From assembly GCF_001792815.1 (NCBI RefSeq), contig NZ_CP017674.1, positions 2,294,001 through 2,358,000 on the forward strand: a DNA stretch of 64,000 nt, read 5' to 3'. Positions 1 to 64,000 of the stretch are shown in pieces; position 1 is the first letter of the stretch; each line of letters opens with the position of its first letter. This stretch comes from Microbacterium sp. BH-3-3-3 (GTDB lineage: Bacteria; Actinomycetota; Actinomycetes; Actinomycetales; Microbacteriaceae). The notes below the pieces were generated by a model. The model was given only the letters and a program-made list of their open reading frames with translations, was not told where the DNA came from and did not search any database. The translations under genes were made by a program, and so were the position numbers.

Positions 1-951
1 CTGCCGACCCGCGTCCCCGCGTTCACGGTGAACCGCCTCTGCGGTTCGGGTCTGCAGGCGATCTGGTCGGCCGCGCAGGAGCTGCGCTGGGGTGGCATCG
101 ACGTCGCGGTGGCCGGCGGCGACGAGAGCATGTCGCGCACCCCCTTCCTCGAGTACGGGGCCCGCGGCAACGCCCGCCTCGGCGACCGCACACTGCTCGA
201 CGGCACGCTCGCGATCCTCACCGACCCCTTCAGCGGCCGGCACATGGGAACGACGGCCGAGGTCGTGGCATCCCGGTACTCCGTCTCGCGCGAGGAGCAG
301 GACGCCTTCGCGGTCGAGAGCCAGCGCAGGGCGGCGACGGATGCCGCGCGCGCGGCCTTCGCCGAGGAGATCGTGCCCGTGACCACCGGCGGGAAGCGGC
401 CGGTCGAGGTCTCGGTCGACGAGCATCCGCGACCCGGCACCACGAGGGAGGCGCTCGCGGGGCTCCGCCCGGCATTCGAGAAGGACGGGTCGGTGACGGC
501 GGGCAACTCATCGGGCATCAACGACGGCGCCGCCGCGACCGTGCTCATGCGCGAGGACGACGTGCGCGAGCGCGGCCTGACGGGGCTGGTGACCCTGGAG
601 GCCGTGACGACCGCGGGCGTCGACCCCGAGATCATGGGCTACGCCCCCGTGCTCGCGCTGCAGCGGCTGTGGGAGCAGACCGGGCTCACCCCCGGCGACG
701 TCGACGTGATCGAGTTGAACGAGGCCTTCGCCGCTCAAGCGGTCGCCGTGATCCGCGACGCCGGACTCGACCCCGAGAAGGTCAACCCGTACGGCGGCGC
801 GATCGCCCTGGGTCACCCGGTGGGCGCGACGGGCGCCATCTTGACGGTGCGGGCGGCCCTCGATCTGCAGCGCCGCGACCTCGAGTACGCGGTCGTGACG
901 ATGTGCATCGGCGGCGGCCAGGCGCTGGCGGCGCTGCTGCGGCGGTACTGA
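1..951 (+). CDS. Acetyl-CoA acetyltransferase (thiolase), 5' end outside the window
   Basis: This thiolase-family enzyme condenses or cleaves acyl-CoA and acetyl-CoA in the last step of beta-oxidation or in acetoacetyl-CoA metabolism. The frame is open from the first base, and a GTG at 28 lies inside the conserved NRLCGSG motif, so the true start is upstream of the window. The nucleophilic Cys sits in NRLCGSGLQ, the catalytic His in GHPVGATGA about 270 codons in, and the second Cys in CIGGGQ close to the C-terminus. About 316 codons are visible against a family norm near 390-400, so roughly 80 N-terminal residues are missing. Nearby acyl-CoA dehydrogenase, enoyl-CoA hydratase and Etf genes support a role in acyl-CoA breakdown. 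Confidence 0.93.
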   Translation: MPTRVPAFTVNRLCGSGLQAIWSAAQELRWGGIDVAVAGGDESMSRTPFLEYGARGNARLGDRTLLDGTLAILTDPFSGRHMGTTAEVVASRYSVSREEQDAFAVESQRRAATDAARAAFAEEIVPVTTGGKRPVEVSVDEHPRPGTTREALAGLRPAFEKDGSVTAGNSSGINDGAAATVLMREDDVRERGLTGLVTLEAVTTAGVDPEIMGYAPVLALQRLWEQTGLTPGDVDVIELNEAFAAQAVAVIRDAGLDPEKVNPYGGAIALGHPVGATGAILTVRAALDLQRRDLEYAVVTMCIGGGQALAALLRRY

Positions 952-1083
952 CGTCCCGGCGTGCACAACGGCGGGGCCGGCTGGCGGCGCGCCGTCGTGG
1001 GGGTGGGGTGATCGGCGTGTCGGCTGTGTCGTCCGCGGTTGTGCGCGCTCCGGCGGCGCCTCGGGGCCGCGATACTGGGGCGC

Positions 1084-1800
1084 ATGAGCGTTCACCTTCT
1101 CGGCGGCGGGCGCGACGTCGCACGCTGCGGCGCGCTGTTGCGTCCCTTCGTCGTCGAGGCCCGGGCGCGGGCCGATGACCGCCCTCCCGTGATCGCCGTG
1201 CTGCTCGTGCTCGAGGCCGACGACGACTCCTCGGTCGCTCGCTTCGCGGCGGTGCTCGAGGCGGCGGGGGCGGCGGCCGCCGAGCTGCGCGTCGCGGCGA
1301 TCGTCGAGGGTGGGACCTTCGACGCCGAGGTGTCGAGGGCCGATGCGGTGTTCGTGGGCGGGGGCCTCACGCCCGCGTACCTCGACGCTCTCGCGCCGAT
1401 CCGGGTTGCCGTGGCGGGCAGCGTGCGCGACGGCATGCCCTACGCCGGGTTCTCGGCGGGCGCGGCGATCGCGGCGGGACCGGCGCTCGTGGGCGGCTAC
1501 CGGCTGGGCGGCATCGAGGTGGCGTCCGAAGATGCGGGTGAGGAGCTCGACGAACTCGAGATCCGCGACGGTCTCGGCCTGGTGCGGTTCGCCGTCGACG
1601 TGCACGCGGCGCAGTGGGGAACCCTGTCGCGTCTCGTTGCCGCGGTCGATGCGGAACTCGTGACGGAGGGCGTGGCGATCGACGAGCACACGGCGCTCAT
1701 CGTGGATGCCGACGGCGCGAGCACCGTGTCGGGTTCGGGGCACGTCTGGCACGTCACCGCGGCGTCCCCCGGCGTTCGCGTCGCCCTGCGTTCTGCCTGA
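1084..1800 (+). CDS. Peptidase E / cyanophycinase-like (S51 family) protein
   Basis: The 238-residue product resembles Type 1 glutamine amidotransferase-like S51 peptidases (peptidase E, cyanophycinase), which hydrolyse aspartyl dipeptides or cyanophycin. Visible features are an N-terminal beta strand HLLGGGRD, the FVGGGLTPAY loop and a nucleophile elbow GFSAGAAIA in which Ser is the expected nucleophile, at about residue 122. The ATG at 1084 is preferred over upstream in-frame codons because the HLLGGG strand begins there. The Shine-Dalgarno sequence is weak (GGGG). The substrate cannot be told from sequence. A strong hairpin follows the gene. Confidence 0.75.
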   Translation: MSVHLLGGGRDVARCGALLRPFVVEARARADDRPPVIAVLLVLEADDDSSVARFAAVLEAAGAAAAELRVAAIVEGGTFDAEVSRADAVFVGGGLTPAYLDALAPIRVAVAGSVRDGMPYAGFSAGAAIAAGPALVGGYRLGGIEVASEDAGEELDELEIRDGLGLVRFAVDVHAAQWGTLSRLVAAVDAELVTEGVAIDEHTALIVDADGASTVSGSGHVWHVTAASPGVRVALRSA

Positions 1801-1860
1801 TGCTCGTCGGCCTATCGAGCGCCGGGTCGGGGGATCCCCGCGTCGACAAGCCCTGACCAA

Positions 1861-1892
1861 AACGGCCCCCACCCGTGAGGGTGAGGGCCGTT
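1861..1892. terminator. Bidirectional terminator hairpin between convergent genes
   Basis: AACGGCC followed by CCCACCC pairs with GGGTGAG followed by GGCCGTT around a GTGA loop: 14-bp arms with a single mismatch. It lies between the S51 peptidase gene and the convergent nucleotidase gene and could terminate both. Confidence 0.8.
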
Positions 1893-1906
1893 CCGACGTC
1901 CGTGCG

Positions 1907-4900
1907 TCAGACGGTGCGCCGCCGCAGGGCGAAGGCCAGGCCGCCGGCCACCACGAGGAATCCGCCGGCGAGGGCGAGTCCCCACGGTGCCTGTGCGCCG
2001 GTGTTCGCGAGGTCGCTGCCGGGGCGGTCGCCCGACGGCTGGCCCGGCGCGGGCTGACCGGGTGCCGGCTGGCCGGGCGCGGGAGTCGGCTCGGCACCGG
2101 GCTGGCCGGGGTCACCGCCGCCCGGGTTCTCGCCCGAGGCGACCATCGCGCGACCGAGCGGCGCGGGGTCGACCAGCGGCGTCGCGGCGAAGTACGCGAG
2201 CGTCGCGTCGAGGTCGATCTGACCGGTGTCGGTGCGGTCGGTGCCGGCCGCGAAGGTCGGGAAGCCGTCGCCGCCGTTCGCGAGGAACGAGTTCGTCACC
2301 ACGGTGAACGTGTCACCGTCGGCGATCGCCGTGCCTTCGTACGCCATCGAGACGACCGAGCCCACGCGGGGGTTCGCGGCATCCTGCGTGTACTCGTAGG
2401 TGAAGCCGTCGGACACGCCCAGGTGCAACTTGGGGCGGTCGCCCTCGGCCTTCCACTGCTCGTTGAGGACGTCGCGGATCTGCGCACCCGTCAGCGTCAC
2501 CGTCACGAGCGTGTTGGCGAAGGGCTGGACCAGTGCCGCTTCCTTGTAGGTGACCACGCCGTCGTCGCCCTTGAGCAGGTCGGCGCGGAGGCCGCCCGGG
2601 TTCATCAGGGCGATCTGCGCCTTCGTGCCGGCGAAGGCGGGGTTCTGCGACGTCGCCCAGAGGTACACGTCGGCGACGGAGTTGCCCATCGACGACTCCA
2701 CGCCGCGGTCGCTGCCCGACGGGGTGCCGCCGCGCAGGATGTCGCCGCTGATCTCGCCGACGGGCTTCGCGCCGATGACGTCGGCCTGCGCGACGTACTC
2801 GGCCACGCGCGCCTCGATCGCGGCATCCGGGGCGAACGCGCCCTCGAGGGGGAAGGTCGTGCCGGTGACGGATGCCAGTGAGCCGGTGCGCGTGTCCCAG
2901 CTCAGCGAGAGCTGACCCATCGCCTTGCCGTACTCGGACGCCTGGATCACCGGACGCGTGCGGTCGGTTCCGGCCACGGGCAGGTCGCAGGCGTACGTCT
3001 GGTGCGTGTGCGCCGAGACGATCGCGTCGATCTCGGGCGAGGCGTTCACGGCCAGGTTGCCGAAGCCGGCCTGGTCGGCCGCGATGGCGGCGCAGTCGTC
3101 CGACACCGCGGCGCCCGAGTGGGTGAGCAGCACGATGACGTCGGCGGAGCCCGCGGCCGTGATCTCGTCGGCGACGCGGTCGGCGGCCTCGAGCTGGTCG
3201 CCGAACTCCAGGTCGGCGACGCCGGCCGGGTCGACCATGGTGGCGGTGTCGGGGGTGACGGTGCCGATGAAGGCCACGCGCACGCCGTCGACGACCTTGA
3301 TCGCGTACTCGTCGAGCACGGGCTCCTTCGTACCCTTCTTGTAGACGTTCGCGCCGAGCCCGAACTCGCCGCCGCCGTACTCGGGCAGCACCCGGTCGGT
3401 CAGGTCGGCGAAGCCGCGGTCGAACTCGTGGTTGCCGACGGCCGAGACGTCGAGGCCGGAGGCGACGAGGGTGTCGACCGTGGGGGAGTCGTCCTGCATG
3501 AGCGAGGTGAACGTCGAGGCTCCGATGTTGTCACCGGCCGAGACGAACACGGTGTTCGGGTTCGCGGCCTCGGCGGCCTTCACCGCTCCGGCGATGACCG
3601 CGGCGCCGGCCTCGCCCTGGGACCCTGCCTCCAGACGACCGTGGAAGTCGTTGATCGTGAGGATGTCGATGTCCTTCACGTTCGGGTTCTCGACCGCGAA
3701 CAGCGTCGTCGTCCCCGACACCTCGTTGCCGACGGCGACGAGGGGGCGACCGGTGGGCGAGGCGTCGGCGGGGATGAAGTCGATGCCCTCGGGGCCGAGG
3801 TCGCCGGCGTTCGAGAGCAGCGCGCGGTCGGCGGTCGCGTCTCCGGTCAGCTGGTCTTCGACCGACACCGAGAAGTCGCGGTTGTTGACGTATCCGGCGT
3901 AGCTCGCGGCGGCGGGGTCGGTGATGTCGTAGGTCATCACGCCGCCCACGCGCTCGAGGCCGATGAAGGCGTACGTGCGTCCGTCGACCTGACCGATGGC
4001 GAGGTTCTCGGGCTCGGGGCCCTTGTCGTCGCTGCGGCCCTCGAGGTTCGACTCGGAGTGATTCGAGTTGAAGAACTCCGGGTTGGCGTCGTGCGTGATC
4101 CGCTCGAAGTCGGAGCCCGAGTCGAACACCTGGGTGCCCTCGGTGGTCCACACCGAGAAGCCGCGGCCGCCGAACGTGTACAGCTCGGAGTAGCAGGTGC
4201 CGTCGGCGTTCAGCCCCATGTCGGTGGCGACGTTGAGGCGGCCCAGGTCGGCGTCGTCGAGCGAGCCGGCGAGCGGGCTGTCGGCGCAGACGGGGGCGAG
4301 GCCGTCGTCGCCGAGGTCCTTCACCCGGGCGGTGTCGTTGTACGCGCCCCACTCGCGGCCGTCGCCCTCGTTGGCGGTGACGAGGTACGTCTCGCCATTC
4401 GCCTCGTAGGCCTGGATGCCGTCGGGCATGTACATGCCGAACAGGCCGGGGTAGGTCTTCTGCGTATAGGTCGGCGCGTCCTCGGGGTCGCGGTCGCTCG
4501 CGTCGAGGGCCTCGACGCCGTAGTCCTTGAACCCGAGGGGGCGGATGCCGGTGACCGAGGCCGACGCCAGGTCGACGGTCGCGACGGCGTTGGCCTCTTG
4601 CAGGGCGACGTAGGCGGTGCCGCCGGCGAGGGCGACGTACTCGGGCTCGAGGTTGCGGCTCACGCGGTTCGCGTCGAGCGGGGTGTCGCCCTGATCGGGG
4701 GCGGCGACGTCGGGGCCGAAGACGCGGACGGCGGGGTCGAGGGTCATCGACCCGCCCTGCTCGAAGGCTCCGAAGCCGGCCGTGCGCACGGCATCCTGGC
4801 TCGGGGCCGCCTTCTCGGCGGGCAGGGTGACGATGCCGACCGACCCCTCGGGGTCGACCGTGAAGTCGTCGGCGGGCTCGCCCTCGTTGGCGACGACGGC

Positions 4901-5404
4901 GACCGTGCCGTCGGCCGAGAGGGTGACCATGTCGGGGAGGGCTCCGACGGTGACCTCGCCGAGCACGGTGGGCTCGGCGGCGTCGGCGTCGAAGAACACC
5001 AGGCGACCCGGAGCCGTCTTGTCGACGTTCTCGAGGGCGATCACGCCGAGTCCGTCGGCGCGTACGGCGAGCGAGTTGGCGACGCCGGTCCCGGTGATCG
5101 AGTACAGCTTGGTGGGGGCGGTCGGGGTGCTGCTGTCGAGCACGTCGACGGCCCCGGCCTGGGCGTTGACGACGAACAGGCGGTTCTTGTACGCGTGCAC
5201 GATCTCGGCGGCCGACTGGTCGAACACCCCGGTCTCGTAGGTGCCGATCGGGCGCAGGCTCACCGCGCTGTCGGCGGGGGAGTCGCGCACCGGATCGGCG
5301 ACGATGGCGGCGGACGCCGCGGTGACGCTCGACAGGGCGAGCGCGCACACGGCCGCCGCGGTCGCGGTCAGCGCGACGGTACGGCGAAGGAAGGGCGAAG
5401 GCAT
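1907..5404 (-). CDS. Cell-wall-anchored choice-of-anchor I / 5'-nucleotidase fusion protein
   Basis: This 1165-residue exported protein starts with a signal peptide (RR, hydrophobic core, ASAA). Residues of about 45-560 form a choice-of-anchor I (beta-propeller-like, esterase-like) region. From about residue 590 there is a UshA-type metallophosphatase/5'-nucleotidase, with metal-binding motifs TINDFHGR, SAGDNIG and GNHEFDRG, followed by the C-terminal nucleotidase substrate domain. The C-terminus has a Pro-rich linker, the sortase motif LANTG, a membrane span and RRRTV. LAxTG motifs are typical of class E sortases of actinobacteria. The likely role is extracellular dephosphorylation of nucleotides to scavenge phosphate or nucleosides. 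Transcription converges on the S51 gene. Confidence 0.9.
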   Translation of the reverse strand: MPSPFLRRTVALTATAAAVCALALSSVTAASAAIVADPVRDSPADSAVSLRPIGTYETGVFDQSAAEIVHAYKNRLFVVNAQAGAVDVLDSSTPTAPTKLYSITGTGVANSLAVRADGLGVIALENVDKTAPGRLVFFDADAAEPTVLGEVTVGALPDMVTLSADGTVAVVANEGEPADDFTVDPEGSVGIVTLPAEKAAPSQDAVRTAGFGAFEQGGSMTLDPAVRVFGPDVAAPDQGDTPLDANRVSRNLEPEYVALAGGTAYVALQEANAVATVDLASASVTGIRPLGFKDYGVEALDASDRDPEDAPTYTQKTYPGLFGMYMPDGIQAYEANGETYLVTANEGDGREWGAYNDTARVKDLGDDGLAPVCADSPLAGSLDDADLGRLNVATDMGLNADGTCYSELYTFGGRGFSVWTTEGTQVFDSGSDFERITHDANPEFFNSNHSESNLEGRSDDKGPEPENLAIGQVDGRTYAFIGLERVGGVMTYDITDPAAASYAGYVNNRDFSVSVEDQLTGDATADRALLSNAGDLGPEGIDFIPADASPTGRPLVAVGNEVSGTTTLFAVENPNVKDIDILTINDFHGRLEAGSQGEAGAAVIAGAVKAAEAANPNTVFVSAGDNIGASTFTSLMQDDSPTVDTLVASGLDVSAVGNHEFDRGFADLTDRVLPEYGGGEFGLGANVYKKGTKEPVLDEYAIKVVDGVRVAFIGTVTPDTATMVDPAGVADLEFGDQLEAADRVADEITAAGSADVIVLLTHSGAAVSDDCAAIAADQAGFGNLAVNASPEIDAIVSAHTHQTYACDLPVAGTDRTRPVIQASEYGKAMGQLSLSWDTRTGSLASVTGTTFPLEGAFAPDAAIEARVAEYVAQADVIGAKPVGEISGDILRGGTPSGSDRGVESSMGNSVADVYLWATSQNPAFAGTKAQIALMNPGGLRADLLKGDDGVVTYKEAALVQPFANTLVTVTLTGAQIRDVLNEQWKAEGDRPKLHLGVSDGFTYEYTQDAANPRVGSVVSMAYEGTAIADGDTFTVVTNSFLANGGDGFPTFAAGTDRTDTGQIDLDATLAYFAATPLVDPAPLGRAMVASGENPGGGDPGQPGAEPTPAPGQPAPGQPAPGQPSGDRPGSDLANTGAQAPWGLALAGGFLVVAGGLAFALRRRTV

Positions 5405-5568
5405 GGCTGTGTCCTCGGGGCAGGGGTGGCGTGCGGTGGGGCGGCACGGGCACGCCGCGGGGGCGGCGAACGGGCCGAGTCTGCCCGGGGGCGGTGTCCC
5501 GCGGGTGAACGCGGGGCGAACGGCGACGCGGCGCTCCCGTTGCGGCCGAGCCGGTCTAGCCTGAGCGC

Positions 5569-6288
5569 ATGACCACGCCGTCCGGTGCCCATCCCGACGA
5601 ACCGCACCGTCAGGGCCTCGCGCAGCGACTCAACGGCCTGCGTGCCGGGGTGCTCGGGGCCAACGACGGCATCGTGTCGACCGCGGCCGTCGTCGTGGGC
5701 GTGGCCGGGGCGACGAGCGAGGTCGCTCCCGTGCTCGTGGCGGGCATGGCGGCGCTGGTCGGTGGGGCGGTGTCGATGGCGCTCGGCGAGTACGTCTCGG
5801 TCTCGAGTCAGCGCGACAGCGAGCACGCGCTCATCGAGAAGGAGCGCCGCGAACTGGCGGAGGCCCCGGATGCCGAGTTCACCGAGCTCGTGGGACTGTA
5901 CGAAGCCCGGGGACTGTCGACCGAGACGGCGACGCGGGTGGCGACCGAGCTCACGGCATCCGATGCCCTGAAGGCCCACCTCTCGGTCGAGCTGAACATC
6001 GACGCCGACGACGTGGTGAGCCCGTGGACGGCGGCGTTCGCCTCGGCGGTGGCCTTCACGGTCGGGGCGTTGCTGCCGTTGCTGACGATCCTGCTCCTCC
6101 CGGTCGAGGGGCGCGTGGCGGCGACGTTCGCGGCGGTCCTGCTCGCGCTGGCCGTCACCGGGTACGTCGCCGCCTGGATCGGCGGGGCCCGCCGGGGGCG
6201 CGCGGTGGTGCGGATGGTGGTCGGCGGGGCGCTCGCGCTCGGGGCGACGTACGTCGTCGGCTCGCTGTTCGGCGGCCTGGCCGCGTAA
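5569..6288 (+). CDS. VIT1/CCC1 family membrane transporter
   Basis: The 239-residue protein belongs to the VIT1/CCC1 family, which moves Fe(II) or Mn(II) across membranes in plants and yeast; the bacterial substrate is usually assigned by homology only. The N-terminal membrane segment carries the family signature [19 protein letters not shown], followed by [17 protein letters not shown] cytoplasmic acidic helical insert ([15 protein letters not shown]) holds the Glu residues expected to bind metal, and three hydrophobic spans close the protein, giving five spans in all. It is divergent from the nucleotidase gene with a 164-base gap between the starts. No terminator is obvious before the next gene. 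Confidence 0.88.
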
Positions 6289-6369
6289 GTCGACCCCCCT
6301 ATCAATTACAAGGACGTCCAGGTAATCTGAGGAAGGCGACGACGCCGTCGCTCCACGAAGGAGAGCCGC

Positions 6370-7548
6370 ATGGACACCACCCCTGCTCCCGCGCTCGCCG
6401 CCGCACCCGCGGGCGCGCTGTCGGCAGAAGAGCGCACCGCCATCCTCGACGCCGTCCGCGACTTCGCCGCGACGGAGTTCGCCCCGCACACCCTCGAATG
6501 GGATGCCGAGAAGCACTTCCCCCGCGACGTGCTGCGTCGCGCGGGAGAGCTGGGTCTCGGCGGCGTCTACGTCAACGAAGACGTGGGCGGCGCCGGGCTG
6601 TCGCGGGCCGACGCCGTGGCGATCTTCGAGGAGCTGGCCTACGGCGACCCGACGGTGACGGCCTACATCACGATCCACAACATGGTCGCGTGGATGATCG
6701 ACGCCCACGGCGACGAGGCGCAGCGAGCGCAGTGGCTCCCCGGCCTCGTCGCCATGGACGACCTGGGTGCGTACTGCCTCACCGAGCCGGGCGCGGGATC
6801 CGACGCCGCGGCGATCACCACCTCGGCCATCCGTCACGGCGACACCTACGTGCTCACGGGCGTCAAGCAGTTCATCTCGGGTGCCGGCGAGGCCTCGGTC
6901 TACGTCGTCATGGCTCGCACGGGCGAGCCGGGGGCGCGCGGGATCAGCGCGTTCCTCGTGCCCGCCGACGCCGAGGGCCTGTCGTTCGGCGCGAACGAGA
7001 AGAAGATGGGCTGGAACGCCCAGCCCACCCGTCCCGTGATCCTCGACGAGGTGCGCGTGCCGGCCGAGAACCTGCTCGGGGGCGAGGGCCGGGGGTTCTC
7101 GATCGCCATGACCGCGCTGAACGGCGGGCGACTCAACATCGCGACCTGCTCGATCGGTGGCGCCCGCTGGGCCCTCGACCGCTCCGTCGCGTACGTGCAC
7201 GAGCGCTTCACGTTCGGCGAGGCGCTCGCCGAGAAGCAGTCGGTGGTGTTCGCCGTCGCCGACATGGCCACCGAGCTCGAGGCCGCGCGGCTGCTCGTGC
7301 GCGACGCGGCGCGGGCCCTCGACGCGAAGACCCCCGATGCCGCGACCCGCTGCGCGATGGCGAAGCGCTTCGCGACCGACGTGGGCTTCCGTGTCGCGAA
7401 CGAGGCCCTGCAACTGCACGGCGGCTACGGCTATCTGCAGGAGTACGGGATCGAGAAGGTCGTGCGCGACCTGCGCGTGCACCAGATCCTCGAGGGCACC
7501 AACGAGATCATGCGTCTGATCGTCGGCCGGAGCGTGCTGGCCGCCTGA
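6370..7548 (+). CDS. Acyl-CoA dehydrogenase, isobutyryl-CoA dehydrogenase-like
   Basis: This 392-residue FAD enzyme oxidises an acyl-CoA to the trans-2-enoyl-CoA, passing electrons to ETF. Motifs in order are [18 protein letters not shown], the flavin-binding [20 protein letters not shown], the GGYGYL loop, and [10 protein letters not shown], whose first Glu aligns with the catalytic base of this family. The GLSR and [11 protein letters not shown] patterns resemble the isobutyryl/short branched-chain subgroup (ACAD8), so valine catabolism is a reasonable guess. A GAAGGAGAG ribosome-binding site precedes the ATG. Enoyl-CoA hydratase follows 80 bases downstream and etfBA lies further on, consistent with one catabolic unit. 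Confidence 0.93.
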
Positions 7549-7628
7549 CGCCAGAGGCTCGCCCGATGTCGGGGGAGCGTGCGAGCATGCCGGTGCGGGG
7601 TCGTCCGCGCCGACACGACGGGAGTGAC

Positions 7629-8417
7629 ATGACGGAGCAGGATGCCGGGTACGAGACGATCCGAGTCGAGCGGCGAGGTCGCGTGGGATGGATCACGCTC
7701 GACCGCCCCGAGGCGCTCAACGCCCTGAACACCCAGACGATGCGCGACGTGGTCGCCGCCGCTGAAACCTTCGACGCCGACACGGGTATCGGCGCGATCG
7801 TCGTCACCGGCAGCGAGAAGGCCTTCGCCGCGGGCGCCGACATCAAAGAGATGGAGCAGATGTCGGGACTCGACATGACGCTCACCGACCACTTCGGAGC
7901 GTGGAGTCGGTTCGCCGCCGTCCGCACCCCGGTCATCGCCGCGGTGTCGGGGTACGCCCTGGGCGGCGGGTGCGAGCTCGCGCTCATGTGCGACGTGATC
8001 CTGGCCTCCGATCGCGCGAGGTTCGGTCAGCCCGAGGTGCAGTTGGGGGTCATTCCGGGCATGGGCGGAACGCAGCGGCTCGTGCGGGCGCTCGGCTACT
8101 ACAAGGCCGCCGAACTCGTGCTGACGGGCCGCATGATCGACGCCGCCGAGGCCGAACGCGCGGGACTGGTGTCGCGCGTGGTGCCGGCCGCCGACCTGCT
8201 CACCGAGGCCGAGGCGGTCGCGACGGCGATCGCCGAGAAGCCGCTGCCCGCCCTGTACGCGGCGAAGGCCGCCCTCGACGTGGCGATGGAGTCGACTCTC
8301 GCCGAGGGGCTGCGCTTCGAGGGACGGGCGTTCGCCGCCCTCTTCGACACCGCCGACCAGAAAGAGGGGATGGCGGCGTTCCGCGAGAAGCGGGCTCCGT
8401 CGTTCACCCACCGATGA
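7629..8417 (+). CDS. Enoyl-CoA hydratase
   Basis: The 262-residue crotonase-fold enzyme adds water across 2-enoyl-CoA. Both catalytic glutamates are present: one in [11 protein letters not shown] and one in [13 protein letters not shown]. The oxyanion-hole segment [11 protein letters not shown] is also intact. The frame is open further upstream, but the ATG at 7629 is preceded by GGAG at a suitable distance and starts the first conserved strand. It probably acts on the product of the upstream acyl-CoA dehydrogenase. Transcription converges on the MarR gene across an 88-base gap. Confidence 0.93.
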
Positions 8418-8505
8418 ACGGCGTGGCGCGGCGGGATCTCGCGGCGGGCGTCCACCGCGTGCTGCTGCCGCGCGGGACGACCGCGGCACGGGGCCTCGGC
8501 GAGAT

Positions 8506-9033
8506 TCAGAGCGGGTCGGGCACGGGCGCGGGGTCGGCGAAGTCGCCGGCACCCTTGCGGAAGCGCGCGATGATCCGCACCAGCGCCGTCGCGTCGTCGT
8601 CCTCGAGCCCCAGGTCGGCGAACACCGCGTTCAGCGCGTCGGTCGCCTCGTCGACGCGCCGCCGACCGGCCTCGGTGAGGGACAGCAGCGCGGCCCGGCC
8701 GTCGGTCGGGTGCGGTTCGCGGGTCACGTATCCGTCGCGCGCGAGTCGCTCGACCGTGTTCGTCACGCTCGTCGGATGCACCTGCAGACGCGCGATGGCG
8801 CTGGCCATCGGCATCCGTCCCTCGCGGGTGAAGGCGAGCAGCCGCAGCAGCTCGAACCGCGAGAACGACAGGTCGAAGGGCTTCAGCGCCCGGTCGATGG
8901 ATGCCATCAGCAACTGGTGCGCACGGATCACCGAGGTCACGACCGTCATGCCGTCGGCGGCGTCGTCCCACCCGTGCGCCAGCCACTGGCGCTTGGCCTC
9001 GGCGATCGGGTCGGCGGGCAGTCGTCGCGTCAT
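8506..9033 (-). CDS. MarR family transcriptional regulator
   Basis: This 175-residue protein is a winged-helix regulator. The recognition region reads ASAIARLQVHPTSVTNTVE and is followed by the wing VTREPHPTDGRAALLSLTEAG, the usual MarR DNA-binding core. A perfect AGGAGG lies before the ATG at 9033, which decides the start over a longer open frame. It is divergent from etfBA with a 174-base gap, so it probably controls the Etf genes and perhaps the neighbouring beta-oxidation genes in response to an acyl-CoA or acid; the ligand is unknown. Confidence 0.9.
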   Translation of the reverse strand: MTRRLPADPIAEAKRQWLAHGWDDAADGMTVVTSVIRAHQLLMASIDRALKPFDLSFSRFELLRLLAFTREGRMPMASAIARLQVHPTSVTNTVERLARDGYVTREPHPTDGRAALLSLTEAGRRRVDEATDALNAVFADLGLEDDDATALVRIIARFRKGAGDFADPAPVPDPL

Positions 9034-9207
9034 CGGTCCTCCTCGCGCTTCACGGTACCCCTCGCGCGCGGCCCGCGCCGGGCGGCGGTGCGCCGCGCGG
9101 CGGGTTCTCGTCCTCTCGGCAGGCGCGAGGGCCGTGCATTCCCCGCCGCCACTTTCCGACCGCGGCGAGGCCGCGGCATCCGTCCCCCGACCGAAGGAGC
9201 CGCGTCG

Positions 9208-9984
9208 ATGAAGATCGTGGTCGCGATCAAGGAAGTACCCGACACCTGGGGAGAGCGTCGTCTCGACCTCGAAACCGGTCTGACCGACCGGGGAGCGTCG
9301 GCGCCGGTGCTCGACGAGATCGGTGAACGCGCCGTCGAGGCCGCCCTCACCTACGCCGACGCGCACGAGGGGACCGAGGTGGTGGTGCTGACGATGGCGC
9401 CCGCCTCGGCGACCGCGACCGTGCGGAAGGCCCTCGCGATGGGGGCGACGTCGGCCGTGCACGTGGTCGACGACACCCTGCGCGGCGCCGACCTGCTGCT
9501 GACCGCCGAGGTGCTGGCCGCCGCGATCCGACGCACCGGGTTCGACCTCGTCATCGCGGGCAACCTGTCGACCGACGGCGGCGGAGCGGTCGTTCCCGCG
9601 ATGATCGCCGAGATACTCGGGGTGCCGCAGCTGACCGCCCTGTCGAGCCTCGACGTGTCGGAGGCCGCGGTGGCCGGTGATCGCGTGAGCGACGCGGGGA
9701 CGATGCGGGTGTCGGCGGCGTTGCCGGCGGTCGTCTCGATCACCGAGGCGCTCCCCGAGGGGCGTTTCACCACGTTCAAGGGCATCATGGCGGCGAAGAA
9801 GAAGCCGTACGAGACCCTCGATGCCGGAGCGCTGGGCGTCGCGGCCGAGAACCCCGCCGTGCCGCGGTACATCATGCTGTCGGTCGCCGAACGTCCGCCG
9901 CGTGCGGCGGGCACGAAAATCGTCGACGAGGGCGATGCGGGCGAGAAACTCGCCGCGTTCCTCGTGGCCGAGGGCGTGGCGTGA
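9208..9984 (+). CDS. etfB: Electron transfer flavoprotein subunit beta
   Basis: The 258-residue protein begins [15 protein letters not shown] and carries the AMP-binding ETF beta signature around [20 protein letters not shown]. Together with EtfA it accepts electrons from acyl-CoA dehydrogenases and passes them to ETF-quinone oxidoreductase. GAAGGAG precedes the ATG. The stop codon TGA shares a base with the ATG of etfA, so the pair is translationally coupled. The acyl-CoA dehydrogenase at 6370-7548 is the obvious electron donor. Confidence 0.94.
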
Positions 9985-10949
9985 TGGGTGCGGCGTTGGT
10001 TCTTCTGGAGGTGCTTCCCGCGGGCGCGCTGGCCGCGTCGGCGCCGGGACTGCTGGCGGCGGCGGCCGCGGTGGGGGATCCCCTCGCCCTGATCGCCGCC
10101 CCCGAGGCGGTACTCGAGGGCGCTGCCGCCGAGGCGGCCGGGCTCGGGGCCGTACGCGTGCTCACCGCCGCCACCGACGCCGACGCCCTCACCGTGCCGG
10201 TCGTCGACGCGTTGGCGGCGGCGGTGGCGCGCGAAGACGTCGACCTCGTGCTGGCCTCGAACGCCGTCGAGACGCGCGATGCCGTCGCGCGACTGGCGGC
10301 GCGCCTGCGGCTCCCGCTCGCGGCCGACATCGTGGGGCTGGGCCGCGACGACCTCGGCGTCGTCACGCGGCACTCGGCCTTCGGCGGCGGCTTCACCGTC
10401 GAGGGCGCTCCGACCTTCGGCCCCCTCGTCGCGACGCTGCGCCCCGGCGCCGTCGACGGGCGCCTCGACGCGCAGCCCCTCGTCGTCGACCGGCTCGAGG
10501 TGACGGCATCCGGTGCCCCGGCGGCCCGGGTCGAGCGCTTCGCCGAGACCGCCGCGCCCTCGTCGCGCCCCGAACTGCGCGGAGCCGCGGCCGTCGTCGC
10601 GGGCGGACGCGGGGTGGGCTCGCGCGAGGACTTCGCTCTCGTCGAGCAGCTCGCCGACGCGCTCGGAGCGGCCGTCGGCGCCTCGCGCGCGGCCGTCGAC
10701 GCGGGATATGTGCCGGCGGCGGCGCAGGTCGGGCAGACGGGGGTGTCGGTGTCACCGCGGCTGTACGTCGCCCTCGGAATTTCGGGGGCGATCCAGCACC
10801 GCGCGGGCATGCAGACCGCGCGCACGATCGTCGCGATCGACAAAGATCCCGACGCGCCCATCTTCGCCATCGCCGACTTCGGTATCGTCGGAGATCTGTT
10901 CACCGTCGTCCCGCAACTCCTCAGCGCGCTCGCCGCGCGCAAGAAGTAG
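9984..10949 (+). CDS. etfA: Electron transfer flavoprotein subunit alpha
   Basis: The 321-residue protein binds the redox FAD of ETF. The C-terminal FAD domain is intact, with [29 protein letters not shown], the [13 protein letters not shown] loop and [13 protein letters not shown]. The ATG at 9984 overlaps the etfB stop by one base (TGATG); a GTG three bases earlier at 9981 is an equally possible start giving one extra residue. The length is normal for the family. The next gene starts 27 bases downstream and may be co-transcribed. Confidence 0.94.
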
Positions 10950-10976
10950 CCCGCGAGAAGTAGCCCCACGAAGTAG

Positions 10977-12773
10977 ATGGCGTCCACACCACCCACCCCG
11001 CGTCGCGGGCTGCCGCGCATCCCCGGCGGGGAGCCCTGGCCGCCCGCGGCGTCCGGCGCGCCCGGGCAGGACTCCGCCGACGAGTCGGCGGCACCGCGAG
11101 GCGCCGGGTCGGTCGAGCCCGAGCAGGTCGCGTCGCACCCGCCGGAGGCACAGCGCGGCGTGGCGCTCCCCGCCGCGCCCCCCGCCACCGGCGGCCCCGT
11201 GGTTCCGGATGCCCCGCGTGCGAGCGCGCCCGAGGTGCGGCGGGGTCTGCCGCGGGAGCCGGGCGGCGAGCCCTGGCCGCCGGCTCTCGCCCCGGCGCCG
11301 ACCGACATCACGCCCGAGACCGCGGCGGAGCCCACCGTCGCCGAAGCGCGTCCGCGCGCGGACGCCGTGGCGGCCGAGACGGTCCCTCCGTCCGGGTCGA
11401 CCGGTGCGGGTGACGACACCGTCGCCGAGGCGTCAGGTGAAGCAGCGTCGGGTGAAGCAGCGCCGGGTGACGCCGCGTCGGACGTGCGCCGGGGACTGCC
11501 GCGCGAGCCGGGCGGCGAGCCCTGGCCGCCGGCATCCGTGCACCCGTCGTCCGCGCCGTCGGAGCCATCGCCCGCGGCGGCGGTGCCCGCGGAGCAATCG
11601 CGCTCCGGTTCCGTCTCGACGCCGACCCCGCCCGCCGCAGCGGTGCCCGCGGAGCAATCGCGCTCCGATTCCCCCTCGACGCCGACCCCGTCCGCCGACC
11701 AGGCGCCCGCGTCCGCTACCGCCGACGCGGCGATGCCGTCCCCGGATGCCGCCACCCCCGCCGCGCCTCGACCGCCGCTGACCGTGCCCCGAACCGTCTG
11801 GCCGGGGGCTGCGGCATCCGTGCGCCCGTCGAAAGGCGCCGAACCGAAACGGCTCGGTCCGTACACGGCGGTGCAGTGGCTCGGATCGGCCGCCGTGCTG
11901 GGCGTGTTCGCGCTCGCGCTCGCGGCCATCGTGGTGCTGCTCGCCCGCTTCGTCCTGGCGCTCGAGCCGGGGCGGGAGTTCCTCGCGGCGTTCCCGGGCG
12001 AGCACCCGCTGCCCGAGGGGGCGCCCGTCGGTCTGCCGGTGTGGCTGAACTGGTCGCACTTCCTCAACAGCTTCTTCCTGCTGTTCATCATCCGCACCGG
12101 CTGGCAGGTGCGCCGCGAGAAGCGCCCCGCGGCGTTCTGGTCACCGCGCAAGAACAAGCGGCGCCGCATCAGCCTGGGCCTGTGGTTCCATCAGGCGGTC
12201 GACATCCTGTGGATCGCGAACGGCCTGATCTTCGTGGTGCTGCTGTTCGCCACGGGGCAATGGATGCGCATCGTCCCCACCTCGTGGGAGGTCTTCCCCC
12301 ACGCCCTGTCGGCGGCCCTGCAGTACGTGTCGCTCGACTGGCCGACCGAGAACGGCTGGGTCAACTACAACAGCCTGCAGCAGCTGTCGTACTTCGCGAT
12401 CACGTTCGTCGCCGCGCCCCTGGCCATCATCAGCGGTGTGCGGCTGTCGGGCGTATGGCCGAAGGACGCCGAGCGCCTCAACCGGCTCTACCCGGTGGAG
12501 TGGGCGCGCAAGATCCACTTCCCGGTGATGCTGTTCTTCGTGGCGTTCATCGTCGTGCACGTTGGCCTCGTGCTGGCCACCGGCGCCCTGCGCAACCTGA
12601 ATCACATGTACGCCGCCCGCGGATCGGTCGACCCCGGCGAGTACACCAGCGATCCGACCGGTCTGCTGATCTTCGCGGCATCCCTGCTGGTGATGGCCGC
12701 CGGATGGGTGGCCGCCCGCCCGCGCGTGCTCGTGCCGATCGCCCGCCTGTTCGGCGACGTCAAGCAGCGCTGA
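10977..12773 (+). CDS. Cytochrome b561-like membrane protein with a repeat-bearing disordered N-terminus
   Basis: The 598-residue protein has two parts. Residues of about 1-285 are Pro/Ala/Ser-rich and contain the motif RRGLPR-x2-GGEPWPP three times (near residues 9, 82 and 169), together with near-identical tandem stretches around PAEQSRS. From about residue 300 there are five or six membrane spans resembling bacterial cytochrome b561/Ni-hydrogenase b subunits, with candidate haem His residues in FHQAVDILW, the KIHFPVMLF helix and IVVHVGLVL. A role in moving electrons to or from the quinone pool is likely but the partner is unknown. It follows etfA by 27 bases. The ATG at 10977 is the first in frame. 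Transcription converges on cofE across a structured palindrome. Confidence 0.75.
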   Translation: MASTPPTPRRGLPRIPGGEPWPPAASGAPGQDSADESAAPRGAGSVEPEQVASHPPEAQRGVALPAAPPATGGPVVPDAPRASAPEVRRGLPREPGGEPWPPALAPAPTDITPETAAEPTVAEARPRADAVAAETVPPSGSTGAGDDTVAEASGEAASGEAAPGDAASDVRRGLPREPGGEPWPPASVHPSSAPSEPSPAAAVPAEQSRSGSVSTPTPPAAAVPAEQSRSDSPSTPTPSADQAPASATADAAMPSPDAATPAAPRPPLTVPRTVWPGAAASVRPSKGAEPKRLGPYTAVQWLGSAAVLGVFALALAAIVVLLARFVLALEPGREFLAAFPGEHPLPEGAPVGLPVWLNWSHFLNSFFLLFIIRTGWQVRREKRPAAFWSPRKNKRRRISLGLWFHQAVDILWIANGLIFVVLLFATGQWMRIVPTSWEVFPHALSAALQYVSLDWPTENGWVNYNSLQQLSYFAITFVAAPLAIISGVRLSGVWPKDAERLNRLYPVEWARKIHFPVMLFFVAFIVVHVGLVLATGALRNLNHMYAARGSVDPGEYTSDPTGLLIFAASLLVMAAGWVAARPRVLVPIARLFGDVKQR

Positions 12774-12788
12774 TCCGGGGTGGGGTGC

Positions 12789-12866
12789 CGAGACCGCACG
12801 CGATCGCCCAGGACGTATGTGTTCGTCGACGAACGGGTGCGTCTTCGACGATCAACTGCGGTCTCG
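12789..12866. repeat. 78-bp nested palindrome with symmetric internal loops
   Basis: The outer arms CGAGACCGCA and TGCGGTCTCG enclose, in mirror order, a 3-base mismatch, GATCG/CGATC, a 5-base mismatch, GACG/CGTC, a 5-base mismatch, and a central perfect palindrome GTTCGTCGACGAAC. Every mismatch block has equal length on both sides, so the whole 78 bases are symmetric. It lies between convergent genes, so a terminator role is possible, but no U-tract is visible. Confidence 0.75.
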
Positions 12867-12932
12867 AGACGCCCGCCCCTCGCCCGTCCCCGCCGCCGGG
12901 CGGCGGCGCGCGGTGGGCGCACGAGCGGGCGC

Positions 12933-13709
12933 TCAGCGTGCCGTCGCTCGACCCGCGGCGAAGCCCTCGGCGTACGCCTCGTCGGCGCCCTGGCGGAACA
13001 TGTCACGCGCCGGGTCGCGCACGATCGAGCGGGCACCGGGCAGGTCGAGGTCGCCGACCAGGTCGGCGCGACCCCGCACGATGGCCACGGGGCGGCGGGC
13101 GGCCTTGCCCTTGACCAGGTCGGTGGCGGCCGCGAGCTCGTCGGCGACGCACGGCAGGGTCACCACGAGCGGGCGGCCCTCGGCATCGGTGGTTCCGCGG
13201 AGATCCTCGAAGACATGGATGCCACCCGCCCCGATCGCGTGGTCGGTCTGACCCTCGCGCCATGCGCGGCCGAGCGTGTCGGTGATGATCACGCCGACGT
13301 GGGCACCGGTGGCGGTGCGCAGCCCGGTCGCCAGCGCCCGCGCCGAGGCGTCGGGGTCGACCGGCAGCAGCAGCACCGTGCCCTCGGGGGTGTTGCTCGC
13401 ATCGACGCCGGCCGCGGCCGACACGATGCCCAGCGGGTTCTCGACGATGCGCGTCACGTGTCCCGCCGGCGAGGTGCGCGAGGCCACGAGACGCACGGTC
13501 TCGCGCGTGATCGCGTCTTCGCGATCCGACGCGTGGATGATGCGGCCCTCGGCCTTCGACACGATCTTGCTCGTGACCACGACGATGTCGCCGTCGCGCA
13601 GGGCCGTCTCGTCGCCGGGCGTCGAGGTCACGGCATCGAGGATCACCCCGACGAGGTCGTCGCCCGGGGTGATCTCACGAATGCCGTCGAGGGCCCAGAT
13701 CTGCAACAC
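12933..13709 (-). CDS. cofE: Coenzyme F420-0:L-glutamate ligase
   Basis: The product (258 residues) is the CofE/FbiB N-terminal type enzyme that adds glutamate to F420-0 using GTP. Recognisable stretches are [20 protein letters not shown], the metal/nucleotide-binding [19 protein letters not shown], and [12 protein letters not shown]. The start is the GTG at 13709, which lies one base after the stop of the upstream GNAT gene, so the two are probably translationally coupled. The protein lacks the C-terminal nitroreductase-like domain of mycobacterial FbiB. No other F420 biosynthesis gene is in the window. Confidence 0.88.
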
Positions 13710-13710
13710 G

Positions 13711-14217
13711 TCAGCGGACGAAGCGCACCTCGGTGAGCTCCTCACCGAGGAACGGCTGCACCTGCGAAGCGCCGTCGAGTGAGAACCCGTTGCGGGTGTA
13801 GAAACGGTGCGCGCGCGGATTGTCGTCGTCGACCCACAGGTACACGCCTTCGCCGTCGTCGATGGCGGCGTCGAAAAGCTGCTGGCCGATCCCGGTGCCG
13901 TGGAAGGCGTCGAGCAGGTAGATGAAGTACAGCTCGCGCTCGCGCGGGGCGTCGTCGTCGCGGGCGGGACCCGAGCCGACGAAGCCGACGATCTCGCCGT
14001 CGACGAGGGCGGCGTGCATGCGGTAGTCGTCGCCCTGCGAAGCCCAGTGGGTCCAGAGCTCGGCCATGCGACGGGGGGAGACCGCTTCGAGGGCGGCGGT
14101 GCTGATCAGGTGATCGTAGGTCTCGTGCCAGCAGGTGGCGTGCACGCGGCCCAGGGCCTCGGCATCCACGTCTCGCACCGGACGGACGACGATGTCGGTT
14201 CGGGATTCCGCAGTCAT
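13711..14217 (-). CDS. GNAT family N-acetyltransferase
   Basis: This 168-residue protein has the GNAT fold. Strand beta-4 is REREYFIYLL-like ([18 protein letters not shown]), followed by the acetyl-CoA pyrophosphate loop [10 protein letters not shown], and the C-terminal [13 protein letters not shown] segment is typical of the family. It would transfer an acetyl group from acetyl-CoA to an amine; the substrate is not predictable. Its stop codon is one base from the GTG start of cofE, an arrangement that implies co-expression, although no function in F420 synthesis is established for it. Confidence 0.88.
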
Positions 14218-14358
14218 GGCGCGACTCTACGCGGGGGCTCGGCGCGCGGGAAATCGGGCGAGGACGCGCCGCGGATGCCGGAGGGGCACGCCGCACGTGC
14301 TGTGGTGAATCGACAAAGCAATCGCCGGTTCGTCGTCGAATCGCTATGCTCGCCCCTC

Positions 14359-14919
14359 GTGAACGTCCTCTGGCGCACCCTTCTCGTGCTTGTCCGTGCC
14401 CGCCGTCGCCTGGGGCGTGAGGGACCCCTCGATCCGAACACGGTGACGCGGCTGCGCATCCGCGTGCTGCCCACCGACATCGACCTGCTGCGGCACCTGA
14501 ACAACGGTCGATATCTGTCGCTGTTCGACCTCGGACGGTGGGACCTGCTGACCCGCGCGGGCCTCGTCTCGGCGATGACCGCGCAGGGCTGGTACGCCGT
14601 GGTGGCGGCCGAGACGATCACGTTCCGCCGCTCGCTCGAGCTCTGGCAGCGCTTCGACCTCGAGACGCGTCTGATCGGCCACGACGACCGCGCGGTCTAC
14701 CTCGAGCACCGCGCGCTCGTGAAGGGCGAGATCTACGCGCGCGCGATCATCCGCGCCCGCATCCTGCGACGCACCGGCGGAACGGTGCCGCACGACGAGC
14801 TCTTCGCCGCGGTCGGCCGGCCCGAGGGGCTGCCCGACATCGAGGCGTGGGTGCACGAGTGGGCCGACGGCTCATCGCTGCCGTCGACGAAGCGTCCGGC
14901 GCCCAGCGTCTGGGAGTGA
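14359..14919 (+). CDS. Acyl-CoA thioesterase-like hotdog protein
   Basis: This 186-residue hotdog-fold protein resembles the THEM6/4-hydroxybenzoyl-CoA thioesterase group. The conserved helix region reads PTDIDLLRHLNNGRYLSLFD, where Asp and Asn residues commonly form the active site. The N-terminus (about 25 residues) is basic and hydrophobic, as in related proteins. The GTG at 14359 was chosen because the in-frame upstream codons are not conserved; an out-of-frame ATG lies at 14346. The substrate is unknown. A GC-rich hairpin follows before the convergent esterase. Confidence 0.8.
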   Translation: MNVLWRTLLVLVRARRRLGREGPLDPNTVTRLRIRVLPTDIDLLRHLNNGRYLSLFDLGRWDLLTRAGLVSAMTAQGWYAVVAAETITFRRSLELWQRFDLETRLIGHDDRAVYLEHRALVKGEIYARAIIRARILRRTGGTVPHDELFAAVGRPEGLPDIEAWVHEWADGSSLPSTKRPAPSVWE

Positions 14920-14924
14920 CGTCG

Positions 14925-14947
14925 GGGCCGGTTCCCCGGTCCGGCCC
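14925..14947. terminator. Hairpin between convergent genes
   Basis: GGGCCGG pairs perfectly with CCGGCCC around a 9-base loop. It sits 5 bases after the thioesterase stop and 13 bases before the stop of the opposing esterase gene, so it could serve both. Confidence 0.6.
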
Positions 14948-14960
14948 GACCCGGCCTCGC

Positions 14961-15938
14961 TCAGCGCGCGAAGCGCGCGTCGAGCCAGGCGACCTGCCGC
15001 ATCCAGTGGCGGTACCCGCCGCCCTCGTGCCCGTTGTACGGGTACACCTCGATCGCCGCGTCGTCGGATGCCAGGGCGTGGAACGCCGCGAACACGCCCG
15101 AGGGCAGCACGACGTCGTCCATCAACGCGACCGAGAAGAGCGCCGGCGCCGTGATGCGCCGGGCGAGGATGGCGCCGTCGACGTACGACAGGGTCTCGAG
15201 CACGCGGGCGGCGTCGTCGCGGTGCACCGAGAGGAACCTCGTGATCTCGGTGAAGGGGGCCGACGGCGTGCGCACGATCGCGTTCGGGAAGTCGCACAGG
15301 AACGGCACGTCGGGAAGCACCGCGGCCACGGCGTCGCCGGCGAGGGCGGCGGCGGCGATCGAGAGTCCACCGCCCTGGCTCACTCCGGTCACCGCGATGC
15401 GCGAGGCGTCGACCCCCGGCATCCGCCCGACCTCGTCGACCAGACGCACGGCGTCGGTGCAGAGGCGGCGGTAGTAGTAGTCGCGGGGATCGCGGATGCC
15501 GCGGGTCATCACGCCCGGGAACGCGGCGGCCGAGCCGTGGGGATCGGGGGTCTCGCCCACGCTCCAGGCCGATCCCTGGCCGCGGGTGTCCATGATGACG
15601 TGGACGTACCCGGCGGCGGCCCAGTTCGTGCGCTCACCGGGGAGGCCGCGCCCCCCGCCGTAGCCGATGTACTCGATGACGGCGGGCAGCACCTCGTCGC
15701 CGTGCGGGCGCACGACCCAGCCGCGGATCTCGTCGCCGCCGAAGCCGGTGAACGTCAGGTCGTGCACGCTCAGGGCGCGCACGGGGCCGTCGACCGGGGT
15801 CAGGACCGTGGGGCCGGCGGCCTCGCGGGCCGCAGCGAGAGTCTCGCCCCAGAACGCGTCGAGGTCGGCGGGTGCGGTGAGCGCCGGGCGGTACTCGCGC
15901 AGCAGCTCGAGCGGCAGGTCGGTGAAGGTCTGAGCCAT
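14961..15938 (-). CDS. Acetyl xylan esterase / cephalosporin-C deacetylase family protein
   Basis: The 325-residue alpha/beta hydrolase of the AXE1 family removes acetyl groups from xylo-oligosaccharides or related acetyl esters. The nucleophile elbow is GVSQGGG, preceded by the family's DTRGQGSAW and RDYYYRRLCTDAVR helix. The catalytic Asp and His are expected in SVALMDDVVLPS and YNGHEGGG. No signal peptide is visible, so it is cytoplasmic, as known for this family. An ATG at 15938 starts the conserved N-terminal FTDLPLELLREY. The GH51 arabinofuranosidase at 20478 fits the same hemicellulose theme but is not co-transcribed. Confidence 0.88.
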   Translation of the reverse strand: MAQTFTDLPLELLREYRPALTAPADLDAFWGETLAAAREAAGPTVLTPVDGPVRALSVHDLTFTGFGGDEIRGWVVRPHGDEVLPAVIEYIGYGGGRGLPGERTNWAAAGYVHVIMDTRGQGSAWSVGETPDPHGSAAAFPGVMTRGIRDPRDYYYRRLCTDAVRLVDEVGRMPGVDASRIAVTGVSQGGGLSIAAAALAGDAVAAVLPDVPFLCDFPNAIVRTPSAPFTEITRFLSVHRDDAARVLETLSYVDGAILARRITAPALFSVALMDDVVLPSGVFAAFHALASDDAAIEVYPYNGHEGGGYRHWMRQVAWLDARFAR

Positions 15939-16127
15939 GCGTGGTCTTTCGTCGGTGAAGGGGTGACCCGACAGTAGCGAACCGGCGGCGCCGCGACCCG
16001 CGCCGCGACCGGCCGCGCAACGAACCGTGCGCCGCGACCGGCGGGCCGCGACCCGCGCTCCGCGCCGATCCGCGGGTTGCGCGGCGGGCCGTCGGGATGC
16101 CACGCGCGCGATCCCTAGGCTGGCCGC

Positions 16128-19100
16128 ATGAGCACGAAAGACCCGCGCGCCACCGGTTTTGCGCTCTCCTCCGACGTTCCCGCCCGGGCAGCCGCGCGCG
16201 CGGCGACCTTCGTGCCGCGCCACCCCGCCCCCGCCGCGCCGACCCGCCGTGGCGAGATGCCGCTCGACGCCGAGGCCGCGGAGTTCACCGCCGCGGTGGC
16301 CGACGGCGTGCTGCGCCCCGAGAGCACGACGGCCGCGGCCGCGGCGCTGCACCGCCTCGCCGAAGACGTGCCCGCGACCCTGCCCTGGTTCGTGCGGGGA
16401 GCGATCCAGCTGGGCGGGGCGGTGGCGCCCGTTCTGCCGACGCCCGCGGTTCCCCTCGCCCGCCGCGCCCTGCGCGATCTCGTCGCGGGCCTCGCGCTCG
16501 ACGTCCGCCCCGAACGCCTCGGTGCCGGCATCGGCGCCCTCCGTACCCCCGACGCCGCGGTCGACGTGCGGCTCGTCGGTCCCGCCGTGCTCGGCGAGGC
16601 CTCGGCGCGGCGCCGACTCGACGGCATCCGGGCCCTCGCCGCCCGCGACGACGTCGAACGGCTCTCGCTCGCGGTGGCCGACGCGGTGGCGGGGCTCTCG
16701 CCCTGGGCGTTCGACGCCGACGTCGAGCACGCCGCCGAGCGACTCCTGCCGCTGTACCTGGATGCCGCGTCGACCGGCACCCACCTGACGCTCGTGGTCG
16801 AGGGCCGAGACGATCTCGACCTCACCGTCGCGGTGCTGACCCGCGTGCTCGAGGAGCCCCGCCTGCGGGATCTCACGGCGGGGATCGCGCTGCCGGTCGC
16901 CGTCGTCGAGAGCCTCGACGCGGTGCGTGAGCTGGCGGCGTGGGCGCGCGTGCGCGTCGCCGACGGCGGTGCCCGCCTGACGGTGCGGCTGAGCGATGCG
17001 CCCTCGCAGACCCCGGATGCCGTGGCCGCGGCCCGACACGGGTGGGCCGCCCCGGCCGCGACCGGACGCGACGACATCGACGCCCTCGCCGTGCGAGCGC
17101 TCCGTGACGCGGTGAGTGCCCGCGGCCGCGAGGGTCTCACCGTCGAGTTCGCGACCGCCGATCCCGAACGTGCCGCCCTGGTTCTCGCCGTCGCCTCGGA
17201 CGCGGGGGTCGAGCCGACCCTGGTGCTGCCCGCCTCGGCGTCGTGGTTCCCCGACGCCGCGCACGTCGTCGCGGCCGCAGCCGTGCACCCCGACGACCTC
17301 GACGCGGTCGCTGCCCGCCTGGCCTCGGCATACGCGCGCGTCGTGGCGAGCGCTCCCGCGCTGCCCGTCGCGGCGCCCGCCGCCCCGCGCCCGGCCGCGG
17401 GAGCGGAGCGCGCGGAAGACCCCGACGACGCGGGCGACGCCGTCGCGGCGGATTCGTCCGCCGAGCGGGACCCTTCCGACGGAGCCGACACGGCCCCCCT
17501 CGACGACGTGTCACGGCCCGACGCGGTCGTGCCCGAGACCGCGGCCGTGGCGGCCCGCGCACGTCGCGCCCTCGCCGCCGCCGACGCTCCGGCACCCGCG
17601 GGGCGCGCACCGCACCGCGACCTCGCGCCCGACCCCGCGATCCTGCGCGAGCGCGCCGACGACGCCGCCGCCGAGCCCGGACTCACGCAGGCGGTGCTCG
17701 GTATCGCGCGGGAGGCCGCGGCATCCGGAGACACCTCCGCCCTCGGCCCCGACGTGCAGCAGATGCTCTTCGGCGGGCAGGCGTTCGTCGACACCGCCGT
17801 CTTCTCGGCGCGCGAGAGCGCCGAGCTCGCGGGCGGCGCGCCCGGTTTCCGCAACGTCGCCGACACCGACCCCACCGTGCCCGACGACCGTGCCTGGGCG
17901 CTCGCCGCCCTCGGTCGCGCCGACGGGTCGACCGCCGGAGACGCCACCGCCGCGGCGGGACGCATCGACGACGAACCCGGCCTCGACGCCGTGATCGAGC
18001 GCGTGCGCACCGCCGCCGAGCCCTGGGGAGTTCTCGCGGCGGCGGACCGCTCCGCCGTGCTGCTGTCGGCGGCGCGCGCGCTCGAGGAACGCCGCGCCGA
18101 GCTCATCGAGGTGCTGGCGTCGGAGGGCGGGGCCCTCGTCGCCGAGGCCGATGTCGAAGTGAGCCAGGCGGTCGACGCGGCCGGGTACTACGCCTCGACG
18201 GTGAAGGAACTCGACCGGGTACCGGGAGCGGTGTTCGTCCCCGGTCGGGTCACCGTCGTCGCCCCGCGGTGGAACGCCCCCGTGGGGCTCTGCGCCGCCG
18301 AGACGCTCGCCGCGCTGGCCGCCGGCTCGGGGGTGCTGCTCACCCCGTCGCCGCGGGCGCGTCGCAGCGGCGCCGTCGTGGCCGAGGCCCTGTGGGCAGC
18401 CGGTGTTCCGCGCGACCTGCTGGCGTTCGTCGACCTCAACGAAGACGCCTCGGGGCGCGCGCTGATCGTGCACCCCGGTGTCGACCGCGTGCTGCTGGCC
18501 GGTGCCCGCTCGACCGCCGAGCGCTTCGCCGCGTGGCGCCCGGCCCTGCCGGTGCAGGCGTTCACCGCCGGACGCAATGCCGTGATCGTCGCGCCGTCGG
18601 CCGATCTCGACGAGGCCGTCGCCGACATCGTGGGCAGCGCCTTCGCGCGCGCGGGCCAAGCGGCCACCGCCGCCTCGCTGGTGATCCTCGTGGGCGCCGT
18701 GGCCCGTTCGTCGCGCTTCACCGACCAGCTGAAGGATGCCGTCTCGTCGCTGCGCGTCGGGCCGGCGGTCGATCCGTTGTCCGACGTCGGCCCGCTCGTC
18801 GAAGAGCCCACGGGCGAGGTGCGCCGTGCGCTGACCGTGCTCGGCGACGGCGAACGGTGGCTGGTGCAGCCGCGCGAACTCGACCTCGGACCCGAGACGG
18901 CCGGACGCTTCTGGACGCCGGGCGTGCGCACCGGTGTCACCGCCGGGTCGCACCTCACCCGTGCCGCGATCGCGGCCCCGGTGCTCGGCATCCTGCACGC
19001 GCCGACCGTCACCCGCGCGATCGAGATGCAGAACGCGATCGGCTCGGGCTTCATCGCCGGGCTCCACACCCGCGACGCGGCCGACCTCGAACTCTGGCTC

Positions 19101-19949
19101 GATACGGCCGAGGCGGCCGTGCTGCGCGTGAACCGTCCGACCTCGGGCGCCGTCGTGCAGCGCGAGCCCCTCGGCGGCTGGGGTGAAGCCGCGGTGGGCA
19201 CCGGCGCGATGTCGGGCGGACCGCACCGCCTCGTGACGCTGGGGTCGTGGCGGCCGTCGTCGGGCGGGGCCGCATCGTCGACCCTGCACCTGCGCGGGCT
19301 CGACAGTCGCATCACCGGGCTCATCGAAGCGGCCCAGCCGACCCTGTCGTACGAGGCCTTCGACTGGCTGCGGCGCGGAGCGCTCTCGGACGCCGTCGCC
19401 TGGGACCGCGAGTTCGGTCGCGTGAAGGACGTCTCGCGCCTCGGCGTCGAGCGCAACCTCTGGCGGTACCGCCCGGCCGACGTCGCCATCCGCGCCACCG
19501 CCGACGCCACGTGGCAGGCGGTGCTGCGCGTCCTCGTCGCGGCGGTGCGCTCGGGCTCGACGTTCACCCTCAGCTCACCCGTCGGCCTTCCCGCGGCGGT
19601 GCGCCACCTGCTCAGCGAGAGCAACGTCGCCGTCTCGGTCGAGAGCGACGCGGAGTGGTTGCAGCGGTTGGCGGGGGGCACCCCGGAGGCCGCCGAGACC
19701 GAGGCCACCGACCTGATCGCCGCCCCGCGGCTCGCCCGCGTGCGACTCGTCGGTCCCGCCGCGACCGTGTCGACGCTGCGGGCGGCCGTCGCCGAGACGG
19801 TCGCGGGCGACGTGTCGCTGACGGTCTACCCCGACGAGGTGACCACGGCCGGGCGCCTGGAACTGCTGCCGTTCCTGCGCGAGCAGTCAGTGTCGATCGG
19901 GGCGTTCCGCTTCGGCCGGCGCGACGCGTGGAGCGCCGAGGTCATCTGA
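16128..19949 (+). CDS. PutA-like protein with both catalytic centres degenerate (probable pseudoenzyme)
   Basis: The 1273-residue reading frame follows the plan of bifunctional proline dehydrogenase / glutamate-semialdehyde dehydrogenase: PRODH-like region of about 20-410, linker of about 410-560, ALDH-like region of about 610-1030, and the C-terminal domain found in actinobacterial PutA. Catalytic residues are gone. The ALDH Cys motif GQxCSA is GQAATA (Ala846), the catalytic Glu (xETxG) is Phe812, with the correct 34-residue spacing between them, and the NAD-binding KPxP Lys is Thr739. In the PRODH region the LVKGA, GHN and YLVRRLEE motifs are replaced. The frame is intact and normally biased, so it is probably an expressed protein with a non-enzymatic or regulatory role rather than a decayed gene. 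Confidence 0.8.
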   Translation: MSTKDPRATGFALSSDVPARAAARAATFVPRHPAPAAPTRRGEMPLDAEAAEFTAAVADGVLRPESTTAAAAALHRLAEDVPATLPWFVRGAIQLGGAVAPVLPTPAVPLARRALRDLVAGLALDVRPERLGAGIGALRTPDAAVDVRLVGPAVLGEASARRRLDGIRALAARDDVERLSLAVADAVAGLSPWAFDADVEHAAERLLPLYLDAASTGTHLTLVVEGRDDLDLTVAVLTRVLEEPRLRDLTAGIALPVAVVESLDAVRELAAWARVRVADGGARLTVRLSDAPSQTPDAVAAARHGWAAPAATGRDDIDALAVRALRDAVSARGREGLTVEFATADPERAALVLAVASDAGVEPTLVLPASASWFPDAAHVVAAAAVHPDDLDAVAARLASAYARVVASAPALPVAAPAAPRPAAGAERAEDPDDAGDAVAADSSAERDPSDGADTAPLDDVSRPDAVVPETAAVAARARRALAAADAPAPAGRAPHRDLAPDPAILRERADDAAAEPGLTQAVLGIAREAAASGDTSALGPDVQQMLFGGQAFVDTAVFSARESAELAGGAPGFRNVADTDPTVPDDRAWALAALGRADGSTAGDATAAAGRIDDEPGLDAVIERVRTAAEPWGVLAAADRSAVLLSAARALEERRAELIEVLASEGGALVAEADVEVSQAVDAAGYYASTVKELDRVPGAVFVPGRVTVVAPRWNAPVGLCAAETLAALAAGSGVLLTPSPRARRSGAVVAEALWAAGVPRDLLAFVDLNEDASGRALIVHPGVDRVLLAGARSTAERFAAWRPALPVQAFTAGRNAVIVAPSADLDEAVADIVGSAFARAGQAATAASLVILVGAVARSSRFTDQLKDAVSSLRVGPAVDPLSDVGPLVEEPTGEVRRALTVLGDGERWLVQPRELDLGPETAGRFWTPGVRTGVTAGSHLTRAAIAAPVLGILHAPTVTRAIEMQNAIGSGFIAGLHTRDAADLELWLDTAEAAVLRVNRPTSGAVVQREPLGGWGEAAVGTGAMSGGPHRLVTLGSWRPSSGGAASSTLHLRGLDSRITGLIEAAQPTLSYEAFDWLRRGALSDAVAWDREFGRVKDVSRLGVERNLWRYRPADVAIRATADATWQAVLRVLVAAVRSGSTFTLSSPVGLPAAVRHLLSESNVAVSVESDAEWLQRLAGGTPEAAETEATDLIAAPRLARVRLVGPAATVSTLRAAVAETVAGDVSLTVYPDEVTTAGRLELLPFLREQSVSIGAFRFGRRDAWSAEVI

Positions 19950-20071
19950 GGCGGGGCCGGGGCTTGGGCTGGGACTTTGGCTTGGGCTGGGGTCACCGCA
20001 CCGCCGATTGAGCGCGTCGGCATGCTCGGCCGCCTCTCGTGAGCGTGAAGCGTGAGGCATAACCTCTTCGT

Positions 20072-20428
20072 ATGCAGTGCCAGATAGTTGATCCGTTTCA
20101 TGCAGTCGGAACACTTCCAGACGAGGAGGTCGAGTACAGAGTGCGCGCTTGGAATGAGCCGTTGGAAGCAGGGTCGGCGTGGCGCGTAGACGAATGGGAC
20201 ATTACTGACGCCGACTCGGTCGTAACCGTAATCGAGTGGGCGGATGGTCTCGGTGCTCACTCCGTGGAAGTGTTTGTCCGGTATGAGGACCACGCTCTCG
20301 ATGCGAGTGACAACTGGGTGACCGTTGACCGGCACGCTCGGGTGTACGGGGTTCCGGCAGACGACGGCGGAACCACCGAGACTGTGACCTTCACACGTCG
20401 TTGGGGCACCGGTTTCGAAAACGTTTAG
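20072..20428 (+). CDS. Hypothetical protein, 118 residues, atypical base composition
   Basis: I do not recognise this gene. The product is acidic and rich in Val, Asp, Trp and Glu, with an alternating pattern suggestive of a beta-rich fold (for example EVEYRVRAWNEP and HSVEVFVRYEDHA). No signal peptide or membrane span is visible. The frame uses far more A/T at third positions than its neighbours, which suggests recent acquisition. An opposing open frame over the same bases gives a less protein-like translation. It is 49 bases upstream of the GH51 gene. Two direct copies of GGCTTGGGCTGGG lie in the 122-base gap before it. Confidence 0.55.
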   Translation: MQCQIVDPFHAVGTLPDEEVEYRVRAWNEPLEAGSAWRVDEWDITDADSVVTVIEWADGLGAHSVEVFVRYEDHALDASDNWVTVDRHARVYGVPADDGGTTETVTFTRRWGTGFENV

Positions 20429-20477
20429 CCGACCGTGCCCGCGGGGGTAACGTCGCAGCGAACCCCGAGGAGCACCG

Positions 20478-21992
20478 ATGACCGCTGCCCGACTCACCGT
20501 CGACCCCCGCTTCGCGATCGGGGCCGTGCGCCGCCGCCTGTTCGGGGGCTTCGTCGAGCACCTCGGCCGTCACGTCTACGACGGGATCTACGAGCCCGGT
20601 CACCCGCGGGCCGACGAGCAGGGCTTCCGCGGCGATGTGCTGGAACTCGTGCGCGAGCTCGGTGTGTCGACCATCCGCTACCCCGGTGGCAACTTCGTCT
20701 CGGGCTTCCGCTGGGAGGACAGCGTCGGACCGCGCGCACAGCGCCCGCGCCGCCTCGACCTCGCGTGGCACTCGACCGAGACGAACGAGATCGGCCTGCA
20801 CGAGTTCTCGGACTGGCTCGACAAGGCCGGCAGCGATCTGATGCTGGCGGTCAACCTCGGCACGCGCGGCACCCTCGAGGCGATCGACCTGCTCGAATAC
20901 TGCAACGTGCCCGGCGGCACGACCCTGTCGCAGCAGCGCATCGACAATGGACGCGCCGCCCCCCTCGGAGTGCGCGTCTGGTGCCTGGGCAACGAGATGG
21001 ACGGGCCGTGGCAGCTGGGGCACCGCTCAGCCGACGACTACGGAAAGATCGCCGCGCAGACGGCGAAGGGCATGCGCCAGCTCGACCCGTCGATCGAGCT
21101 CGTCGTGTGCGGATCGTCGGGGGCGCAGATGCTCACCTTCGGCGAGTGGGAGCGGGTCGTGCTGCAGCACACCTACGACGACGTCGACATGATCTCGTGC
21201 CACGCGTACTACCAGGAGCACCACGGCGACATCGACTCGTTCCTCGCCTCGGCGGTCGACATGGACAGCTTCATCGAGAAGGTCGTCGCCACCGCCGACC
21301 ACGTCGGCGCCGTGAAGGGTTCCGACAAGCGCATCGACATCTCGTTCGACGAGTGGAACGTCTGGTACATCGACCGCGTCGACTCGGTGAAGCCGACCGC
21401 GATCGACGACTGGCCGGTCGCCCCGCGGCTGCTCGAGGACGTGTACTCGGTGGTGGATGCCGTGGTGTTCGGCAGCCTCCTGATCTCGCTCCTGAAGCAC
21501 GCCGATCGCGTGGCATCCGCATCTCTCGCCCAGCTGGTGAACGTGATCGCCCCGATCATGACCGAACCGGGCGGACCGACCTGGCGTCAGACGACGTTCT
21601 TCCCCTTCGCGATCACCTCGCGTCTCGCGCGGGGCGTCGCGGTGCGCCTGCGGATCGACGCCCCCGTGATCGACACGGCGAGGCACGGCACTGTCTCGGG
21701 GGTCGATGCCGTGTCCACCCACGACGCCGAGACGGGAGCCACGGCGATCTTCGTCGTGCACCGCGGGCGGCACGACGCCGTCGACCTGGTGATCGACATC
21801 ACCGGTCTGGGAGAGGTCGAGATCGTCGAGACGCACCTGCTCGCCGACGACGACCCCTCCGCCCGCAACACGCTCGACGACCCCGAGCGCGTGCAGCCGC
21901 GCGCGCTGGAGGGCGCGCGCATCGTCGATGGCCTGCTGCACGTGACCCTGCCGCCGATCGCCTGGGCGGCTGTGGCGCTGCAGGCACGCTGA
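20478..21992 (+). CDS. Alpha-N-arabinofuranosidase, GH51
   Basis: The 504-residue enzyme hydrolyses terminal alpha-L-arabinofuranosyl residues from arabinoxylan or arabinan oligosaccharides. The acid/base Glu lies in WCLGNEMDGPWQ and the nucleophile Glu in ISFDEWNVWY, both GH51 hallmarks. RYPGGNFVSGFRWED near residue 75 is also typical. There is no signal peptide, so it acts on imported oligosaccharides. GAGGAG precedes the ATG. A strong hairpin follows the stop. Confidence 0.95.
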   Translation: MTAARLTVDPRFAIGAVRRRLFGGFVEHLGRHVYDGIYEPGHPRADEQGFRGDVLELVRELGVSTIRYPGGNFVSGFRWEDSVGPRAQRPRRLDLAWHSTETNEIGLHEFSDWLDKAGSDLMLAVNLGTRGTLEAIDLLEYCNVPGGTTLSQQRIDNGRAAPLGVRVWCLGNEMDGPWQLGHRSADDYGKIAAQTAKGMRQLDPSIELVVCGSSGAQMLTFGEWERVVLQHTYDDVDMISCHAYYQEHHGDIDSFLASAVDMDSFIEKVVATADHVGAVKGSDKRIDISFDEWNVWYIDRVDSVKPTAIDDWPVAPRLLEDVYSVVDAVVFGSLLISLLKHADRVASASLAQLVNVIAPIMTEPGGPTWRQTTFFPFAITSRLARGVAVRLRIDAPVIDTARHGTVSGVDAVSTHDAETGATAIFVVHRGRHDAVDLVIDITGLGEVEIVETHLLADDDPSARNTLDDPERVQPRALEGARIVDGLLHVTLPPIAWAAVALQAR

Positions 21993-22039
21993 TCGCCGGG
22001 CGCGCGTGCGGGCCGACGCGGGACGACCGCGGGAACGCG

Positions 22040-22088
22040 GAACGCCCGCCCCGCGGCATCCGAGGAACGGATGACGGGGCGGGCGTTC
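22040..22088. terminator. Terminator hairpin after the GH51 gene
   Basis: GAACGCCCGCCCC (22040-22052) and GGGGCGGGCGTTC (22076-22088) are perfect 13-bp inverted arms around a 23-base loop. The element lies between the GH51 gene and the convergent mtn operon and could end both transcripts. Confidence 0.8.
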
Positions 22089-22137
22089 GGGGCCGGTCCC
22101 TCCGACGGGATCGGAGACCCGGGACCGCGCGGGGGTG

Positions 22138-22719
22138 TCAGGCGAGCTGCGCGCGACGCTCCGCCAGCTGGTCGAACGACGCGAACGACTCCGCGATCGG
22201 GCTGCCGGTGAAGTGGCCGACCCAGCCGTCGTCGTCGTGGAAGAAGCGCACGCTCACGTAGTGGGGCGAGGTGCCCATGTCGAACCAGTGCGTGGTGTTC
22301 GCCGGCACCGAGATGAGGTCGCCCGCCTCGCAGTACACCGCGTGCACCTTCTCGTTCGCGTGCAGGTAGAACACACCGGCACCCTTGGCGAAGTAGCGGT
22401 CCTCGTCGTCGTCGTGCGCGTGCTCCGACAGGAACTTCTCGCGGAACGGCGTCTTGACCTCGTCGTAGTCGTCTTGCGCGGGGTCGAGGGCGACGACGTC
22501 GACGAGGGTGTAGCCCTCGCGCTCCTTCACCTCGCCGATGTCGTCGGCGTACAGCGCGAGCACCTCGTCCTGCGAGGCGCCGGTGGGCACGTCCTTGACC
22601 TCCCAGCGCGAGAAACGGGCGCCGAGCTCGGCGAGGGCCTCGCGGATCTCGCTCTCTTCGGTGGTCTCGAGCACGGGCGTGCTCGGGTCGGTCGCTTTCC
22701 AGACGGTCAGCAGGGTCAT
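22138..22719 (-). CDS. mtnD: Acireductone dioxygenase
   Basis: The 193-residue cupin converts acireductone plus oxygen to 2-keto-4-methylthiobutyrate and formate (Fe form) in methionine salvage. The metal ligands are visible: two His and a Glu in SEHAHDDDEDRYF, and a third His in NTTHWFDMG. An AAAGGAG site precedes the ATG at 22719. It is the last gene of a nine-gene operon, separated from mtnB by 43 bases, the only gap in the series. Confidence 0.93.
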   Translation of the reverse strand: MTLLTVWKATDPSTPVLETTEESEIREALAELGARFSRWEVKDVPTGASQDEVLALYADDIGEVKEREGYTLVDVVALDPAQDDYDEVKTPFREKFLSEHAHDDDEDRYFAKGAGVFYLHANEKVHAVYCEAGDLISVPANTTHWFDMGTSPHYVSVRFFHDDDGWVGHFTGSPIAESFASFDQLAERRAQLA

Positions 22720-22762
22720 GGCCGCTCCTTTCGTTGGGGGTGGGGAAGAGGGATGCCGAAGC

Positions 22763-23395
22763 TCAGCGCGTCGCGACGGCGAAGCGCAAGAGCCACTCGG
22801 TGATCTCGAGGTGGCGACGGGCCGCAGCCACATCGGCACCCCAGGCGTACATGCCGTGGTTCGCGACGATCAGGGCGGGGACCTCGGGCACCGAGGCCGT
22901 GGCGGGTCGGTAGACCTCGTCGAACCAGCCGGCCTCGACGGTCATGTCCTGATGGTTGCGGATGACGGGGATGGTGACCGTCTCGTCGTCGGCGAGGTGG
23001 CCGATGCCCTTGAGCATCTCCATGTCGCGGATCTCGACGCCGCTCGGCCACCGGTGCCCGGCGACGACGGCGTCGAACGCGTGCACGTGGAACACGGCGT
23101 TCGCGCCCGTGCGGGCGGCGATGTGCGCGTGCAGGCCCGACTCGGCCGACGGGGGACGGGGGTCGTCGGCGTCGATGGCGTGACCGGCGGCGTCGATGAG
23201 CACGACGTCGGCGTCGGTGAGCAGCGACTTGTCGAGGCCCGAGGCGGTGACGGCGAGCACGAGCGGGTCGCGGTCGACGACGACCGAGAGGTTGCCCGAG
23301 GTCCCGCGCATCCAGCCGTAGCCCGAGAAGCGCGAGGCCTCGGCGGCGAGGGCGGCCCCGGCGGCCTGCACGCGGTCGGCGGCGGGAAGGCTCAT
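22763..23395 (-). CDS. mtnB: Methylthioribulose-1-phosphate dehydratase (class II aldolase fold)
   Basis: This 210-residue protein of the class II aldolase/adducin family probably removes water from 5-methylthioribulose-1-phosphate. The GTSGNLS phosphate-binding loop is near residue 32, zinc-ligand histidines lie in FHVHAFDAVVAG, and a further His in IVANHGMYAWG. By sequence alone a sugar-phosphate aldolase would be possible, but its position between mtnC and mtnD supports MtnB. The ATG at 23395 overlaps the mtnC stop by 4 bases (ATGA). Confidence 0.88.
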   Translation of the reverse strand: MSLPAADRVQAAGAALAAEASRFSGYGWMRGTSGNLSVVVDRDPLVLAVTASGLDKSLLTDADVVLIDAAGHAIDADDPRPPSAESGLHAHIAARTGANAVFHVHAFDAVVAGHRWPSGVEIRDMEMLKGIGHLADDETVTIPVIRNHQDMTVEAGWFDEVYRPATASVPEVPALIVANHGMYAWGADVAAARRHLEITEWLLRFAVATR

Positions 23396-24096
23396 CGGGT
23401 GACCTCGATCTCGTCGAAGGACGCCACGGCGGGGGCGGCGAAGTCGGCGCCGGCCCACGGCTCGCCCGCGCGGTCGAGGGCGACGACCTGCCAGCCCGCG
23501 GCGAGGGCGGCGGTCACCTCGTCGGGGTGGTCGGTGAGGAACAGGGCGCGCTCGGGCGAGACGTCGAGCGCTGCGGCGATGGCATCGAACGACGCGCGCT
23601 CCTTCTTCGGGCCGGCCTTCACGGTGTCGAAGAAGTCCTCGACGAGGGGGGTGAGGTCGCCCTGCGGGGCGTGGCGGAACCACGGCACCTGCGAGGCGAT
23701 CGAGCCCGAGGAGTACACGGCGAGACGGATGCCATCCTCGTGCCACGCGTGCAGGCGTGGCGGCACGTCGTCGAAGAACTGCGAGTGGATCTCGCCCGCG
23801 GCGAAGCCCTCGGCCCAGATGATGCCCTGGAGGGTCTTCAGGGGCGTCGACTTGACGTCTTTCGCCATGAGTCCGCGCAGCGCCTCGGCGATCTCGGCGT
23901 CGGAGGCATCGGCATCCAGGCCCGTCTCGACGATCGCGTCGGCGCGGGCGGCGCGGACGGTGTCGTCGTCGCGGCCGAGCACCTCGTCGAGGCGCGGGCG
24001 GGCGTAGTCGTAGAGGTCGCCGAGGATGAAGCCGGCGGCCGAGGTCGTGCCCTCGATGTCGAGCACGACGACGTCGGCGGTGGGGGTGACGGTCAT
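23392..24096 (-). CDS. mtnC: Acireductone synthase (enolase-phosphatase E1)
   Basis: The 234-residue HAD-superfamily enzyme enolises and dephosphorylates 2,3-diketo-5-methylthiopentyl-1-phosphate to give acireductone. The nucleophile motif is VVLDIEGTTSAAGF, HAD motif II is VYSSGSIASQ, and the motif III/IV region is LFLTDHPDEV. Both ends overlap neighbours by 4 bases (ATGA with the upstream dehydrogenase, ATGA with mtnB). Its length is normal for E1 proteins. Confidence 0.93.
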   Translation of the reverse strand: MTVTPTADVVVLDIEGTTSAAGFILGDLYDYARPRLDEVLGRDDDTVRAARADAIVETGLDADASDAEIAEALRGLMAKDVKSTPLKTLQGIIWAEGFAAGEIHSQFFDDVPPRLHAWHEDGIRLAVYSSGSIASQVPWFRHAPQGDLTPLVEDFFDTVKAGPKKERASFDAIAAALDVSPERALFLTDHPDEVTAALAAGWQVVALDRAGEPWAGADFAAPAVASFDEIEVTR

Positions 24097-25061
24097 GAGG
24101 TCTCTTTCCGGGAGAAGAACGATGCCACGGCCGCGGCCGCCAGGCGGGAGTGCTCGACGACGACGTCGTCGGAGGCCCCGGCGATGTGCGGGGTGAGGGT
24201 GACGTTCGGCAGGCTCAGCAGCTCGTCGTCGGATGCGAGGGGCTCGTCGTGGAACACGTCGAACCCGGCGCCGGCGATGCGTCGGTCGCGGAGCACCGCG
24301 AGCAGAGCGTCACGATCGACGAGGGCGGCGCGCCCGGCGTTGATCAGGTAGGCGTCGGAGCGCAGGAGCGCCAACTCGCGCGCCCCCAGCAGCCCCGTCG
24401 TCTCGGGGGTCAGCGGAACGTGCAGGGTGACGATGTCGCTCTCGGCGAGCAGGTCGTCGAGCTCGACGTGCTGCACGTCGTCTCCGAGGGCGCCGGGGGC
24501 GAGGAACGGGTCGTACACGGCGATGCGCAGGCCGAAGCCCTGGGCGCGCCGGACGACGCGGCGGCCGACCGCTCCGCCGCCGACGACGCCGAGCCGACGG
24601 CCAGACAGCCCGATCCCGCGGAAGCGCGCGTAGGGCTCGAACACGTCGTCGGCGCTCCAGTGGCCCTCGCGCAGCCACGCCGAGGCGGCGGGCACGTGGC
24701 GCACCGTCGCGAGCAGCAGCGCGAGGGTGAAGTCTGCGGTGACGTCGGCGTTGCGGCCCGGGGTCGTGCGCACCTCGACCCCGTGCGCGGCGCACGCGGC
24801 CAGATCGACGTTGGCGGGGTTCGCGCGGCACGCGACGACGAGCGCGAGGCGGGGGGCGGCCGCGAGGGCCGCGTCGTCGATGCGGTCGAGCTCGGCGATC
24901 ACCACGTCGGCGTCGGCCAGGGCGGCGGCGAAGGCGGGGTCGGCGGCGGCGCGGGCGCCGAGCGACTGGCCGGTTTCGGCCTCGGATGCCACGAGCACGT
25001 CGCCCGCGATCTCGGCGGCGGTGCGCGGGTCGAAGGGGGCCGTGATGACGATGCGGGTCAC
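24093..25061 (-). CDS. D-isomer-specific 2-hydroxyacid dehydrogenase family protein
   Basis: The 322-residue NAD(P)-dependent enzyme has the GGGAVGRRVVRRAQGFGL dinucleotide-binding loop, the catalytic Arg in VVACRANPANVD, and the His in LTPHIAGASD of the D-2-hydroxyacid dehydrogenase superfamily. In the methionine-salvage setting a plausible substrate is 2-keto-4-methylthiobutyrate, the MtnD product, or an oxidised sugar acid; this is inference. The GTG start at 25061 overlaps the kinase stop by 4 bases. It is not part of the textbook salvage pathway. Confidence 0.85.
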   Translation of the reverse strand: MTRIVITAPFDPRTAAEIAGDVLVASEAETGQSLGARAAADPAFAAALADADVVIAELDRIDDAALAAAPRLALVVACRANPANVDLAACAAHGVEVRTTPGRNADVTADFTLALLLATVRHVPAASAWLREGHWSADDVFEPYARFRGIGLSGRRLGVVGGGAVGRRVVRRAQGFGLRIAVYDPFLAPGALGDDVQHVELDDLLAESDIVTLHVPLTPETTGLLGARELALLRSDAYLINAGRAALVDRDALLAVLRDRRIAGAGFDVFHDEPLASDDELLSLPNVTLTPHIAGASDDVVVEHSRLAAAAVASFFSRKETS

Positions 25062-26713
25062 GCGGGTGTCCTCTCGGGGGTGGGGGATTCGAGGCGGGAC
25101 GCGTCGAGGTGGGCGGCGGGGGCCGCGGCGTCGATGCGCTCGGTCTCGGCGGGGTCGGTGGCGGGGCGCGTGCCCTCGCGTGCGGGATCGGACGCGGCCG
25201 TCTCCGCCGGGGGCGACAGCCGACCCAGCACGCGCAGCGCGGGCCACTCCGGCCGCAGCGCCGCGCGCACGCGCGCGAACACGTCGCGCGCAGCCCCCAG
25301 GGCGAGCGAGAGGTGGGGGGTGAACTCGACCGTGTCGGCGGGGAACACCCGCACCGCGGCCGCCAGGTCGTCGGCGAGCCCGGCCGCCACCAGGGCGACG
25401 GTCGCGGCTCCGCGCGCGCCGATCTCGGGGTCGGCGGTGCGCACGATGGTGCGTCCCGACGCGTCGGCGAGCAACTGGCAGAGCAGGTCGCTGCGCGCGC
25501 CGCCGCCGCACACGGGCACCCGGTCACCGGCATCCAGCAGGTCGAGGCTCTCGGCCACGGTGAACGCGAGTCCCTCGAAGACGCTGCGCAGCAGCTGCGC
25601 CGGGGTGGTCGTGACGCTCATGCCCACCCACGACGCCGAGGCCGCGGCGTCGACGAAGGGGGCGCGCTCGCCGCTCGGAGATCCGTAGGGCAGGTAGACG
25701 ACGCCACCGCTGCCATCGGTCGCGGTGCGCGCGAGGCGTTCCAGCTCGCTCCATCCGCGATCCGACAGCCCGAGCGAGTCCCGCACCCAGTCGAGGTTGG
25801 GGGTGCCGACCATCGACGACAGGGCCTCGATCACCTGGGTGCCGCGGCCGGTGGGAAGAAGGATGCCGATCCCGCTGTCGGCGGCGGCCCGATCGGCCCG
25901 GTTGACGGCCACGGTGGCGGTGGTGCCGAGCACGACCCAGCCGTCTTGATCGTCGAGGGCGCCCAGGCCCACCGGGCACGCGGCGGAGTCGACGAGCCCC
26001 ACGGCCACCGGGACCCCGGCGGTGAGGCCGAGCTCGGCGGCGGCCGCGTCGGTGAGCGGTCCGGCGACCTCGTGCGGGGCGCGCACCGGGGCGAGGAGGT
26101 GCGCGAACCGGCGGTGACCGAGCGCGTCGATCATCTCGTCGGAGTACGCCAGAGTCGCCGGGTCGAGGTAGGTGCGCGAGGCCTCGGAGGGATCGGTGGC
26201 GACCTCGCCGGTGAGGCGGTGGCGCACCGCGTCCTTGCAGTTGAGGTGGTGGGCCGCGCGGGCGAGCGTCTCGGGCTCGGTCTCGGCGAAGCCGTCGAGC
26301 AGCACGGGCAGGGTGCCGGGGAAGCTGGCCGAGCCGGTTGCGGCGACGACGGCGGCGTCGCGCCCGTCGCGCTGCCAGGCCGCGACGCGGTCGGCGCCTC
26401 GGCCGTCGAGCCACAGGGCCGCGGGGCGCACCGGGCGTCCCTCGTCGTCGACCAGCCAGGCGCCGTCGCCCTGGCCCGTGACGCCGATCGCGACGACATC
26501 GGGCTGGGCGCTCCGCGCGAGCGAAAGGGCCTGGCGGACGGCGCCGACGACGGCGTCCCAGACCGCGTCGATGTCGCTCTCGGCTCCGCCGTCGGGGGTG
26601 CGCACGACGCTCACGGCCCGGTGGCCGGCGGCGAGCGTCTCGCCCTCGAGCGAGTACAGCACGGCCTTGACCGCGGTGGTGCCGGCGTCGATGCCGAGGA
26701 CGGCGGGGGTCAC
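25058..26713 (-). CDS. FGGY-family carbohydrate kinase
   Basis: This 551-residue kinase has the FGGY fold: N-terminal GIDAGTTAVKAVLYSLEG phosphate loop, WLDGRGADR, the GLVDSAACPVGLG segment carrying the expected catalytic Asp, and the C-terminal VCGGGARSDLLCQLLADASG adenosine motif. Relatives phosphorylate ketoses; rhamnulokinase and fuculokinase do so at C1 of 6-deoxy sugars. In this operon a C1 kinase for 5-methylthioribulose would feed MtnB directly, but this is inference. The last 60 residues are a Pro/Ala/Glu-rich tail. The GTG start overlaps the upstream permease stop by 4 bases. Confidence 0.88.
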   Translation of the reverse strand: MTPAVLGIDAGTTAVKAVLYSLEGETLAAGHRAVSVVRTPDGGAESDIDAVWDAVVGAVRQALSLARSAQPDVVAIGVTGQGDGAWLVDDEGRPVRPAALWLDGRGADRVAAWQRDGRDAAVVAATGSASFPGTLPVLLDGFAETEPETLARAAHHLNCKDAVRHRLTGEVATDPSEASRTYLDPATLAYSDEMIDALGHRRFAHLLAPVRAPHEVAGPLTDAAAAELGLTAGVPVAVGLVDSAACPVGLGALDDQDGWVVLGTTATVAVNRADRAAADSGIGILLPTGRGTQVIEALSSMVGTPNLDWVRDSLGLSDRGWSELERLARTATDGSGGVVYLPYGSPSGERAPFVDAAASASWVGMSVTTTPAQLLRSVFEGLAFTVAESLDLLDAGDRVPVCGGGARSDLLCQLLADASGRTIVRTADPEIGARGAATVALVAAGLADDLAAAVRVFPADTVEFTPHLSLALGAARDVFARVRAALRPEWPALRVLGRLSPPAETAASDPAREGTRPATDPAETERIDAAAPAAHLDASRLESPTPERTPA

Positions 26714-27819
26714 GCCGTGCCGCCCGAGGTGGTGTCGGTGGTCGACGGCGGCATCGTGGTGCGCTCGCCGGCCGGGGCCGAGCCCACGGTGCCGGAGGGG
26801 GTCGCCGGGGCGGGCCGGCGCTCCGCCGCGGCCCGCGCGCGCTGCGCGACGGTGTACGCCAGCACGAGGGCGACGAGCAGCACCACGCCCTGCACGGCGG
26901 CCTTGACGTTGAAGTCGAGGCCGAGCAGGTCGAGGCCGTTCGCGAGCACGCCGAGGAACAGCACTCCCACGACGGTGCCGGAGACGTTGGGCCGCGACCG
27001 CGGGTGCATCGAGGCGCCGATGAACACCGCGGCGATGGCGTCGAGCAGGTAGCTGAACCCGGCGAGCGGGGTGTACAGGCGCAGCGACGCGCTCAGCAGG
27101 ATGCCGCCCGCCGCGCACAGCACGCCCGCGCCGACGTACACGAGTACGCGGATGCGGCGGGTGCGCAGCCCCGCGACGACCGCCGCGCGGTCTTGCAGGC
27201 CCATCGCCTGGATGCGCACGCCCGCGGGGGTGCGGTGCAGCAGGACGCCGACGCCCACCGCCGCGACGGCGGCGATGATGACCGGGATGCCGATGCCCAG
27301 CACGTCGCCCGAGCCGAGGAAGGTGAAGCCCTCGGGGGCGGCGCGGAAGCTGACGCTGGCCCCGCCGTTGGTGCCGATCTGCTGGGCGCTGCGGCCGATG
27401 AAGAAGGTGCCGAGGGTGGCGAGGAAGGGGGTGACCCCGAGCCCCACGATGAGGAAGGCGTTGAGCGCGCCGATGAGCGCGCCGCCGAGGAGTCCGAGCA
27501 GCACGGCCACGGGCCACGGCATCCCGAACGACATCATCGACACGATCGCGAACCACGCGCCGAAGTCCACGGCGACCGCGGCCGAGAGGTCGATTCCGCC
27601 CGACGACACCACGACGGTGAGGGCCAGGGCGACCAGCAGCAGGATCGCGACGCCGTCGAGCACGTTGAGCAGGTTGCTCGGGCGCAGGAACGCGTCGCTC
27701 GCGAACGAGAAGAACACGATGAGCACCGCGAACGCGGCGACGAAGCCGTAGCGGGTGACGGTCGCGGCGGCCGAGCCGGCGACGCCCGACCACCGGGCGC
27801 GGGGGGCGGTCGTGCTCAT
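26710..27819 (-). CDS. ABC transporter permease, ribose/AI-2 type
   Basis: The 369-residue membrane protein has about nine hydrophobic segments and the RbsC/LsrD signatures VVSSGGIDLSAAVAV and GVTPFLATLGTFF. With the second permease it forms the membrane channel of the importer. The carboxyl tail of about 45 residues is Pro/Thr-rich. The ATG at 27819 overlaps the first permease stop by 4 bases. Two distinct permeases with one double-domain ATPase is the layout of Lsr (autoinducer-2) and some pentose importers. Confidence 0.9.
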   Translation of the reverse strand: MSTTAPRARWSGVAGSAAATVTRYGFVAAFAVLIVFFSFASDAFLRPSNLLNVLDGVAILLLVALALTVVVSSGGIDLSAAVAVDFGAWFAIVSMMSFGMPWPVAVLLGLLGGALIGALNAFLIVGLGVTPFLATLGTFFIGRSAQQIGTNGGASVSFRAAPEGFTFLGSGDVLGIGIPVIIAAVAAVGVGVLLHRTPAGVRIQAMGLQDRAAVVAGLRTRRIRVLVYVGAGVLCAAGGILLSASLRLYTPLAGFSYLLDAIAAVFIGASMHPRSRPNVSGTVVGVLFLGVLANGLDLLGLDFNVKAAVQGVVLLVALVLAYTVAQRARAAAERRPAPATPSGTVGSAPAGERTTMPPSTTDTTSGGTA

Positions 27820-28817
27820 GCGCGGGACTCCTCGTTCTTGCGCGCCGCGGCCGCGGCCACGACGAGCAGGATCAGCACGCCCTTGAACCCGTCGACCCAC
27901 GCGTTGGCGACCCGCGAGAGGATCAGGCCGTTCGACAGCAGCGCCACGAACAGGGCACCCAGCACCGAGCCGAACACGGTGACCGTGCCGCGGCGGGTGA
28001 AGGCGGCGCCGAGGAAGGTCGCCAGCACCATGTCGACCATGAGGCGCTCGTCGATCCCCGGACTGCTGCCCGAGCCGCGCGCGACGAGCAGCAGCGAGCT
28101 GAGCCCCGCCACGACGCCCGCGATGACGAACGTCGACATGATGTAGCGCTGAGCGGGGATGCCGGCGAAGGTCGCGGCATCCCGGTTGCCGCCGACCGCC
28201 TGCAGGCGCAGGCCGTAGGGCGTGCGGGCCAGCACGAACACGAGCACCGCGGCCACGATCAGCATGAGCACGGCGGCGAGGGGGATGCCGACGATCCGGG
28301 TATCGCGCACCGCGACGACGAGAGGGTCGGTGACGTCGATGCGGCGGTTGCCGCTGACCACGCGCGTGATGCCCACGACCGCGACGTACACGGCCAGCGT
28401 CGCCAGGATCGACGACAGTCCCACCCAGCCGACGAGGATCGCGTTCAGCACGCCGAACAGGGTCGTGACCAGGATGCCGAGGGCGAAGGCGACCGCGAAC
28501 GGTGTGCCGTACGAGGTCAGCTGATCGCTGACGATCGCGGTCGCCAGCGCCGCGGTGGCGGGGATCGACAGGTCGATGCCGCCCACCACGACGTCGTCGC
28601 CGCCGCCGATGACGACGATCGCGAGCCCCATGGCGACCAGCGCGACCGGGGCCGCCTGGGTGAGGCTCGCGGTGACGTTGGCGAGGCCGAGGAAGCCCTT
28701 CGCCGTCACGGCGAGGTACACCGTCATCGCGAGGACGACGAGCAGGGGACCGCGCCGGGCCAGCAGGCTCCGGACGCGGGGAGCGAGCGCGGGGCGCTCG
28801 ACGGCGAGGGCGCTCAC
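27816..28817 (-). CDS. ABC transporter permease, ribose/AI-2 type
   Basis: The 333-residue permease is homologous to RbsC/LsrC, with family loops VVVGGIDLSIPATAAL and LSSILATLAVYV, and TPYGLRLQAVGGNRDAA, the cytoplasmic coupling segment contacting the ATPase. The GTG start at 28817 overlaps the ATPase stop by 4 bases. A GlyGly-Asp-Asp insert (VIGGGDDVVVGG) precedes the GGIDLS signature. Confidence 0.9.
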   Translation of the reverse strand: MSALAVERPALAPRVRSLLARRGPLLVVLAMTVYLAVTAKGFLGLANVTASLTQAAPVALVAMGLAIVVIGGGDDVVVGGIDLSIPATAALATAIVSDQLTSYGTPFAVAFALGILVTTLFGVLNAILVGWVGLSSILATLAVYVAVVGITRVVSGNRRIDVTDPLVVAVRDTRIVGIPLAAVLMLIVAAVLVFVLARTPYGLRLQAVGGNRDAATFAGIPAQRYIMSTFVIAGVVAGLSSLLLVARGSGSSPGIDERLMVDMVLATFLGAAFTRRGTVTVFGSVLGALFVALLSNGLILSRVANAWVDGFKGVLILLVVAAAAARKNEESRA

Positions 28818-30358
28818 GCGGCATCCCCTTCCGATCGTTCGCCACCGCTGCCGGTGACGAGGGCGCTGAGGTGTTCGAGGGTGAGACCGTCGGTCGACAC
28901 CTCGTGGGCGACGCGTCCGCGCTCGAGCACCACGATGCGGTCGGCGAGTCCGAGCACTTCGGCGGGGTCGGTCGAGACGACCACCACCGCGGTCCCGGAT
29001 GCCGCGAGCTCGGCCAACAGGCGGTAGATCTCCTGCTTGGCGCCGATGTCGACGCCGACGGTGGGCTCGTCGAGCACGATGACGCGCGCGCCGGCGGCGA
29101 GGCTGCGGCCCAGCACGACCTTCTGCTGGTTGCCGCCGCTGAGCAGCCGCGTCTGGGCGGTCGTGTCGCGGGGGCGGATGTCGAGGCGCTCCGACAGCTC
29201 GTCGGCGCGCGCGCGGGCGGCGGGGGCGTCGAGGAGCCCCGCGCGGGCATCGGTCGAGAGCGTGGAGAGCGTGAGGTTCTGCTGCACCGAGAAGTCGAGC
29301 ACGACACCGTCGTGACGGCGGTCGCGGGGCACGAGCACGACGCCGGCCTCGAGGGCGGCGGCCGGGCTCGACGGGCGGAACCGGCGCTCGCCGAGGCGCA
29401 GCTCGCCGGTGTGGCGGTGCAGGCCCACGAGGGCCTCGCCGAGCTCCGAGGCGCCGGAGCCGAGAAGCCCGGTGACCCCGACGATCTCGCCCGGACGCGC
29501 GTCGAGGTCGACGCCGTGCACCACGGTGCCGACACCGAGGCCGCGGGCGCTCAGCACGGCCGGCGCGGTCACCGGCGGACGGCGGGCGGGGTAGAGGTCG
29601 TCGATCTCGCGCCCGATCATCAGGCGGATCATCTCGCGACCGCTGTCGGGGCCGACCGCATCGAGGCGGCCCACGTCGAGGCCGCCGCGCAGCACGGTCA
29701 CGCGGTCGCAGATGCGCGTGACCTCGCCGAGGTAGTGCGAGATGTAGAGGCTCGAGATGCCGCGTTCGCGCAGGCGCCCGATGATGCCGAGCAGCTGCTC
29801 GGCCTCGGCGCTCGCGAGCGGGGCGGTCGGCTCGTCGAAGACGATGACGCGCGCGTTGTCGTCGACGAGCGCGCGGGCCACCTGCACGAGCTTGCGTTCG
29901 GCGGGCCCGAGGTCGCGCACGAGCCGGGTGGGGGAGAGGTCGATGCCGAGCACGTCGTGCAGCACCTCGGTCACCCGCGCCCGCATCGCGCGGCCGCGGA
30001 GCACCCCGCCCGCGCTCCGCTCGTTGCCGAGCCACACGTTCTCGGCCACCGTCATGTCGGGGACGAGCTGCAGCTCCTGGTGCACGAACCGGATGCCGGC
30101 GGCGTGCGCGTCGGAGGGGGTGAGCCGCTCGGTCTCGGTGCCGTCGATGACGACGGTGCCACCGTCGCGCTCGTACAGCCCCGCGAGGATCTTGATGAGC
30201 GTGGACTTGCCCGCGCCGTTCTCGCCGACGAGGCCGTGCACCTCGCCCGGGCGCACGTCGATCGAGGCGCCCCGGAGAGCCGGGACGCCCGCGAACGCCT
30301 TCGTGACGCCGGTCATGCGGAGCACCGGCGTCACGAGGGGGGAGGAGCTTTCGATCAC
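28814..30358 (-). CDS. Sugar ABC transporter ATP-binding protein, two ATPase domains
   Basis: The 514-residue protein has tandem nucleotide-binding domains as in RbsA/LsrA. The first has Walker A GENGAGKST and Walker B VIVFDEPTAPL with a signature-like LGPAERKLVQVARAL. The second has a degenerate Walker A (GLLGSGASEL) but an intact signature LLSGGNQQKVVLGRSL and Walker B VIVLDEPTVGVD, the usual asymmetry of this family. It powers import of a pentose-like sugar. The GTG start overlaps the stop of the binding-protein gene by 4 bases (GTGA). Confidence 0.92.
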   Translation of the reverse strand: MIESSSPLVTPVLRMTGVTKAFAGVPALRGASIDVRPGEVHGLVGENGAGKSTLIKILAGLYERDGGTVVIDGTETERLTPSDAHAAGIRFVHQELQLVPDMTVAENVWLGNERSAGGVLRGRAMRARVTEVLHDVLGIDLSPTRLVRDLGPAERKLVQVARALVDDNARVIVFDEPTAPLASAEAEQLLGIIGRLRERGISSLYISHYLGEVTRICDRVTVLRGGLDVGRLDAVGPDSGREMIRLMIGREIDDLYPARRPPVTAPAVLSARGLGVGTVVHGVDLDARPGEIVGVTGLLGSGASELGEALVGLHRHTGELRLGERRFRPSSPAAALEAGVVLVPRDRRHDGVVLDFSVQQNLTLSTLSTDARAGLLDAPAARARADELSERLDIRPRDTTAQTRLLSGGNQQKVVLGRSLAAGARVIVLDEPTVGVDIGAKQEIYRLLAELAASGTAVVVVSTDPAEVLGLADRIVVLERGRVAHEVSTDGLTLEHLSALVTGSGGERSEGDAA

Positions 30359-31368
30359 TGGGTGTAGCCCAGCTCCTTCGAGACCTTCTTCGCCTCGTCG
30401 GGACCGGCGACGGGGATCGTGTCGACGTAGCTGACCTTGTCGACCGTCTCGCCCAGGAAGTACTTGCCGACGTTGTCGGCCGAGATCGTGGCGATCTTTC
30501 GCGGAAGCTGTGCGATGTTGCCGACGAACGGGCTGTTCGGCTCGCTCATGATCTCGAGGGTGTCGGGGCCGGCGTCGAAGGCCGTGACCTTCACGTCGGT
30601 ACGGCCGGAGTCCTCGATGGCCTGCACCACGCCGATGGCGGGCTGGTCCCAGCACGCCACGTGGATGCCCTGGATCGTTCCGACCGGGTACTTCTCGAGA
30701 AGCGCGAGCGTCTGCTGACGCGCGTCGTCGGGCGCGTTGGCGAACTGCTCGGCGAGCTCGGGCTCGATGAGCTTGACGCCGGGGTAGTCCGTCGAGAGCT
30801 CGTTCTTCCACGCGTCGTAGCGCTCGCCGCAGAACGACAGGCTCTGGCCGAACGCGTTGAACACGGCGACGTTGCCCTGGCCGCCGAGTGCGTCGCCGGT
30901 GATCTTGCCGAGGGCCTCGCCGCCGACCTGGTTGTCGGACTGCGCGTTGTTGACGGCGTACTCCGAGGCGTGGTCCACCCCGAAGACGGGGATGCCGGCG
31001 TCGTGCAGCTGCTGCAGCTTCGGGTCGACCGAGGCGTCGCCGAGGATCGTGATGACCGCGTCGACGTTCTGCGCGAGGAAGATGTCGTGGTTCTGCGCGT
31101 GCAGGGTGTTGTCGCGGTTGCCGTCGGTGGTCAGCGGCGTGCCGCCGAGCTTGGTGACCTCGTCGACCGCGCCCTGGAAGGCCTCACGGTCCCAGAAGTG
31201 CTGCGTTCCGACGACCGCGATGCCGATGGTCTTGCCCGCGAGCGGCTGGCTGGCGTCGACGCCCTCGCCGTTGGGGGCCGCGCCGTCGGACGAGACGGTC
31301 GAACAGCCGCTGAGGGCGATGCCCGCCGCGACGACGAGCGCCGGAAGGGCGAGGAGGGACTTTCTCAC
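30355..31368 (-). CDS. Sugar-binding lipoprotein of the ABC importer
   Basis: The 337-residue protein has a lipoprotein signal peptide with the lipobox LSGC (Cys22) and a type I periplasmic-binding fold, as in RbsB/LsrB; hinge and ligand regions include FGVDHASEYAVNNAQSDNQ and VTAFDAGPDTLEIM. It captures the substrate outside the cell for the two permeases. It is the first gene of the operon; the GTG start at 31368 has AGGAGC upstream. The ligand is not predictable from sequence, but the downstream mtn genes suggest a 5-methylthio- or 5-deoxy-pentose. Confidence 0.9.
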   Translation of the reverse strand: MRKSLLALPALVVAAGIALSGCSTVSSDGAAPNGEGVDASQPLAGKTIGIAVVGTQHFWDREAFQGAVDEVTKLGGTPLTTDGNRDNTLHAQNHDIFLAQNVDAVITILGDASVDPKLQQLHDAGIPVFGVDHASEYAVNNAQSDNQVGGEALGKITGDALGGQGNVAVFNAFGQSLSFCGERYDAWKNELSTDYPGVKLIEPELAEQFANAPDDARQQTLALLEKYPVGTIQGIHVACWDQPAIGVVQAIEDSGRTDVKVTAFDAGPDTLEIMSEPNSPFVGNIAQLPRKIATISADNVGKYFLGETVDKVSYVDTIPVAGPDEAKKVSKELGYTQ

Positions 31369-31498
31369 GGTGGGGCTCCTGTGGGCCGGAGGGCGCTCGC
31401 GTCGGGGTGCGCGTCGCCGCTGATGCTGTGTGGGGGTGCCGCCGGGGAGCGGACTCTCGAAGCGTAGGGAGGGGGCGAGACAACGTTCGACTCGGGCG

Positions 31499-31530
31499 TC
31501 ACACGGTGAAATGAAGTCGTCACCGGTGAC
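31499..31530. promoter_or_regulatory. Twin TCAC/GTGA inverted repeats, candidate operators
   Basis: TCACACGGTGA (31499-31509) and the perfect palindrome GTCACCGGTGAC (31519-31530) are two dyads with the same half-sites, about 21 bases apart, two helical turns. They sit in the 204-base gap between the divergent binding-protein and PfkB genes, nearer the PfkB start. A shared regulator binding both is a reasonable inference; no regulator gene adjoins. Confidence 0.5.
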
Positions 31531-31572
31531 CGCGTCAGTAGGCTTCGGCCGTTCCCGACACCGAGGAGACCC

Positions 31573-32547
31573 ATGTCGCAGTCCACCCGTGCGCTCGGCG
31601 GCCGTCGCGTCCTGACCGTGGGCCTCCACGTCGCCGACGTGCTCGGTCGCTACGTCGACGCCATCCCTGCCGGTCAGGGACTCGCCCTGCTCGACGAGAT
31701 CCGCCTCACCGTGGCGGGCACCGCCGCCGCGACCGCCGTCGACCTCGCGCGCCTGGGCGTGCCCGTGGCCACGGTGGGGGCGGTCGGCGACGACGCGCTG
31801 GGCGTGTTCCTGCGTTCGACGATGGCCGCCGAGGGCGTCGACGTCGACGCCCTGGCGGTGCGGTCCGCGCACCCCACCTCGGCGACGATGCTGCCGATCC
31901 GCCGCGACGGCAGCCGACCGGCGCTGCACGTCATCGGGTCGAACGCCGCGATCCGCGCCGACGACCTGGCGGCAGTCGACCTCGACGAGGTCGCCGTGCT
32001 GCACCTGGGCGGCACGTGCCTGCTGCCCGGCATCGATGGGGCGCCGAGCGTCGAGCTGCTCCGCCGTGCGCGTGCGGCCGGTGTCGTGACGACGATGGAC
32101 TTCATCCCCACCGGCGCTCCCGCCGATCGGGACGCCGTGCTGCCGTGTCTGCCGTTCGTCGACTACCTCTTCCCCAGCGAAGAGGACGCGCTGTCGTTCG
32201 CGGGAGCGACGACGCTCGACGAGGCGATCTCGTTCTACCTGGATGCCGGTGTCACCACCGTCGTGATCACGCGCGGCGCCGCGGGGGTCAGCATCAGCAC
32301 GCGCGAGCGGCGCGATATGCGTCTCGCGGCATACGCGGTCGACGTGGTCGACACGACGGGCTGCGGCGATGCGTTCAGCGCGGGGTTCATCTGGGGGCTG
32401 GTCGACGGCGCCGACGTCGTCGAGGCCGCCGAGCGAGGGCTGGCGTGCGGCAGCCTGGTGGCGACGGGCCTCGGGTCCGACGCGGGCCTGCACTCCGTGA
32501 CCGACGTCGCGCGGCTGCGGGCCGAGGGTGTACGCGGCGCGGTGTAG
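31573..32547 (+). CDS. PfkB-family carbohydrate kinase
   Basis: The 324-residue ribokinase-like kinase has the N-terminal region LTVAGTAAATAVDLARLG (PfkB signature 1 area) and the C-terminal catalytic motif VDTTGCGDAFSAGF with the Asp base. TTVVITRGAAGVS is the nucleotide-binding strand. Substrates of this family include ribose, fructose-6-phosphate, nucleosides and ketodeoxygluconate. Because it is divergent from the mtn/ABC operon and shares its control region, it may phosphorylate the imported sugar or a derivative. GAGGAG precedes the ATG at 31573. Confidence 0.88.
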   Translation: MSQSTRALGGRRVLTVGLHVADVLGRYVDAIPAGQGLALLDEIRLTVAGTAAATAVDLARLGVPVATVGAVGDDALGVFLRSTMAAEGVDVDALAVRSAHPTSATMLPIRRDGSRPALHVIGSNAAIRADDLAAVDLDEVAVLHLGGTCLLPGIDGAPSVELLRRARAAGVVTTMDFIPTGAPADRDAVLPCLPFVDYLFPSEEDALSFAGATTLDEAISFYLDAGVTTVVITRGAAGVSISTRERRDMRLAAYAVDVVDTTGCGDAFSAGFIWGLVDGADVVEAAERGLACGSLVATGLGSDAGLHSVTDVARLRAEGVRGAV

Positions 32548-32578
32548 GCGGCATCCGAGGTGTTCGCGGGGGCGCGTC

Positions 32579-32644
32579 CTCCGCGATGCGCGCAACCTCC
32601 GTCGTCCGGCGTCGGATGCCGCGGAGGTTCTGCACATCGCGGAG
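32579..32644. repeat. Large imperfect inverted repeat after the PfkB gene
   Basis: Arms of 23 bases (32579-32601 and 32622-32644) match at 20 positions around a 20-base loop; the innermost arms read AACCTCCG and CGGAGGTT. It starts 31 bases after the PfkB stop, so termination is likely, though an operator for the following dimethylargininase operon is possible. The rest of the 270-base gap shows no convincing gene. Confidence 0.6.
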
Positions 32645-32817
32645 CGTGTGGCCACGCCCCCGCGCAGCGCCGCTCGCGCCCTTACGCGCCCGCGTGCGAG
32701 AATGGCCGCGGCGTGCTCGGATCGACCTTTCCCCGCACGGCGCCCCGGCGTCGTCGAGTTGAAGGGCCACCAGGCCCCAGGACAGCGTCCGCCGCACCTT
32801 TTCTCCGAGGAGCAGAG

Positions 32818-33714
32818 ATGTCCGCTACCCCCACCGCCGCCACCGACTCGACCGCCGCCTCCGCGGCCGGAACCGAGCGCGTGCAGCAGCGCCGTCGCTA
32901 TCTGATGTGCCGGCCCGAGCACTTCACGGTGAGCTACAGCATCAACCCGTGGATGGAGCCCTCGCGGCCCACAGACACCAACCTGGCCCTGACGCAGTGG
33001 CAGGCGCTGTACGACACCTACGTGTCGCTCGGGCACGAGATCGAGCTGATCGACCCCGTCGAGGGACTGCCCGACATGGTCTACACCGCCAACGGCGGCT
33101 TCGTCATCGACGGCGTCGCCTACGGCCCCAAGTTCCGCTTCCGCGAGCGCGCCGCCGAGGCCCCCGCCTTCATCGACTGGTTCGCCGCGAACGGCTTCGA
33201 GGTCGCCGAGCCCGTCGAGGTCAACGAGGGCGAGGGCGACTTCCTGCTCGTGGGCGACACCATCCTCGCCGGGACGGGCTTCCGCTCGACCGGTGACAGC
33301 CACCGCGAGGTGGGCGAGGTGTTCTCGCGCGAGGTCGTGTCGCTGACGCTCACCGACCCGCGGTTCTACCACCTCGACACCGCGATCGCGGTGCTGGACC
33401 CCGTGGAAGGACCGGGGGGCGCCGAGAAGGCCAACATCGCCTACCTGCCGAACGCCTTCGACGAGAAGAGCCAGGCGATCCTGCGCGAGCGCTACCCCGA
33501 CGCGATCCGGGTCTCGGATGCCGACGGCTCGGTGTTCGGCCTCAACTCGGCCAGCGACGGCAAGAACGTCATCATCTCGCCCCGCGCCGTGGGCTTCGAG
33601 GCCCAGCTGCGCGAGCGCGGCTACACGCCCGTGAAGGTCGACCTCTCCGAGCTGCTGCTCGGTGGTGGCGGCATCAAGTGCTGCACGCTGGAGCTGCGAG
33701 GCGGATCCCGATGA
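32818..33714 (+). CDS. Dimethylargininase-like amidinotransferase-family hydrolase
   Basis: The 298-residue protein belongs to the guanidine-modifying superfamily (DDAH, arginine deiminase). Canonical DDAH turns methylarginines into citrulline and methylamines. Substrate and catalytic residues are visible in MVYTANGGFV, EGEGDFLL, the catalytic His in FYHLDTAIAVL, and the nucleophilic Cys in GGGIKCCTLEL near the C-terminus. GAGGAG precedes the ATG at 32818; the first 25 residues are Thr/Ala-rich and unconserved. Its stop overlaps the rocD start by 4 bases (ATGA), which ties it to ornithine metabolism. Confidence 0.88.
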   Translation: MSATPTAATDSTAASAAGTERVQQRRRYLMCRPEHFTVSYSINPWMEPSRPTDTNLALTQWQALYDTYVSLGHEIELIDPVEGLPDMVYTANGGFVIDGVAYGPKFRFRERAAEAPAFIDWFAANGFEVAEPVEVNEGEGDFLLVGDTILAGTGFRSTGDSHREVGEVFSREVVSLTLTDPRFYHLDTAIAVLDPVEGPGGAEKANIAYLPNAFDEKSQAILRERYPDAIRVSDADGSVFGLNSASDGKNVIISPRAVGFEAQLRERGYTPVKVDLSELLLGGGGIKCCTLELRGGSR

Positions 33715-34925
33715 GCACCGCCGTCGACGACCTCGGCGCGCACCTGATCGCCGAAGAGGGCGCGCACCTCGCGCACAACTACCACCCGCTCCCCGTCGTC
33801 GTCTCGCGCGCCGAGGGCGTGTGGGTCACCGACGTCGAGGGCAAGCGCTACCTCGACCTGCTCTCGGCCTACTCGGCTCTGAACTTCGGCCACGGTCACC
33901 CCGCGATCCTCGCGGCGGCGCGCGAGCAGCTCGAACGTCTCACCCTGACCAGTCGCGCGTACCACAACGACCGTCTGGGTCCCTTCGCCACGGCGCTCGC
34001 GCAGCTCTGCGGCAAAGACCTCGTGCTGCCGATGAACACCGGGGCCGAGGCCGTCGAGACCGGCATCAAGGTCGCGCGCGCCTGGGGCTACCGCACCAAG
34101 GGCATCGCACCGGATGCCGCGACGATCATCGTCGCGAACGGCAATTTCCACGGCCGCACGACCACGATCGTCGGCTTCAGCGACGACCCCACGGCGCACG
34201 ACGACTTCGGTCCCTATGCGCCGGGCTTCGTGCACGTGCCGTACGGCGACGCGGAGGCCATCGCGGCGGCGATCGACGAGAACACCGCGGCGGTCCTCCT
34301 CGAGCCCATCCAGGGCGAGGCCGGCGTCGTCATCCCGCCCGAGGGGTTCCTGCGACGGGTGCGCGAGATCTGCACCGCGAACGATGTGCTCTTCATCGCC
34401 GATGAGATCCAGTCGGGTCTCGGCCGGGTGGGGACGACCTTCGCGTGCGACCGCGAGGGCGTCGTACCCGACGTCTACCTGCTCGGCAAGGCGCTCGGCG
34501 GCGGCATCCTGCCCCTGTCGGCGGTCGTCGCGAACGGGGACGTGCTCGGTGTCATCCGCGCCGGCGAGCACGGATCGACGTTCGGCGGCAACCCGCTGGC
34601 CGCGGCCGTGGGACTGCGTGTCGTCGAGATCCTGGCATCCGGTGAGTTCCAGACGCGCGCGGCGGCGCTCGGCGAGCACCTCGCCGGTCGCCTCGACACG
34701 CTCGTCGGCCACGGCGTGACGGACGTCCGCATCGCGGGCCTTTGGGCCGGTGTCGACATCGACCCCGCCGCGGGCACCGGGCGCGAGATCGCCGAGAAGC
34801 TGCTCGCCCGTGGTGTGCTCGTGAAGGACACGCACGGGCAGACGATCCGCATCGCTCCGCCGCTGACGATCCGCGCGACCGAGCTCGACTGGGCGGTCGA
34901 ACAGCTCCGGCACGTTCTCTCGTAA
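33711..34925 (+). CDS. rocD: Ornithine aminotransferase
   Basis: The 404-residue class III PLP aminotransferase converts ornithine and 2-oxoglutarate to glutamate-semialdehyde and glutamate. Family marks are NTGAEAVETGIKVAR, the PLP-Asp motif LFIADEIQSGLGR, the Schiff-base Lys in YLLGKALGGGI and GSTFGGNPLAAA. The translational overlap with the DDAH-like gene makes a two-step arginine-to-glutamate-semialdehyde route likely. A palindromic repeat follows at the convergent junction. Confidence 0.92.
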   Translation: MSTAVDDLGAHLIAEEGAHLAHNYHPLPVVVSRAEGVWVTDVEGKRYLDLLSAYSALNFGHGHPAILAAAREQLERLTLTSRAYHNDRLGPFATALAQLCGKDLVLPMNTGAEAVETGIKVARAWGYRTKGIAPDAATIIVANGNFHGRTTTIVGFSDDPTAHDDFGPYAPGFVHVPYGDAEAIAAAIDENTAAVLLEPIQGEAGVVIPPEGFLRRVREICTANDVLFIADEIQSGLGRVGTTFACDREGVVPDVYLLGKALGGGILPLSAVVANGDVLGVIRAGEHGSTFGGNPLAAAVGLRVVEILASGEFQTRAAALGEHLAGRLDTLVGHGVTDVRIAGLWAGVDIDPAAGTGREIAEKLLARGVLVKDTHGQTIRIAPPLTIRATELDWAVEQLRHVLS

Positions 34926-34927
34926 CA

Positions 34928-34993
34928 CGCGCGAGTCGCCGGGATTCGTCGCCCGGGCCCACCCGGGAGCGGCGCATCCTGGCGACTCACGCG
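34928..34993. repeat. Palindromic intergenic repeat, copy 1 (terminator-like)
   Basis: Arms of 25 bases (34928-34952 and 34969-34993) pair with four mismatches, and inner CCCGGG stretches can add to the stem. The outer core GAGTCGCC/GGCGACTC plus flanking CGCG is shared with the hairpin at 44380-44443. It lies between convergent genes and may terminate both. Confidence 0.7.
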
Positions 34994-35005
34994 GTCGAGA
35001 GGGGG

Positions 35006-36574
35006 TCAGGTGACCGAGACCGTGAGCTCGTCCCAGCCGGTCGCGCCGTCGGGGGCCGGGGCGGCGACGTTTGGGGTCTGCGTCTGCCCGTCGGCCGAGA
35101 TGGCGCGGCACCGCACGGTGTGATCGCCGCCGGTGGCGTTCCACGGCAGGCTCCACTGCACCCAGGTGTCGGACGAGATGGCCGTCGCCAGTGTCGCCGG
35201 CTGCCAGGCGCCGTCATCGATCTGCACCTCGACGCCCGCGACGCCGACGTGCGTCTGCCAGGCGACACCGGCGATGACGGCGTCGCCCACCGGGACGCGC
35301 GCCCCGGCCCGCGGCACGTCGATGCGCGACGCGAGCTTCACCGGGCCGCGCGCCGACCAGCCGCGCGAGGTCCAATACCCCTCGTCGTCGGCGTATCGCG
35401 TGACCTCGAGCTCGGTGACCCACTTGGTCGCCGACACGTAGCCGTACAGGCCGGGCACCACCATGCGCACCGGGAAACCGTGCTCGATGGGCAACGGTTC
35501 GCCGTTCATGCCGATGGCCAGCAGAGCGTCGCGCTCGTCGGTTAGCGCTTCGATCGGAGAGGATGCCGTGAACCCGTCGATGGAGCGCGAGAGCACCATG
35601 TCGGCCTCGGCGGTGGGCCGAGCCCGCGCGAGGATGTCGCGAAGCGGGACACCCAGCCACCGCGCCGTGCCGATGAGCGAGCCGCCCACTCCGTTCGATA
35701 CGCAGACGAGGGTGGCGACGGTCTCTTTCTGGGGGAGCGCGACCAGGTCGTCCCACCGCAGCACGACCTCTTGCTCGACGAGACCGTGGACGCGCAGCGA
35801 CCAGGTCGCGGGATCGACCTGGGGGACGACGAGGGCGGTGTCGATGCGGTAGAAGTCGGCCGAGGGGGTGAGGACGGGAGCGAGCCCGTCGATACCGAGT
35901 TCCGCGGCGGCGGGCACTGCGGTGGTGGTCACGGGTGTCGGAAGGCGCAGCGCGCTGCGTACGGCGGTCACGGCCCGTGCGCCGCCGCTCAGGGCGACGG
36001 AGCCGAGGGCGGCGAGGGCGCCGGCCAGGACGGCGACGCCCGAGAGGGCGAGGACGCCCCGGCGGGTGGGGCCGTCCGCAGGCGCGGCGGCGGGGGCCTC
36101 CCCGGTCGCCGGAGCGGCGGCGACCGGGGGCCGGCGCAGGCGGGCGACGAGCAGGGCGGCGACCACCGCGGCCGCCGCCCCGGCGACGAGCGACGGCACC
36201 GGCGAGAGCGTCCCCGCGTCGGCGCGCGTCATCGCCACGATCGCGCCCACGACGCCGAGCGCCCCGAACACGACCCGGCCCCAGGGCGCCTTGCGGTGCT
36301 CCACGACCCCCGCGGCGCCGGCGACCACGAGCAGCAGCACCGCGATGCCGACGAGCAGCGCCAGCTTGTCGCCCGTGCCGAACAGGCTGATGGCCAGGTC
36401 TTTCGCCCACGAGGGTGCGATGTCGATCATTCCGCCGCCGATCACCGCGAACGGGCTCGCCGCGGGGGCGATGACGGCGGCAGCGAGCTCGCCGAGCCCG
36501 GCACCGAGGACGGCGGCCGAGATCCCGGCGACGGCGGCCGGGACATCCTGGGCTCGAGAGCGCGTGGGGGTCAC
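35006..36574 (-). CDS. Membrane-anchored molybdopterin-dependent oxidoreductase, sulfite oxidase fold
   Basis: This 522-residue protein has about four to five membrane spans in residues 10-200, with a twin-arginine-like RRGVLALSGVAVLAG before the last. An extracytoplasmic sulfite oxidase-type molybdopterin domain follows. The Mo-ligating Cys is in TLVCVSNGVGG, and HGFPVRMVVPGLYGYVSATKW and a C-terminal dimerisation-like Mo-cofactor oxidoreductase domain (VQIDDGAWQPA) are typical. It probably reduces or oxidises a small S- or N-oxide outside the membrane; the substrate is unknown. The start is GTG at 36574. Confidence 0.88.
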   Translation of the reverse strand: MTPTRSRAQDVPAAVAGISAAVLGAGLGELAAAVIAPAASPFAVIGGGMIDIAPSWAKDLAISLFGTGDKLALLVGIAVLLLVVAGAAGVVEHRKAPWGRVVFGALGVVGAIVAMTRADAGTLSPVPSLVAGAAAAVVAALLVARLRRPPVAAAPATGEAPAAAPADGPTRRGVLALSGVAVLAGALAALGSVALSGGARAVTAVRSALRLPTPVTTTAVPAAAELGIDGLAPVLTPSADFYRIDTALVVPQVDPATWSLRVHGLVEQEVVLRWDDLVALPQKETVATLVCVSNGVGGSLIGTARWLGVPLRDILARARPTAEADMVLSRSIDGFTASSPIEALTDERDALLAIGMNGEPLPIEHGFPVRMVVPGLYGYVSATKWVTELEVTRYADDEGYWTSRGWSARGPVKLASRIDVPRAGARVPVGDAVIAGVAWQTHVGVAGVEVQIDDGAWQPATLATAISSDTWVQWSLPWNATGGDHTVRCRAISADGQTQTPNVAAPAPDGATGWDELTVSVT

Positions 36575-36676
36575 GAACGGAGCTTAAGGAGCGTGGACGA
36601 CCGCGGCGCCGTCGTCGCCCGAACTCACAGCCAACCGGCATCCGTCCCGATGGGGTCGGCGCCGAGATCTCGCCCC

Positions 36677-36764
36677 CGAGCGTCACCCCGGCCAGCGGGA
36701 ACGACGCCGAGGTGGCGACGAGACTTCACCCCTCGAGCGTCACCCCGGCCAGCGGGAGCGACGC
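36677..36764. repeat. In-frame direct repeat at the 3' end of the SDR gene
   Basis: A 31-base segment (36734-36764), which encodes part of the SDR C-terminus [10 protein letters not shown], recurs at 36677-36707 with one mismatch and an offset of 57 bases, exactly 19 codons. The second copy is past the SDR stop. It reads as a partial tandem duplication after which a stop codon arose in the first unit. Confidence 0.7.
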
Positions 36765-37667
36765 GTCCCAGACGCGCGCGGCCTCGGCGGCGTCGCGCAG
36801 CGGACGGTAGAGGGCGTGGGCCGCGGGCGCCCCGCCCAGGTGGCCCGGTCCGCGGGGGCCGTACAGCGCGTCGAGCGGCGGCTCCGGGGTCGTGGCGGCG
36901 AGCAGAGCCGGTTGCGCCGCCGACCGGACGGTGCCGAGGAGCACCCCGCGGGCGGAGAGCCACCGGATGACACGGACCGGGGGAGTGTCGGTGGCGCGCC
37001 CGAGCTCGGGGCGCGCGGCGAGCAGATTGGTGGGGGCGACCCCGGGGTGCGCGAGCACGCTGCGCACTCCCCAGCCCTCGCGGCGGCTCCGGCGATCGAG
37101 CTCGAGGGCGAACAGTCCCGCGGCGATCTTGGACTGCGCGTAGGCACGCTGCCCGTCGTAGCGCTGTGCGCTGTTCAGGTCGTCCCAGTGGATCCGGCCG
37201 CGCGCCGCGGCGATGCTCACCTGGGTCACGACCCGAGCGCGGCCCGCGCGCAGCAGGGGAAGCAGCCGGCCGATGAGGGCGACGTGCCCCAGGTGGTTCG
37301 TGCCCCACTGCAGCTCGAAGCCGTCGGCGGTGCTCTGCCGCGCGGGCGGTGTCATCACCCCGGCGTTGTTGATCAGCAGGTGAACGGGCCGCCCCTCGGC
37401 GTTCAGCTCGTCGCCGAGAGCGGCCACGCTCGTCAGCGACGAGAGGTCGAGGTCGCGCAGCTCGAGGCGGGCCCCGGGTACACGGTCGCGGATCGTCTCG
37501 ACGGCACGCTCGCCCTTCGCGCGGTTGCGCACGGGCAGCACCACCTCGGCACCCGCGGCGGTGAGGCGTTCGGCGATGACGATGCCCATCCCGTCGCTGC
37601 CGCCGGTGAGGATCGCGCGTCGCCCGGTCAGCGAGGGCAGCGGGATGTCGATGTCGGTGCGGGGCAT
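36726..37667 (-). CDS. Short-chain dehydrogenase/reductase
   Basis: The 313-residue SDR has the cofactor loop [16 protein letters not shown], the LLINNAGVM motif, an active-site Tyr and Lys in RAYAQSKIA, and Ser in [10 protein letters not shown]. It resembles the retinol-dehydrogenase-like, WWOX-type extended SDRs that lack a clear single substrate. GAGGAG precedes the ATG at 37667. The divergent XRE regulator 160 bases upstream probably controls it. The 3' end is partly duplicated downstream. Confidence 0.88.
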
Positions 37668-37827
37668 GGTGTCTCCTCGTTCGAAGGGGTCTCCAGCGTC
37701 TCGCCGCCGCCGCGACGTATCCAGGGCCCGTCGATCCCCTGATCGCGCGGCCACCCGTCGCCGCCCCGGTGAGAGGGGGACCGGCGGTGCCTGGCTCCGG
37801 CGCCGCGGGCGCGGTAGACAGGTCGAC

Positions 37828-38667
37828 ATGATGGACCGCTCGGCGCTCGCCGATTTCCTCCGCACGCGTCGCGAGGCCCTCCAACCCGAAGACGTCGGTC
37901 TGCCGCGGGGTCAACGGCGGCGTACCCCTGGGCTCCGCCGCGAGGAGGCGGCGGCGCTCAGTCACATGTCCACCGACTACTACGCGCGCCTCGAGCGCGA
38001 ACGCGGCCCGCAGCCGTCGCCGCAAATGCTCGCCTCGATCGCCCAGGGACTGCACCTCACTCGCCTCGAGCGCGACCACCTCTTCCATCTCGCCGGGCAT
38101 GCGCCCGGCGACCGCAGTGGCGTCGGCGAGCACGTCAGCCCCGGCATGCTCCGCATCCTGGATCGCCTCGACGACACCCCCGCCGATATCGTCACCGAGC
38201 TGGGCGAGACCCTGCGCCAATCCCCGCTGGGGGCCGCCGTGATGGGCGACGCCGCGCTGCGCCGGGGGCGCGAGCGCAGCATCGGCTACCGCTGGTTCAC
38301 CGACCCCTCGACCCGAGAGCTGTACGCGCCCGAGGACCACGCCTTTCTCGGGCGCGTCTTCGCGGCGGGGCTGCGCGAGGTGATCGGCCGTCGCGGTCCG
38401 CAGTCGCGCGCCGCCGAGCTCTGCGACGACCTGCTCGCGCGCAGCGCGGAATTCCGCACGCTGTGGGCGGCGCACGAGGTGGGGGTGCGTCCGGCGCAGA
38501 CCAAACATTTCGTCCACCCCCGCGTCGGCGCCCTCGACCTGCACTGCCAGACGCTGCTCGACCCCGAGACGGGGCACTCGCTGCTGGTCTACACGGCCGT
38601 CCCCGGCAGCGAGAGCGCCGACAAGCTCCGTCTGCTCGCGGTGCTCGGACCCGCGGTCCCCGCCTGA
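37828..38667 (+). CDS. XRE-family regulator with MmyB-like ligand-binding domain
   Basis: The 279-residue protein has an N-terminal helix-turn-helix in [18 protein letters not shown] and [10 protein letters not shown], the hallmark of the MmyB group, followed by the MmyB-like ligand-binding domain of about residues 105-275 (for example [14 protein letters not shown] and [12 protein letters not shown]), which is PAS-like and binds fatty-acid-like ligands in known members. It is divergent from the SDR gene, the usual genomic arrangement in which such regulators control the adjacent oxidoreductase. Two ATG codons are adjacent at 37828 and 37831. Confidence 0.9.
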
Positions 38668-38701
38668 CGCGCGCCGTCGCGAGCGCGGGTAGCGTGCAGG
38701 C

Positions 38702-39868
38702 ATGCGCGAGAGTGTGCGATCCCTCCGGCGCCCCGCCACCGACGAGGCGCCGGCGTTCGACCTGACCTACGTCCGCTCCGGTCCGCGCGGTGCCACGCCC
38801 GTCGTCGTCGTCCCGGGGGGACCGGGCCTCGCGTCGGTGCTGCCGTACGCGGGGCTGCGGCGCTGGGCCGCCCGCGGCGGGCTCGACCTGATCATGGTCG
38901 AGCACCGCGGAATCGGCCGCTCGCGCAGCGATCTCGACGGGCGCCCCCTTCCGCCCGAGGCGATGCGCGTGACCGCCGTGCTCGACGATCTGGCCGCGGT
39001 CCTCGACGCCGAGGGCATCGACCGGGCCGCGATCGTCGGCTCCTCGTACGGCAGTTATCTGGCGATGACGTTCGGGGCGCGGCATCCGCAGCGCGTGGCC
39101 TCGATGCTGCTCGACTCGGCCCTGCAGTCGACACACGACATCGGCCTCGAGCGCGCGCGCCTGCGAGAGCTGTTCTGGGACGCCGACGACGACATGGCCC
39201 GCGGTGTGAAACGCCTCGTGGCCGACGGTGTCGACGAGCGGGTTGTGCTCGACATCGTGCGCGCGGCGTACGAACTCGGCGGCACCGATCTCGTGCACCC
39301 GCTCGTGCGCCACGAACCGGGGTTCGCCTGGCGGGCGCTGGGCGCCTACGCCACCCGCGGTCGCTCGATCGCGCGGATCCCCGGCATCTACGACTTCGAC
39401 CTCGTGGGCACCATCGCCTTCCGGGAGCTGCACTACGCCGGCACCCCCGACGGGCACCCGCTCGACCCGGCTCTGACGTACCTGCCCCTCGCGCACCGCT
39501 ACCCGGCCTTCGCGGGGGAGCCCTACGACCTGGTCGAGGCGGTGCGCACCTTCGACTGGCCCCTCGTGGTGCTCTCGGGCGACCGCGACCTGCGCACCCC
39601 GCCGCCCATCGCCGAGCGCGTGGTCGCGTCGGCTCCGGATGCCGTGCTCGTGCGCATCCACAACGGGCACAGCGCCCTCGACACCCACCCCCTGGCGCTT
39701 CTCAACGCGACGCGTCGGCTGGTGCGCGGGCAGCAGGACCGCCTTCCCGGAGACGAGGCGGCCCTGGATCGCCTGCCGCGAAAGGGACTGTCGGCGTCGT
39801 TCCCCGGGATGCTCGTGGGACTGGCCCGCTTCGATGCGCTGGTGCGCCGGCGGGTGCTGAAGCGCTGA
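38702..39868 (+). CDS. Alpha/beta hydrolase, proline iminopeptidase-like
   Basis: The 388-residue protein has the alpha/beta-hydrolase oxyanion motif VPGGPGLASV, the nucleophile elbow GSSYGSYLAM, an Asp in LSGDRDLRTPP and a His in NGHSALDTH, as in S33 peptidases and prolyl iminopeptidases. No signal peptide is visible. It follows the XRE regulator by 34 bases in the same direction. Whether it hydrolyses peptides or esters cannot be told. Confidence 0.85.
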   Translation: MRESVRSLRRPATDEAPAFDLTYVRSGPRGATPVVVVPGGPGLASVLPYAGLRRWAARGGLDLIMVEHRGIGRSRSDLDGRPLPPEAMRVTAVLDDLAAVLDAEGIDRAAIVGSSYGSYLAMTFGARHPQRVASMLLDSALQSTHDIGLERARLRELFWDADDDMARGVKRLVADGVDERVVLDIVRAAYELGGTDLVHPLVRHEPGFAWRALGAYATRGRSIARIPGIYDFDLVGTIAFRELHYAGTPDGHPLDPALTYLPLAHRYPAFAGEPYDLVEAVRTFDWPLVVLSGDRDLRTPPPIAERVVASAPDAVLVRIHNGHSALDTHPLALLNATRRLVRGQQDRLPGDEAALDRLPRKGLSASFPGMLVGLARFDALVRRRVLKR

Positions 39869-39952
39869 TCCGCGGCGCCCCGTGCACTGCCCGGGACGAG
39901 ACGCGGTGTCAAGGATCTGCCCGAATGTCGCTCCCGGACGAATGCTGTCAGG

Positions 39953-41002
39953 GTGACCGACGACGGCGACCATCCCCCCTTCCCCCTGCTGGTTCCCGAG
40001 GACTCCACCGACCTCGACGACGTGCGCTCCGCGCTGCGGGGCGCGGATGCCGTGGACGACCTCGGCACCGACCTCGCCGCAACGCTCGCCTGGGTCGTCG
40101 CCGTGCCGCGGCCGCGGTCGCTCGCCGCGTCGTGGGAGCTGCTCGCCTCGGTCGCCGCGCGCGACATCGCCGCGGCGCGCGTGCTGGAGCCGCACCTCGA
40201 TGCGCTCGGCATCCTCGACGAAGCGGCCGCGGCCGGCATCGCCCTCGATCTCGACGCGAGCGGCTCGTGGGGCGTGTTCGCCGCCGAAGGGCCGGGGGCC
40301 CGGCTCGAGGCGCGGCAGGATGACGGTACCTGGACGCTGCACGGGACCAAGCCCTGGTGCTCGCTCGCCGCCGACCTCGACCACGCGCTCGTCACGGCCT
40401 GGGTCGACGACGAACGTCGCCAGCTGTTCGCCCTCGACCTGCGCGACTCGGCCGTGACCGCGCGACCGGGACCCTGGCACGCGCGCGGGCTCGACCGGGT
40501 GGTCAGCGCCCCGATCGACGTCGACGCCGCGGTCGCCGTGCCGGTAGGGGAGCCCGGGTGGTACCTGCGTCGCCCCGGCTTCGCGCACGGCGGCGTCGGG
40601 GTCGCCGCCTGCTGGTGGGGTGGGGCGATGCCGCTGCGCACGGCGCTCGCCGCGGCCGCCCGCGGCGAGCGTGCCGATCAGCTCGCCCGCGCGCACCTCG
40701 GCCGGGCCGACGTGGCCCTGTGGGCGGCGCGCGCCGTGCTGGTGGAGACGGCGACGGTCTTCGGCGCGGGGGGCTCGGCATCCGAGGGTCTGCGGGCCGC
40801 CCGCGCGCGAGCCGTGGTCGCCGACGCGGTCGAGGTGACCCTCACCGAGGCCGCGCACGCGCTGGGCCCGTCGCCGCTCGTCGCCGACGAGAGACACGCG
40901 CGGCGCGTCGCCGACCTGCAGGTCTACGTGCGTCAACACCACGCCGAGCGCGACCTCGCCCGGATCGGCGGCGACGTGGCGACGGAGGGCGGGCGATGGT
41001 GA
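39953..41002 (+). CDS. Acyl-CoA dehydrogenase-like flavoprotein, short and divergent
   Basis: The 349-residue product is recognisable as an acyl-CoA dehydrogenase homologue (SWGVFAAEGPGARLEARQDD, TLHGTKPWCSLA, DLQVYVRQHHAERDLARIG), but it is shorter than the usual 380-400 residues, and the EGTNE-type catalytic Glu motif is absent. A distinct reaction or a carrier-bound substrate is likely. It overlaps the PIG-L/methyltransferase gene by 7 bases, which in turn overlaps a glycosyltransferase, so the three act together. The GTG at 39953 is the first in-frame start. Confidence 0.75.
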   Translation: MTDDGDHPPFPLLVPEDSTDLDDVRSALRGADAVDDLGTDLAATLAWVVAVPRPRSLAASWELLASVAARDIAAARVLEPHLDALGILDEAAAAGIALDLDASGSWGVFAAEGPGARLEARQDDGTWTLHGTKPWCSLAADLDHALVTAWVDDERRQLFALDLRDSAVTARPGPWHARGLDRVVSAPIDVDAAVAVPVGEPGWYLRRPGFAHGGVGVAACWWGGAMPLRTALAAAARGERADQLARAHLGRADVALWAARAVLVETATVFGAGGSASEGLRAARARAVVADAVEVTLTEAAHALGPSPLVADERHARRVADLQVYVRQHHAERDLARIGGDVATEGGRW

Positions 41003-42378
41003 GCTTCGACCACCGCGACCCCGGCACCGCCGAGAGCGTCTGGACCGCGGCGCTCGCCGAGCGCCGCCTCGCCCCGCTCGACCTCGACGTGGACCGGGTG
41101 ATCGTGATGGCCGCGCACCCCGACGACGAGAGCCTCGGTGCCGCAGGCCTGCTCGCCACGGCCGCCGCCCGCGGCATCGCGATCGACCTCGTCGTCGTGA
41201 CCGACGGAGAGGGCTCCCATCCCGAATCGCCCACGCACACCCCGGCCACCCTCGCGCTGCGCCGCCGCCGGGAGCTGCTCGAGGCGTCGGACATCGTCGG
41301 TCTCTCGACCGACCCGCTCTTCCTCGGTCTTCCCGACGGCGGCACCGACGAACACCGGGAGGTCATCGCCGCCGCGCTGCACGACGCCCTCGACCGCGCG
41401 GGCGATGAGCGCGTGCTGGTGCTGTCCCCGTGGCGCGGCGACGGGCACCGCGACCACCGCGTCGTCGGAGAGATCGTCGAGCAGGTCTCGGCGGCTCGGG
41501 GCGTGCGCTCGCGCGCCTTTCCGATCTGGCTCTGGCACTGGGGCGGCCCGGGAGACGTGCCCTGGCCGCGCGCGGAGCGTCTGGACCTCGACGCCGCGGC
41601 TCGGGATGCCAAGACCCGCGCCGTCGACGCCCACGCCAGTCAGCTGCTCCCGCTGTCGGCCGCTCCCGGCGATGAGCCGATGGTGCACGACCGCATGCGC
41701 GCGCACTTCGCGCGAGAGGTGGAGGTGTTCGTCGCACCCGACGCGGGAACGCTCGACCCGCACCCCACCGCGGCCACCGTCGGCCAGGAATACTTCGACG
41801 ACATGTACGCCCGGCACGACGACCCGTGGGGCTTCGACTCGCGCTGGTACGAGGAGCGCAAGCGCTCCGTGCTGCTCGCCGCGCTGCCGCGCCGCCGGTA
41901 CCGCTCGGCGTTCGAGGCCGGCTGCTCCACGGGCGCGCTGACGGCCGCGCTCGCCGACCGGTGCGACCACGTCCTCGCGGTCGACCTCGCCCCGGCCGCC
42001 CTCGACCGGGCGCGAGAACGACTCGGTCCGCGCGACGACGTCGAACTGCGTCGGGCGAAGCTCCCCGCCGAATGGCCCGAGGGTCGGTTCGACCTCGTCG
42101 TGCTGTCGGAGGTGGCGTACTACTGGGGTGCCGGCGACCTCGACCGCGGGCTCACGGCGAGCGTCGCCTCGCTGACCGCCGACGGCCACCTCGTCGTCTG
42201 CCATTGGCGGCATCCGGTCGCCGAGTACCCGCGCAGCGGAGACAGCGTGCACGACGCGCTCGCCGCCCGGTCCGACCTCGTCCGTCTCGTGCGGCACGAG
42301 GAGGAGGACTTCGTGCTCGAGGTATTCGGACGCCCGGGGGCGTCGTCGGTGGCGACCGAGGCGGGACTCGTGTCGTGA
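40996..42378 (+). CDS. PIG-L deacetylase fused to a SAM-dependent methyltransferase
   Basis: The 460-residue fusion has an N-terminal PIG-L/LmbE zinc deacetylase (about 30-250) with the metal motif AAHPDDESLG and a downstream GDGHRDHR. A class I methyltransferase occupies about residues 255-440, with motif I FEAGCSTGALTAALADRC and motif II-like FDLVVLSEVAYYW. A nodulation NodS-like family is suggested by QEYFDDMYARHDDPWGF. It may remove an N-acetyl group and then methylate the amine of a sugar or related carrier-linked compound; this is inference. It overlaps both neighbours (7 and 4 bases). Confidence 0.88.
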   Translation: MVSFDHRDPGTAESVWTAALAERRLAPLDLDVDRVIVMAAHPDDESLGAAGLLATAAARGIAIDLVVVTDGEGSHPESPTHTPATLALRRRRELLEASDIVGLSTDPLFLGLPDGGTDEHREVIAAALHDALDRAGDERVLVLSPWRGDGHRDHRVVGEIVEQVSAARGVRSRAFPIWLWHWGGPGDVPWPRAERLDLDAAARDAKTRAVDAHASQLLPLSAAPGDEPMVHDRMRAHFAREVEVFVAPDAGTLDPHPTAATVGQEYFDDMYARHDDPWGFDSRWYEERKRSVLLAALPRRRYRSAFEAGCSTGALTAALADRCDHVLAVDLAPAALDRARERLGPRDDVELRRAKLPAEWPEGRFDLVVLSEVAYYWGAGDLDRGLTASVASLTADGHLVVCHWRHPVAEYPRSGDSVHDALAARSDLVRLVRHEEEDFVLEVFGRPGASSVATEAGLVS

Positions 42379-43094
42379 GAGCGGTGACGGTGGTCATCCC
42401 CGCGCACGACGAGGAGGCGCTGATCGGACGCTGCCTCGCGTCGGTGGCCCGGGCGGTGGCGCACGCGCGGGATCGCGAGACCGACCTGGTCGCGAGGGTC
42501 GTCGTGGTGCTCGACGCGTGCCGCGACACCACCGCCCTGCAGGTGCGGCGATGGGCGGTCGACACGATCGCGATCGACGCGCGCAGCGTCGGCACCGCGC
42601 GCCGGGTGGGCGCGGCGCACGCGGTGGCCTCCGTCGACGTGCGCGCCGACGACACCTGGATCGCGATGACCGATGCAGACACCGTCGTGCCGCGCGAATG
42701 GATCACCCACCAGCTCGATCTGATGCGCGACGGCGCCGACCTGGTGCTGGGAACGGTGCGCCCCGACTTCGCCGACCTCAGCGCCCGACACGCGGCGTAC
42801 TGGCGCTCGACCCATCGCCGGGGCGAGCCCGCGGGCAACGTCCACGGGGCCAATCTCGGGGTGCGGGCGAGCGTGTACGCCGCGGCGGGCGGCATCCGCG
42901 ATCTCGTCGAGCACGAAGACGTGGCGTTCGTGCAGGCGGCGCGGGCCGTGGGTGCGGTCGTGCGGGTGAGCGACGCCCACGAGGTCGAGACCTCGGGTCG
43001 CTTCACCGGTCGCACGCCCGCGGGATACGCCGCGTTCCTGCGGCGGGTGCACGCGTGGGTCGACGCTCCACCGCTGGCGGCACCGGGCGCGTGA
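42375..43094 (+). CDS. Glycosyltransferase, GT2 type
   Basis: The 239-residue GT-A fold enzyme starts VTVVIPAHDEEALIGRC, has the metal-binding motif MTDADTVVPREW and the acceptor-region ED in RDLVEHEDVAFV. It has no obvious membrane span, so it is cytosolic or peripheral. The GTG start at 42375 overlaps the upstream fusion's stop by 4 bases. With the deacetylase/methyltransferase it may build and trim a small glycoside; the product is unknown. Confidence 0.85.
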   Translation: MRAVTVVIPAHDEEALIGRCLASVARAVAHARDRETDLVARVVVVLDACRDTTALQVRRWAVDTIAIDARSVGTARRVGAAHAVASVDVRADDTWIAMTDADTVVPREWITHQLDLMRDGADLVLGTVRPDFADLSARHAAYWRSTHRRGEPAGNVHGANLGVRASVYAAAGGIRDLVEHEDVAFVQAARAVGAVVRVSDAHEVETSGRFTGRTPAGYAAFLRRVHAWVDAPPLAAPGA

Positions 43095-43184
43095 CCCATC
43101 CGCCGGGGTTCGTCAACCACCTCGGTCGCGCGAGACACGAGGCCGCAGACTGGGCGTCCCCCGGAATCGACGGAAGGCACAACG

Positions 43185-44366
43185 ATGAAGGCACTGACCT
43201 GGCAGGGCAAGCGCAGCGTGAGCGTCGAGGAGGTCCCCGACCCGCAGATCCTCGAACCCACCGACGCGATCGTGAAGATCACCTCGACGGCGATCTGCGG
43301 CTCCGACCTGCACCTGTACGAGCTCTTCGGACCGTTCATCGACAAGGGCGACGTGCTCGGACACGAGCCGATGGGCGTCGTGGTCGAGGTGGGGTCGGCC
43401 GTGACGAACCTCGCCGTCGGCGACCGCATCGTCGTGCCGTTCAACATCTCGTGCGGGCACTGCTTCATGTGCCGCCGCGGACTGCAGTCGCAGTGCGAGA
43501 CCACCCAGGTGCGCGAGTACGGCAGCGGTGCCGCGCTCTTCGGCTACACCAAGCTCTACGGCCAGGTGCCGGGCGGACAGGCCGAGTACCTGCGCGTGCC
43601 GCTCGCCGACTACAACCACATCCGCGTCGGCGACGACCTGCCCGACGACCGCTACCTCTTCCTCAGCGACATCGTGCCCACCGCCTGGCAGGGTGTGAAG
43701 TACGCCGACGTCCCCGAGGGGGGCACGCTCGCGGTGATGGGCCTCGGCCCCGTCGGCCAGTTCGCCGCCCGCATCGGCGTGCACCTCGGCTACCGCGTGC
43801 TCGCGATCGAGCCCGAGGCCGACCGCCGCGCCATGGCCGAACGCCACGGCGTGCTCACCTACGACCTCACCGACACGGTGGTCGACGAGCTCGTCGACCT
43901 CACCGAGGGGCGCGGAGTCGACGGTGTCGTGGATGCCGTGGGCATGGAGGCCCATGGCAACGGCGGCATCAAGCTGGCGCAGAGCGCCATCGGCCTGCTG
44001 CCGGACCCCCTGGCGCGCACGCTCATGGACAAGGCGGGTCTCGATCGTCTCGCCGCGGTCTACGCCTCGATCGACCTCGTGCGTCGCGGCGGCACCGTCT
44101 CACTCAGCGGCGTGTACGCCGGTGAGGCCGACGTGCTGCCGATGAAGACGATGTTCGACAAGCAGATCACCTTCCGCATGGGCCAGTGCAACGTCAAGCG
44201 GTGGATCGACGACCTGCTGCCCCTGGTCGAGGACTCCGCCGACCCGCTCGGCGTGATGGACCTGGTGACGCACCACGCGCCGCTCGAAGACGCCCCCGGC
44301 CTGTACGAGACGTTCCAGAAGAAGGAAGACGGCTGCATCAAAGTCGTCCTGCGCCCCGGCTCCTGA
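43185..44366 (+). CDS. Zinc-dependent alcohol dehydrogenase (MDR family)
   Basis: The 393-residue medium-chain dehydrogenase/reductase resembles glutathione-independent formaldehyde dehydrogenase-type enzymes. Catalytic-zinc ligands are the Cys in AICGSDLH and GHEPMG; structural-zinc cysteines lie in CGHCFMCRRGLQSQC. The NAD-binding GLGPVGQFAA follows, then a DAVGMEAHG segment typical of this subgroup. The substrate is uncertain. GGAAGG precedes the ATG at 43185. A strong perfect hairpin follows its stop. Confidence 0.9.
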   Translation: MKALTWQGKRSVSVEEVPDPQILEPTDAIVKITSTAICGSDLHLYELFGPFIDKGDVLGHEPMGVVVEVGSAVTNLAVGDRIVVPFNISCGHCFMCRRGLQSQCETTQVREYGSGAALFGYTKLYGQVPGGQAEYLRVPLADYNHIRVGDDLPDDRYLFLSDIVPTAWQGVKYADVPEGGTLAVMGLGPVGQFAARIGVHLGYRVLAIEPEADRRAMAERHGVLTYDLTDTVVDELVDLTEGRGVDGVVDAVGMEAHGNGGIKLAQSAIGLLPDPLARTLMDKAGLDRLAAVYASIDLVRRGGTVSLSGVYAGEADVLPMKTMFDKQITFRMGQCNVKRWIDDLLPLVEDSADPLGVMDLVTHHAPLEDAPGLYETFQKKEDGCIKVVLRPGS

Positions 44367-44379
44367 CCCGCACCCGTGG

Positions 44380-44443
44380 CGTGAGTCGCCGAGGTTCGTC
44401 GCCCGGCGGATGCCGGAAGCGACGAACCTCGGCGACTCACGCG
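44380..44443. repeat. Perfect palindromic intergenic repeat, copy 2 (terminator-like)
   Basis: The arms 44380-44403 and 44420-44443 are perfect 24-base inverted repeats (outer part GCGTGAGTCGCC), and the 16-base centre holds a further CCGGC/GCCGG stem. The element fills the gap between two convergent genes, one of whose stop codons lies 3 bases away. It shares its core with the copy at 34928-34993. Confidence 0.8.
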
Positions 44444-44445
44444 CG

Positions 44446-45669
44446 TCAGGCGCGGCCGGCGTGCACGGCCTCGAGGGCCGAGGCGTCGGCGTCGGACATG
44501 CCCTCGATCGGCTCGCCGTTCCACACGATGTCGTCGCCGAGGGCGGCGAGGATCTCTTTGCGGTCGCCGTGCGAGATCTTCGCGCCGTGCACGATGGTCG
44601 CGGGGCTCCACAGCATCGCGGCACCGTCCCACCAGCCCGCGCCCACGTCGCGCACGTGCAGCAGGTCGTGCAGCGTCTTCGATAGGTGCGACAGCGGCTC
44701 GGTGAAGGCGTCGGCGAGAACCGCGAGGGTGATCTGCCGCTCGGTGCCGGCGATGGCGACGACGGGCTCGTCGAGCCGGCCCTCGATCGCCTTCGACACG
44801 TCGGCGGCCTCGAGCAGGATCACGCCGTTGGTCGGACGCGGGTTGCACTCGATGATCTTGTAGTCGGGCGCGGCCTCGCTGCCGTGGTCGACGAAGTCGA
44901 ACGAGATCTGGCCCGAGAAGCCGGGGTCGAGCGCGTCGACGAGCTGCTGCGTGTAGCGCAGGGTGTCGGTGCTGTCGACGGCGATGAACGCGATGGCCGT
45001 GGAGTGCGCCCACTGCTCGGCGGCCTTGTACGTGGTGTGGGCCAGCACCTTGCCGTCGACGACGACGCTGTACGTGCAGACCATGGGCCCGTCGACGAAG
45101 GGCTGCACGAGCCACGGCTGCTCGGGGGTGGGCACGCACTCCTCGACGGGGATCTTGCCCGCGAGCGGACCCGTGTTGGTCAGCAGGCCCACGCCGCCGC
45201 GCGAGAAGGCCGCGCGGGCGAAGAAGCGGGGGAAGCTGTCGATGGCGGCGCGCAGCTCGTCGGGCGAGGTGACGACGACCGTCTCGGGGATGGGCACCCC
45301 GGCATCCTGGGCCAGGCGTTGGAAGCTGGCCTTGTCGTGCAGGCGGGCCAGGTCGGCGAAGTCCCCGGCGAACAGGCGCACGCTCGAGGGCAGGTCGGCC
45401 ACGCGCGCGGCGAGGTAGAACACCTCCTCGAACGTGGGGATGATCAGGTCGATGCTGTGCTTTTCGACGTAGTCGGAGACCGCGGCGATGAACGCGTCGG
45501 TCTCGAAGCGCGGGGAGGGCGTCGCGAGGTGCCCGGCGAGGAAGCGCGAGTGGTTGCCCACGGCCCCGTCGTAGGTGTCGCTGGCGAAGACGGTATGCCC
45601 GACGCTGCCGAGCTTGCGGATCAGGTCGAGAGCGAACGTGTTGCGGGAACTGGTGACGAGCACGCGCAT
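44446..45669 (-). CDS. ATP-grasp domain protein
   Basis: The 407-residue protein has an N-terminal Rossmann-like region (MRVLVTSSRNTFALDLIRKLG), an ATP-grasp core with DKASFQRLAQDAGVPIPETV and a metal/ATP-binding FDFVDHG...KIIECNPRPTNG segment. It resembles carbamoyl-phosphate synthase-like ligases of unknown substrate that form acyl-phosphates and amide bonds. It is divergent from a second, circularly permuted ATP-grasp gene with a 118-base gap. The ATG at 45669 lies directly ahead of the conserved strand. Confidence 0.85.
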   Translation of the reverse strand: MRVLVTSSRNTFALDLIRKLGSVGHTVFASDTYDGAVGNHSRFLAGHLATPSPRFETDAFIAAVSDYVEKHSIDLIIPTFEEVFYLAARVADLPSSVRLFAGDFADLARLHDKASFQRLAQDAGVPIPETVVVTSPDELRAAIDSFPRFFARAAFSRGGVGLLTNTGPLAGKIPVEECVPTPEQPWLVQPFVDGPMVCTYSVVVDGKVLAHTTYKAAEQWAHSTAIAFIAVDSTDTLRYTQQLVDALDPGFSGQISFDFVDHGSEAAPDYKIIECNPRPTNGVILLEAADVSKAIEGRLDEPVVAIAGTERQITLAVLADAFTEPLSHLSKTLHDLLHVRDVGAGWWDGAAMLWSPATIVHGAKISHGDRKEILAALGDDIVWNGEPIEGMSDADASALEAVHAGRA

Positions 45670-45787
45670 GGAGGCACCCTTATCGTGGCGGCGGACGTTG
45701 GCGTCACTCTATCGATCGCCCGTGTCCGCGCACGTGTCACCGGCGGAGGAAACGTGTCGGCAACACGGCGCTGAGTAGAGTCATCGC

Positions 45788-47503
45788 ATGGGTGACCTGT
45801 TCGACGGTTACGGCTCCACGCTGGCGCCGCGCAAAACCGCATCCGGCGTTCCGGCGTACGACGAGATGTTCGGCGGTCCGGCTGGTCCCGGAGACGCCGT
45901 GCCCTCGCGCGAGGCGTACCGGGAGCTGTACCAGACGCTCGCGAAGATGACGCAGCAAGAACTGCGCGGTCGCACCGAGTCCCTCGCGAGTTCGTATCTG
46001 GCGCAGGGCGTCACGTTCGACTTCGCGGGCGAGGAACGGCCCTTCCCCCTGGATGCCGTACCCCGGGTCATCGCGTACGACGAGTGGTCGCGCATCGAGG
46101 CCGGCGTCAAACAGCGCGTCCGTGCGCTGGAGGCCTTCCTCGACGACGCGTACGGCAACCAGCACTGCGTGCGCGACGGCATCCTCCCCGCCGGTCTCAT
46201 CGCGTCGTCGCAGTACTTCTACCGCCAGGCCGCCGGCATCCGCAGTGCCAACGGCGTGCGCATCCAGGTGTCGGGCATCGATCTGATCCGCGACGAGCAC
46301 GGCGAGATGCGGGTGCTCGAAGACAACGTGCGCGTTCCCTCGGGGGTCTCGTACGTCATCTCGAACCGCCGCGTGATGGCGCAGACCCTGCCCGAGCTGT
46401 TCGTCTCGATGCGGGTGCGCCCGGTCGGCGATTACCCGAACAAGCTGCTGTCGGCGCTGCGCGCGTCGGCCCCGCCCGGAATCGACGACCCGAACATCGT
46501 CGTGCTCACCCCGGGCGTCTACAACTCCGCCTACTTCGAGCACACGCTGCTCGCGCGCCTCATGGGCGTGGAGCTGGTCGAGGGGCGCGACCTGCTGTGC
46601 ATCGGCGGCAAGGTCTTCATGCGCACCACCCGCGGCCCCCAGCGTGTCGACGTGATCTACCGTCGCGTCGACGACGAGTTCCTCGACCCGCTGCAGTTCC
46701 GCGCCGACTCCATGCTCGGCGCCCCCGGGATCATGCTCGCCGCCCGGTTGGGCAACGTCACGATCGCCAACGCCGTCGGCAACGGCGTCGCCGACGACAA
46801 GCTGCTCTACACCTACGTGCCCGAGCTCATCCGGTACTACCTGGCCGAGGAGCCCATCCTCAAGAACGTCGACACGTGGCGGCTCGAAGACCCGGGCGCC
46901 CTCGAAGAGGTGCTCGATCGTCTGCCCGAACTGGTCGTGAAGCCCGTCGACGGCTCGGGCGGCAAGGGTCTGGTCGTGGGCCCCGACGCCTCGCCGGCCG
47001 AACTCGACACGCTGCGCAAGCGCCTGCTCGCCGACCCGCGCGGGTGGATCGCTCAGCCGGTGGTCATGCTGTCGACCATCCCCACGCTGGTCGAAGACGG
47101 CATGCGCCCGCGGCACGCCGACCTGCGTCCCTTCGCGGTGAACGACGGCGACGACATCTGGGTGCTGCCCGGCGGCCTGACCCGCGTCGCCCTTCCCGAG
47201 GGACAGCTCGTGGTCAACTCCAGCCAGGGCGGCGGGTCGAAGGACACGTGGATCGTCGGCGGATCGGCCCCCTCGCACGTCGAGTACGGCCAGGGTCAGG
47301 GCGTGTCGGGTCTCGTGGCCGATCAGGCCGCGGTCACCGAGTCGATCCCGATCATCTACGACGGCCAGCCCGCCCCCGCCACCTCGCCCCGCGACCAACG
47401 CCCGGGCCGCGATCAACAGGAGCAGCAGCAACAGGATGCCGGTGTGCAGCACGGCCCCCAGGCCGAGCAGCAGCAGCAAGCGCGAGAGGTGCCGGAATGC
47501 TGA
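45788..47503 (+). CDS. Circularly permuted type 2 ATP-grasp protein
   Basis: The 571-residue protein belongs to the circularly permuted ATP-grasp group (DUF404/DUF407 type). Recognisable are RVLEDNVRVPSGVSYV, PELVVKPVDGSGGKGLVVG with the ATP-binding Lys and Gly-rich loop, and QPVVMLSTIPTLVEDG. The last 40 residues are Gln-rich (QQEQQQQ). This family is known from conserved operons with alpha-E and transglutaminase-like proteins and is predicted, not proven, to make or modify peptide bonds. It overlaps the alpha-E gene by 7 bases. Confidence 0.9.
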   Translation: MGDLFDGYGSTLAPRKTASGVPAYDEMFGGPAGPGDAVPSREAYRELYQTLAKMTQQELRGRTESLASSYLAQGVTFDFAGEERPFPLDAVPRVIAYDEWSRIEAGVKQRVRALEAFLDDAYGNQHCVRDGILPAGLIASSQYFYRQAAGIRSANGVRIQVSGIDLIRDEHGEMRVLEDNVRVPSGVSYVISNRRVMAQTLPELFVSMRVRPVGDYPNKLLSALRASAPPGIDDPNIVVLTPGVYNSAYFEHTLLARLMGVELVEGRDLLCIGGKVFMRTTRGPQRVDVIYRRVDDEFLDPLQFRADSMLGAPGIMLAARLGNVTIANAVGNGVADDKLLYTYVPELIRYYLAEEPILKNVDTWRLEDPGALEEVLDRLPELVVKPVDGSGGKGLVVGPDASPAELDTLRKRLLADPRGWIAQPVVMLSTIPTLVEDGMRPRHADLRPFAVNDGDDIWVLPGGLTRVALPEGQLVVNSSQGGGSKDTWIVGGSAPSHVEYGQGQGVSGLVADQAAVTESIPIIYDGQPAPATSPRDQRPGRDQQEQQQQDAGVQHGPQAEQQQQAREVPEC

Positions 47504-48429
47504 GTCGGATCGCCGAGAGCCTGTTCTGGATCGGGCGCTACATCGAGCGCAGCGACGGGACCGCGCGCATCCTCGACGTGCACCTGCAACTGCTGCTCGA
47601 GGATCCGTGGATCGACGAGGACACCGCCTGCCGGTCGCTGCTCAGCGTGATGGGGTCGGCCTGGCCCGAGGAACTCGACACCGTGCGTCGCGACGACGTG
47701 CTCGCGCGTCTGGCCGTCGACCGCATGAACCCGTCGAGCATCGCCTACTCGATCACCGCGGCGCGCGAGAACGCCCGCCGGGCTCGCGAGATCGTGTCGA
47801 CGGAACTGTGGGAGATCCTCAACACCACGAACTCCCGCATGCCGCGCCGCCTGCAGACCGACAAGGTGCACGAGTTCTTCCAGTGGGTGCGCGAGCGCGC
47901 CGCCCTCGCGATCGGCATCGTCGACTCCTCGACCAACCGCGACGAGGCGTGGCAGTTCTTCACCCTCGGGCGCAGCATCGAGCGCACCGACATGACGGCT
48001 CGCCTGCTGGCCACCCGCTCGCTCACCGAGGTGTCGGGTCCGTCGTGGACGACGATCCTGCGCTCCTGCGGGGCGTACGAGGCGTACCTGCGCACCTACC
48101 GCGGCATGCCCAGTGCGCGAAACGCCGCCGAGTTCCTGCTGCTCGACCGTCTCTTCCCGCGGTCGATCATCTACTCGATCCAGCGGGCGGAGGACTGCAT
48201 GAGCGCGATCGACCCCCGCGCCGACCGCGTCGGACACTCCAACACGGTGCTGCGCGCCCTCGGACAGATCCGCAACGACCTCGAGTACCGCCCGGTCAGC
48301 GACATCCTCGCGGAGTTGCCCGAACACATGCAGCGCGTGCAGACGGTCTCGCGCGAGGCGTCGGAGGCCATCCGCTCGCGGTTCTTCCCGACGCAGGCCG
48401 AGCCCAGCTGGATCGGAGAGATCTCGTGA
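47497..48429 (+). CDS. Alpha-E domain protein
   Basis: The 310-residue all-helical protein begins MLSRIAESLFWIGRYIERSD, the signature of the alpha-E (DUF403) family. Internal Arg/Glu motifs such as FFTLGRSIERTDMTARLL repeat the same helical pattern. No catalytic residues are established. It lies between the ATP-grasp and transglutaminase genes, overlapping both (7 and 4 bases), as in many bacteria, so a complex of the three is likely. Confidence 0.92.
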   Translation: MLSRIAESLFWIGRYIERSDGTARILDVHLQLLLEDPWIDEDTACRSLLSVMGSAWPEELDTVRRDDVLARLAVDRMNPSSIAYSITAARENARRAREIVSTELWEILNTTNSRMPRRLQTDKVHEFFQWVRERAALAIGIVDSSTNRDEAWQFFTLGRSIERTDMTARLLATRSLTEVSGPSWTTILRSCGAYEAYLRTYRGMPSARNAAEFLLLDRLFPRSIIYSIQRAEDCMSAIDPRADRVGHSNTVLRALGQIRNDLEYRPVSDILAELPEHMQRVQTVSREASEAIRSRFFPTQAEPSWIGEIS

Positions 48430-49271
48430 AACGCCTCCGCATCGAACACCAGACCGGCTTCGCCTACCCGGGCGACGTGTCGGCGTCGTACAACGAGGCG
48501 CGCATGCTGCCGCACTCCACCGACAGCCAGTTCGTGCTGAGTTCGTCGCTCGACATCGAGCCCTCGACCTCGGTGAACCAGTACGTCGACTACTTCGGCA
48601 CGCGCGTCGCGGCGTTCGACGTGCTGTCGCCGCACCAGGCGCTCACGATCACGGCGCGCTCACTCGTCGAGGTGCGGCCGCGCCCGATCGAGCACGCCGA
48701 CATCACGTGGGAGCAGTTGGCGTCCGAGTCGGCGCGCTCGATCACCACGGTCGAGCAGCTGACGCAGACCCGCCGCACGACCCCGCACGCCGAGGTGGCC
48801 GAGCTCGCCCGTGCCATCGCCGCGCAGCACGACCGCCCGGGTCCGGCCGCGCACGCCATCGTCGAGGCCGTGGGTGACGCGATCGACTACATGCAGGGCG
48901 TCACGGGAGTGCACTCCACCGCGGTCGACGCGTGGGAGGCTCGCAAGGGCGTCTGCCAGGACATCGCCCACATCGCGATCGGGGCGCTGCGCGAAGTCGG
49001 CATCCCGGCCCGGTACGTCTCGGGCTACCTGCACCCGAAGCCGTCCGCCGAGGTCGGCGAGGCCGTGACGGGCGAGTCGCACGCGTGGGTGGAGTGGTTC
49101 GCCGGCGACTGGCAGGGCTTCGACCCCACCAACAACATCGAGATCGGCGACCGTCACGTACTCGTCGGTCGCGGCCGCGACTACAACGACGTGCCGCCGC
49201 TGCGCGGCGTGTACGCCGGCCCCGGCAAGAGCAATCTCAAGGTGAAGGTCACGATCACGCGCGAGACCTGA
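48426..49271 (+). CDS. Transglutaminase-like cysteine protease family protein
   Basis: The 281-residue protein has an N-terminal beta-rich domain of bacterial transglutaminase-like proteins and a papain-like core. The catalytic triad is visible: Cys in RKGVCQDIAH, His in GESHAWVEWF and Asp in GFDPTNN. There is no signal peptide, so action is cytosolic. The GTG start overlaps the alpha-E stop by 4 bases. With the ATP-grasp partner it probably cuts or transfers amide bonds on an unidentified peptide. Confidence 0.9.
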   Translation: MKRLRIEHQTGFAYPGDVSASYNEARMLPHSTDSQFVLSSSLDIEPSTSVNQYVDYFGTRVAAFDVLSPHQALTITARSLVEVRPRPIEHADITWEQLASESARSITTVEQLTQTRRTTPHAEVAELARAIAAQHDRPGPAAHAIVEAVGDAIDYMQGVTGVHSTAVDAWEARKGVCQDIAHIAIGALREVGIPARYVSGYLHPKPSAEVGEAVTGESHAWVEWFAGDWQGFDPTNNIEIGDRHVLVGRGRDYNDVPPLRGVYAGPGKSNLKVKVTITRET

Positions 49272-49288
49272 CGCTGGTTACCCGGAAA

Positions 49289-49305
49289 TATACGCAGAGC
49301 GTATA
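49289..49305. promoter_or_regulatory. Palindrome TATACGC/GCGTATA upstream of abiEi
   Basis: TATACGC and GCGTATA are perfect 7-base arms around AGA. The dyad lies 23 bases before the AbiEi start, in an A+T-rich segment, where AbiEi-type antitoxins are known to bind inverted repeats and repress their own operon. A second TATAG-like stretch follows just downstream. Confidence 0.55.
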
Positions 49306-49328
49306 GTTCCAGGGGTATAGGAGGGTTC

Positions 49329-49976
49329 ATGGGCGCCGACGTCGACATCGCACGGTCGATTGCTGCGTCACCGTTGCGCACAGCCCGCCTGAAAGACCTC
49401 CCTCCGCTCGTTCGGAACACGTGGCGAACCGTTGAGAGGTTGACGGACCGCGGCGCGCTGGTGCGACTGTCTCATGGTGTCTATACCGCTCCCCCCGATG
49501 GGGAAGACGGGCGTTCTTGGCGACCGTCGCTCGAGTCCACCGCCTTGGCTATCGCTGCGGCACGGGTGGGCGGCCGGTCGGCCGCCCTGATGGGAACAAG
49601 CGCGGCCCGCTACTGGGGAGTCCTTCCCCGAGCGATCGGTGTAGCAACCGTCGCGGTCGACCGGGGGAAGCACTCGGCCTTGGAACTGGATCACGGAGGA
49701 ACCGTCCTCTTCGTCCCGCGGCGTTTTGATCTGCTCGATCTCGTCTTGGAGCGCACGAGTCTTGGGCGTGGGCTCGTCACGACGCCGGCGCAGACGCTTT
49801 TCGATCTGCTTTCGCGGCGTCCCGCTGATGGCCTCGAGAAAGAGATCGATGGGGCAGTCGACAATCTGATCGCTCGGGTCGAGGTCCCCGATTACGCGGA
49901 TGTCCTCGCACGCTCTGCTCGCCCGGGCAAAGCTGCTCGCGCCGCACTCGAACGCCTGCGAGAGAAGTATGAGTGA
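49329..49976 (+). CDS. abiEi: AbiEi-family antitoxin/transcriptional regulator
   Basis: The 215-residue protein matches the AbiEi family: an N-terminal winged helix (RTARLKDLPPLVRNTWRTVE), a region LVRLSHGVYTAPPDG, and a C-terminal antitoxin domain (VTTPAQTLFDLLSRRP). AbiE systems protect against phage by abortive infection, with AbiEii as nucleotidyltransferase toxin and AbiEi as antitoxin and autoregulator. It uses more A/T-ending codons than the chromosome around it. A GGAGG lies upstream of the ATG at 49329. It overlaps the abiEii start by 8 bases. Confidence 0.82.
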   Translation: MGADVDIARSIAASPLRTARLKDLPPLVRNTWRTVERLTDRGALVRLSHGVYTAPPDGEDGRSWRPSLESTALAIAAARVGGRSAALMGTSAARYWGVLPRAIGVATVAVDRGKHSALELDHGGTVLFVPRRFDLLDLVLERTSLGRGLVTTPAQTLFDLLSRRPADGLEKEIDGAVDNLIARVEVPDYADVLARSARPGKAARAALERLREKYE

Positions 49977-50160
49977 GGCGCGCCCGACGTTCGGTGGTCG
50001 TGGACCTACGGTCGGTGTCCTCGACGAGGAAGAGCGGCGCGCGGTTCAACGGCTCTTCGGTGTCGCCGCAGAGCAGGTGGCCCGAGATCATGTCGTCTCC
50101 CATGCGCTGGCGGCCATAGCCGAGCTGAGTACGAACCATGTCGTCTTCTTCGGCGGAACG
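49969..50160 (+). pseudogene. abiEii: abiEii toxin gene, 5' part, interrupted by the transposon
   Basis: The ATG at 49969 overlaps the abiEi stop by 8 bases. The 64 codons read SEARPTFGGRG and then the beginning of the nucleotidyltransferase core, ending VVFFGGT exactly at the transposon boundary. The frame would run on into the element and end there without the rest of the toxin. The 3' part, with LSEDIDL, lies at 62504-63133. The joined gene would encode 273 residues. Confidence 0.9.
50152..50160. repeat. 9-bp target-site duplication, left copy
   Basis: GGCGGAACG lies immediately before the first base of the left terminal repeat and recurs immediately after the right terminal repeat at 62495-62503. 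Confidence 0.9.
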
Positions 50161-50200
50161 TGTGGAGTTGCTCTTTCTGTGGCGGCGTTCTGTGATCACT
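50161..50200 (+). repeat. Left terminal inverted repeat
   Basis: The 40 bases share 36 with the inverse of 62455-62494 and start TGTGGAGTTGCTC; TGTG recurs at offsets 17 and 30, which may be transposase-binding sites. Confidence 0.88.
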
Positions 50201-50230
50201 TCGTATCGCAGGGGTGGTGGTCGCTCGCGT

Positions 50231-51229
50231 CTACGCCTCGGCGTGCAGACCGATCGCGACCAGGTGTGCAGCCGCGTCGCGGACGCGCTTGGGCGCGTCG
50301 TCGGCGTGCCCGTGCTGAGCGGTGACGGCCATAGTGAGAGCGTCGCCGTGCAGGCGCGGGTGGTGCCAGATGGTCGCCGCGATCCCGTCGAGCACGTGCA
50401 CGGTGTCGGCGGCGAGGACGACGACCCGCTGCCCGTCCGTGACCGCGTTGCGCCCGGGGATCTCCGACCAGCGGTCCTCCTGTGCGGGCGGAGTTGCGAG
50501 GAGGCCGGCGGTGATCGGGACGAGCTGCTCGGCGTCGCGGTAGCGGACGCGGTACACGCCGCCGATGCCGGCGGCGAGGCGGGCGAGGATCGGGATGCCG
50601 TTCTCGAGCGCCGGCAGGGCGCTCGTCTCGGGGACCAGGAGCGGGATCGCGTCGGCCAGGTCGAGGAGTTCCAGCTGCGCCGCCCCGATCAGGTACGGGT
50701 CGCGGTCGAGGATCACGAGCGCGGCCAGCCGCGGGTGCGCGGGCGCGGGGAGGAGGCCGAGCGCGTCGGGGGAGAAGGGCCGCTTGGGCATGCCCTCCGC
50801 GGTGCGGAGGAGGAGAGGCTTCTCGTAGGGGAGGATCCGCCCGTCCGGGGTGATCCCGGTGGTCTCGTCGGTGAGGTATCCGTAGGAGCGGCCCAGGGTC
50901 GCGGCGGCCGTCGTCTTCCCGCGACCGGACGGGCCGACGAGCACGATCGCCGCGCCGGTCCGGTCCGCGAGGGCGCAGGCATGCAGCATCAGGAGAGAGC
51001 CCTGCGCGGCCTCGATCACCCGCAGCGTCACCTCCGCGATCGCCTGCGCCGCCCGATGCTCGAACGCATCCGGCGTGCTCACCATGGTGAAGGAGCTGTG
51101 GCTCGGAAGATCGGGTCTCGCGTGGCGCGTGCGCTGCCATAGGGCGGTCATGCCCTCGCGGTCCTTCGTGGATACCGCGCTGAGGTCGACGCCGATCGAT
51201 CGACCGAGAGCACGAATCGTGAGCATCAC
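50231..51229 (-). CDS. HprK-like ATPase with C-terminal PqqD-like domain
   Basis: The 332-residue protein has an N-terminal HPr kinase/phosphorylase-like nucleotide-binding core (P-loop GPSGRGKTTAAATL near residue 100) and, at about residues 255-325, a PqqD-like winged-helix domain (VTDGQRVVVLAADTVHVLDG). PqqD-like domains bind leader peptides of ribosomal peptides, and HprK-like kinases occur in some lasso-peptide clusters. No precursor peptide or maturase is visible here. It lies 70 bases inside the transposon end and 37 bases downstream of the Tat-exported protein gene, likely one transcript. Confidence 0.72.
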   Translation of the reverse strand: MMLTIRALGRSIGVDLSAVSTKDREGMTALWQRTRHARPDLPSHSSFTMVSTPDAFEHRAAQAIAEVTLRVIEAAQGSLLMLHACALADRTGAAIVLVGPSGRGKTTAAATLGRSYGYLTDETTGITPDGRILPYEKPLLLRTAEGMPKRPFSPDALGLLPAPAHPRLAALVILDRDPYLIGAAQLELLDLADAIPLLVPETSALPALENGIPILARLAAGIGGVYRVRYRDAEQLVPITAGLLATPPAQEDRWSEIPGRNAVTDGQRVVVLAADTVHVLDGIAATIWHHPRLHGDALTMAVTAQHGHADDAPKRVRDAAAHLVAIGLHAEA

Positions 51230-51266
51230 GGCCGGCGAGTTGCGGGACGTGTGCTCCGCCTGCGGA

Positions 51267-51827
51267 TCAGCGACCGTCCGGCATGAACACTGCCGCGAAG
51301 GAGGTCTGCGCGGAGGAGTCGGACGCCGTGACGGCGATCGTGGCGGAGTCGCCGCTGCGATTCATGATGCAGAGGAAGCGGAGACTCTGCCCCGCGTCCA
51401 GCGGGCTGAAGCCGTAGGTCTCGACAGCATTCGGCTTGCCAGAGCCGCTGAGATTGAACGCTTGGCTTTCCCCTCCACCGTTGTCGACGCCGACGATCAG
51501 CGAGCGCCGATCATCCCGTGTCGAGTAGACGAAACGCACCGCGCTGAACACCTGCGTCTCCTGCGAGGTGTTGGTGATGGTGAACACCGCCTGAGTGAGG
51601 CCGAACTGGGTCAACTCCGGCGTACTCCAGGTGCCGGTCAGTCTGTCGAACGGCGGCGGCGGGGTCGTGCTCGCGTGCGCGGAGGGCGCGCCGACGGCGG
51701 CGATGGCGAGAGGCACAGACCAGCCGGCGGCCTGCGCGACACGGCGGCGCGAGGGGCCGGCCTGGTCGGTGGTGGCGTCGTCGTGCTCATTCGTGGGTGC
51801 TGCGCTCCGCAGCGGTCGGTCCGGCAT
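51267..51827 (-). CDS. Tat-exported hypothetical protein
   Basis: I do not recognise a family. The 186-residue product carries a twin-arginine signal (PSRRRVAQAAGWSVPLAIAA ending with AHA) followed by a Thr/Pro-rich linker and a Ser/Thr/Asn-rich beta-sandwich-like region (FTITNTSQETQVFSAVRFVY). The start at 51827 is uncertain, because the open frame extends to 51965 and no clear ribosome-binding site is seen. It precedes the HprK-like gene by 37 bases and is probably its partner. Confidence 0.6.
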   Translation of the reverse strand: MPDRPLRSAAPTNEHDDATTDQAGPSRRRVAQAAGWSVPLAIAAVGAPSAHASTTPPPPFDRLTGTWSTPELTQFGLTQAVFTITNTSQETQVFSAVRFVYSTRDDRRSLIVGVDNGGGESQAFNLSGSGKPNAVETYGFSPLDAGQSLRFLCIMNRSGDSATIAVTASDSSAQTSFAAVFMPDGR

Positions 51828-52030
51828 CGGGATCGGAAGGAGCGGCGGCCGCGAGACGTGGGGCGGTCCGGTGTCCGTGCCGCGCAGCGTCGGCACGGTC
51901 CGGTCGACGTGCGCGGGGGACGCGACACTCGACGCGCTCAGTGTGACGCATCTCCCATCGATCACCCGAGGATCGGCGTATCCCCCGTTAAGAGCGTGCG
52001 CCTGACGGCTACCCGGGGGCCGAGCCGATT

Positions 52031-52045
52031 GTCCCGTAAGGGGAT
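52031..52045. repeat. 15-bp direct repeat, copy A
   Basis: GTCCCGTAAGGGGAT is found here and again at 58530-58544 in the same orientation, followed in both by a partly matching ACCGG. The core TCCCGTAAGGGGA is itself nearly palindromic. The two copies bracket the esterase/MFS/TetR cargo. Confidence 0.6.
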
Positions 52046-52062
52046 GGCCAACCGGTCGCGGT

Positions 52063-53022
52063 TCAGCTCCTGAGTGCGCGTCGAGCGTGGACCGCTCGGA
52101 GGGCTTGCAGTCCCTCTTCTCGCCAGGCTTGAGCGGAGGCCATGACTTTCGTGAAGGCGCTGGATCCGTGGATGTGCCCGCGTTGGAGGGAGAACGTGGC
52201 GGGTACTCCGGCGGCGGTGAGGCGTTCGGCGTAGCGTGCGCCGTCGTCGGCGATGGGGTCGTATTCCGCGGACATGATGTGCGCCGGGGGCAGGTCGTTG
52301 AGGTTCTCGGCGAGGAGTGGTGAGGCGTAAGGGTTGGTCGCGTCGGCCTCGGGCGGAAGGTACAGGCGTCGGCACAGGTGCAGGGTCTGCTCGGTGAGTC
52401 CGTAGCCGGTGGCGTTTCGGCGGATGGAGGGGCTGCTGAAGGTGAAGTCGAGCGCGGGGACTTCCAGCAGTTGGAAGGCGATCGCGGGGCCGTTGTTGTC
52501 TCGGGCTTTTAGGCAGAGGGCGGCGGCGAGGTTGGCGCCGGCGGATCCTCCGCCGACGGTGATCAGGTCGGCGCGGGCGCCGAGGTTCTCGATGTTCTCG
52601 GCGACCCAGAGCAGCGCGGCGTAGCTGTCGTTCAGGGCGGTGGGGAAGGGGTGTTCGGGGGCTTTGCGGTACTCGACGGCGACAACGATGCAGTCTGCTC
52701 CGGCGGCGCGTTCCTGGCAGAGGATGTCGATGACGATCGAGTGGATGGTGCCGCCGATCCATCCGCCGCCGTGGAAGTAGAGGTGGATGGGGTGGGGGCC
52801 GTCGCTGTCGGGGTGGAAGACGTTGAGGGTGATCTCCCCGTCCTGGACGGGGAGTCTCGCGGTGCGCTTGCTTCGGACGGGTGGGGCGGGTTCGAGCAGC
52901 TGCTCGGCGAGTGCGGCGGCGGCGGCGTTCTCCTGCGAGCGGAAGGCGGCGATGTCCTCGATCTCGGCGGGGACGGGCGGCATGGTCTCGAGCAGGGGGA
53001 CGAGGAATGGGTCGAGCGGCAT
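52063..53022 (-). CDS. Alpha/beta hydrolase, hormone-sensitive lipase (GDXG) family esterase
   Basis: This 319-residue carboxylesterase has the HGGGWIGG oxyanion motif, the nucleophile elbow GGGSAGANLA, the acid in SAEYDPIADDG and the His in GHIHGSS. Family members cut short-chain esters. No signal peptide is visible. It is the last gene of a probable operon with the SxxK esterase and MFS transporter genes, reading in the same direction with short gaps of about 30 bases. Cargo of the transposon. Confidence 0.9.
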   Translation of the reverse strand: MPLDPFLVPLLETMPPVPAEIEDIAAFRSQENAAAAALAEQLLEPAPPVRSKRTARLPVQDGEITLNVFHPDSDGPHPIHLYFHGGGWIGGTIHSIVIDILCQERAAGADCIVVAVEYRKAPEHPFPTALNDSYAALLWVAENIENLGARADLITVGGGSAGANLAAALCLKARDNNGPAIAFQLLEVPALDFTFSSPSIRRNATGYGLTEQTLHLCRRLYLPPEADATNPYASPLLAENLNDLPPAHIMSAEYDPIADDGARYAERLTAAGVPATFSLQRGHIHGSSAFTKVMASAQAWREEGLQALRAVHARRALRS

Positions 53023-53050
53023 GGGTCTTCTCCTTCGAAGAGGTGGGGTG

Positions 53051-54193
53051 TCAGAGACTGTCGCGCAGTGCGCGGCAGAGGGCTTCGGCGCGGTCGTCGG
53101 GGTAGCCGCCGGGGCGGACGGTGGCGTATCCGAGGGAGACGCCGGATTCGGGGTGCGCGAAGCCGAGCTGGCCTCCGGCTCCGTCGTGGCCGAAGCTGCC
53201 GGGGCCGGCCATGCCTCGGGGGCTGGAGTCGAGCATGAATCCTGTGCCCCAGCGGAGCCCCGAGTCGGGTCCGAAGAACGGTGCGCCGACCGATTGGGGG
53301 AGGCGGGCGTCGCGGGTGGTGGCGGGCTGGAGAAGGCGGATCCCGTCGACCTCGCCGATGGTCGCGGCGTAGAGGCGGGCGATGTCGTGGGCGGTGCCGA
53401 CGATGTTCGCGGCGGGGTTCTCGAAGCCGAGGAGGTCGGGGGTGTTCGCGGAGGCGAAGAGGTTGAGGCCGTCGATGGCTCCGTTCATCCCCATGACGCG
53501 CGCCAGCATGTCCAGGTCCGGGGTTTTCCACGGCGGTGCGGCAGTGTCGGGGAGGGGCTGCTCCTGCAGCGCGAAGTCCGGGTCGGTGTCGGGGTCGGTC
53601 CCGAAGGTGAGTCCGAGGCCGAGGGGGCCGGCGATGTGCTGGTGGAGCCAGTCCGCGGGGCGCAGTCCGGTGGTGCGGCGGAGGACTTCGCCGGCGAGCC
53701 AGCCGAAGGTGAGCGCGTGGTACGAGTGTGCGGTCCCAGGCTCCCAGAGCGGGTTCTGCCGGGCGAGGGCTTCGGTGACCGGGTGCCACGCGCGCAGGTC
53801 CTCCACGGTGAGGGGTTCGTCGGGGGCGATGAGTCCGGCGCGGTGAGCGAGGAGCTGCCGGACGGTCAGTGCGCTCTTGCCGCGGTCGGCGAACTCCGGC
53901 CAGTAGGTGGCGACGGGTTCATCGAGGGTGAGATGGCCGGCTTCGACGGCCATGAGCAGGCAGATGGTGGTGACGCCTTTGCTGACGGAGAAGAGGATGC
54001 TGCGGGTGTCGGCGGTCCAGGGTCCGTGGCGGAAGGCGCCGGCGTGGAGGTCGACGACGGGGACGCCGTGGAGGTAGACGGTGCAGGCGGCGCCGGTGTC
54101 GCCGCGTTCGGTGAAGTTCTGCGTGAACGCGTCGGCGACGCGCTGGAATCCGGGTTCGACGTGTCCGTGGATGGGGGGGGCGGGAGTGCTCAT
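53051..54193 (-). CDS. Beta-lactamase-fold serine hydrolase (family VIII esterase-like)
   Basis: The 380-residue protein has the beta-lactamase/penicillin-binding-like serine hydrolase fold; the SxxK motif is SVSKG near residue 70, and YHA takes the Tyr motif's place near residue 157. GGQLGFAHPESGV lies near the C-terminus. Class C-like esterases of family VIII hydrolyse ester and sometimes beta-lactam substrates. No signal peptide is visible, which favours an esterase. The ATG at 54193 is preceded by a poor ribosome-binding site. Confidence 0.85.
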   Translation of the reverse strand: MSTPAPPIHGHVEPGFQRVADAFTQNFTERGDTGAACTVYLHGVPVVDLHAGAFRHGPWTADTRSILFSVSKGVTTICLLMAVEAGHLTLDEPVATYWPEFADRGKSALTVRQLLAHRAGLIAPDEPLTVEDLRAWHPVTEALARQNPLWEPGTAHSYHALTFGWLAGEVLRRTTGLRPADWLHQHIAGPLGLGLTFGTDPDTDPDFALQEQPLPDTAAPPWKTPDLDMLARVMGMNGAIDGLNLFASANTPDLLGFENPAANIVGTAHDIARLYAATIGEVDGIRLLQPATTRDARLPQSVGAPFFGPDSGLRWGTGFMLDSSPRGMAGPGSFGHDGAGGQLGFAHPESGVSLGYATVRPGGYPDDRAEALCRALRDSL

Positions 54194-54225
54194 GGGTGGT
54201 GTGGAGGCCTTCTGGGTGGAGGTGG

Positions 54226-55527
54226 TCAGGACGCCGAGGATGCGGTGGCGGCGGTGATGTCGATGCTCTCGGTCTCGTGGTGGAACTCGTTGATGAGGCG
54301 TCCGCTGCGCACCCCCCACCAGCCGACGGCGATCCCGGCGGCGGCGAGGACGGAGAGGGCGATCAGGAAGCCGTTGATCGAGTTCGCGAGAAGGACCGGG
54401 ACGGGAGCCAGGAGCAGTGCGGGCACTATGCGGGCGATGGCGAAGATGACGCCTTGGCCGGTGGAGCGGAGCATGGTCGGGAACGCTTCGTTCACCCAGA
54501 CGCGGAAGATGGGCTCTCCGCAGAAGACGGTGCCCATGCCGGAGACGAGCACCGTGGTGACGAGCGTGGCCAGGTTCATCCCGAGGATGACGGGAATGAG
54601 GTACGCCGCGACGTAGAGGATTCCGCCGAGGATGAAGAAGGTGAGGCGGAAGCGGGTGTCGACCACTCGCATGAAGATGACCTGCACGATGATCGCGAGC
54701 GGCACGAGGAACAGCACGAACACGGAGAATTCGGACACGGGCGTGCCGGTGAAGTTCGCTCCGATGTAGGCCGCGTAGGAGCCGAAGAGCGTGATCGGGA
54801 TGCTCACCATCGTGAAGAAGCCGACGAGGATCAGGAACGGGAAGCGCAGCGGGGGCGTGATCAGATCCCGCAGCTTCGACCGGTCAGCGCGCACGGTGTG
54901 CACGCCCTGCGTCTGTTCCAGGCGGGCAGCGCGCCAGCTGGTGGACTCGGGGATGGTGAGCCGCAGCGCGAGCACGATGACCGCGACGACGGCGATGAGG
55001 CCGAAGATGGCCTGCGCGGCGAAGATCCCGGTCCCGCCGGTGAGGGTGGCGACGAGGACGACGGCGCCGATGCCGACTCCGGCGAGGAGGTTGGACATCA
55101 CGAGGATCTTGCCGCGGTTCTGATCTGTCGCCGCTTCGGCGATGGTCGCGAGGGAGACGGGGATATCGGCGCCGATCGCTACGCCGAGGACACCCAGCCC
55201 CAGCAGCAGCAGAGGGAACGCGGTCGCCACGATCGGGACCGATGCGCCGAGGGCGATGAAGATCATCGTGACCACGAACACCCGCCGTCGCCCGAAGCGG
55301 TCGCCGAGGCGACCGCCGATCAGAGCTCCGACCGCCACCCCGAAGGTGAGGGCGCTGGTGAGCACGCCGATCTGCCCGGGGGTGAGTCCGATCGTCTGCT
55401 GGAGGATCACCAGCGCGAAACCGACACCGTTCAGGGCTGCGCCATCGACGAAGGACGCCATGCCGGCCACGGTCCCCACCCACCAGGCGTTCACCGTGCG
55501 AGGGGGCGCCGGAATCGCTTCTGTCAT
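54226..55527 (-). CDS. MFS transporter
   Basis: The 433-residue protein has twelve predicted membrane spans. The conserved MFS loop is GGRLGDRFGRRRVFV between spans 2 and 3, and PESTSWRAARLEQTQG is in the central cytoplasmic loop typical of aromatic-acid and sugar carriers. It is first in the esterase operon and divergent from a TetR gene. It may import the substrate of the two esterases or a product; direction and substrate are unknown. Confidence 0.9.
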   Translation of the reverse strand: MTEAIPAPPRTVNAWWVGTVAGMASFVDGAALNGVGFALVILQQTIGLTPGQIGVLTSALTFGVAVGALIGGRLGDRFGRRRVFVVTMIFIALGASVPIVATAFPLLLLGLGVLGVAIGADIPVSLATIAEAATDQNRGKILVMSNLLAGVGIGAVVLVATLTGGTGIFAAQAIFGLIAVVAVIVLALRLTIPESTSWRAARLEQTQGVHTVRADRSKLRDLITPPLRFPFLILVGFFTMVSIPITLFGSYAAYIGANFTGTPVSEFSVFVLFLVPLAIIVQVIFMRVVDTRFRLTFFILGGILYVAAYLIPVILGMNLATLVTTVLVSGMGTVFCGEPIFRVWVNEAFPTMLRSTGQGVIFAIARIVPALLLAPVPVLLANSINGFLIALSVLAAAGIAVGWWGVRSGRLINEFHHETESIDITAATASSAS

Positions 55528-55605
55528 GACCTTCTCCTTCGAAGACGTCGAGGCCGGACCTCGTCGCGGGTGCCGGCGAATCCGGCTGCGGCTTACCCTA
55601 GATCA

Positions 55606-55619
55606 ATATTGTCCAGTAT
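55606..55619. promoter_or_regulatory. Imperfect dyad in the MFS/TetR divergent gap
   Basis: ATATTGTCCAGTAT is an imperfect dyad (ATA/TAT and TG/CA arms) in an A+T-rich stretch of 55600-55665, in the 184-base gap between the MFS and TetR starts. It is a plausible TetR operator, unproven. Confidence 0.4.
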
Positions 55620-55711
55620 GGCAAGCATTCGTGGTGGTAAATATTCATCTGGCAAAAGTTCGTGCGAGGATGAGATGCGGGGCGCGGTTCGCGCGGATCG
55701 AAGGAGAGCCG

Positions 55712-56323
55712 ATGACGGTGGAGGCGACGGAGCAGCCGGCGTCGGTGAAGCGGCGCGGGCGCTATGCGAACGGTCGGCAGCGACGAGACGACTTCATCGA
55801 TCGCGCGTTCGAGATCTTCGCGACGCACGGCTTCCAACGCCTGTCGTTGCGGAAGATCGCGGAGGAGCTCGGGGTCAGCCACGCCGCCCTCAGCTACCAC
55901 TTCCCCTCGAAGGAGGACCTGCTGCAGGCCGTCTTCGACCGTCAGGCGGAGCGGGATCGGCCCCTGCTGGAGCAGTCGCTCTCCGAGCAGGGCTTGCTGG
56001 CGGCACTCCCGGAGCTCGTGCGACAGAACGAGGATTTCCCGGGACTGGTTCAACTCGACGCCACCATGCAGGCGGAAGCGATTCGCAAGGACCACCCGGG
56101 GCACGAGTTCACCCATCGCCGGATCGATCTCTTCAATGCCGACGTTCGCCGGGAGCTCGAGCGCGAGCAGGAGAAGGGTCGTCTGCGCGCAGACCTGGAC
56201 CTCGACCTCACTGCGCGTCAACTCACGGCGATGGCGCGAGGGCTCCAGATGCAGTGGCTCTACGACCCCACCGTCGACGTCGCCGCGCACCTCGGCGCGT
56301 TCCTGGCGTTCCTACGAGCCTGA
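55712..56323 (+). CDS. TetR/AcrR family regulator
   Basis: The 203-residue regulator has an N-terminal helix-turn-helix reading RQRRDDFIDRAFEIFATHGF and LSLRKIAEELGVSHAALSYH. The C-terminal ligand domain shows no further match. AAGGAGAG precedes the ATG at 55712, and the open frame upstream is not conserved. It is divergent from the MFS/esterase operon, which it probably represses. Confidence 0.9.
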   Translation: MTVEATEQPASVKRRGRYANGRQRRDDFIDRAFEIFATHGFQRLSLRKIAEELGVSHAALSYHFPSKEDLLQAVFDRQAERDRPLLEQSLSEQGLLAALPELVRQNEDFPGLVQLDATMQAEAIRKDHPGHEFTHRRIDLFNADVRRELEREQEKGRLRADLDLDLTARQLTAMARGLQMQWLYDPTVDVAAHLGAFLAFLRA

Positions 56324-56358
56324 GCACACGACCGCCGCGAGGGCGGCGCGACCTGCGC

Positions 56359-56961
56359 TCAGGCCGAAGAACGGCTGCTTCGCCTGACCGCGTCGACGGC
56401 GCCTGCGAGGGCATCGTGAATGAGTGCCAGAGTCTCCTCGTTCTCGCGGTGTGATCCGAAGAGCAGCTCCACCCGCACGACGATCCCCGCCAGGATGCCC
56501 AGGGTGATCTGCACCCCCGGGTGATCCAGCGGAACGTCGAGGTCCTCCGCGATCGCGTCCGCCGCGATCGCGAGCAGGGGAGGGGAGTCCTCCGGCCCGG
56601 ACCCCTGCAGCACGGGGTTGCGCTCGAGCATCGCGGCTCTCAGCCGCCACTCCTCCTCGGGAACGAAGGCCGGTTCCTCGCGGAGCCACTGAACGACACG
56701 ATCGACGACCGACGCGCCCTCGTCTCGGGAGCGCAACGCGAGGATCAGGCGATCAGCCGCCGCGGACGAGGACGCCGTGGCGATGTGCAGCTTCGTCGGG
56801 AAGTACGCCGACACGGAGCGGGTCGACACCTCCGCCTCCTCGGCGATCTGCGCCACCGTCGTCGCGTCGTAGCCCTGCTCGGCGAACAGCCGCATACCGG
56901 CGAGGAGAACAGCACGGTACCGGCGCTCCTTCGAGCGCTCTCGAAGCGAAGTTGCAGCCAT
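56359..56961 (-). CDS. TetR/AcrR family regulator
   Basis: The 200-residue regulator has a helix-turn-helix of TTVAQIAEEAEVSTRSVSAYF. It is divergent from the membrane-anchored esterase gene, and perfect GTTGC/GCAAC dyads lie in the 73-base gap, one of them across its own start codon, suggesting autoregulation. Transcription converges on the other TetR gene. It carries a Ser-rich tail. Confidence 0.9.
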   Translation of the reverse strand: MAATSLRERSKERRYRAVLLAGMRLFAEQGYDATTVAQIAEEAEVSTRSVSAYFPTKLHIATASSSAAADRLILALRSRDEGASVVDRVVQWLREEPAFVPEEEWRLRAAMLERNPVLQGSGPEDSPPLLAIAADAIAEDLDVPLDHPGVQITLGILAGIVVRVELLFGSHRENEETLALIHDALAGAVDAVRRSSRSSA

Positions 56962-56991
56962 CCGGCAACCTTACCGCCTCTGCAGTTCTGC

Positions 56992-57012
56992 ACTGCAACG
57001 TATAGTTGCAGT
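56992..57012. promoter_or_regulatory. TetR operator candidate ACTGCAAC/GTTGCAGT
   Basis: Perfect 8-base arms ACTGCAAC and GTTGCAGT flank GTATA. Two further GTTGC...GCAAC pairs lie at 56951-56969 and 57005-57022, all between the divergent TetR and esterase genes. Confidence 0.7.
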
Positions 57013-57034
57013 AAACCGCAACTTTGGAGGACTC

Positions 57035-58462
57035 GTGATCGACCCCACTCCCACCCGCATCGAACGCCCCCGATGGACCCGCTGGGCGCTGCTCGTCGTC
57101 GGCCTCTACGTGCTCCTCGTCGCCTGGATCGAGCCGTTCTTCGTGCGCTACCCACCGGCAGGATCCTTCCTGCTCGTGGGCCTGCTCGCCGCAGTTGTGG
57201 CCTGGCGCCGCCCGCACGGCAGCAAGGCCGCGTGGGTGACGATCCTCTCGGCGATCATCAGCGCCGGCGCGCAGATCGTGTGGCTCGTGACCGCCTGGTA
57301 CCCCGCATGGGCGCTGGCCCTGGGGTTCGCGCTGGTGGTCGCCTTCTCCTGCTTCGCCGGTTTCGGGAAGCTGAGCAGAACGCGCCGCCGCGCCCTCGCG
57401 CAGGAGCGTGAGACTCCGCCGGCTCGATCCCTCCTCAGCATCCTGCAGAGCGTCGTGAGCAGCGTCCTCGTCGTCCTCGCCGCGGCGACCTCCGCTGTCG
57501 TCCTCCTGGTCGCCGCTGCCCCCGCCGCGGTGGCCATCCCGATCCAAGCCGCCGCCGGTCAGACACCGTCGTTCCAGCCCCGAGGAACCGAAGGAGCTGT
57601 CAGCGTGACCGCGAACGGAGACGGACTCACGAGCGACGTCCGATACGGCGATGAGTACCCCAGCAGCTATCTCGACGTCTACATCGCCGATGACGACGCA
57701 TCCGTCACCCGCCCCACCTACATCTACATCCACGGCGGCGGATGGATCGGCGGGACCAAATCCGACGGCGACCCGAACGCACCCGGTGGCGGGTTCGCCG
57801 TCACCACAGACCCCGTCCTCGACGGCGGATTCAACTTCGTCAGCCTCGACTACGGCCTCGCCCCGACCGTCGAGTACCCCACGCAGGTGAAGCAGATCTC
57901 GCAGGCAGTCGCCTTCCTCCAGCAGAACGCCCAGCAGTACGGCCTCGACATGTCCGACGTCGTCATCGCAGGAGGGAGCGCCGGCGGACAGCTCGCCGGC
58001 CAATTCGCCAACATCCAGACCAACCCGACCTACGCCGCTCAGATCGGAGTGCAACCGGTCATCGGCGACGCTCTGCGAGCAGTAGTGCTCGACAGTCCTG
58101 CGCTCGAGCTGGAGAAGACAGGCGAAACGCAGACCCCGCAACCGGTGAAGGACCTCATCTTCGGGCTGTCTGCGCGCAGCTACGTCGGCACCTCTACGGC
58201 CCTGAACGAGGAAGCGTCCATCACCAACCACGTCACCGCAGACTTCCCTGCCACCTTCATCGCAGACGGCAACACCGGCACGTTCCCGGATCAGGCCGAG
58301 AACCTGCACGAGCGCCTTGACCAGCTCGGAGTGACGAACGCCGTCGACGTCCCGCCTGCGAGCTCGGCGATCCTGGGCCACGGCTATATGGCGATGCCAG
58401 GCACCTGGACCGACACCTACAACGAGAAGAAGCTCGCGTTCCTGTCAGCACTCGGCCTCTGA
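57035..58462 (+). CDS. Membrane-anchored alpha/beta hydrolase
   Basis: The 475-residue protein has four membrane spans in residues 15-165 and then an esterase domain of the BD-FAE/HSL type on the outside or periplasmic-facing side. The motifs are YIHGGGWIGG and the nucleophile IAGGSAGGQLAG; DGNTGTF and the His in GHGYMAMP may complete the triad. The start is GTG at 57035 after TTTGGAGG. It appears under control of the divergent TetR. Confidence 0.85.
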   Translation: MIDPTPTRIERPRWTRWALLVVGLYVLLVAWIEPFFVRYPPAGSFLLVGLLAAVVAWRRPHGSKAAWVTILSAIISAGAQIVWLVTAWYPAWALALGFALVVAFSCFAGFGKLSRTRRRALAQERETPPARSLLSILQSVVSSVLVVLAAATSAVVLLVAAAPAAVAIPIQAAAGQTPSFQPRGTEGAVSVTANGDGLTSDVRYGDEYPSSYLDVYIADDDASVTRPTYIYIHGGGWIGGTKSDGDPNAPGGGFAVTTDPVLDGGFNFVSLDYGLAPTVEYPTQVKQISQAVAFLQQNAQQYGLDMSDVVIAGGSAGGQLAGQFANIQTNPTYAAQIGVQPVIGDALRAVVLDSPALELEKTGETQTPQPVKDLIFGLSARSYVGTSTALNEEASITNHVTADFPATFIADGNTGTFPDQAENLHERLDQLGVTNAVDVPPASSAILGHGYMAMPGTWTDTYNEKKLAFLSALGL

Positions 58463-58529
58463 CCACCCAACCTGCACCGCCGTCCGCCGTCCGTGCCGTT
58501 GCGGGAAGCGCGGTCCGATGACCAGTGGC

Positions 58530-58544
58530 GTCCCGTAAGGGGAT
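58530..58544. repeat. 15-bp direct repeat, copy B
   Basis: GTCCCGTAAGGGGAT matches copy A at 52031-52045. The 353-base space 58463-58815 holds this, the internal terminal-repeat copy, and no convincing gene. Confidence 0.6.
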
Positions 58545-58626
58545 CGTTCACCGGGACGCATTTGGAGGGCGATCCGATCGGTGTTCTCGCGGCGGTAGAT
58601 GTCGCGGTTCTACCGCGGATTTCCGC

Positions 58627-58666
58627 TGTGGAGTTGCCTGCTCCGTGGCGGCTTTCGGTGATTGCT
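58627..58666 (+). repeat. Internal degenerate copy of the transposon terminal repeat
   Basis: It begins TGTGGAGTTGC as the left terminus does and continues with a recognisable but diverged version of the rest (TGGCGGCTTTCGGTGATTGCT), in the same orientation as the left end. Its flanks do not match the target duplication, so it is not the end used in this insertion. Confidence 0.75.
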
Positions 58667-58815
58667 ACCTGTCGTCAAGTGCCGCCGATTAGTCGTACCC
58701 ATTCGCTGGAATTTGCTCAGGCGACACCGCGCTTCGGCCGCGGGTGAAGTTGCAGTGCTGGAGAGCGTCGAGGTGCCCGCCGCAGTCATCGCCGCACGGA
58801 CACCCCGACCTCTCG

Positions 58816-59340
58816 TCAGGCCCGTGCGGCTCGCCGGCGTCCGATCAGGAGTGCGGCACCGGCAGCGAGCAGGACGCCGGCGCCGAGGAGCGGTGCGGAC
58901 GCATCCGCTCCGGTCTGGGCGAGGCGCGCGCCGGGCGTCGTCGCGGCCGGGTGGGCCGTCGGGGTGGTGGCTGCAGGCATGGGTGGCACGACGAAGTAGG
59001 CGGGGTTCCCGTCGACGTAGTGGACGTAGAAGGAGTGCTCGAGGTCGGGCTCGCCCTCGGCGCGGGCGATGTACTCGGCGAAGACGAAGTAGCTGCCGGC
59101 GGGTACAGCGAGCGGGATGTCTCCTCCGTCGACGAACTCGGCGAGGTCGTACCAGCGCGAGATCGGCGGCGTGTAGTCGCTGTCGCCGTCGAGCGTCGCG
59201 GTCGCGACCACTCGGATCTCTCCGGAGACGACGCAGTCGCGGAGGGTCAGGGGCTCGAGGTGCACGACCAGGCCGTCGGGCGCGGCTTCGGTCGTCCCGA
59301 TCGGCTCGGTCGTGGTAGCGCTGGGGCTGAGCCCGATGAG
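58816..59340 (-). pseudogene. 3' remnant of an LAxTG-anchored surface protein
   Basis: The frame ends with a Pro/Thr linker, sortase motif LAQTG, a membrane span and a basic tail GRRRAARA, as in cell-wall proteins. Before it a beta-rich domain reads VRVVATATLDGDSDY-like (EIRVVATATLDGDSDYTPP). No signal peptide can be found: the frame runs upstream toward the resolvase gene with unrelated sequence, so only the C-terminal part survives. The 5' boundary near 59340 is approximate. Confidence 0.65.
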
Positions 59341-59485
59341 ATTTCTATCAGTCCACAGGTGGCGAGGACAGCGGCCGAGGGCGGCCAAGCGTCTCCATTG
59401 TGTAACGGGGTCATGCTGTGCCGGGTGAGCCTCTTTGGCAGCGACGAACGCGCGCCAGGTACCGGGTGGAGCGCTCTTCTCCACA

Positions 59486-59596
59486 TCTCGAAAAAAAGTA
59501 GCTTTTTGAGACGCACCATCCGGCGGTCGCACCACGCTCAACGGATCCGGATTCTCGGGACGTCCGCTGTCTCGGAAACACGTCTTGACGCGTTTC
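59486..59596. other. Candidate res region upstream of the resolvase
   Basis: Two dyads lie here: TCTC and A-tract against T-tract and GAGA (59486-59511), and GAAACACG/CGCGTTTC around TCTTGA (59575-59596). The region is A+T-rich and directly precedes the resolvase gene, where Tn552-like resolvases bind res subsites. Nothing else is recognised in 59341-59642. Confidence 0.4.
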
Positions 59597-59642
59597 GTCT
59601 CAGCAGGGGACGCGGAGGGTGTTCCCGAGTCAGAATGAGGTC

Positions 59643-60239
59643 GTGAGGCTTCTGGGTTATACACGTGTGAGTACGTCGAGTCAGGACGCGCAGCTGCAGC
59701 TCGACGCGCTCGTCGCCGCCGGCGTGCAGAAGCGTGACGTCTTCGCGGATGTCACCTCGGGGAGCAAGACCGCGATCGAGCGGACCGGGATGAAGAAGCT
59801 CCTCGAGTACGCCGAGGACGGCGACACCGTGGTCGTGTGGCGAGTCGACCGCCTCGGCCGCTCCCTGATCGACGTGCTGAACACGGTGAACCTGCTGCGC
59901 GAGCGTGGTGTGCAGGTCCGGTCGATTTCGGACGGCATCGATCCGTCGACGTCGACGGGACGGCTGATGTTGAACATGCTCGCCACGCTCGCGGAGTACG
60001 AGCGAGAACTCATCGTGGAACGGGTCAACGCCGGCATCGCGGCCGCCCGCGCGAACGGGACACGATTCGGTCGGCCTCTGTCGGATCCGGTCGTGATCGC
60101 GGACAAGCTCGCGATCGCCGCAGATGCGCGAGCGCGCGGTCGCACCGCTGAGGACGCTGCTCGGCTCGTCGGGTGGAGTCGCGCGACGCTCTATCGCCAC
60201 CAGCAGGCTCACGCAGCCCGTGAGAGTGCAGCGATGTAG
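59643..60239 (+). CDS. Serine resolvase (TniR/BinR-like)
   Basis: The 198-residue serine recombinase resolves cointegrates at res. Features are LLGYTRVSTSSQ with the nucleophilic Ser, DRLGRSLIDVL, STGRLMLNMLATLAEYERE, and a C-terminal helix-turn-helix (TAEDAARLVGWSRATLYRH). The start is the GTG at 59643, after GAGG; an upstream in-frame extension is unconserved. It is followed by tniA-like 6 bases later. Confidence 0.92.
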   Translation: MRLLGYTRVSTSSQDAQLQLDALVAAGVQKRDVFADVTSGSKTAIERTGMKKLLEYAEDGDTVVVWRVDRLGRSLIDVLNTVNLLRERGVQVRSISDGIDPSTSTGRLMLNMLATLAEYERELIVERVNAGIAAARANGTRFGRPLSDPVVIADKLAIAADARARGRTAEDAARLVGWSRATLYRHQQAHAARESAAM

Positions 60240-60245
60240 CGACTG

Positions 60246-61955
60246 ATGGACGGCCTCGAGCGGTGGCGGATCCTTCGACTTCACGTCGAAGATCAGGTCC
60301 CCCTCGCGGCCCTCGCCCGCGAGAGCGGCATCGGCACGCGGACGCTGCAGCGCTGGCATCAGCTCTATAAGAGGGACGGGCTCGCCGGGCTCGACGACAC
60401 TGCGAGGACGGACAAGGGCGATCGGCGCACGGATCCGGCGACCGTCGCCGCCATCGAGCGGCTCGCCCTGACCCGGCCTCGTCCGTCGATCGCGACGTTG
60501 CATCGCCTCACCGTCGAGGAGTGCCTGCGCGACGGCCGGCCGGCGCCGAGCTACGCGACGGTCCGTCAGATCGTGCAGGCCCTTGACCCCGGGCTCGTCA
60601 CCCTTGCGTTGGAGGGCCCGGCTTCCTATCGCGACCGGCACGAGTTGGTGTTCCGGCGTCGGGCGGAACGGCCGAACCAGACATGGCAGGCCGACCACAC
60701 CGAACTCGACATTCTCATCGTCGGCGCTAACGGCAAGCCCGACCGCCCCTGGCTGACGACCGTGATGGACGATCACTCCCGCGCGATCTGCGGCTACATG
60801 CTCTTCACCGGAGCACCCTCATCACTGAACACCGCTCTCGCGCTGCGGCAGGCGATCTGGCGGAAGACCGACCCCGCGTGGGCGATGTGCGGGATCCCCG
60901 ACGTGCTGCACGTCGATCACGGCTCCGACTTCACCAGCCACCACCTCGAGCGCACCGCCGTCGAGCTGCACCTCCGGCTCATCTTCTCCACCGTCGGCCG
61001 GCCTCAGGGGCGAGGCAAGATCGAGCGCTTTTTCGGCACCATCAACACCGAAGTCCTCCCGACCCTCCCCGGCCACCTCGGCCCCGGGAACCGCAGCCCG
61101 CAGCCCGTGCTCGATCTCCCGGGCGTGGACCGGGCGATCGGCGCCTTCATCGCCACCTACAATCAGCGCACCCACCAGGAGCTCGGTATCTCCCCGCGAG
61201 ATGCGTGGGTCGCGGACGGGTGGATGCCCCGCATGCCCGACACCCTCGACGAGCTCGACGGCCTGCTGCTCACCGCGCCCACGCATCGGACCGTGCAACG
61301 AGACGGAATCCACTTCCAGGGTCAGCGCTACCTCGCGCCCACCCTCGCCCCGTTCGTCGGGCACACCGTCACCATCCGCTACGACCCCCGCGACGTCTCC
61401 GAGATCCGCGTCTACGACCGAGACACATTCCTCTGCGTCGCCGTCGACGAAGCCCACCCCAACATCCGCCTCAGCCTCCGCGACATCGAAGCCGCCCGCC
61501 GCGCCCGCCGCCACGAACTCCGCCGCACCATCAACGACCGCATTCCCACCGTCGCCCACCGCGAGGAACCCCACCTCGCGGACCCCACCCCGCGCAAGAA
61601 ACGACTCCGCACCTACGAGGGGAGTGATGAGCCAGAGCTTCATCGTCACCAAGGAACACCGCCGGTTCGCCGAGTTCGCGAACGCGGTGAAGAAGGAGCG
61701 CACCATCGGCATCTGCCACGGCGACGCCGGCGTCGGCGTCGGCAAGACCAACTCCGCCCGCCGCTACGCGAACTGGGACACCCTCGAGCCCTACCTCACC
61801 GCGTGGGGCCCGCGCGGCGAGGACGACGCGAAACACAACGCGCTCGTGCATCGCTCCCGCACCGTCTTCTACACGCCCGAGGTACTGTCGCGACCCAAGG
61901 ACCTCATGCGGGAGATCGGCAAGTGGCAGGCTCACCTCGGCATCTGCATCGATGA
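60246..61955 (+). CDS. TniA-like DDE transposase
   Basis: The protein has an N-terminal helix-turn-helix (GIGTRTLQRWHQLYKRDGL), an integrase core with DDE residues in QADHTELDI, HVDHGSDF and GRGKIERFFGTINTE, and a Mu-type C-terminal beta domain. Recognisable homology ends near 61620; the open frame then runs 112 residues into the TniB gene in a different frame as an Arg/His-rich tail, because no stop occurs at the usual place. A TGA in another frame lies at 61625, so a small frameshift or a natural extension is possible. Confidence 0.88.
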   Translation: MDGLERWRILRLHVEDQVPLAALARESGIGTRTLQRWHQLYKRDGLAGLDDTARTDKGDRRTDPATVAAIERLALTRPRPSIATLHRLTVEECLRDGRPAPSYATVRQIVQALDPGLVTLALEGPASYRDRHELVFRRRAERPNQTWQADHTELDILIVGANGKPDRPWLTTVMDDHSRAICGYMLFTGAPSSLNTALALRQAIWRKTDPAWAMCGIPDVLHVDHGSDFTSHHLERTAVELHLRLIFSTVGRPQGRGKIERFFGTINTEVLPTLPGHLGPGNRSPQPVLDLPGVDRAIGAFIATYNQRTHQELGISPRDAWVADGWMPRMPDTLDELDGLLLTAPTHRTVQRDGIHFQGQRYLAPTLAPFVGHTVTIRYDPRDVSEIRVYDRDTFLCVAVDEAHPNIRLSLRDIEAARRARRHELRRTINDRIPTVAHREEPHLADPTPRKKRLRTYEGSDEPELHRHQGTPPVRRVRERGEEGAHHRHLPRRRRRRRRQDQLRPPLRELGHPRALPHRVGPARRGRRETQRARASLPHRLLHARGTVATQGPHAGDRQVAGSPRHLHR

Positions 61956-62442
61956 GCACCTCCGCACGATCGGGAAGGTCGCCGGCGTGCACAACGGCGA
62001 CACCACTCGGTGGGTCGAGATGCTCATCGTCGACGAAGCCGAGCGGCTCACGCCCACCGCGCTCGAGCTGCTCCGCGACGAACACGACCGCACCCACCTC
62101 GCGATGATCCTGATCGGCATGCCCGGCATCGACCAGCGCTTCCGCCACTACCCACAGCTCTACAGCCGCCTCGGCTTCTCTCACCGCTACCGCGCCCTCG
62201 GCCGCGACGAACTCCTCTTCGTCCTCGACCGACACTGGAAACGCCTCGGACGCACCCTCAACCCCGACGACTTCACCGACGCCCAAGCCATCGCCGCAAT
62301 CGAACGCATCACCCGCGGAAACTTCCGCCTCCTCGAGCGACTCTTCCCTCAGATCAGCCGCGTGCTCAAGATCAACGAACTCGAGACGATCACCGACGAC
62401 GTCGTCGAAGCGGCCGCCAGCGTCCTCGTCATCGGAAGCTGA
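61627..62442 (+). CDS. TniB-like AAA ATPase
   Basis: The 271-residue ATPase partner of the transposase selects targets. It begins MSQSFIVTKEHRRFAEFANA; the P-loop reads GDAGVGVGKT, two residues longer than the canonical GxxxxGKT, because GGCGTC is duplicated in tandem. Walker B is MLIVDEAERLT. Its ATG at 61627 has GGGG upstream and overlaps the TniA frame. The terminal repeat begins 13 bases after its stop. Confidence 0.88.
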   Translation: MSQSFIVTKEHRRFAEFANAVKKERTIGICHGDAGVGVGKTNSARRYANWDTLEPYLTAWGPRGEDDAKHNALVHRSRTVFYTPEVLSRPKDLMREIGKWQAHLGICIDEHLRTIGKVAGVHNGDTTRWVEMLIVDEAERLTPTALELLRDEHDRTHLAMILIGMPGIDQRFRHYPQLYSRLGFSHRYRALGRDELLFVLDRHWKRLGRTLNPDDFTDAQAIAAIERITRGNFRLLERLFPQISRVLKINELETITDDVVEAAASVLVIGS

Positions 62443-62454
62443 CCGGCGACATTT

Positions 62455-62494
62455 AGCGATCACAGAACGCCGCCATTGAACGAGCAACTCCACA
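62455..62494 (-). repeat. Right terminal inverted repeat
   Basis: Its inverse starts TGTGGAGTTGCTCG and matches the left terminus at 36 of 40 positions. Confidence 0.88.
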
Positions 62495-62503
62495 GGCGGA
62501 ACG
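62495..62503. repeat. 9-bp target-site duplication, right copy
   Basis: GGCGGAACG, identical to 50152-50160, adjoins the transposon's last base. Confidence 0.9.
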
Positions 62504-63133
62504 GCGCTCTCTCGAACGCACCTCCCGCAGACTCGGCTGTCCGAAGACATCGATCTCATCGCCCTGGGTGAGCGGCGACACGTCGCGCAACAGATCGAGG
62601 GCATTCTCTCGCGGCGACTGGGGCGCCTGTTCGGCGCCGTGCAGTTCACTCCGCGGCTCACTGAGTCGCGACATCCTCATGCTTCCGTTCTGCAGGTGGG
62701 GGAGACGCGAATCCAAGTGCAGTTGGTTTCGGCGGTCGGCTATCCTGCCTGGCCGACCGAGGTGGTGTCCATCGAGCAGCGTTACGGAGATGCTCCGCCG
62801 GCGCGCCTTCGCGTTCTCACGGCCGCGTCGTTCGTGGCGTCGAAGCTGGCAGCGTGGAGTGATCGCGGTGCCGCTCGCGATCTCTACGACCTCTGGGCCC
62901 TCGCCGAAGCGTCGAAGATCACGGGCGAGGCGCTCGACATCTTCCGACGGCTCGGCCCCCTCACCAGTGCGTCGAAGGTCAGCTTCGTGGATGTGCCAAC
63001 GCACACGGAGTGGACTCGCGCTCTGGGGCATCAGTGCCTCGTGCGGGTCACGCCGGACGTGGCCGTTGCTGTCGTCGAGGCGGCGTTGGAATCCGCCGCC
63101 GGGGGAGCCGAGGCGCCCACGCGCGAGACCTGA
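62504..63133 (+). pseudogene. abiEii: abiEii toxin gene, 3' part
   Basis: The frame continues from GGT across the removed element as ALSRTHLPQTRLSEDIDL, the nucleotidyltransferase signature, then runs 209 codons to a stop. Later conserved stretches are VLTAASFVASKLAAWSDR and ARDLYDLWAL, as in AbiEii proteins. It has no start of its own upstream of the conserved core, so it probably is not expressed as toxin. The stop lies 4 bases from the convergent TetR gene. Confidence 0.9.
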
Positions 63134-63137
63134 GCGG

Positions 63138-63758
63138 TCAGGCGCCGGCGGCTCGGCCCATCTGCTGCTGCACCTCGCGGTGCAGGTCGACCAGGCTGCT
63201 CGCCTGGCCGCGGTCGTGGCGGCGTGCCCACTCGTCGAGGGTCGTGCGCATCTCGAGGCCGGCGAGGCCGAGCGCGGCGCGCACGTCGAGGTCGGGGCGT
63301 TCGAGGCGCTCGGCGATCTCGGGGATGAAGCGGTCGGATGACGTGGCCTCGCGGCGCACGGCCGCACCCAGCAGCGCGGGCTCGTGGCCGATGAGCCGAC
63401 GCACGCGGAGGAACCTCTCGCGCGCCTGAGGATCGGCATCCAGACCGCGCAGCTCGCGCGCGAAGACGGCACGCAGCGCCGTCGTGAGTGCGGCGATGTC
63501 GTCGCCCGGCGCGCCGACGCCGGCGAGCGCCTCGGCGAAGCGGCCGTCGTCGATGAAGACGGCGTCTTCTTTCGTGCCGGCCAGGCGGAAGAACGTGCGG
63601 GGCGAGACGCCCGCGCGGGCAGCGATCTCGTCGACCGTGGTGCCGGTGACGCCCTTCTGCTCGAACAGGTCGAGGGCGGCCGCGCAGATCTCGACCGCCG
63701 TCTCGCGGCGGCGTCGGTCGCGCAGACCTCCACCCGCGGGGGCTGACAGGGGGCTCAT
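63138..63758 (-). CDS. TetR/AcrR family regulator
   Basis: The 206-residue regulator has a helix-turn-helix in TTVDEIAARAGVSPRTFFR, the mark of the group with Phe-Phe-Arg at the end. ATG at 63758 is preferred; an upstream in-frame Met is possible. It is divergent from an MFS exporter gene, with a palindrome between, and probably represses it. Confidence 0.9.
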   Translation of the reverse strand: MSPLSAPAGGGLRDRRRRETAVEICAAALDLFEQKGVTGTTVDEIAARAGVSPRTFFRLAGTKEDAVFIDDGRFAEALAGVGAPGDDIAALTTALRAVFARELRGLDADPQARERFLRVRRLIGHEPALLGAAVRREATSSDRFIPEIAERLERPDLDVRAALGLAGLEMRTTLDEWARRHDRGQASSLVDLHREVQQQMGRAAGA

Positions 63759-63783
63759 GTCCGATACAGTAGTCGATGTCTTA

Positions 63784-63800
63784 TTGGCAGTAGCTGCCAA
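63784..63800. promoter_or_regulatory. TetR operator candidate TTGGCAG/CTGCCAA
   Basis: Perfect 7-base arms TTGGCAG and CTGCCAA are separated by TAG, in the 72-base gap between the TetR and MFS genes. Confidence 0.7.
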
Positions 63801-63830
63801 GTTGTCTCATCCTGCTCAGATTGGTCCTCC

Positions 63831-64000
63831 ATGGTCTCCACCGGAACCGTCCCCACCGCCCCGCCCGGCGTCGGCGCGAAGCCCGCCGCGCGCCCCGGCG
63901 CCGTCATCGCGCTGCTCGTCGTCGCCGCCTTCGTCGTCATCCTGAACGAGACGATCATGGGCGTCGCCCTTCCCGAGCTCATGCGCGAGCTCGACATCAC
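63831..64000 (+). CDS. MFS transporter, DHA2-like, 3' end outside the window
   Basis: The first 56 residues are visible: a Pro/Ala-rich start, then a hydrophobic span (AVIALLVVAAFVVILNETIM) and VALPELMRELDI, as in EmrB/QacA-type drug exporters with 14 spans. No convincing Shine-Dalgarno sequence lies before the ATG at 63831. The divergent TetR suggests substrate-induced export. Confidence 0.85.
   Translation, partial: MVSTGTVPTAPPGVGAKPAARPGAVIALLVVAAFVVILNETIMGVALPELMRELDI

What the first reader, a model, noticed from the sequence alone, without database searches (positions are those of the whole stretch)
50152..62503. 12.3-kb transposon precisely splits an abiEii toxin gene with a 9-bp target duplication
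Seen in sequence: matching terminal repeats at 50161 and 62494 are flanked by identical GGCGGAACG. Joining the halves with one copy reads FFGGT followed by ALSRTHLPQTRLSEDIDL, exactly the AbiEii nucleotidyltransferase signature, in frame to a 273-residue protein. Known: Tn552/Tn5053-type elements usually leave 5-7 bp duplications, so 9 bp is unusual. The antitoxin AbiEi is intact while the toxin is broken, so this phage-defence locus is probably off.
Basis: partly seen in the sequence, partly recalled or inferred. Interest (0 to 1): 0.85.

Follow-up and report, generated by a model that had tools for sequence, protein, structure and literature searches.

The report
Tn552-like transposon inside a defence toxin gene
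A 12.3-kb jumping gene cut an anti-phage toxin gene in two and left a 9-base scar, which turns out to be the commonest scar among its close relatives, some of which also appear to swap cargo at, and settle beside, the sites used to resolve mobile DNA.

Summary
A 12,334-bp element (50161-62494) with matching inverted ends is flanked by GGCGGAACG and splits an abiEii gene at FFGGT|A; abiEi is open. The toxin pieces were searched apart: in 21 of 24 relatives they meet with exactly a three-codon overlap.

The element is Tn552-like (resolvase, rve/Mu-C transposase, AAA ATPase). That 9 bp is unusual is not borne out for this clade: of 105 family copies, 42 gave inverted ends plus a duplication of 6 bp or more (null mean 0.3). 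Without one duplicate, the closer clade has 6:3, 7:1, 8:6, 9:18, 10:2 (n=30, window included). Copies 99.9% alike differ in length.

Beyond the finding: 13 of 41 independent insertions lie 53-173 bp upstream of a serine-recombinase gene (control 20 of 8,400), though the window's does not. Near-identical transposition modules carry different cargo, with breaks at the resolvase crossover. The window's cargo holds two direct copies of another clade's crossover core (52033, 58532) and an inner left end at 58627. Cargo accretion at res sites is plausible; the order of events is inferred.

The parts
49329..49976 (+). abiEi antitoxin/regulator gene, open frame of 215 aa
   Evidence: PADLOC AbiEi PDLC02242 E=6.1e-79; Pfam below cut-off
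49969..50160 (+). abiEii, left piece (64 codons, ends FFGGT)
   Evidence: PADLOC AbiEii PDLC02303 profile 1-47, E=2.3e-16; sequence
50152..50160 (.). target duplication, left copy GGCGGAACG
50161..50212 (.). outer left terminal inverted repeat of the transposon
   Evidence: I2, 83% over 52 nt; profile score 59.7 (the window's own ends were in the profile's training set)
50231..51229 (-). cargo: HprK-related kinase-like protein (weak, below cut-off)
   Evidence: TIGR04352 1.1e-6, 28 bits against a cut-off of 200; no Pfam hit
51267..51965 (-). cargo: protein of unknown family
   Evidence: no Pfam hit
52033..52044 (+). first copy of CCCGTAAGGGGA, crossover-like core of the res site of the L175-type clade
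52063..53022 (-). block cargo: alpha/beta-hydrolase esterase (Abhydrolase_3)
   Evidence: Pfam 2.4e-66
53051..54319 (-). block cargo: serine hydrolase of the Pfam Beta-lactamase fold family, LipL/LipE-like esterase by best hits; no resistance-gene model reached its cut-off
   Evidence: Pfam PF00144 2.7e-61; all 25 listed NCBIfam hits below cut-off
54226..55527 (-). block cargo: MFS transporter
   Evidence: Pfam 2.1e-32
55694..56323 (+). block cargo: TetR-type regulator (start uncertain)
   Evidence: Pfam TetR_N 2.3e-16
56359..56961 (-). block cargo: TetR-type regulator
   Evidence: Pfam TetR_N 1.6e-13
57035..58462 (+). block cargo: esterase (BD-FAE/Abhydrolase_3) with a long N-terminal extension
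   Evidence: Pfam 7.7e-25 at residues 213-426 of 475
58532..58543 (+). second, directly repeated copy of CCCGTAAGGGGA
58627..58674 (.). inner left end, same orientation as the outer left end
   Evidence: D6 75% over 48 nt, I3 80% over 49 nt; profile score 48.1 (in the training set)
58816..59664 (-). open frame in the inner unit, unknown family; overlaps site I and tnpR start
   Evidence: no Pfam hit
59485..59512 (.). res site I of the element (28-mer, central dinucleotide GT)
   Evidence: 21 of 25 scored consensus positions (whose label said 24; corrected)
59649..60239 (+). tnpR, serine resolvase (start uncertain)
   Evidence: Pfam Resolvase 1e-43
60246..61955 (+). tnpA transposase (rve plus Mu-transpos_C); close relatives end near residue 460, this frame runs to 569
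   Evidence: Pfam
61627..62442 (+). tnpB, AAA ATPase; P-loop carries two extra residues seen in none of 103 other copies read
   Evidence: Pfam AAA_22 8e-16
62443..62494 (.). right terminal inverted repeat
62495..62503 (.). target duplication, right copy GGCGGAACG
62495..63133 (+). abiEii, right piece (carries SEDIDL)
   Evidence: PADLOC AbiEii 5.9e-81, profile 45-247; Pfam AbiEii 2.1e-23

Best explanation
A Tn552-like transposon moved into the abiEii toxin gene of a Microbacterium-type chromosome. TnpA (a DDE transposase) with TnpB (an ATPase that would choose or license the target) joined the two ends to target strands 9 bases apart; repair made the 9-bp duplication. Shown: both ends, the duplication, the split gene, the TnpR-TnpA-TnpB set, and that duplications of 6-10 bp with a mode of 9 are normal for this clade. 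Inferred: the roles of TnpA and TnpB (from their families), that the toxin is inactive and that the defence pair is off. The element itself looks assembled on its left side. Shown: an inner left end at 58627, two direct copies of a foreign res core flanking the esterase/MFS block, and, in relatives, cargo differences that begin at the resolvase crossover. Inferred: that these cargo blocks came in by resolvase-mediated exchange and by one element landing in another's res site, after which the outermost left end and the right end moved as a unit.
For: Ends and duplication. Pieces of AbiEii meet with a 9-nt overlap in 21 of 24 relatives. Family copies: 42 of 105 have ends plus a duplication of 6 or more; null mean 0.3, maximum 1, in 20 rounds. 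Copies of one element give different lengths: 7,874-bp element, two copies 99.94% alike, 6 and 10; 10,050-bp element, six copies (five of them compared with L108, at least 99.9% alike), 6,6,6,6,7,7. The only duplication in the window fits the outer left end, not the inner one. Four of 31 close-clade elements with a duplication have an inner left end and none an inner right end; 2 profile hits in 480 kb outside. Cargo breaks at site I: 8 pairs sharing the right arm break at 0,0,-2,-2,0,-2,-8,-2 from the crossover and share the dinucleotide; 68 of 96 testable copies carry a site I scoring 17 or more of 25, control 3 of 2,053 stretches. L071: left 1.19 kb 99.7% identical to L116 and L175 although the tnp modules are about 70-72% identical, ending at CCCGTAAGGGGA. 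That 12-mer occurs 3 times in the 3.5-Mb genome: twice in this cargo, once in a tRNA-Ser gene.
Against: No relative with this same abiE locus and no element was found, so the exact pre-insertion allele is not seen; the two relatives with the outer flanks lack abiE there. 63 of 105 family copies gave no ends-plus-duplication pair, for some because flanks were cut; but several with clear ends have no duplication (for example L043, L062, L075, L078, L081, L089, L100), and L035 has two left ends neither of which pairs. The window's outer left end resembles its own right end (36 of 40), not the L175-type left end, so the donor of the foreign core is not identified. No L175-type resolvase was found in this genome: the best match is 37% identical and is the element's own TnpR. 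The cargo block was not found bounded by single cores elsewhere.
Confidence: 0.85

Rival explanations
1. The two ends belong to different elements, and the 9-bp match is chance or the relic of a deletion between two insertions; the real mobile unit is the 3.9-kb inner element 58627-62494.
For: An inner left end exists at 58627, and the inner stretch holds all three tnp genes.
Against: The inner end has no matching flank with the right end; the outer end matches over 9 bases at the exact element border, and the AbiEii frame agrees on both sides. In L041, L038 and L071 it is again the outer end that pairs.
Confidence: 0.03
2. The cargo was simply transposed or recombined in by unrelated routes, and the two CCCGTAAGGGGA copies and the inner left end are leftovers without any role of resolvases.
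For: No cognate L175-type resolvase found in this genome. The cargo was not found in any locus fetched nor as a block in 55 other genomes (only short matches in a capped list).
Against: Two exact direct copies where 100 shuffles gave none; the same core at the break of L071 and about 139 bp before tnpR in L115 and L175, with one-base variants in L114 and L116; independent site-I breaks in the near clade.
Confidence: 0.35
3. AbiE was not functional before the hit, so the insertion is neutral debris.
For: The pair is absent at this place in G006 and G007, so it is patchy and dispensable.
Against: Both pieces are open and the frame agrees with relatives.
Confidence: 0.25

Closest known systems
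Tn552 of staphylococci
   Same: Gene order cargo - resolvase - rve/Mu-C transposase - AAA ATPase - right end; TnpA 42.5% identical over 87% to an S. epidermidis copy; TGT...ACA ends; that copy (L192) has ends alike at 34 of 40, a 6-bp duplication, and its right end 66 bp before a recombinase gene.
   Different: The duplication of L192 is 6 bp; Tn552-II is reported with a 7-bp target site (att), described by its authors with a circular intermediate and not as a simple duplication (PMC12486829, passages). The window's clade has a mode of 9. Cargo and host differ.
Tn5053/Tn402 (res site hunters)
   Same: Mu-C-type transposase, separate resolvase, insertion near res sites.
   Different: 5-bp duplications (PMC7765201, passages); the transposases in enterobacterial plasmids that I take for TniA (one of the 60 rows listed is so named) are only about 26% identical. 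No TniQ-like gene was noticed here (not searched with a profile).
Tn3-family module exchange at res
   Same: Modules exchanged at or near the res I dinucleotide (PMC7157771, passages; Kholodii 2001, seen only as a reference in PMC12217951).
   Different: Here in an rve/Mu-C (Tn552-like) clade, and with two res types in one element.

Membership tests
Tn552 family | resolvase + rve/Mu-C transposase + AAA ATPase in one block at the right end | tested here: met
   same order in L192
Tn552 family | transposase closer to Tn552 than to Tn5053/Tn402 | tested here: met
   37.6-43.8% in six staphylococcal rows against about 26% (one row 28.4%) in the enterobacterial rows of a 60-row sample; no tree built; family names of the hits partly recalled
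Tn552 family | target duplication of 6-7 bp (6 measured in L192; 7 partly recalled) | tested here: not met
   9 bp here; clade mode 9, so I call it Tn552-like, not Tn552
Tn5053/Tn402 family | 5-bp duplication | tested here: not met
   9 bp here; lengths down to 5 were allowed and none of its 42 pairs had 5
Tn5053/Tn402 family | insertion in res sites | tested here: not met
   no recombinase gene beside this insertion; 13 of 42 in the family are
AbiEii toxin | nucleotidyltransferase family match on both sides of the junction | tested here: met
   pieces apart: profile 1-47 and 45-247 of PDLC02303; 21 of 24 relatives
AbiE system | phage protection or toxicity | not testable with these tools
   needs culture work
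IS481 | NCBIfam equivalog cut-off | tested here: not met
   123.9 bits against 224

The most novel reading that the evidence does not exclude
These transposons use res site I as an attachment site, rather like an integron: resolvases of the same or another clade splice blocks in and out at the crossover core, so a 6.5-kb esterase/MFS block bounded by two direct copies of CCCGTAAGGGGA is a res-borne cassette, and repeated landing in each other's res sites stacks left ends.
Probability: 0.35. Interest if true: 0.65.

Novelty: new variant of a known kind. Interest (0 to 1): 0.42.

Why it matters
A transposase clade whose target stagger varies from 6 to 10 bases, even between copies of one element that are 99.9% alike, is a natural test of how rve/Mu-C transposases set the distance between strand-transfer sites. 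If cargo is exchanged at res sites, it also explains how closely related transposition modules in actinobacteria come to carry quite different cargo. The broken abiEii is, by itself, an ordinary case of a defence gene lost to a mobile element.

Tried and rejected
Tried without result: finding this cargo in other elements (no blastn match at 1e-10 beginning left of 59460 in the loci fetched by then; 37 plasmid records match, the best covers 24% of the element); finding the stretch around the second core and up to the inner left end elsewhere (query 58463-58626: one search gave one weak hit, E=0.04, over the core itself in a Micrococcus plasmid beyond the tnpA of a family element; one search gave weak partial hits in eight other genomes of 366 searched, own included); extra copies of the element's own site I in cargo (11 hits of 17 or more of 25 in 1.38 Mb, none inside the window's element). 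Finding an empty abiE allele at this locus: none; G006/G007 lack abiE, and none of the 24 loci with AbiEii relatives carries the window's neighbour genes within the stretch held, while 23 of 24 carry abiEi.

Rejected: a 3.9-kb inner unit as the thing that inserted (no matching flanks); a res-site target for this insertion; a link of short duplications with res targets as a general rule: all three 6-bp cases of the close clade are at recombinase genes (3 of 8 against 0 of 22, hand-computed one-sided chance about 0.014, seen after the fact), but the distant clade shows 6 bp away from them too. The third genomic copy of the core is not a relic: it lies in a tRNA-Ser gene (ARAGORN). L049's 11-bp duplication was not used because its left end does not begin TGT. 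A pairing of L038 across two elements was dropped as an artefact.

Limits: the 72% border between clades was drawn after seeing the data; transposase matches under 55% identity were dropped before the count of 105; ends were sought only for TGT...ACA borders and within the flank held; recombinase gene starts are approximate, and L091 and L057 fall outside the 250-bp limit. The site-I threshold of 14 is lax (97 of 2,053 control stretches reach it), but 68 of the 70 sites reach 17, which 3 of 2,053 controls do. The paper statements rest on passages, not whole papers. My paper searches for a 9-bp rule or for this clade listed none that I recognised; that is no proof that it is not in print.
Full report
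What was checked. The ends of the element, the flanking GGCGGAACG and the split frame were read from the sequence and found again by a mechanical repeat search and by an end profile built from family copies, the window's own three ends included. The element is 12,334 bp, 50161-62494. With the ends fixed by their inverted repeats, the flanks agree over 9 bases, not 10. Nine bases at a fixed place agree by chance about once in 262,000 (4 to the ninth; simple reckoning).

The toxin gene. The left piece (49969-50160) and right piece (62495-63130) were never joined. PADLOC's AbiEii model PDLC02303 takes the left piece at positions 1-47 and the right piece at 45-247, so the three codons G-G-T are present twice. 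Against the 24 loci with relatives among 366 genomes of the same genus, own included, the two pieces meet with exactly three codons of overlap in 21; L121 projects to 10 nt because the left alignment stops at residue 53; L139 and L144 are incomplete; L123 counts among the 21 with a weak left alignment. AbiEi is open. That the pair no longer works is inference. In two relatives with the same neighbours (G006, G007), the transglutaminase and TetR genes stand side by side and no abiE match was found in the 20 kb fetched: abiE is an insertion relative to them, or was lost there.

What the element is. It has a serine resolvase, an rve/Mu-C transposase and an AAA ATPase next to its right end, with cargo to the left. 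In a 60-row sample of 4,762 plasmid records, the transposase is 93% identical to a Microbacterium copy, 57% to one in Kozakia, about 38-44% to staphylococcal copies and about 26% to most enterobacterial Tn402/Tn5053/Tn7-like ones (family names partly recalled). An S. epidermidis copy beside blaZ-blaR1-blaI, which is Tn552 by content (my recognition), has ends matching at 34 of 40, a 6-bp duplication, and sits 66 bp before a recombinase gene. It holds one copy of the element.

Duplication length. I took 105 distinct transposase copies of at least 55% identity from 111 matches in the fetched loci (sources, and the window). Requiring ends alike at 20 of 40 and an exact duplication of at least 6, 42 of 105 qualify; with right flanks taken from other copies the count was 0 or 1 in 20 rounds, mean 0.3. 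The search allowed 5 bp and found none. L076 and L165 are the same insertion with one base lost (100% flanks), so 41 are independent; I dropped L165. Close clade (72% or more; n=30 with the window): 6:3, 7:1, 8:6, 9:18, 10:2. Distant clade (n=11): 6:5, 7:3, 8:3. Copies of one element at different sites differ: 7,874 bp, 99.94% alike, 6 and 10; 10,050 bp, at least 99.9% alike to L108, 6,6,6,6,7,7; 10,089 bp, 99.75% alike, 8 and 6. Hence 9 bp is typical here, and the stagger is flexible. Published comparison: 5 bp for Tn5053 (PMC7765201, passages); a 7-bp target site for Tn552-II, in the authors' wording an att with a different copy at the other end (PMC12486829, passages).

Target. Thirteen of the 42 (13 of 41 independent) lie 53-173 bp upstream of the approximate start of a serine-recombinase gene, where res sites lie, against 20 of 8,400 random outside positions in the same loci. 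So the clade behaves in part like the res-site hunters of the Tn5053 family. The insertion in the window does not: no recombinase gene was found near it.

Mosaic cargo. A 28-bp site with an inverted repeat lies 110-200 bp before the resolvase's conserved motif in 70 copies at 14 or more of 25 scored positions (mislabelled 24 there); of 96 testable copies 68 reach 17, against 3 of 2,053 control stretches. In the window it is at 59485-59512 with GT in the centre (21 of 25). Among 2,415 pairs, 8 share the right arm (95% or more) and differ on the left (under 50%); the breaks lie at 0, 0, -2, -2, 0, -2, -8 and -2 from the central dinucleotide, which both partners share. Four further pairs share the left and differ on the right, with breaks 8 to 17 bases to the right, as a conserved half-site would give; 20 pairs share both arms. 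The pairs are not independent of one another (L034, L160, L070 and others recur). Exchange by resolvase at res is known in Tn3-family elements (PMC7157771, passages).

In L071 the left 1.19 kb is 99.7% identical to L116 and L175, whose transposition genes are only 70-72% identical, and the identity ends at CCCGTAAGGGGA; about 60 bases on, an inner left end begins. The same core stands about 139 bp before tnpR in L115 and L175, and with one base changed in L114 and L116. The window has it twice, in the same direction, at 52033 and 58532, around a 6.5-kb block of two esterases, a serine hydrolase, an MFS transporter and two TetR genes; the inner left end follows 83 bases after the second core. 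100 shuffles of the window gave no exact match; the whole genome has one more, in a tRNA-Ser gene. The motif was noticed through L071 and a weak match at the second window site, so that site is not independent; the first one (52033) is. L114 too carries an exact core and a one-base variant 603 bp apart. No L175-type resolvase was found in this genome.

Nested ends. Four of the 31 close-clade elements with a duplication (window, L041, L038, L071) have an inner left end in the same direction and none an inner right end; in all four the outer end makes the duplication. L035 also has two left ends, but neither pairs with its right end. L037 shows what may be a step on the way: an element whose right end lies 81 bp before the resolvase gene of a second set of tnp genes. 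My model: one element lands in another's res site; afterwards the outer left end and the inserted element's right end travel together, and the old left end stays inside. The order of events in the window is inferred.

State of the copy. The tnpA frame runs to 569 residues, whereas close relatives end near 460, and tnpB carries two extra residues in the P-loop that none of 103 other copies shows (in one more no P-loop was read). Whether the copy can still move, or whether these are assembly errors, cannot be told here.

Numbers mended: site I is scored over 25 positions; the stretch from the second core to the inner left end is 83 bases; the Tn552-II report speaks of a target site rather than a duplication; two calls (83, 84) were added.

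Noticed in passing
window 60246-61955 and about 61720-61750: tnpA frame extended to 569 residues against about 460 in close relatives, and a two-residue insertion in the tnpB P-loop not seen in 103 other copies read: decay or assembly error.
   Followed up: partly
window 49274-63135: The whole abiE stretch is absent in G006 and G007, where the transglutaminase and TetR genes are adjacent.
   Followed up: partly
L038 17264-19197: A 1,934-bp unit with family-type ends, a 9-bp duplication, cadmium-resistance-type genes and a recombinase but no annotated tnpA or tnpB, 11 bp from another element's right end: may have been moved in trans.
   Followed up: no
L047 and L051 (Agreia pratensis): A right end and a left end only 37 bp apart between two family elements, perhaps a junction of neighbouring copies.
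   Followed up: no
close-clade insertions L044, L050, L037: All three 6-bp duplications of the close clade are at recombinase genes; seen after the fact.
   Followed up: partly
window 52746-52801 and 57703-57758: 56-nt inverted repeat, 86%, inside the two esterase genes of the block: a shared coding stretch that could allow inversion of the DNA between.
   Followed up: no
L103, L105-L109 (Curtobacterium, Frondihabitans, Amnibacterium and an unnamed Microbacteriaceae): A 10,050-bp element at six different sites in several genera, copies at least 99.9% alike to L108, with 6- or 7-bp duplications: seemingly recent spread.
   Followed up: partly
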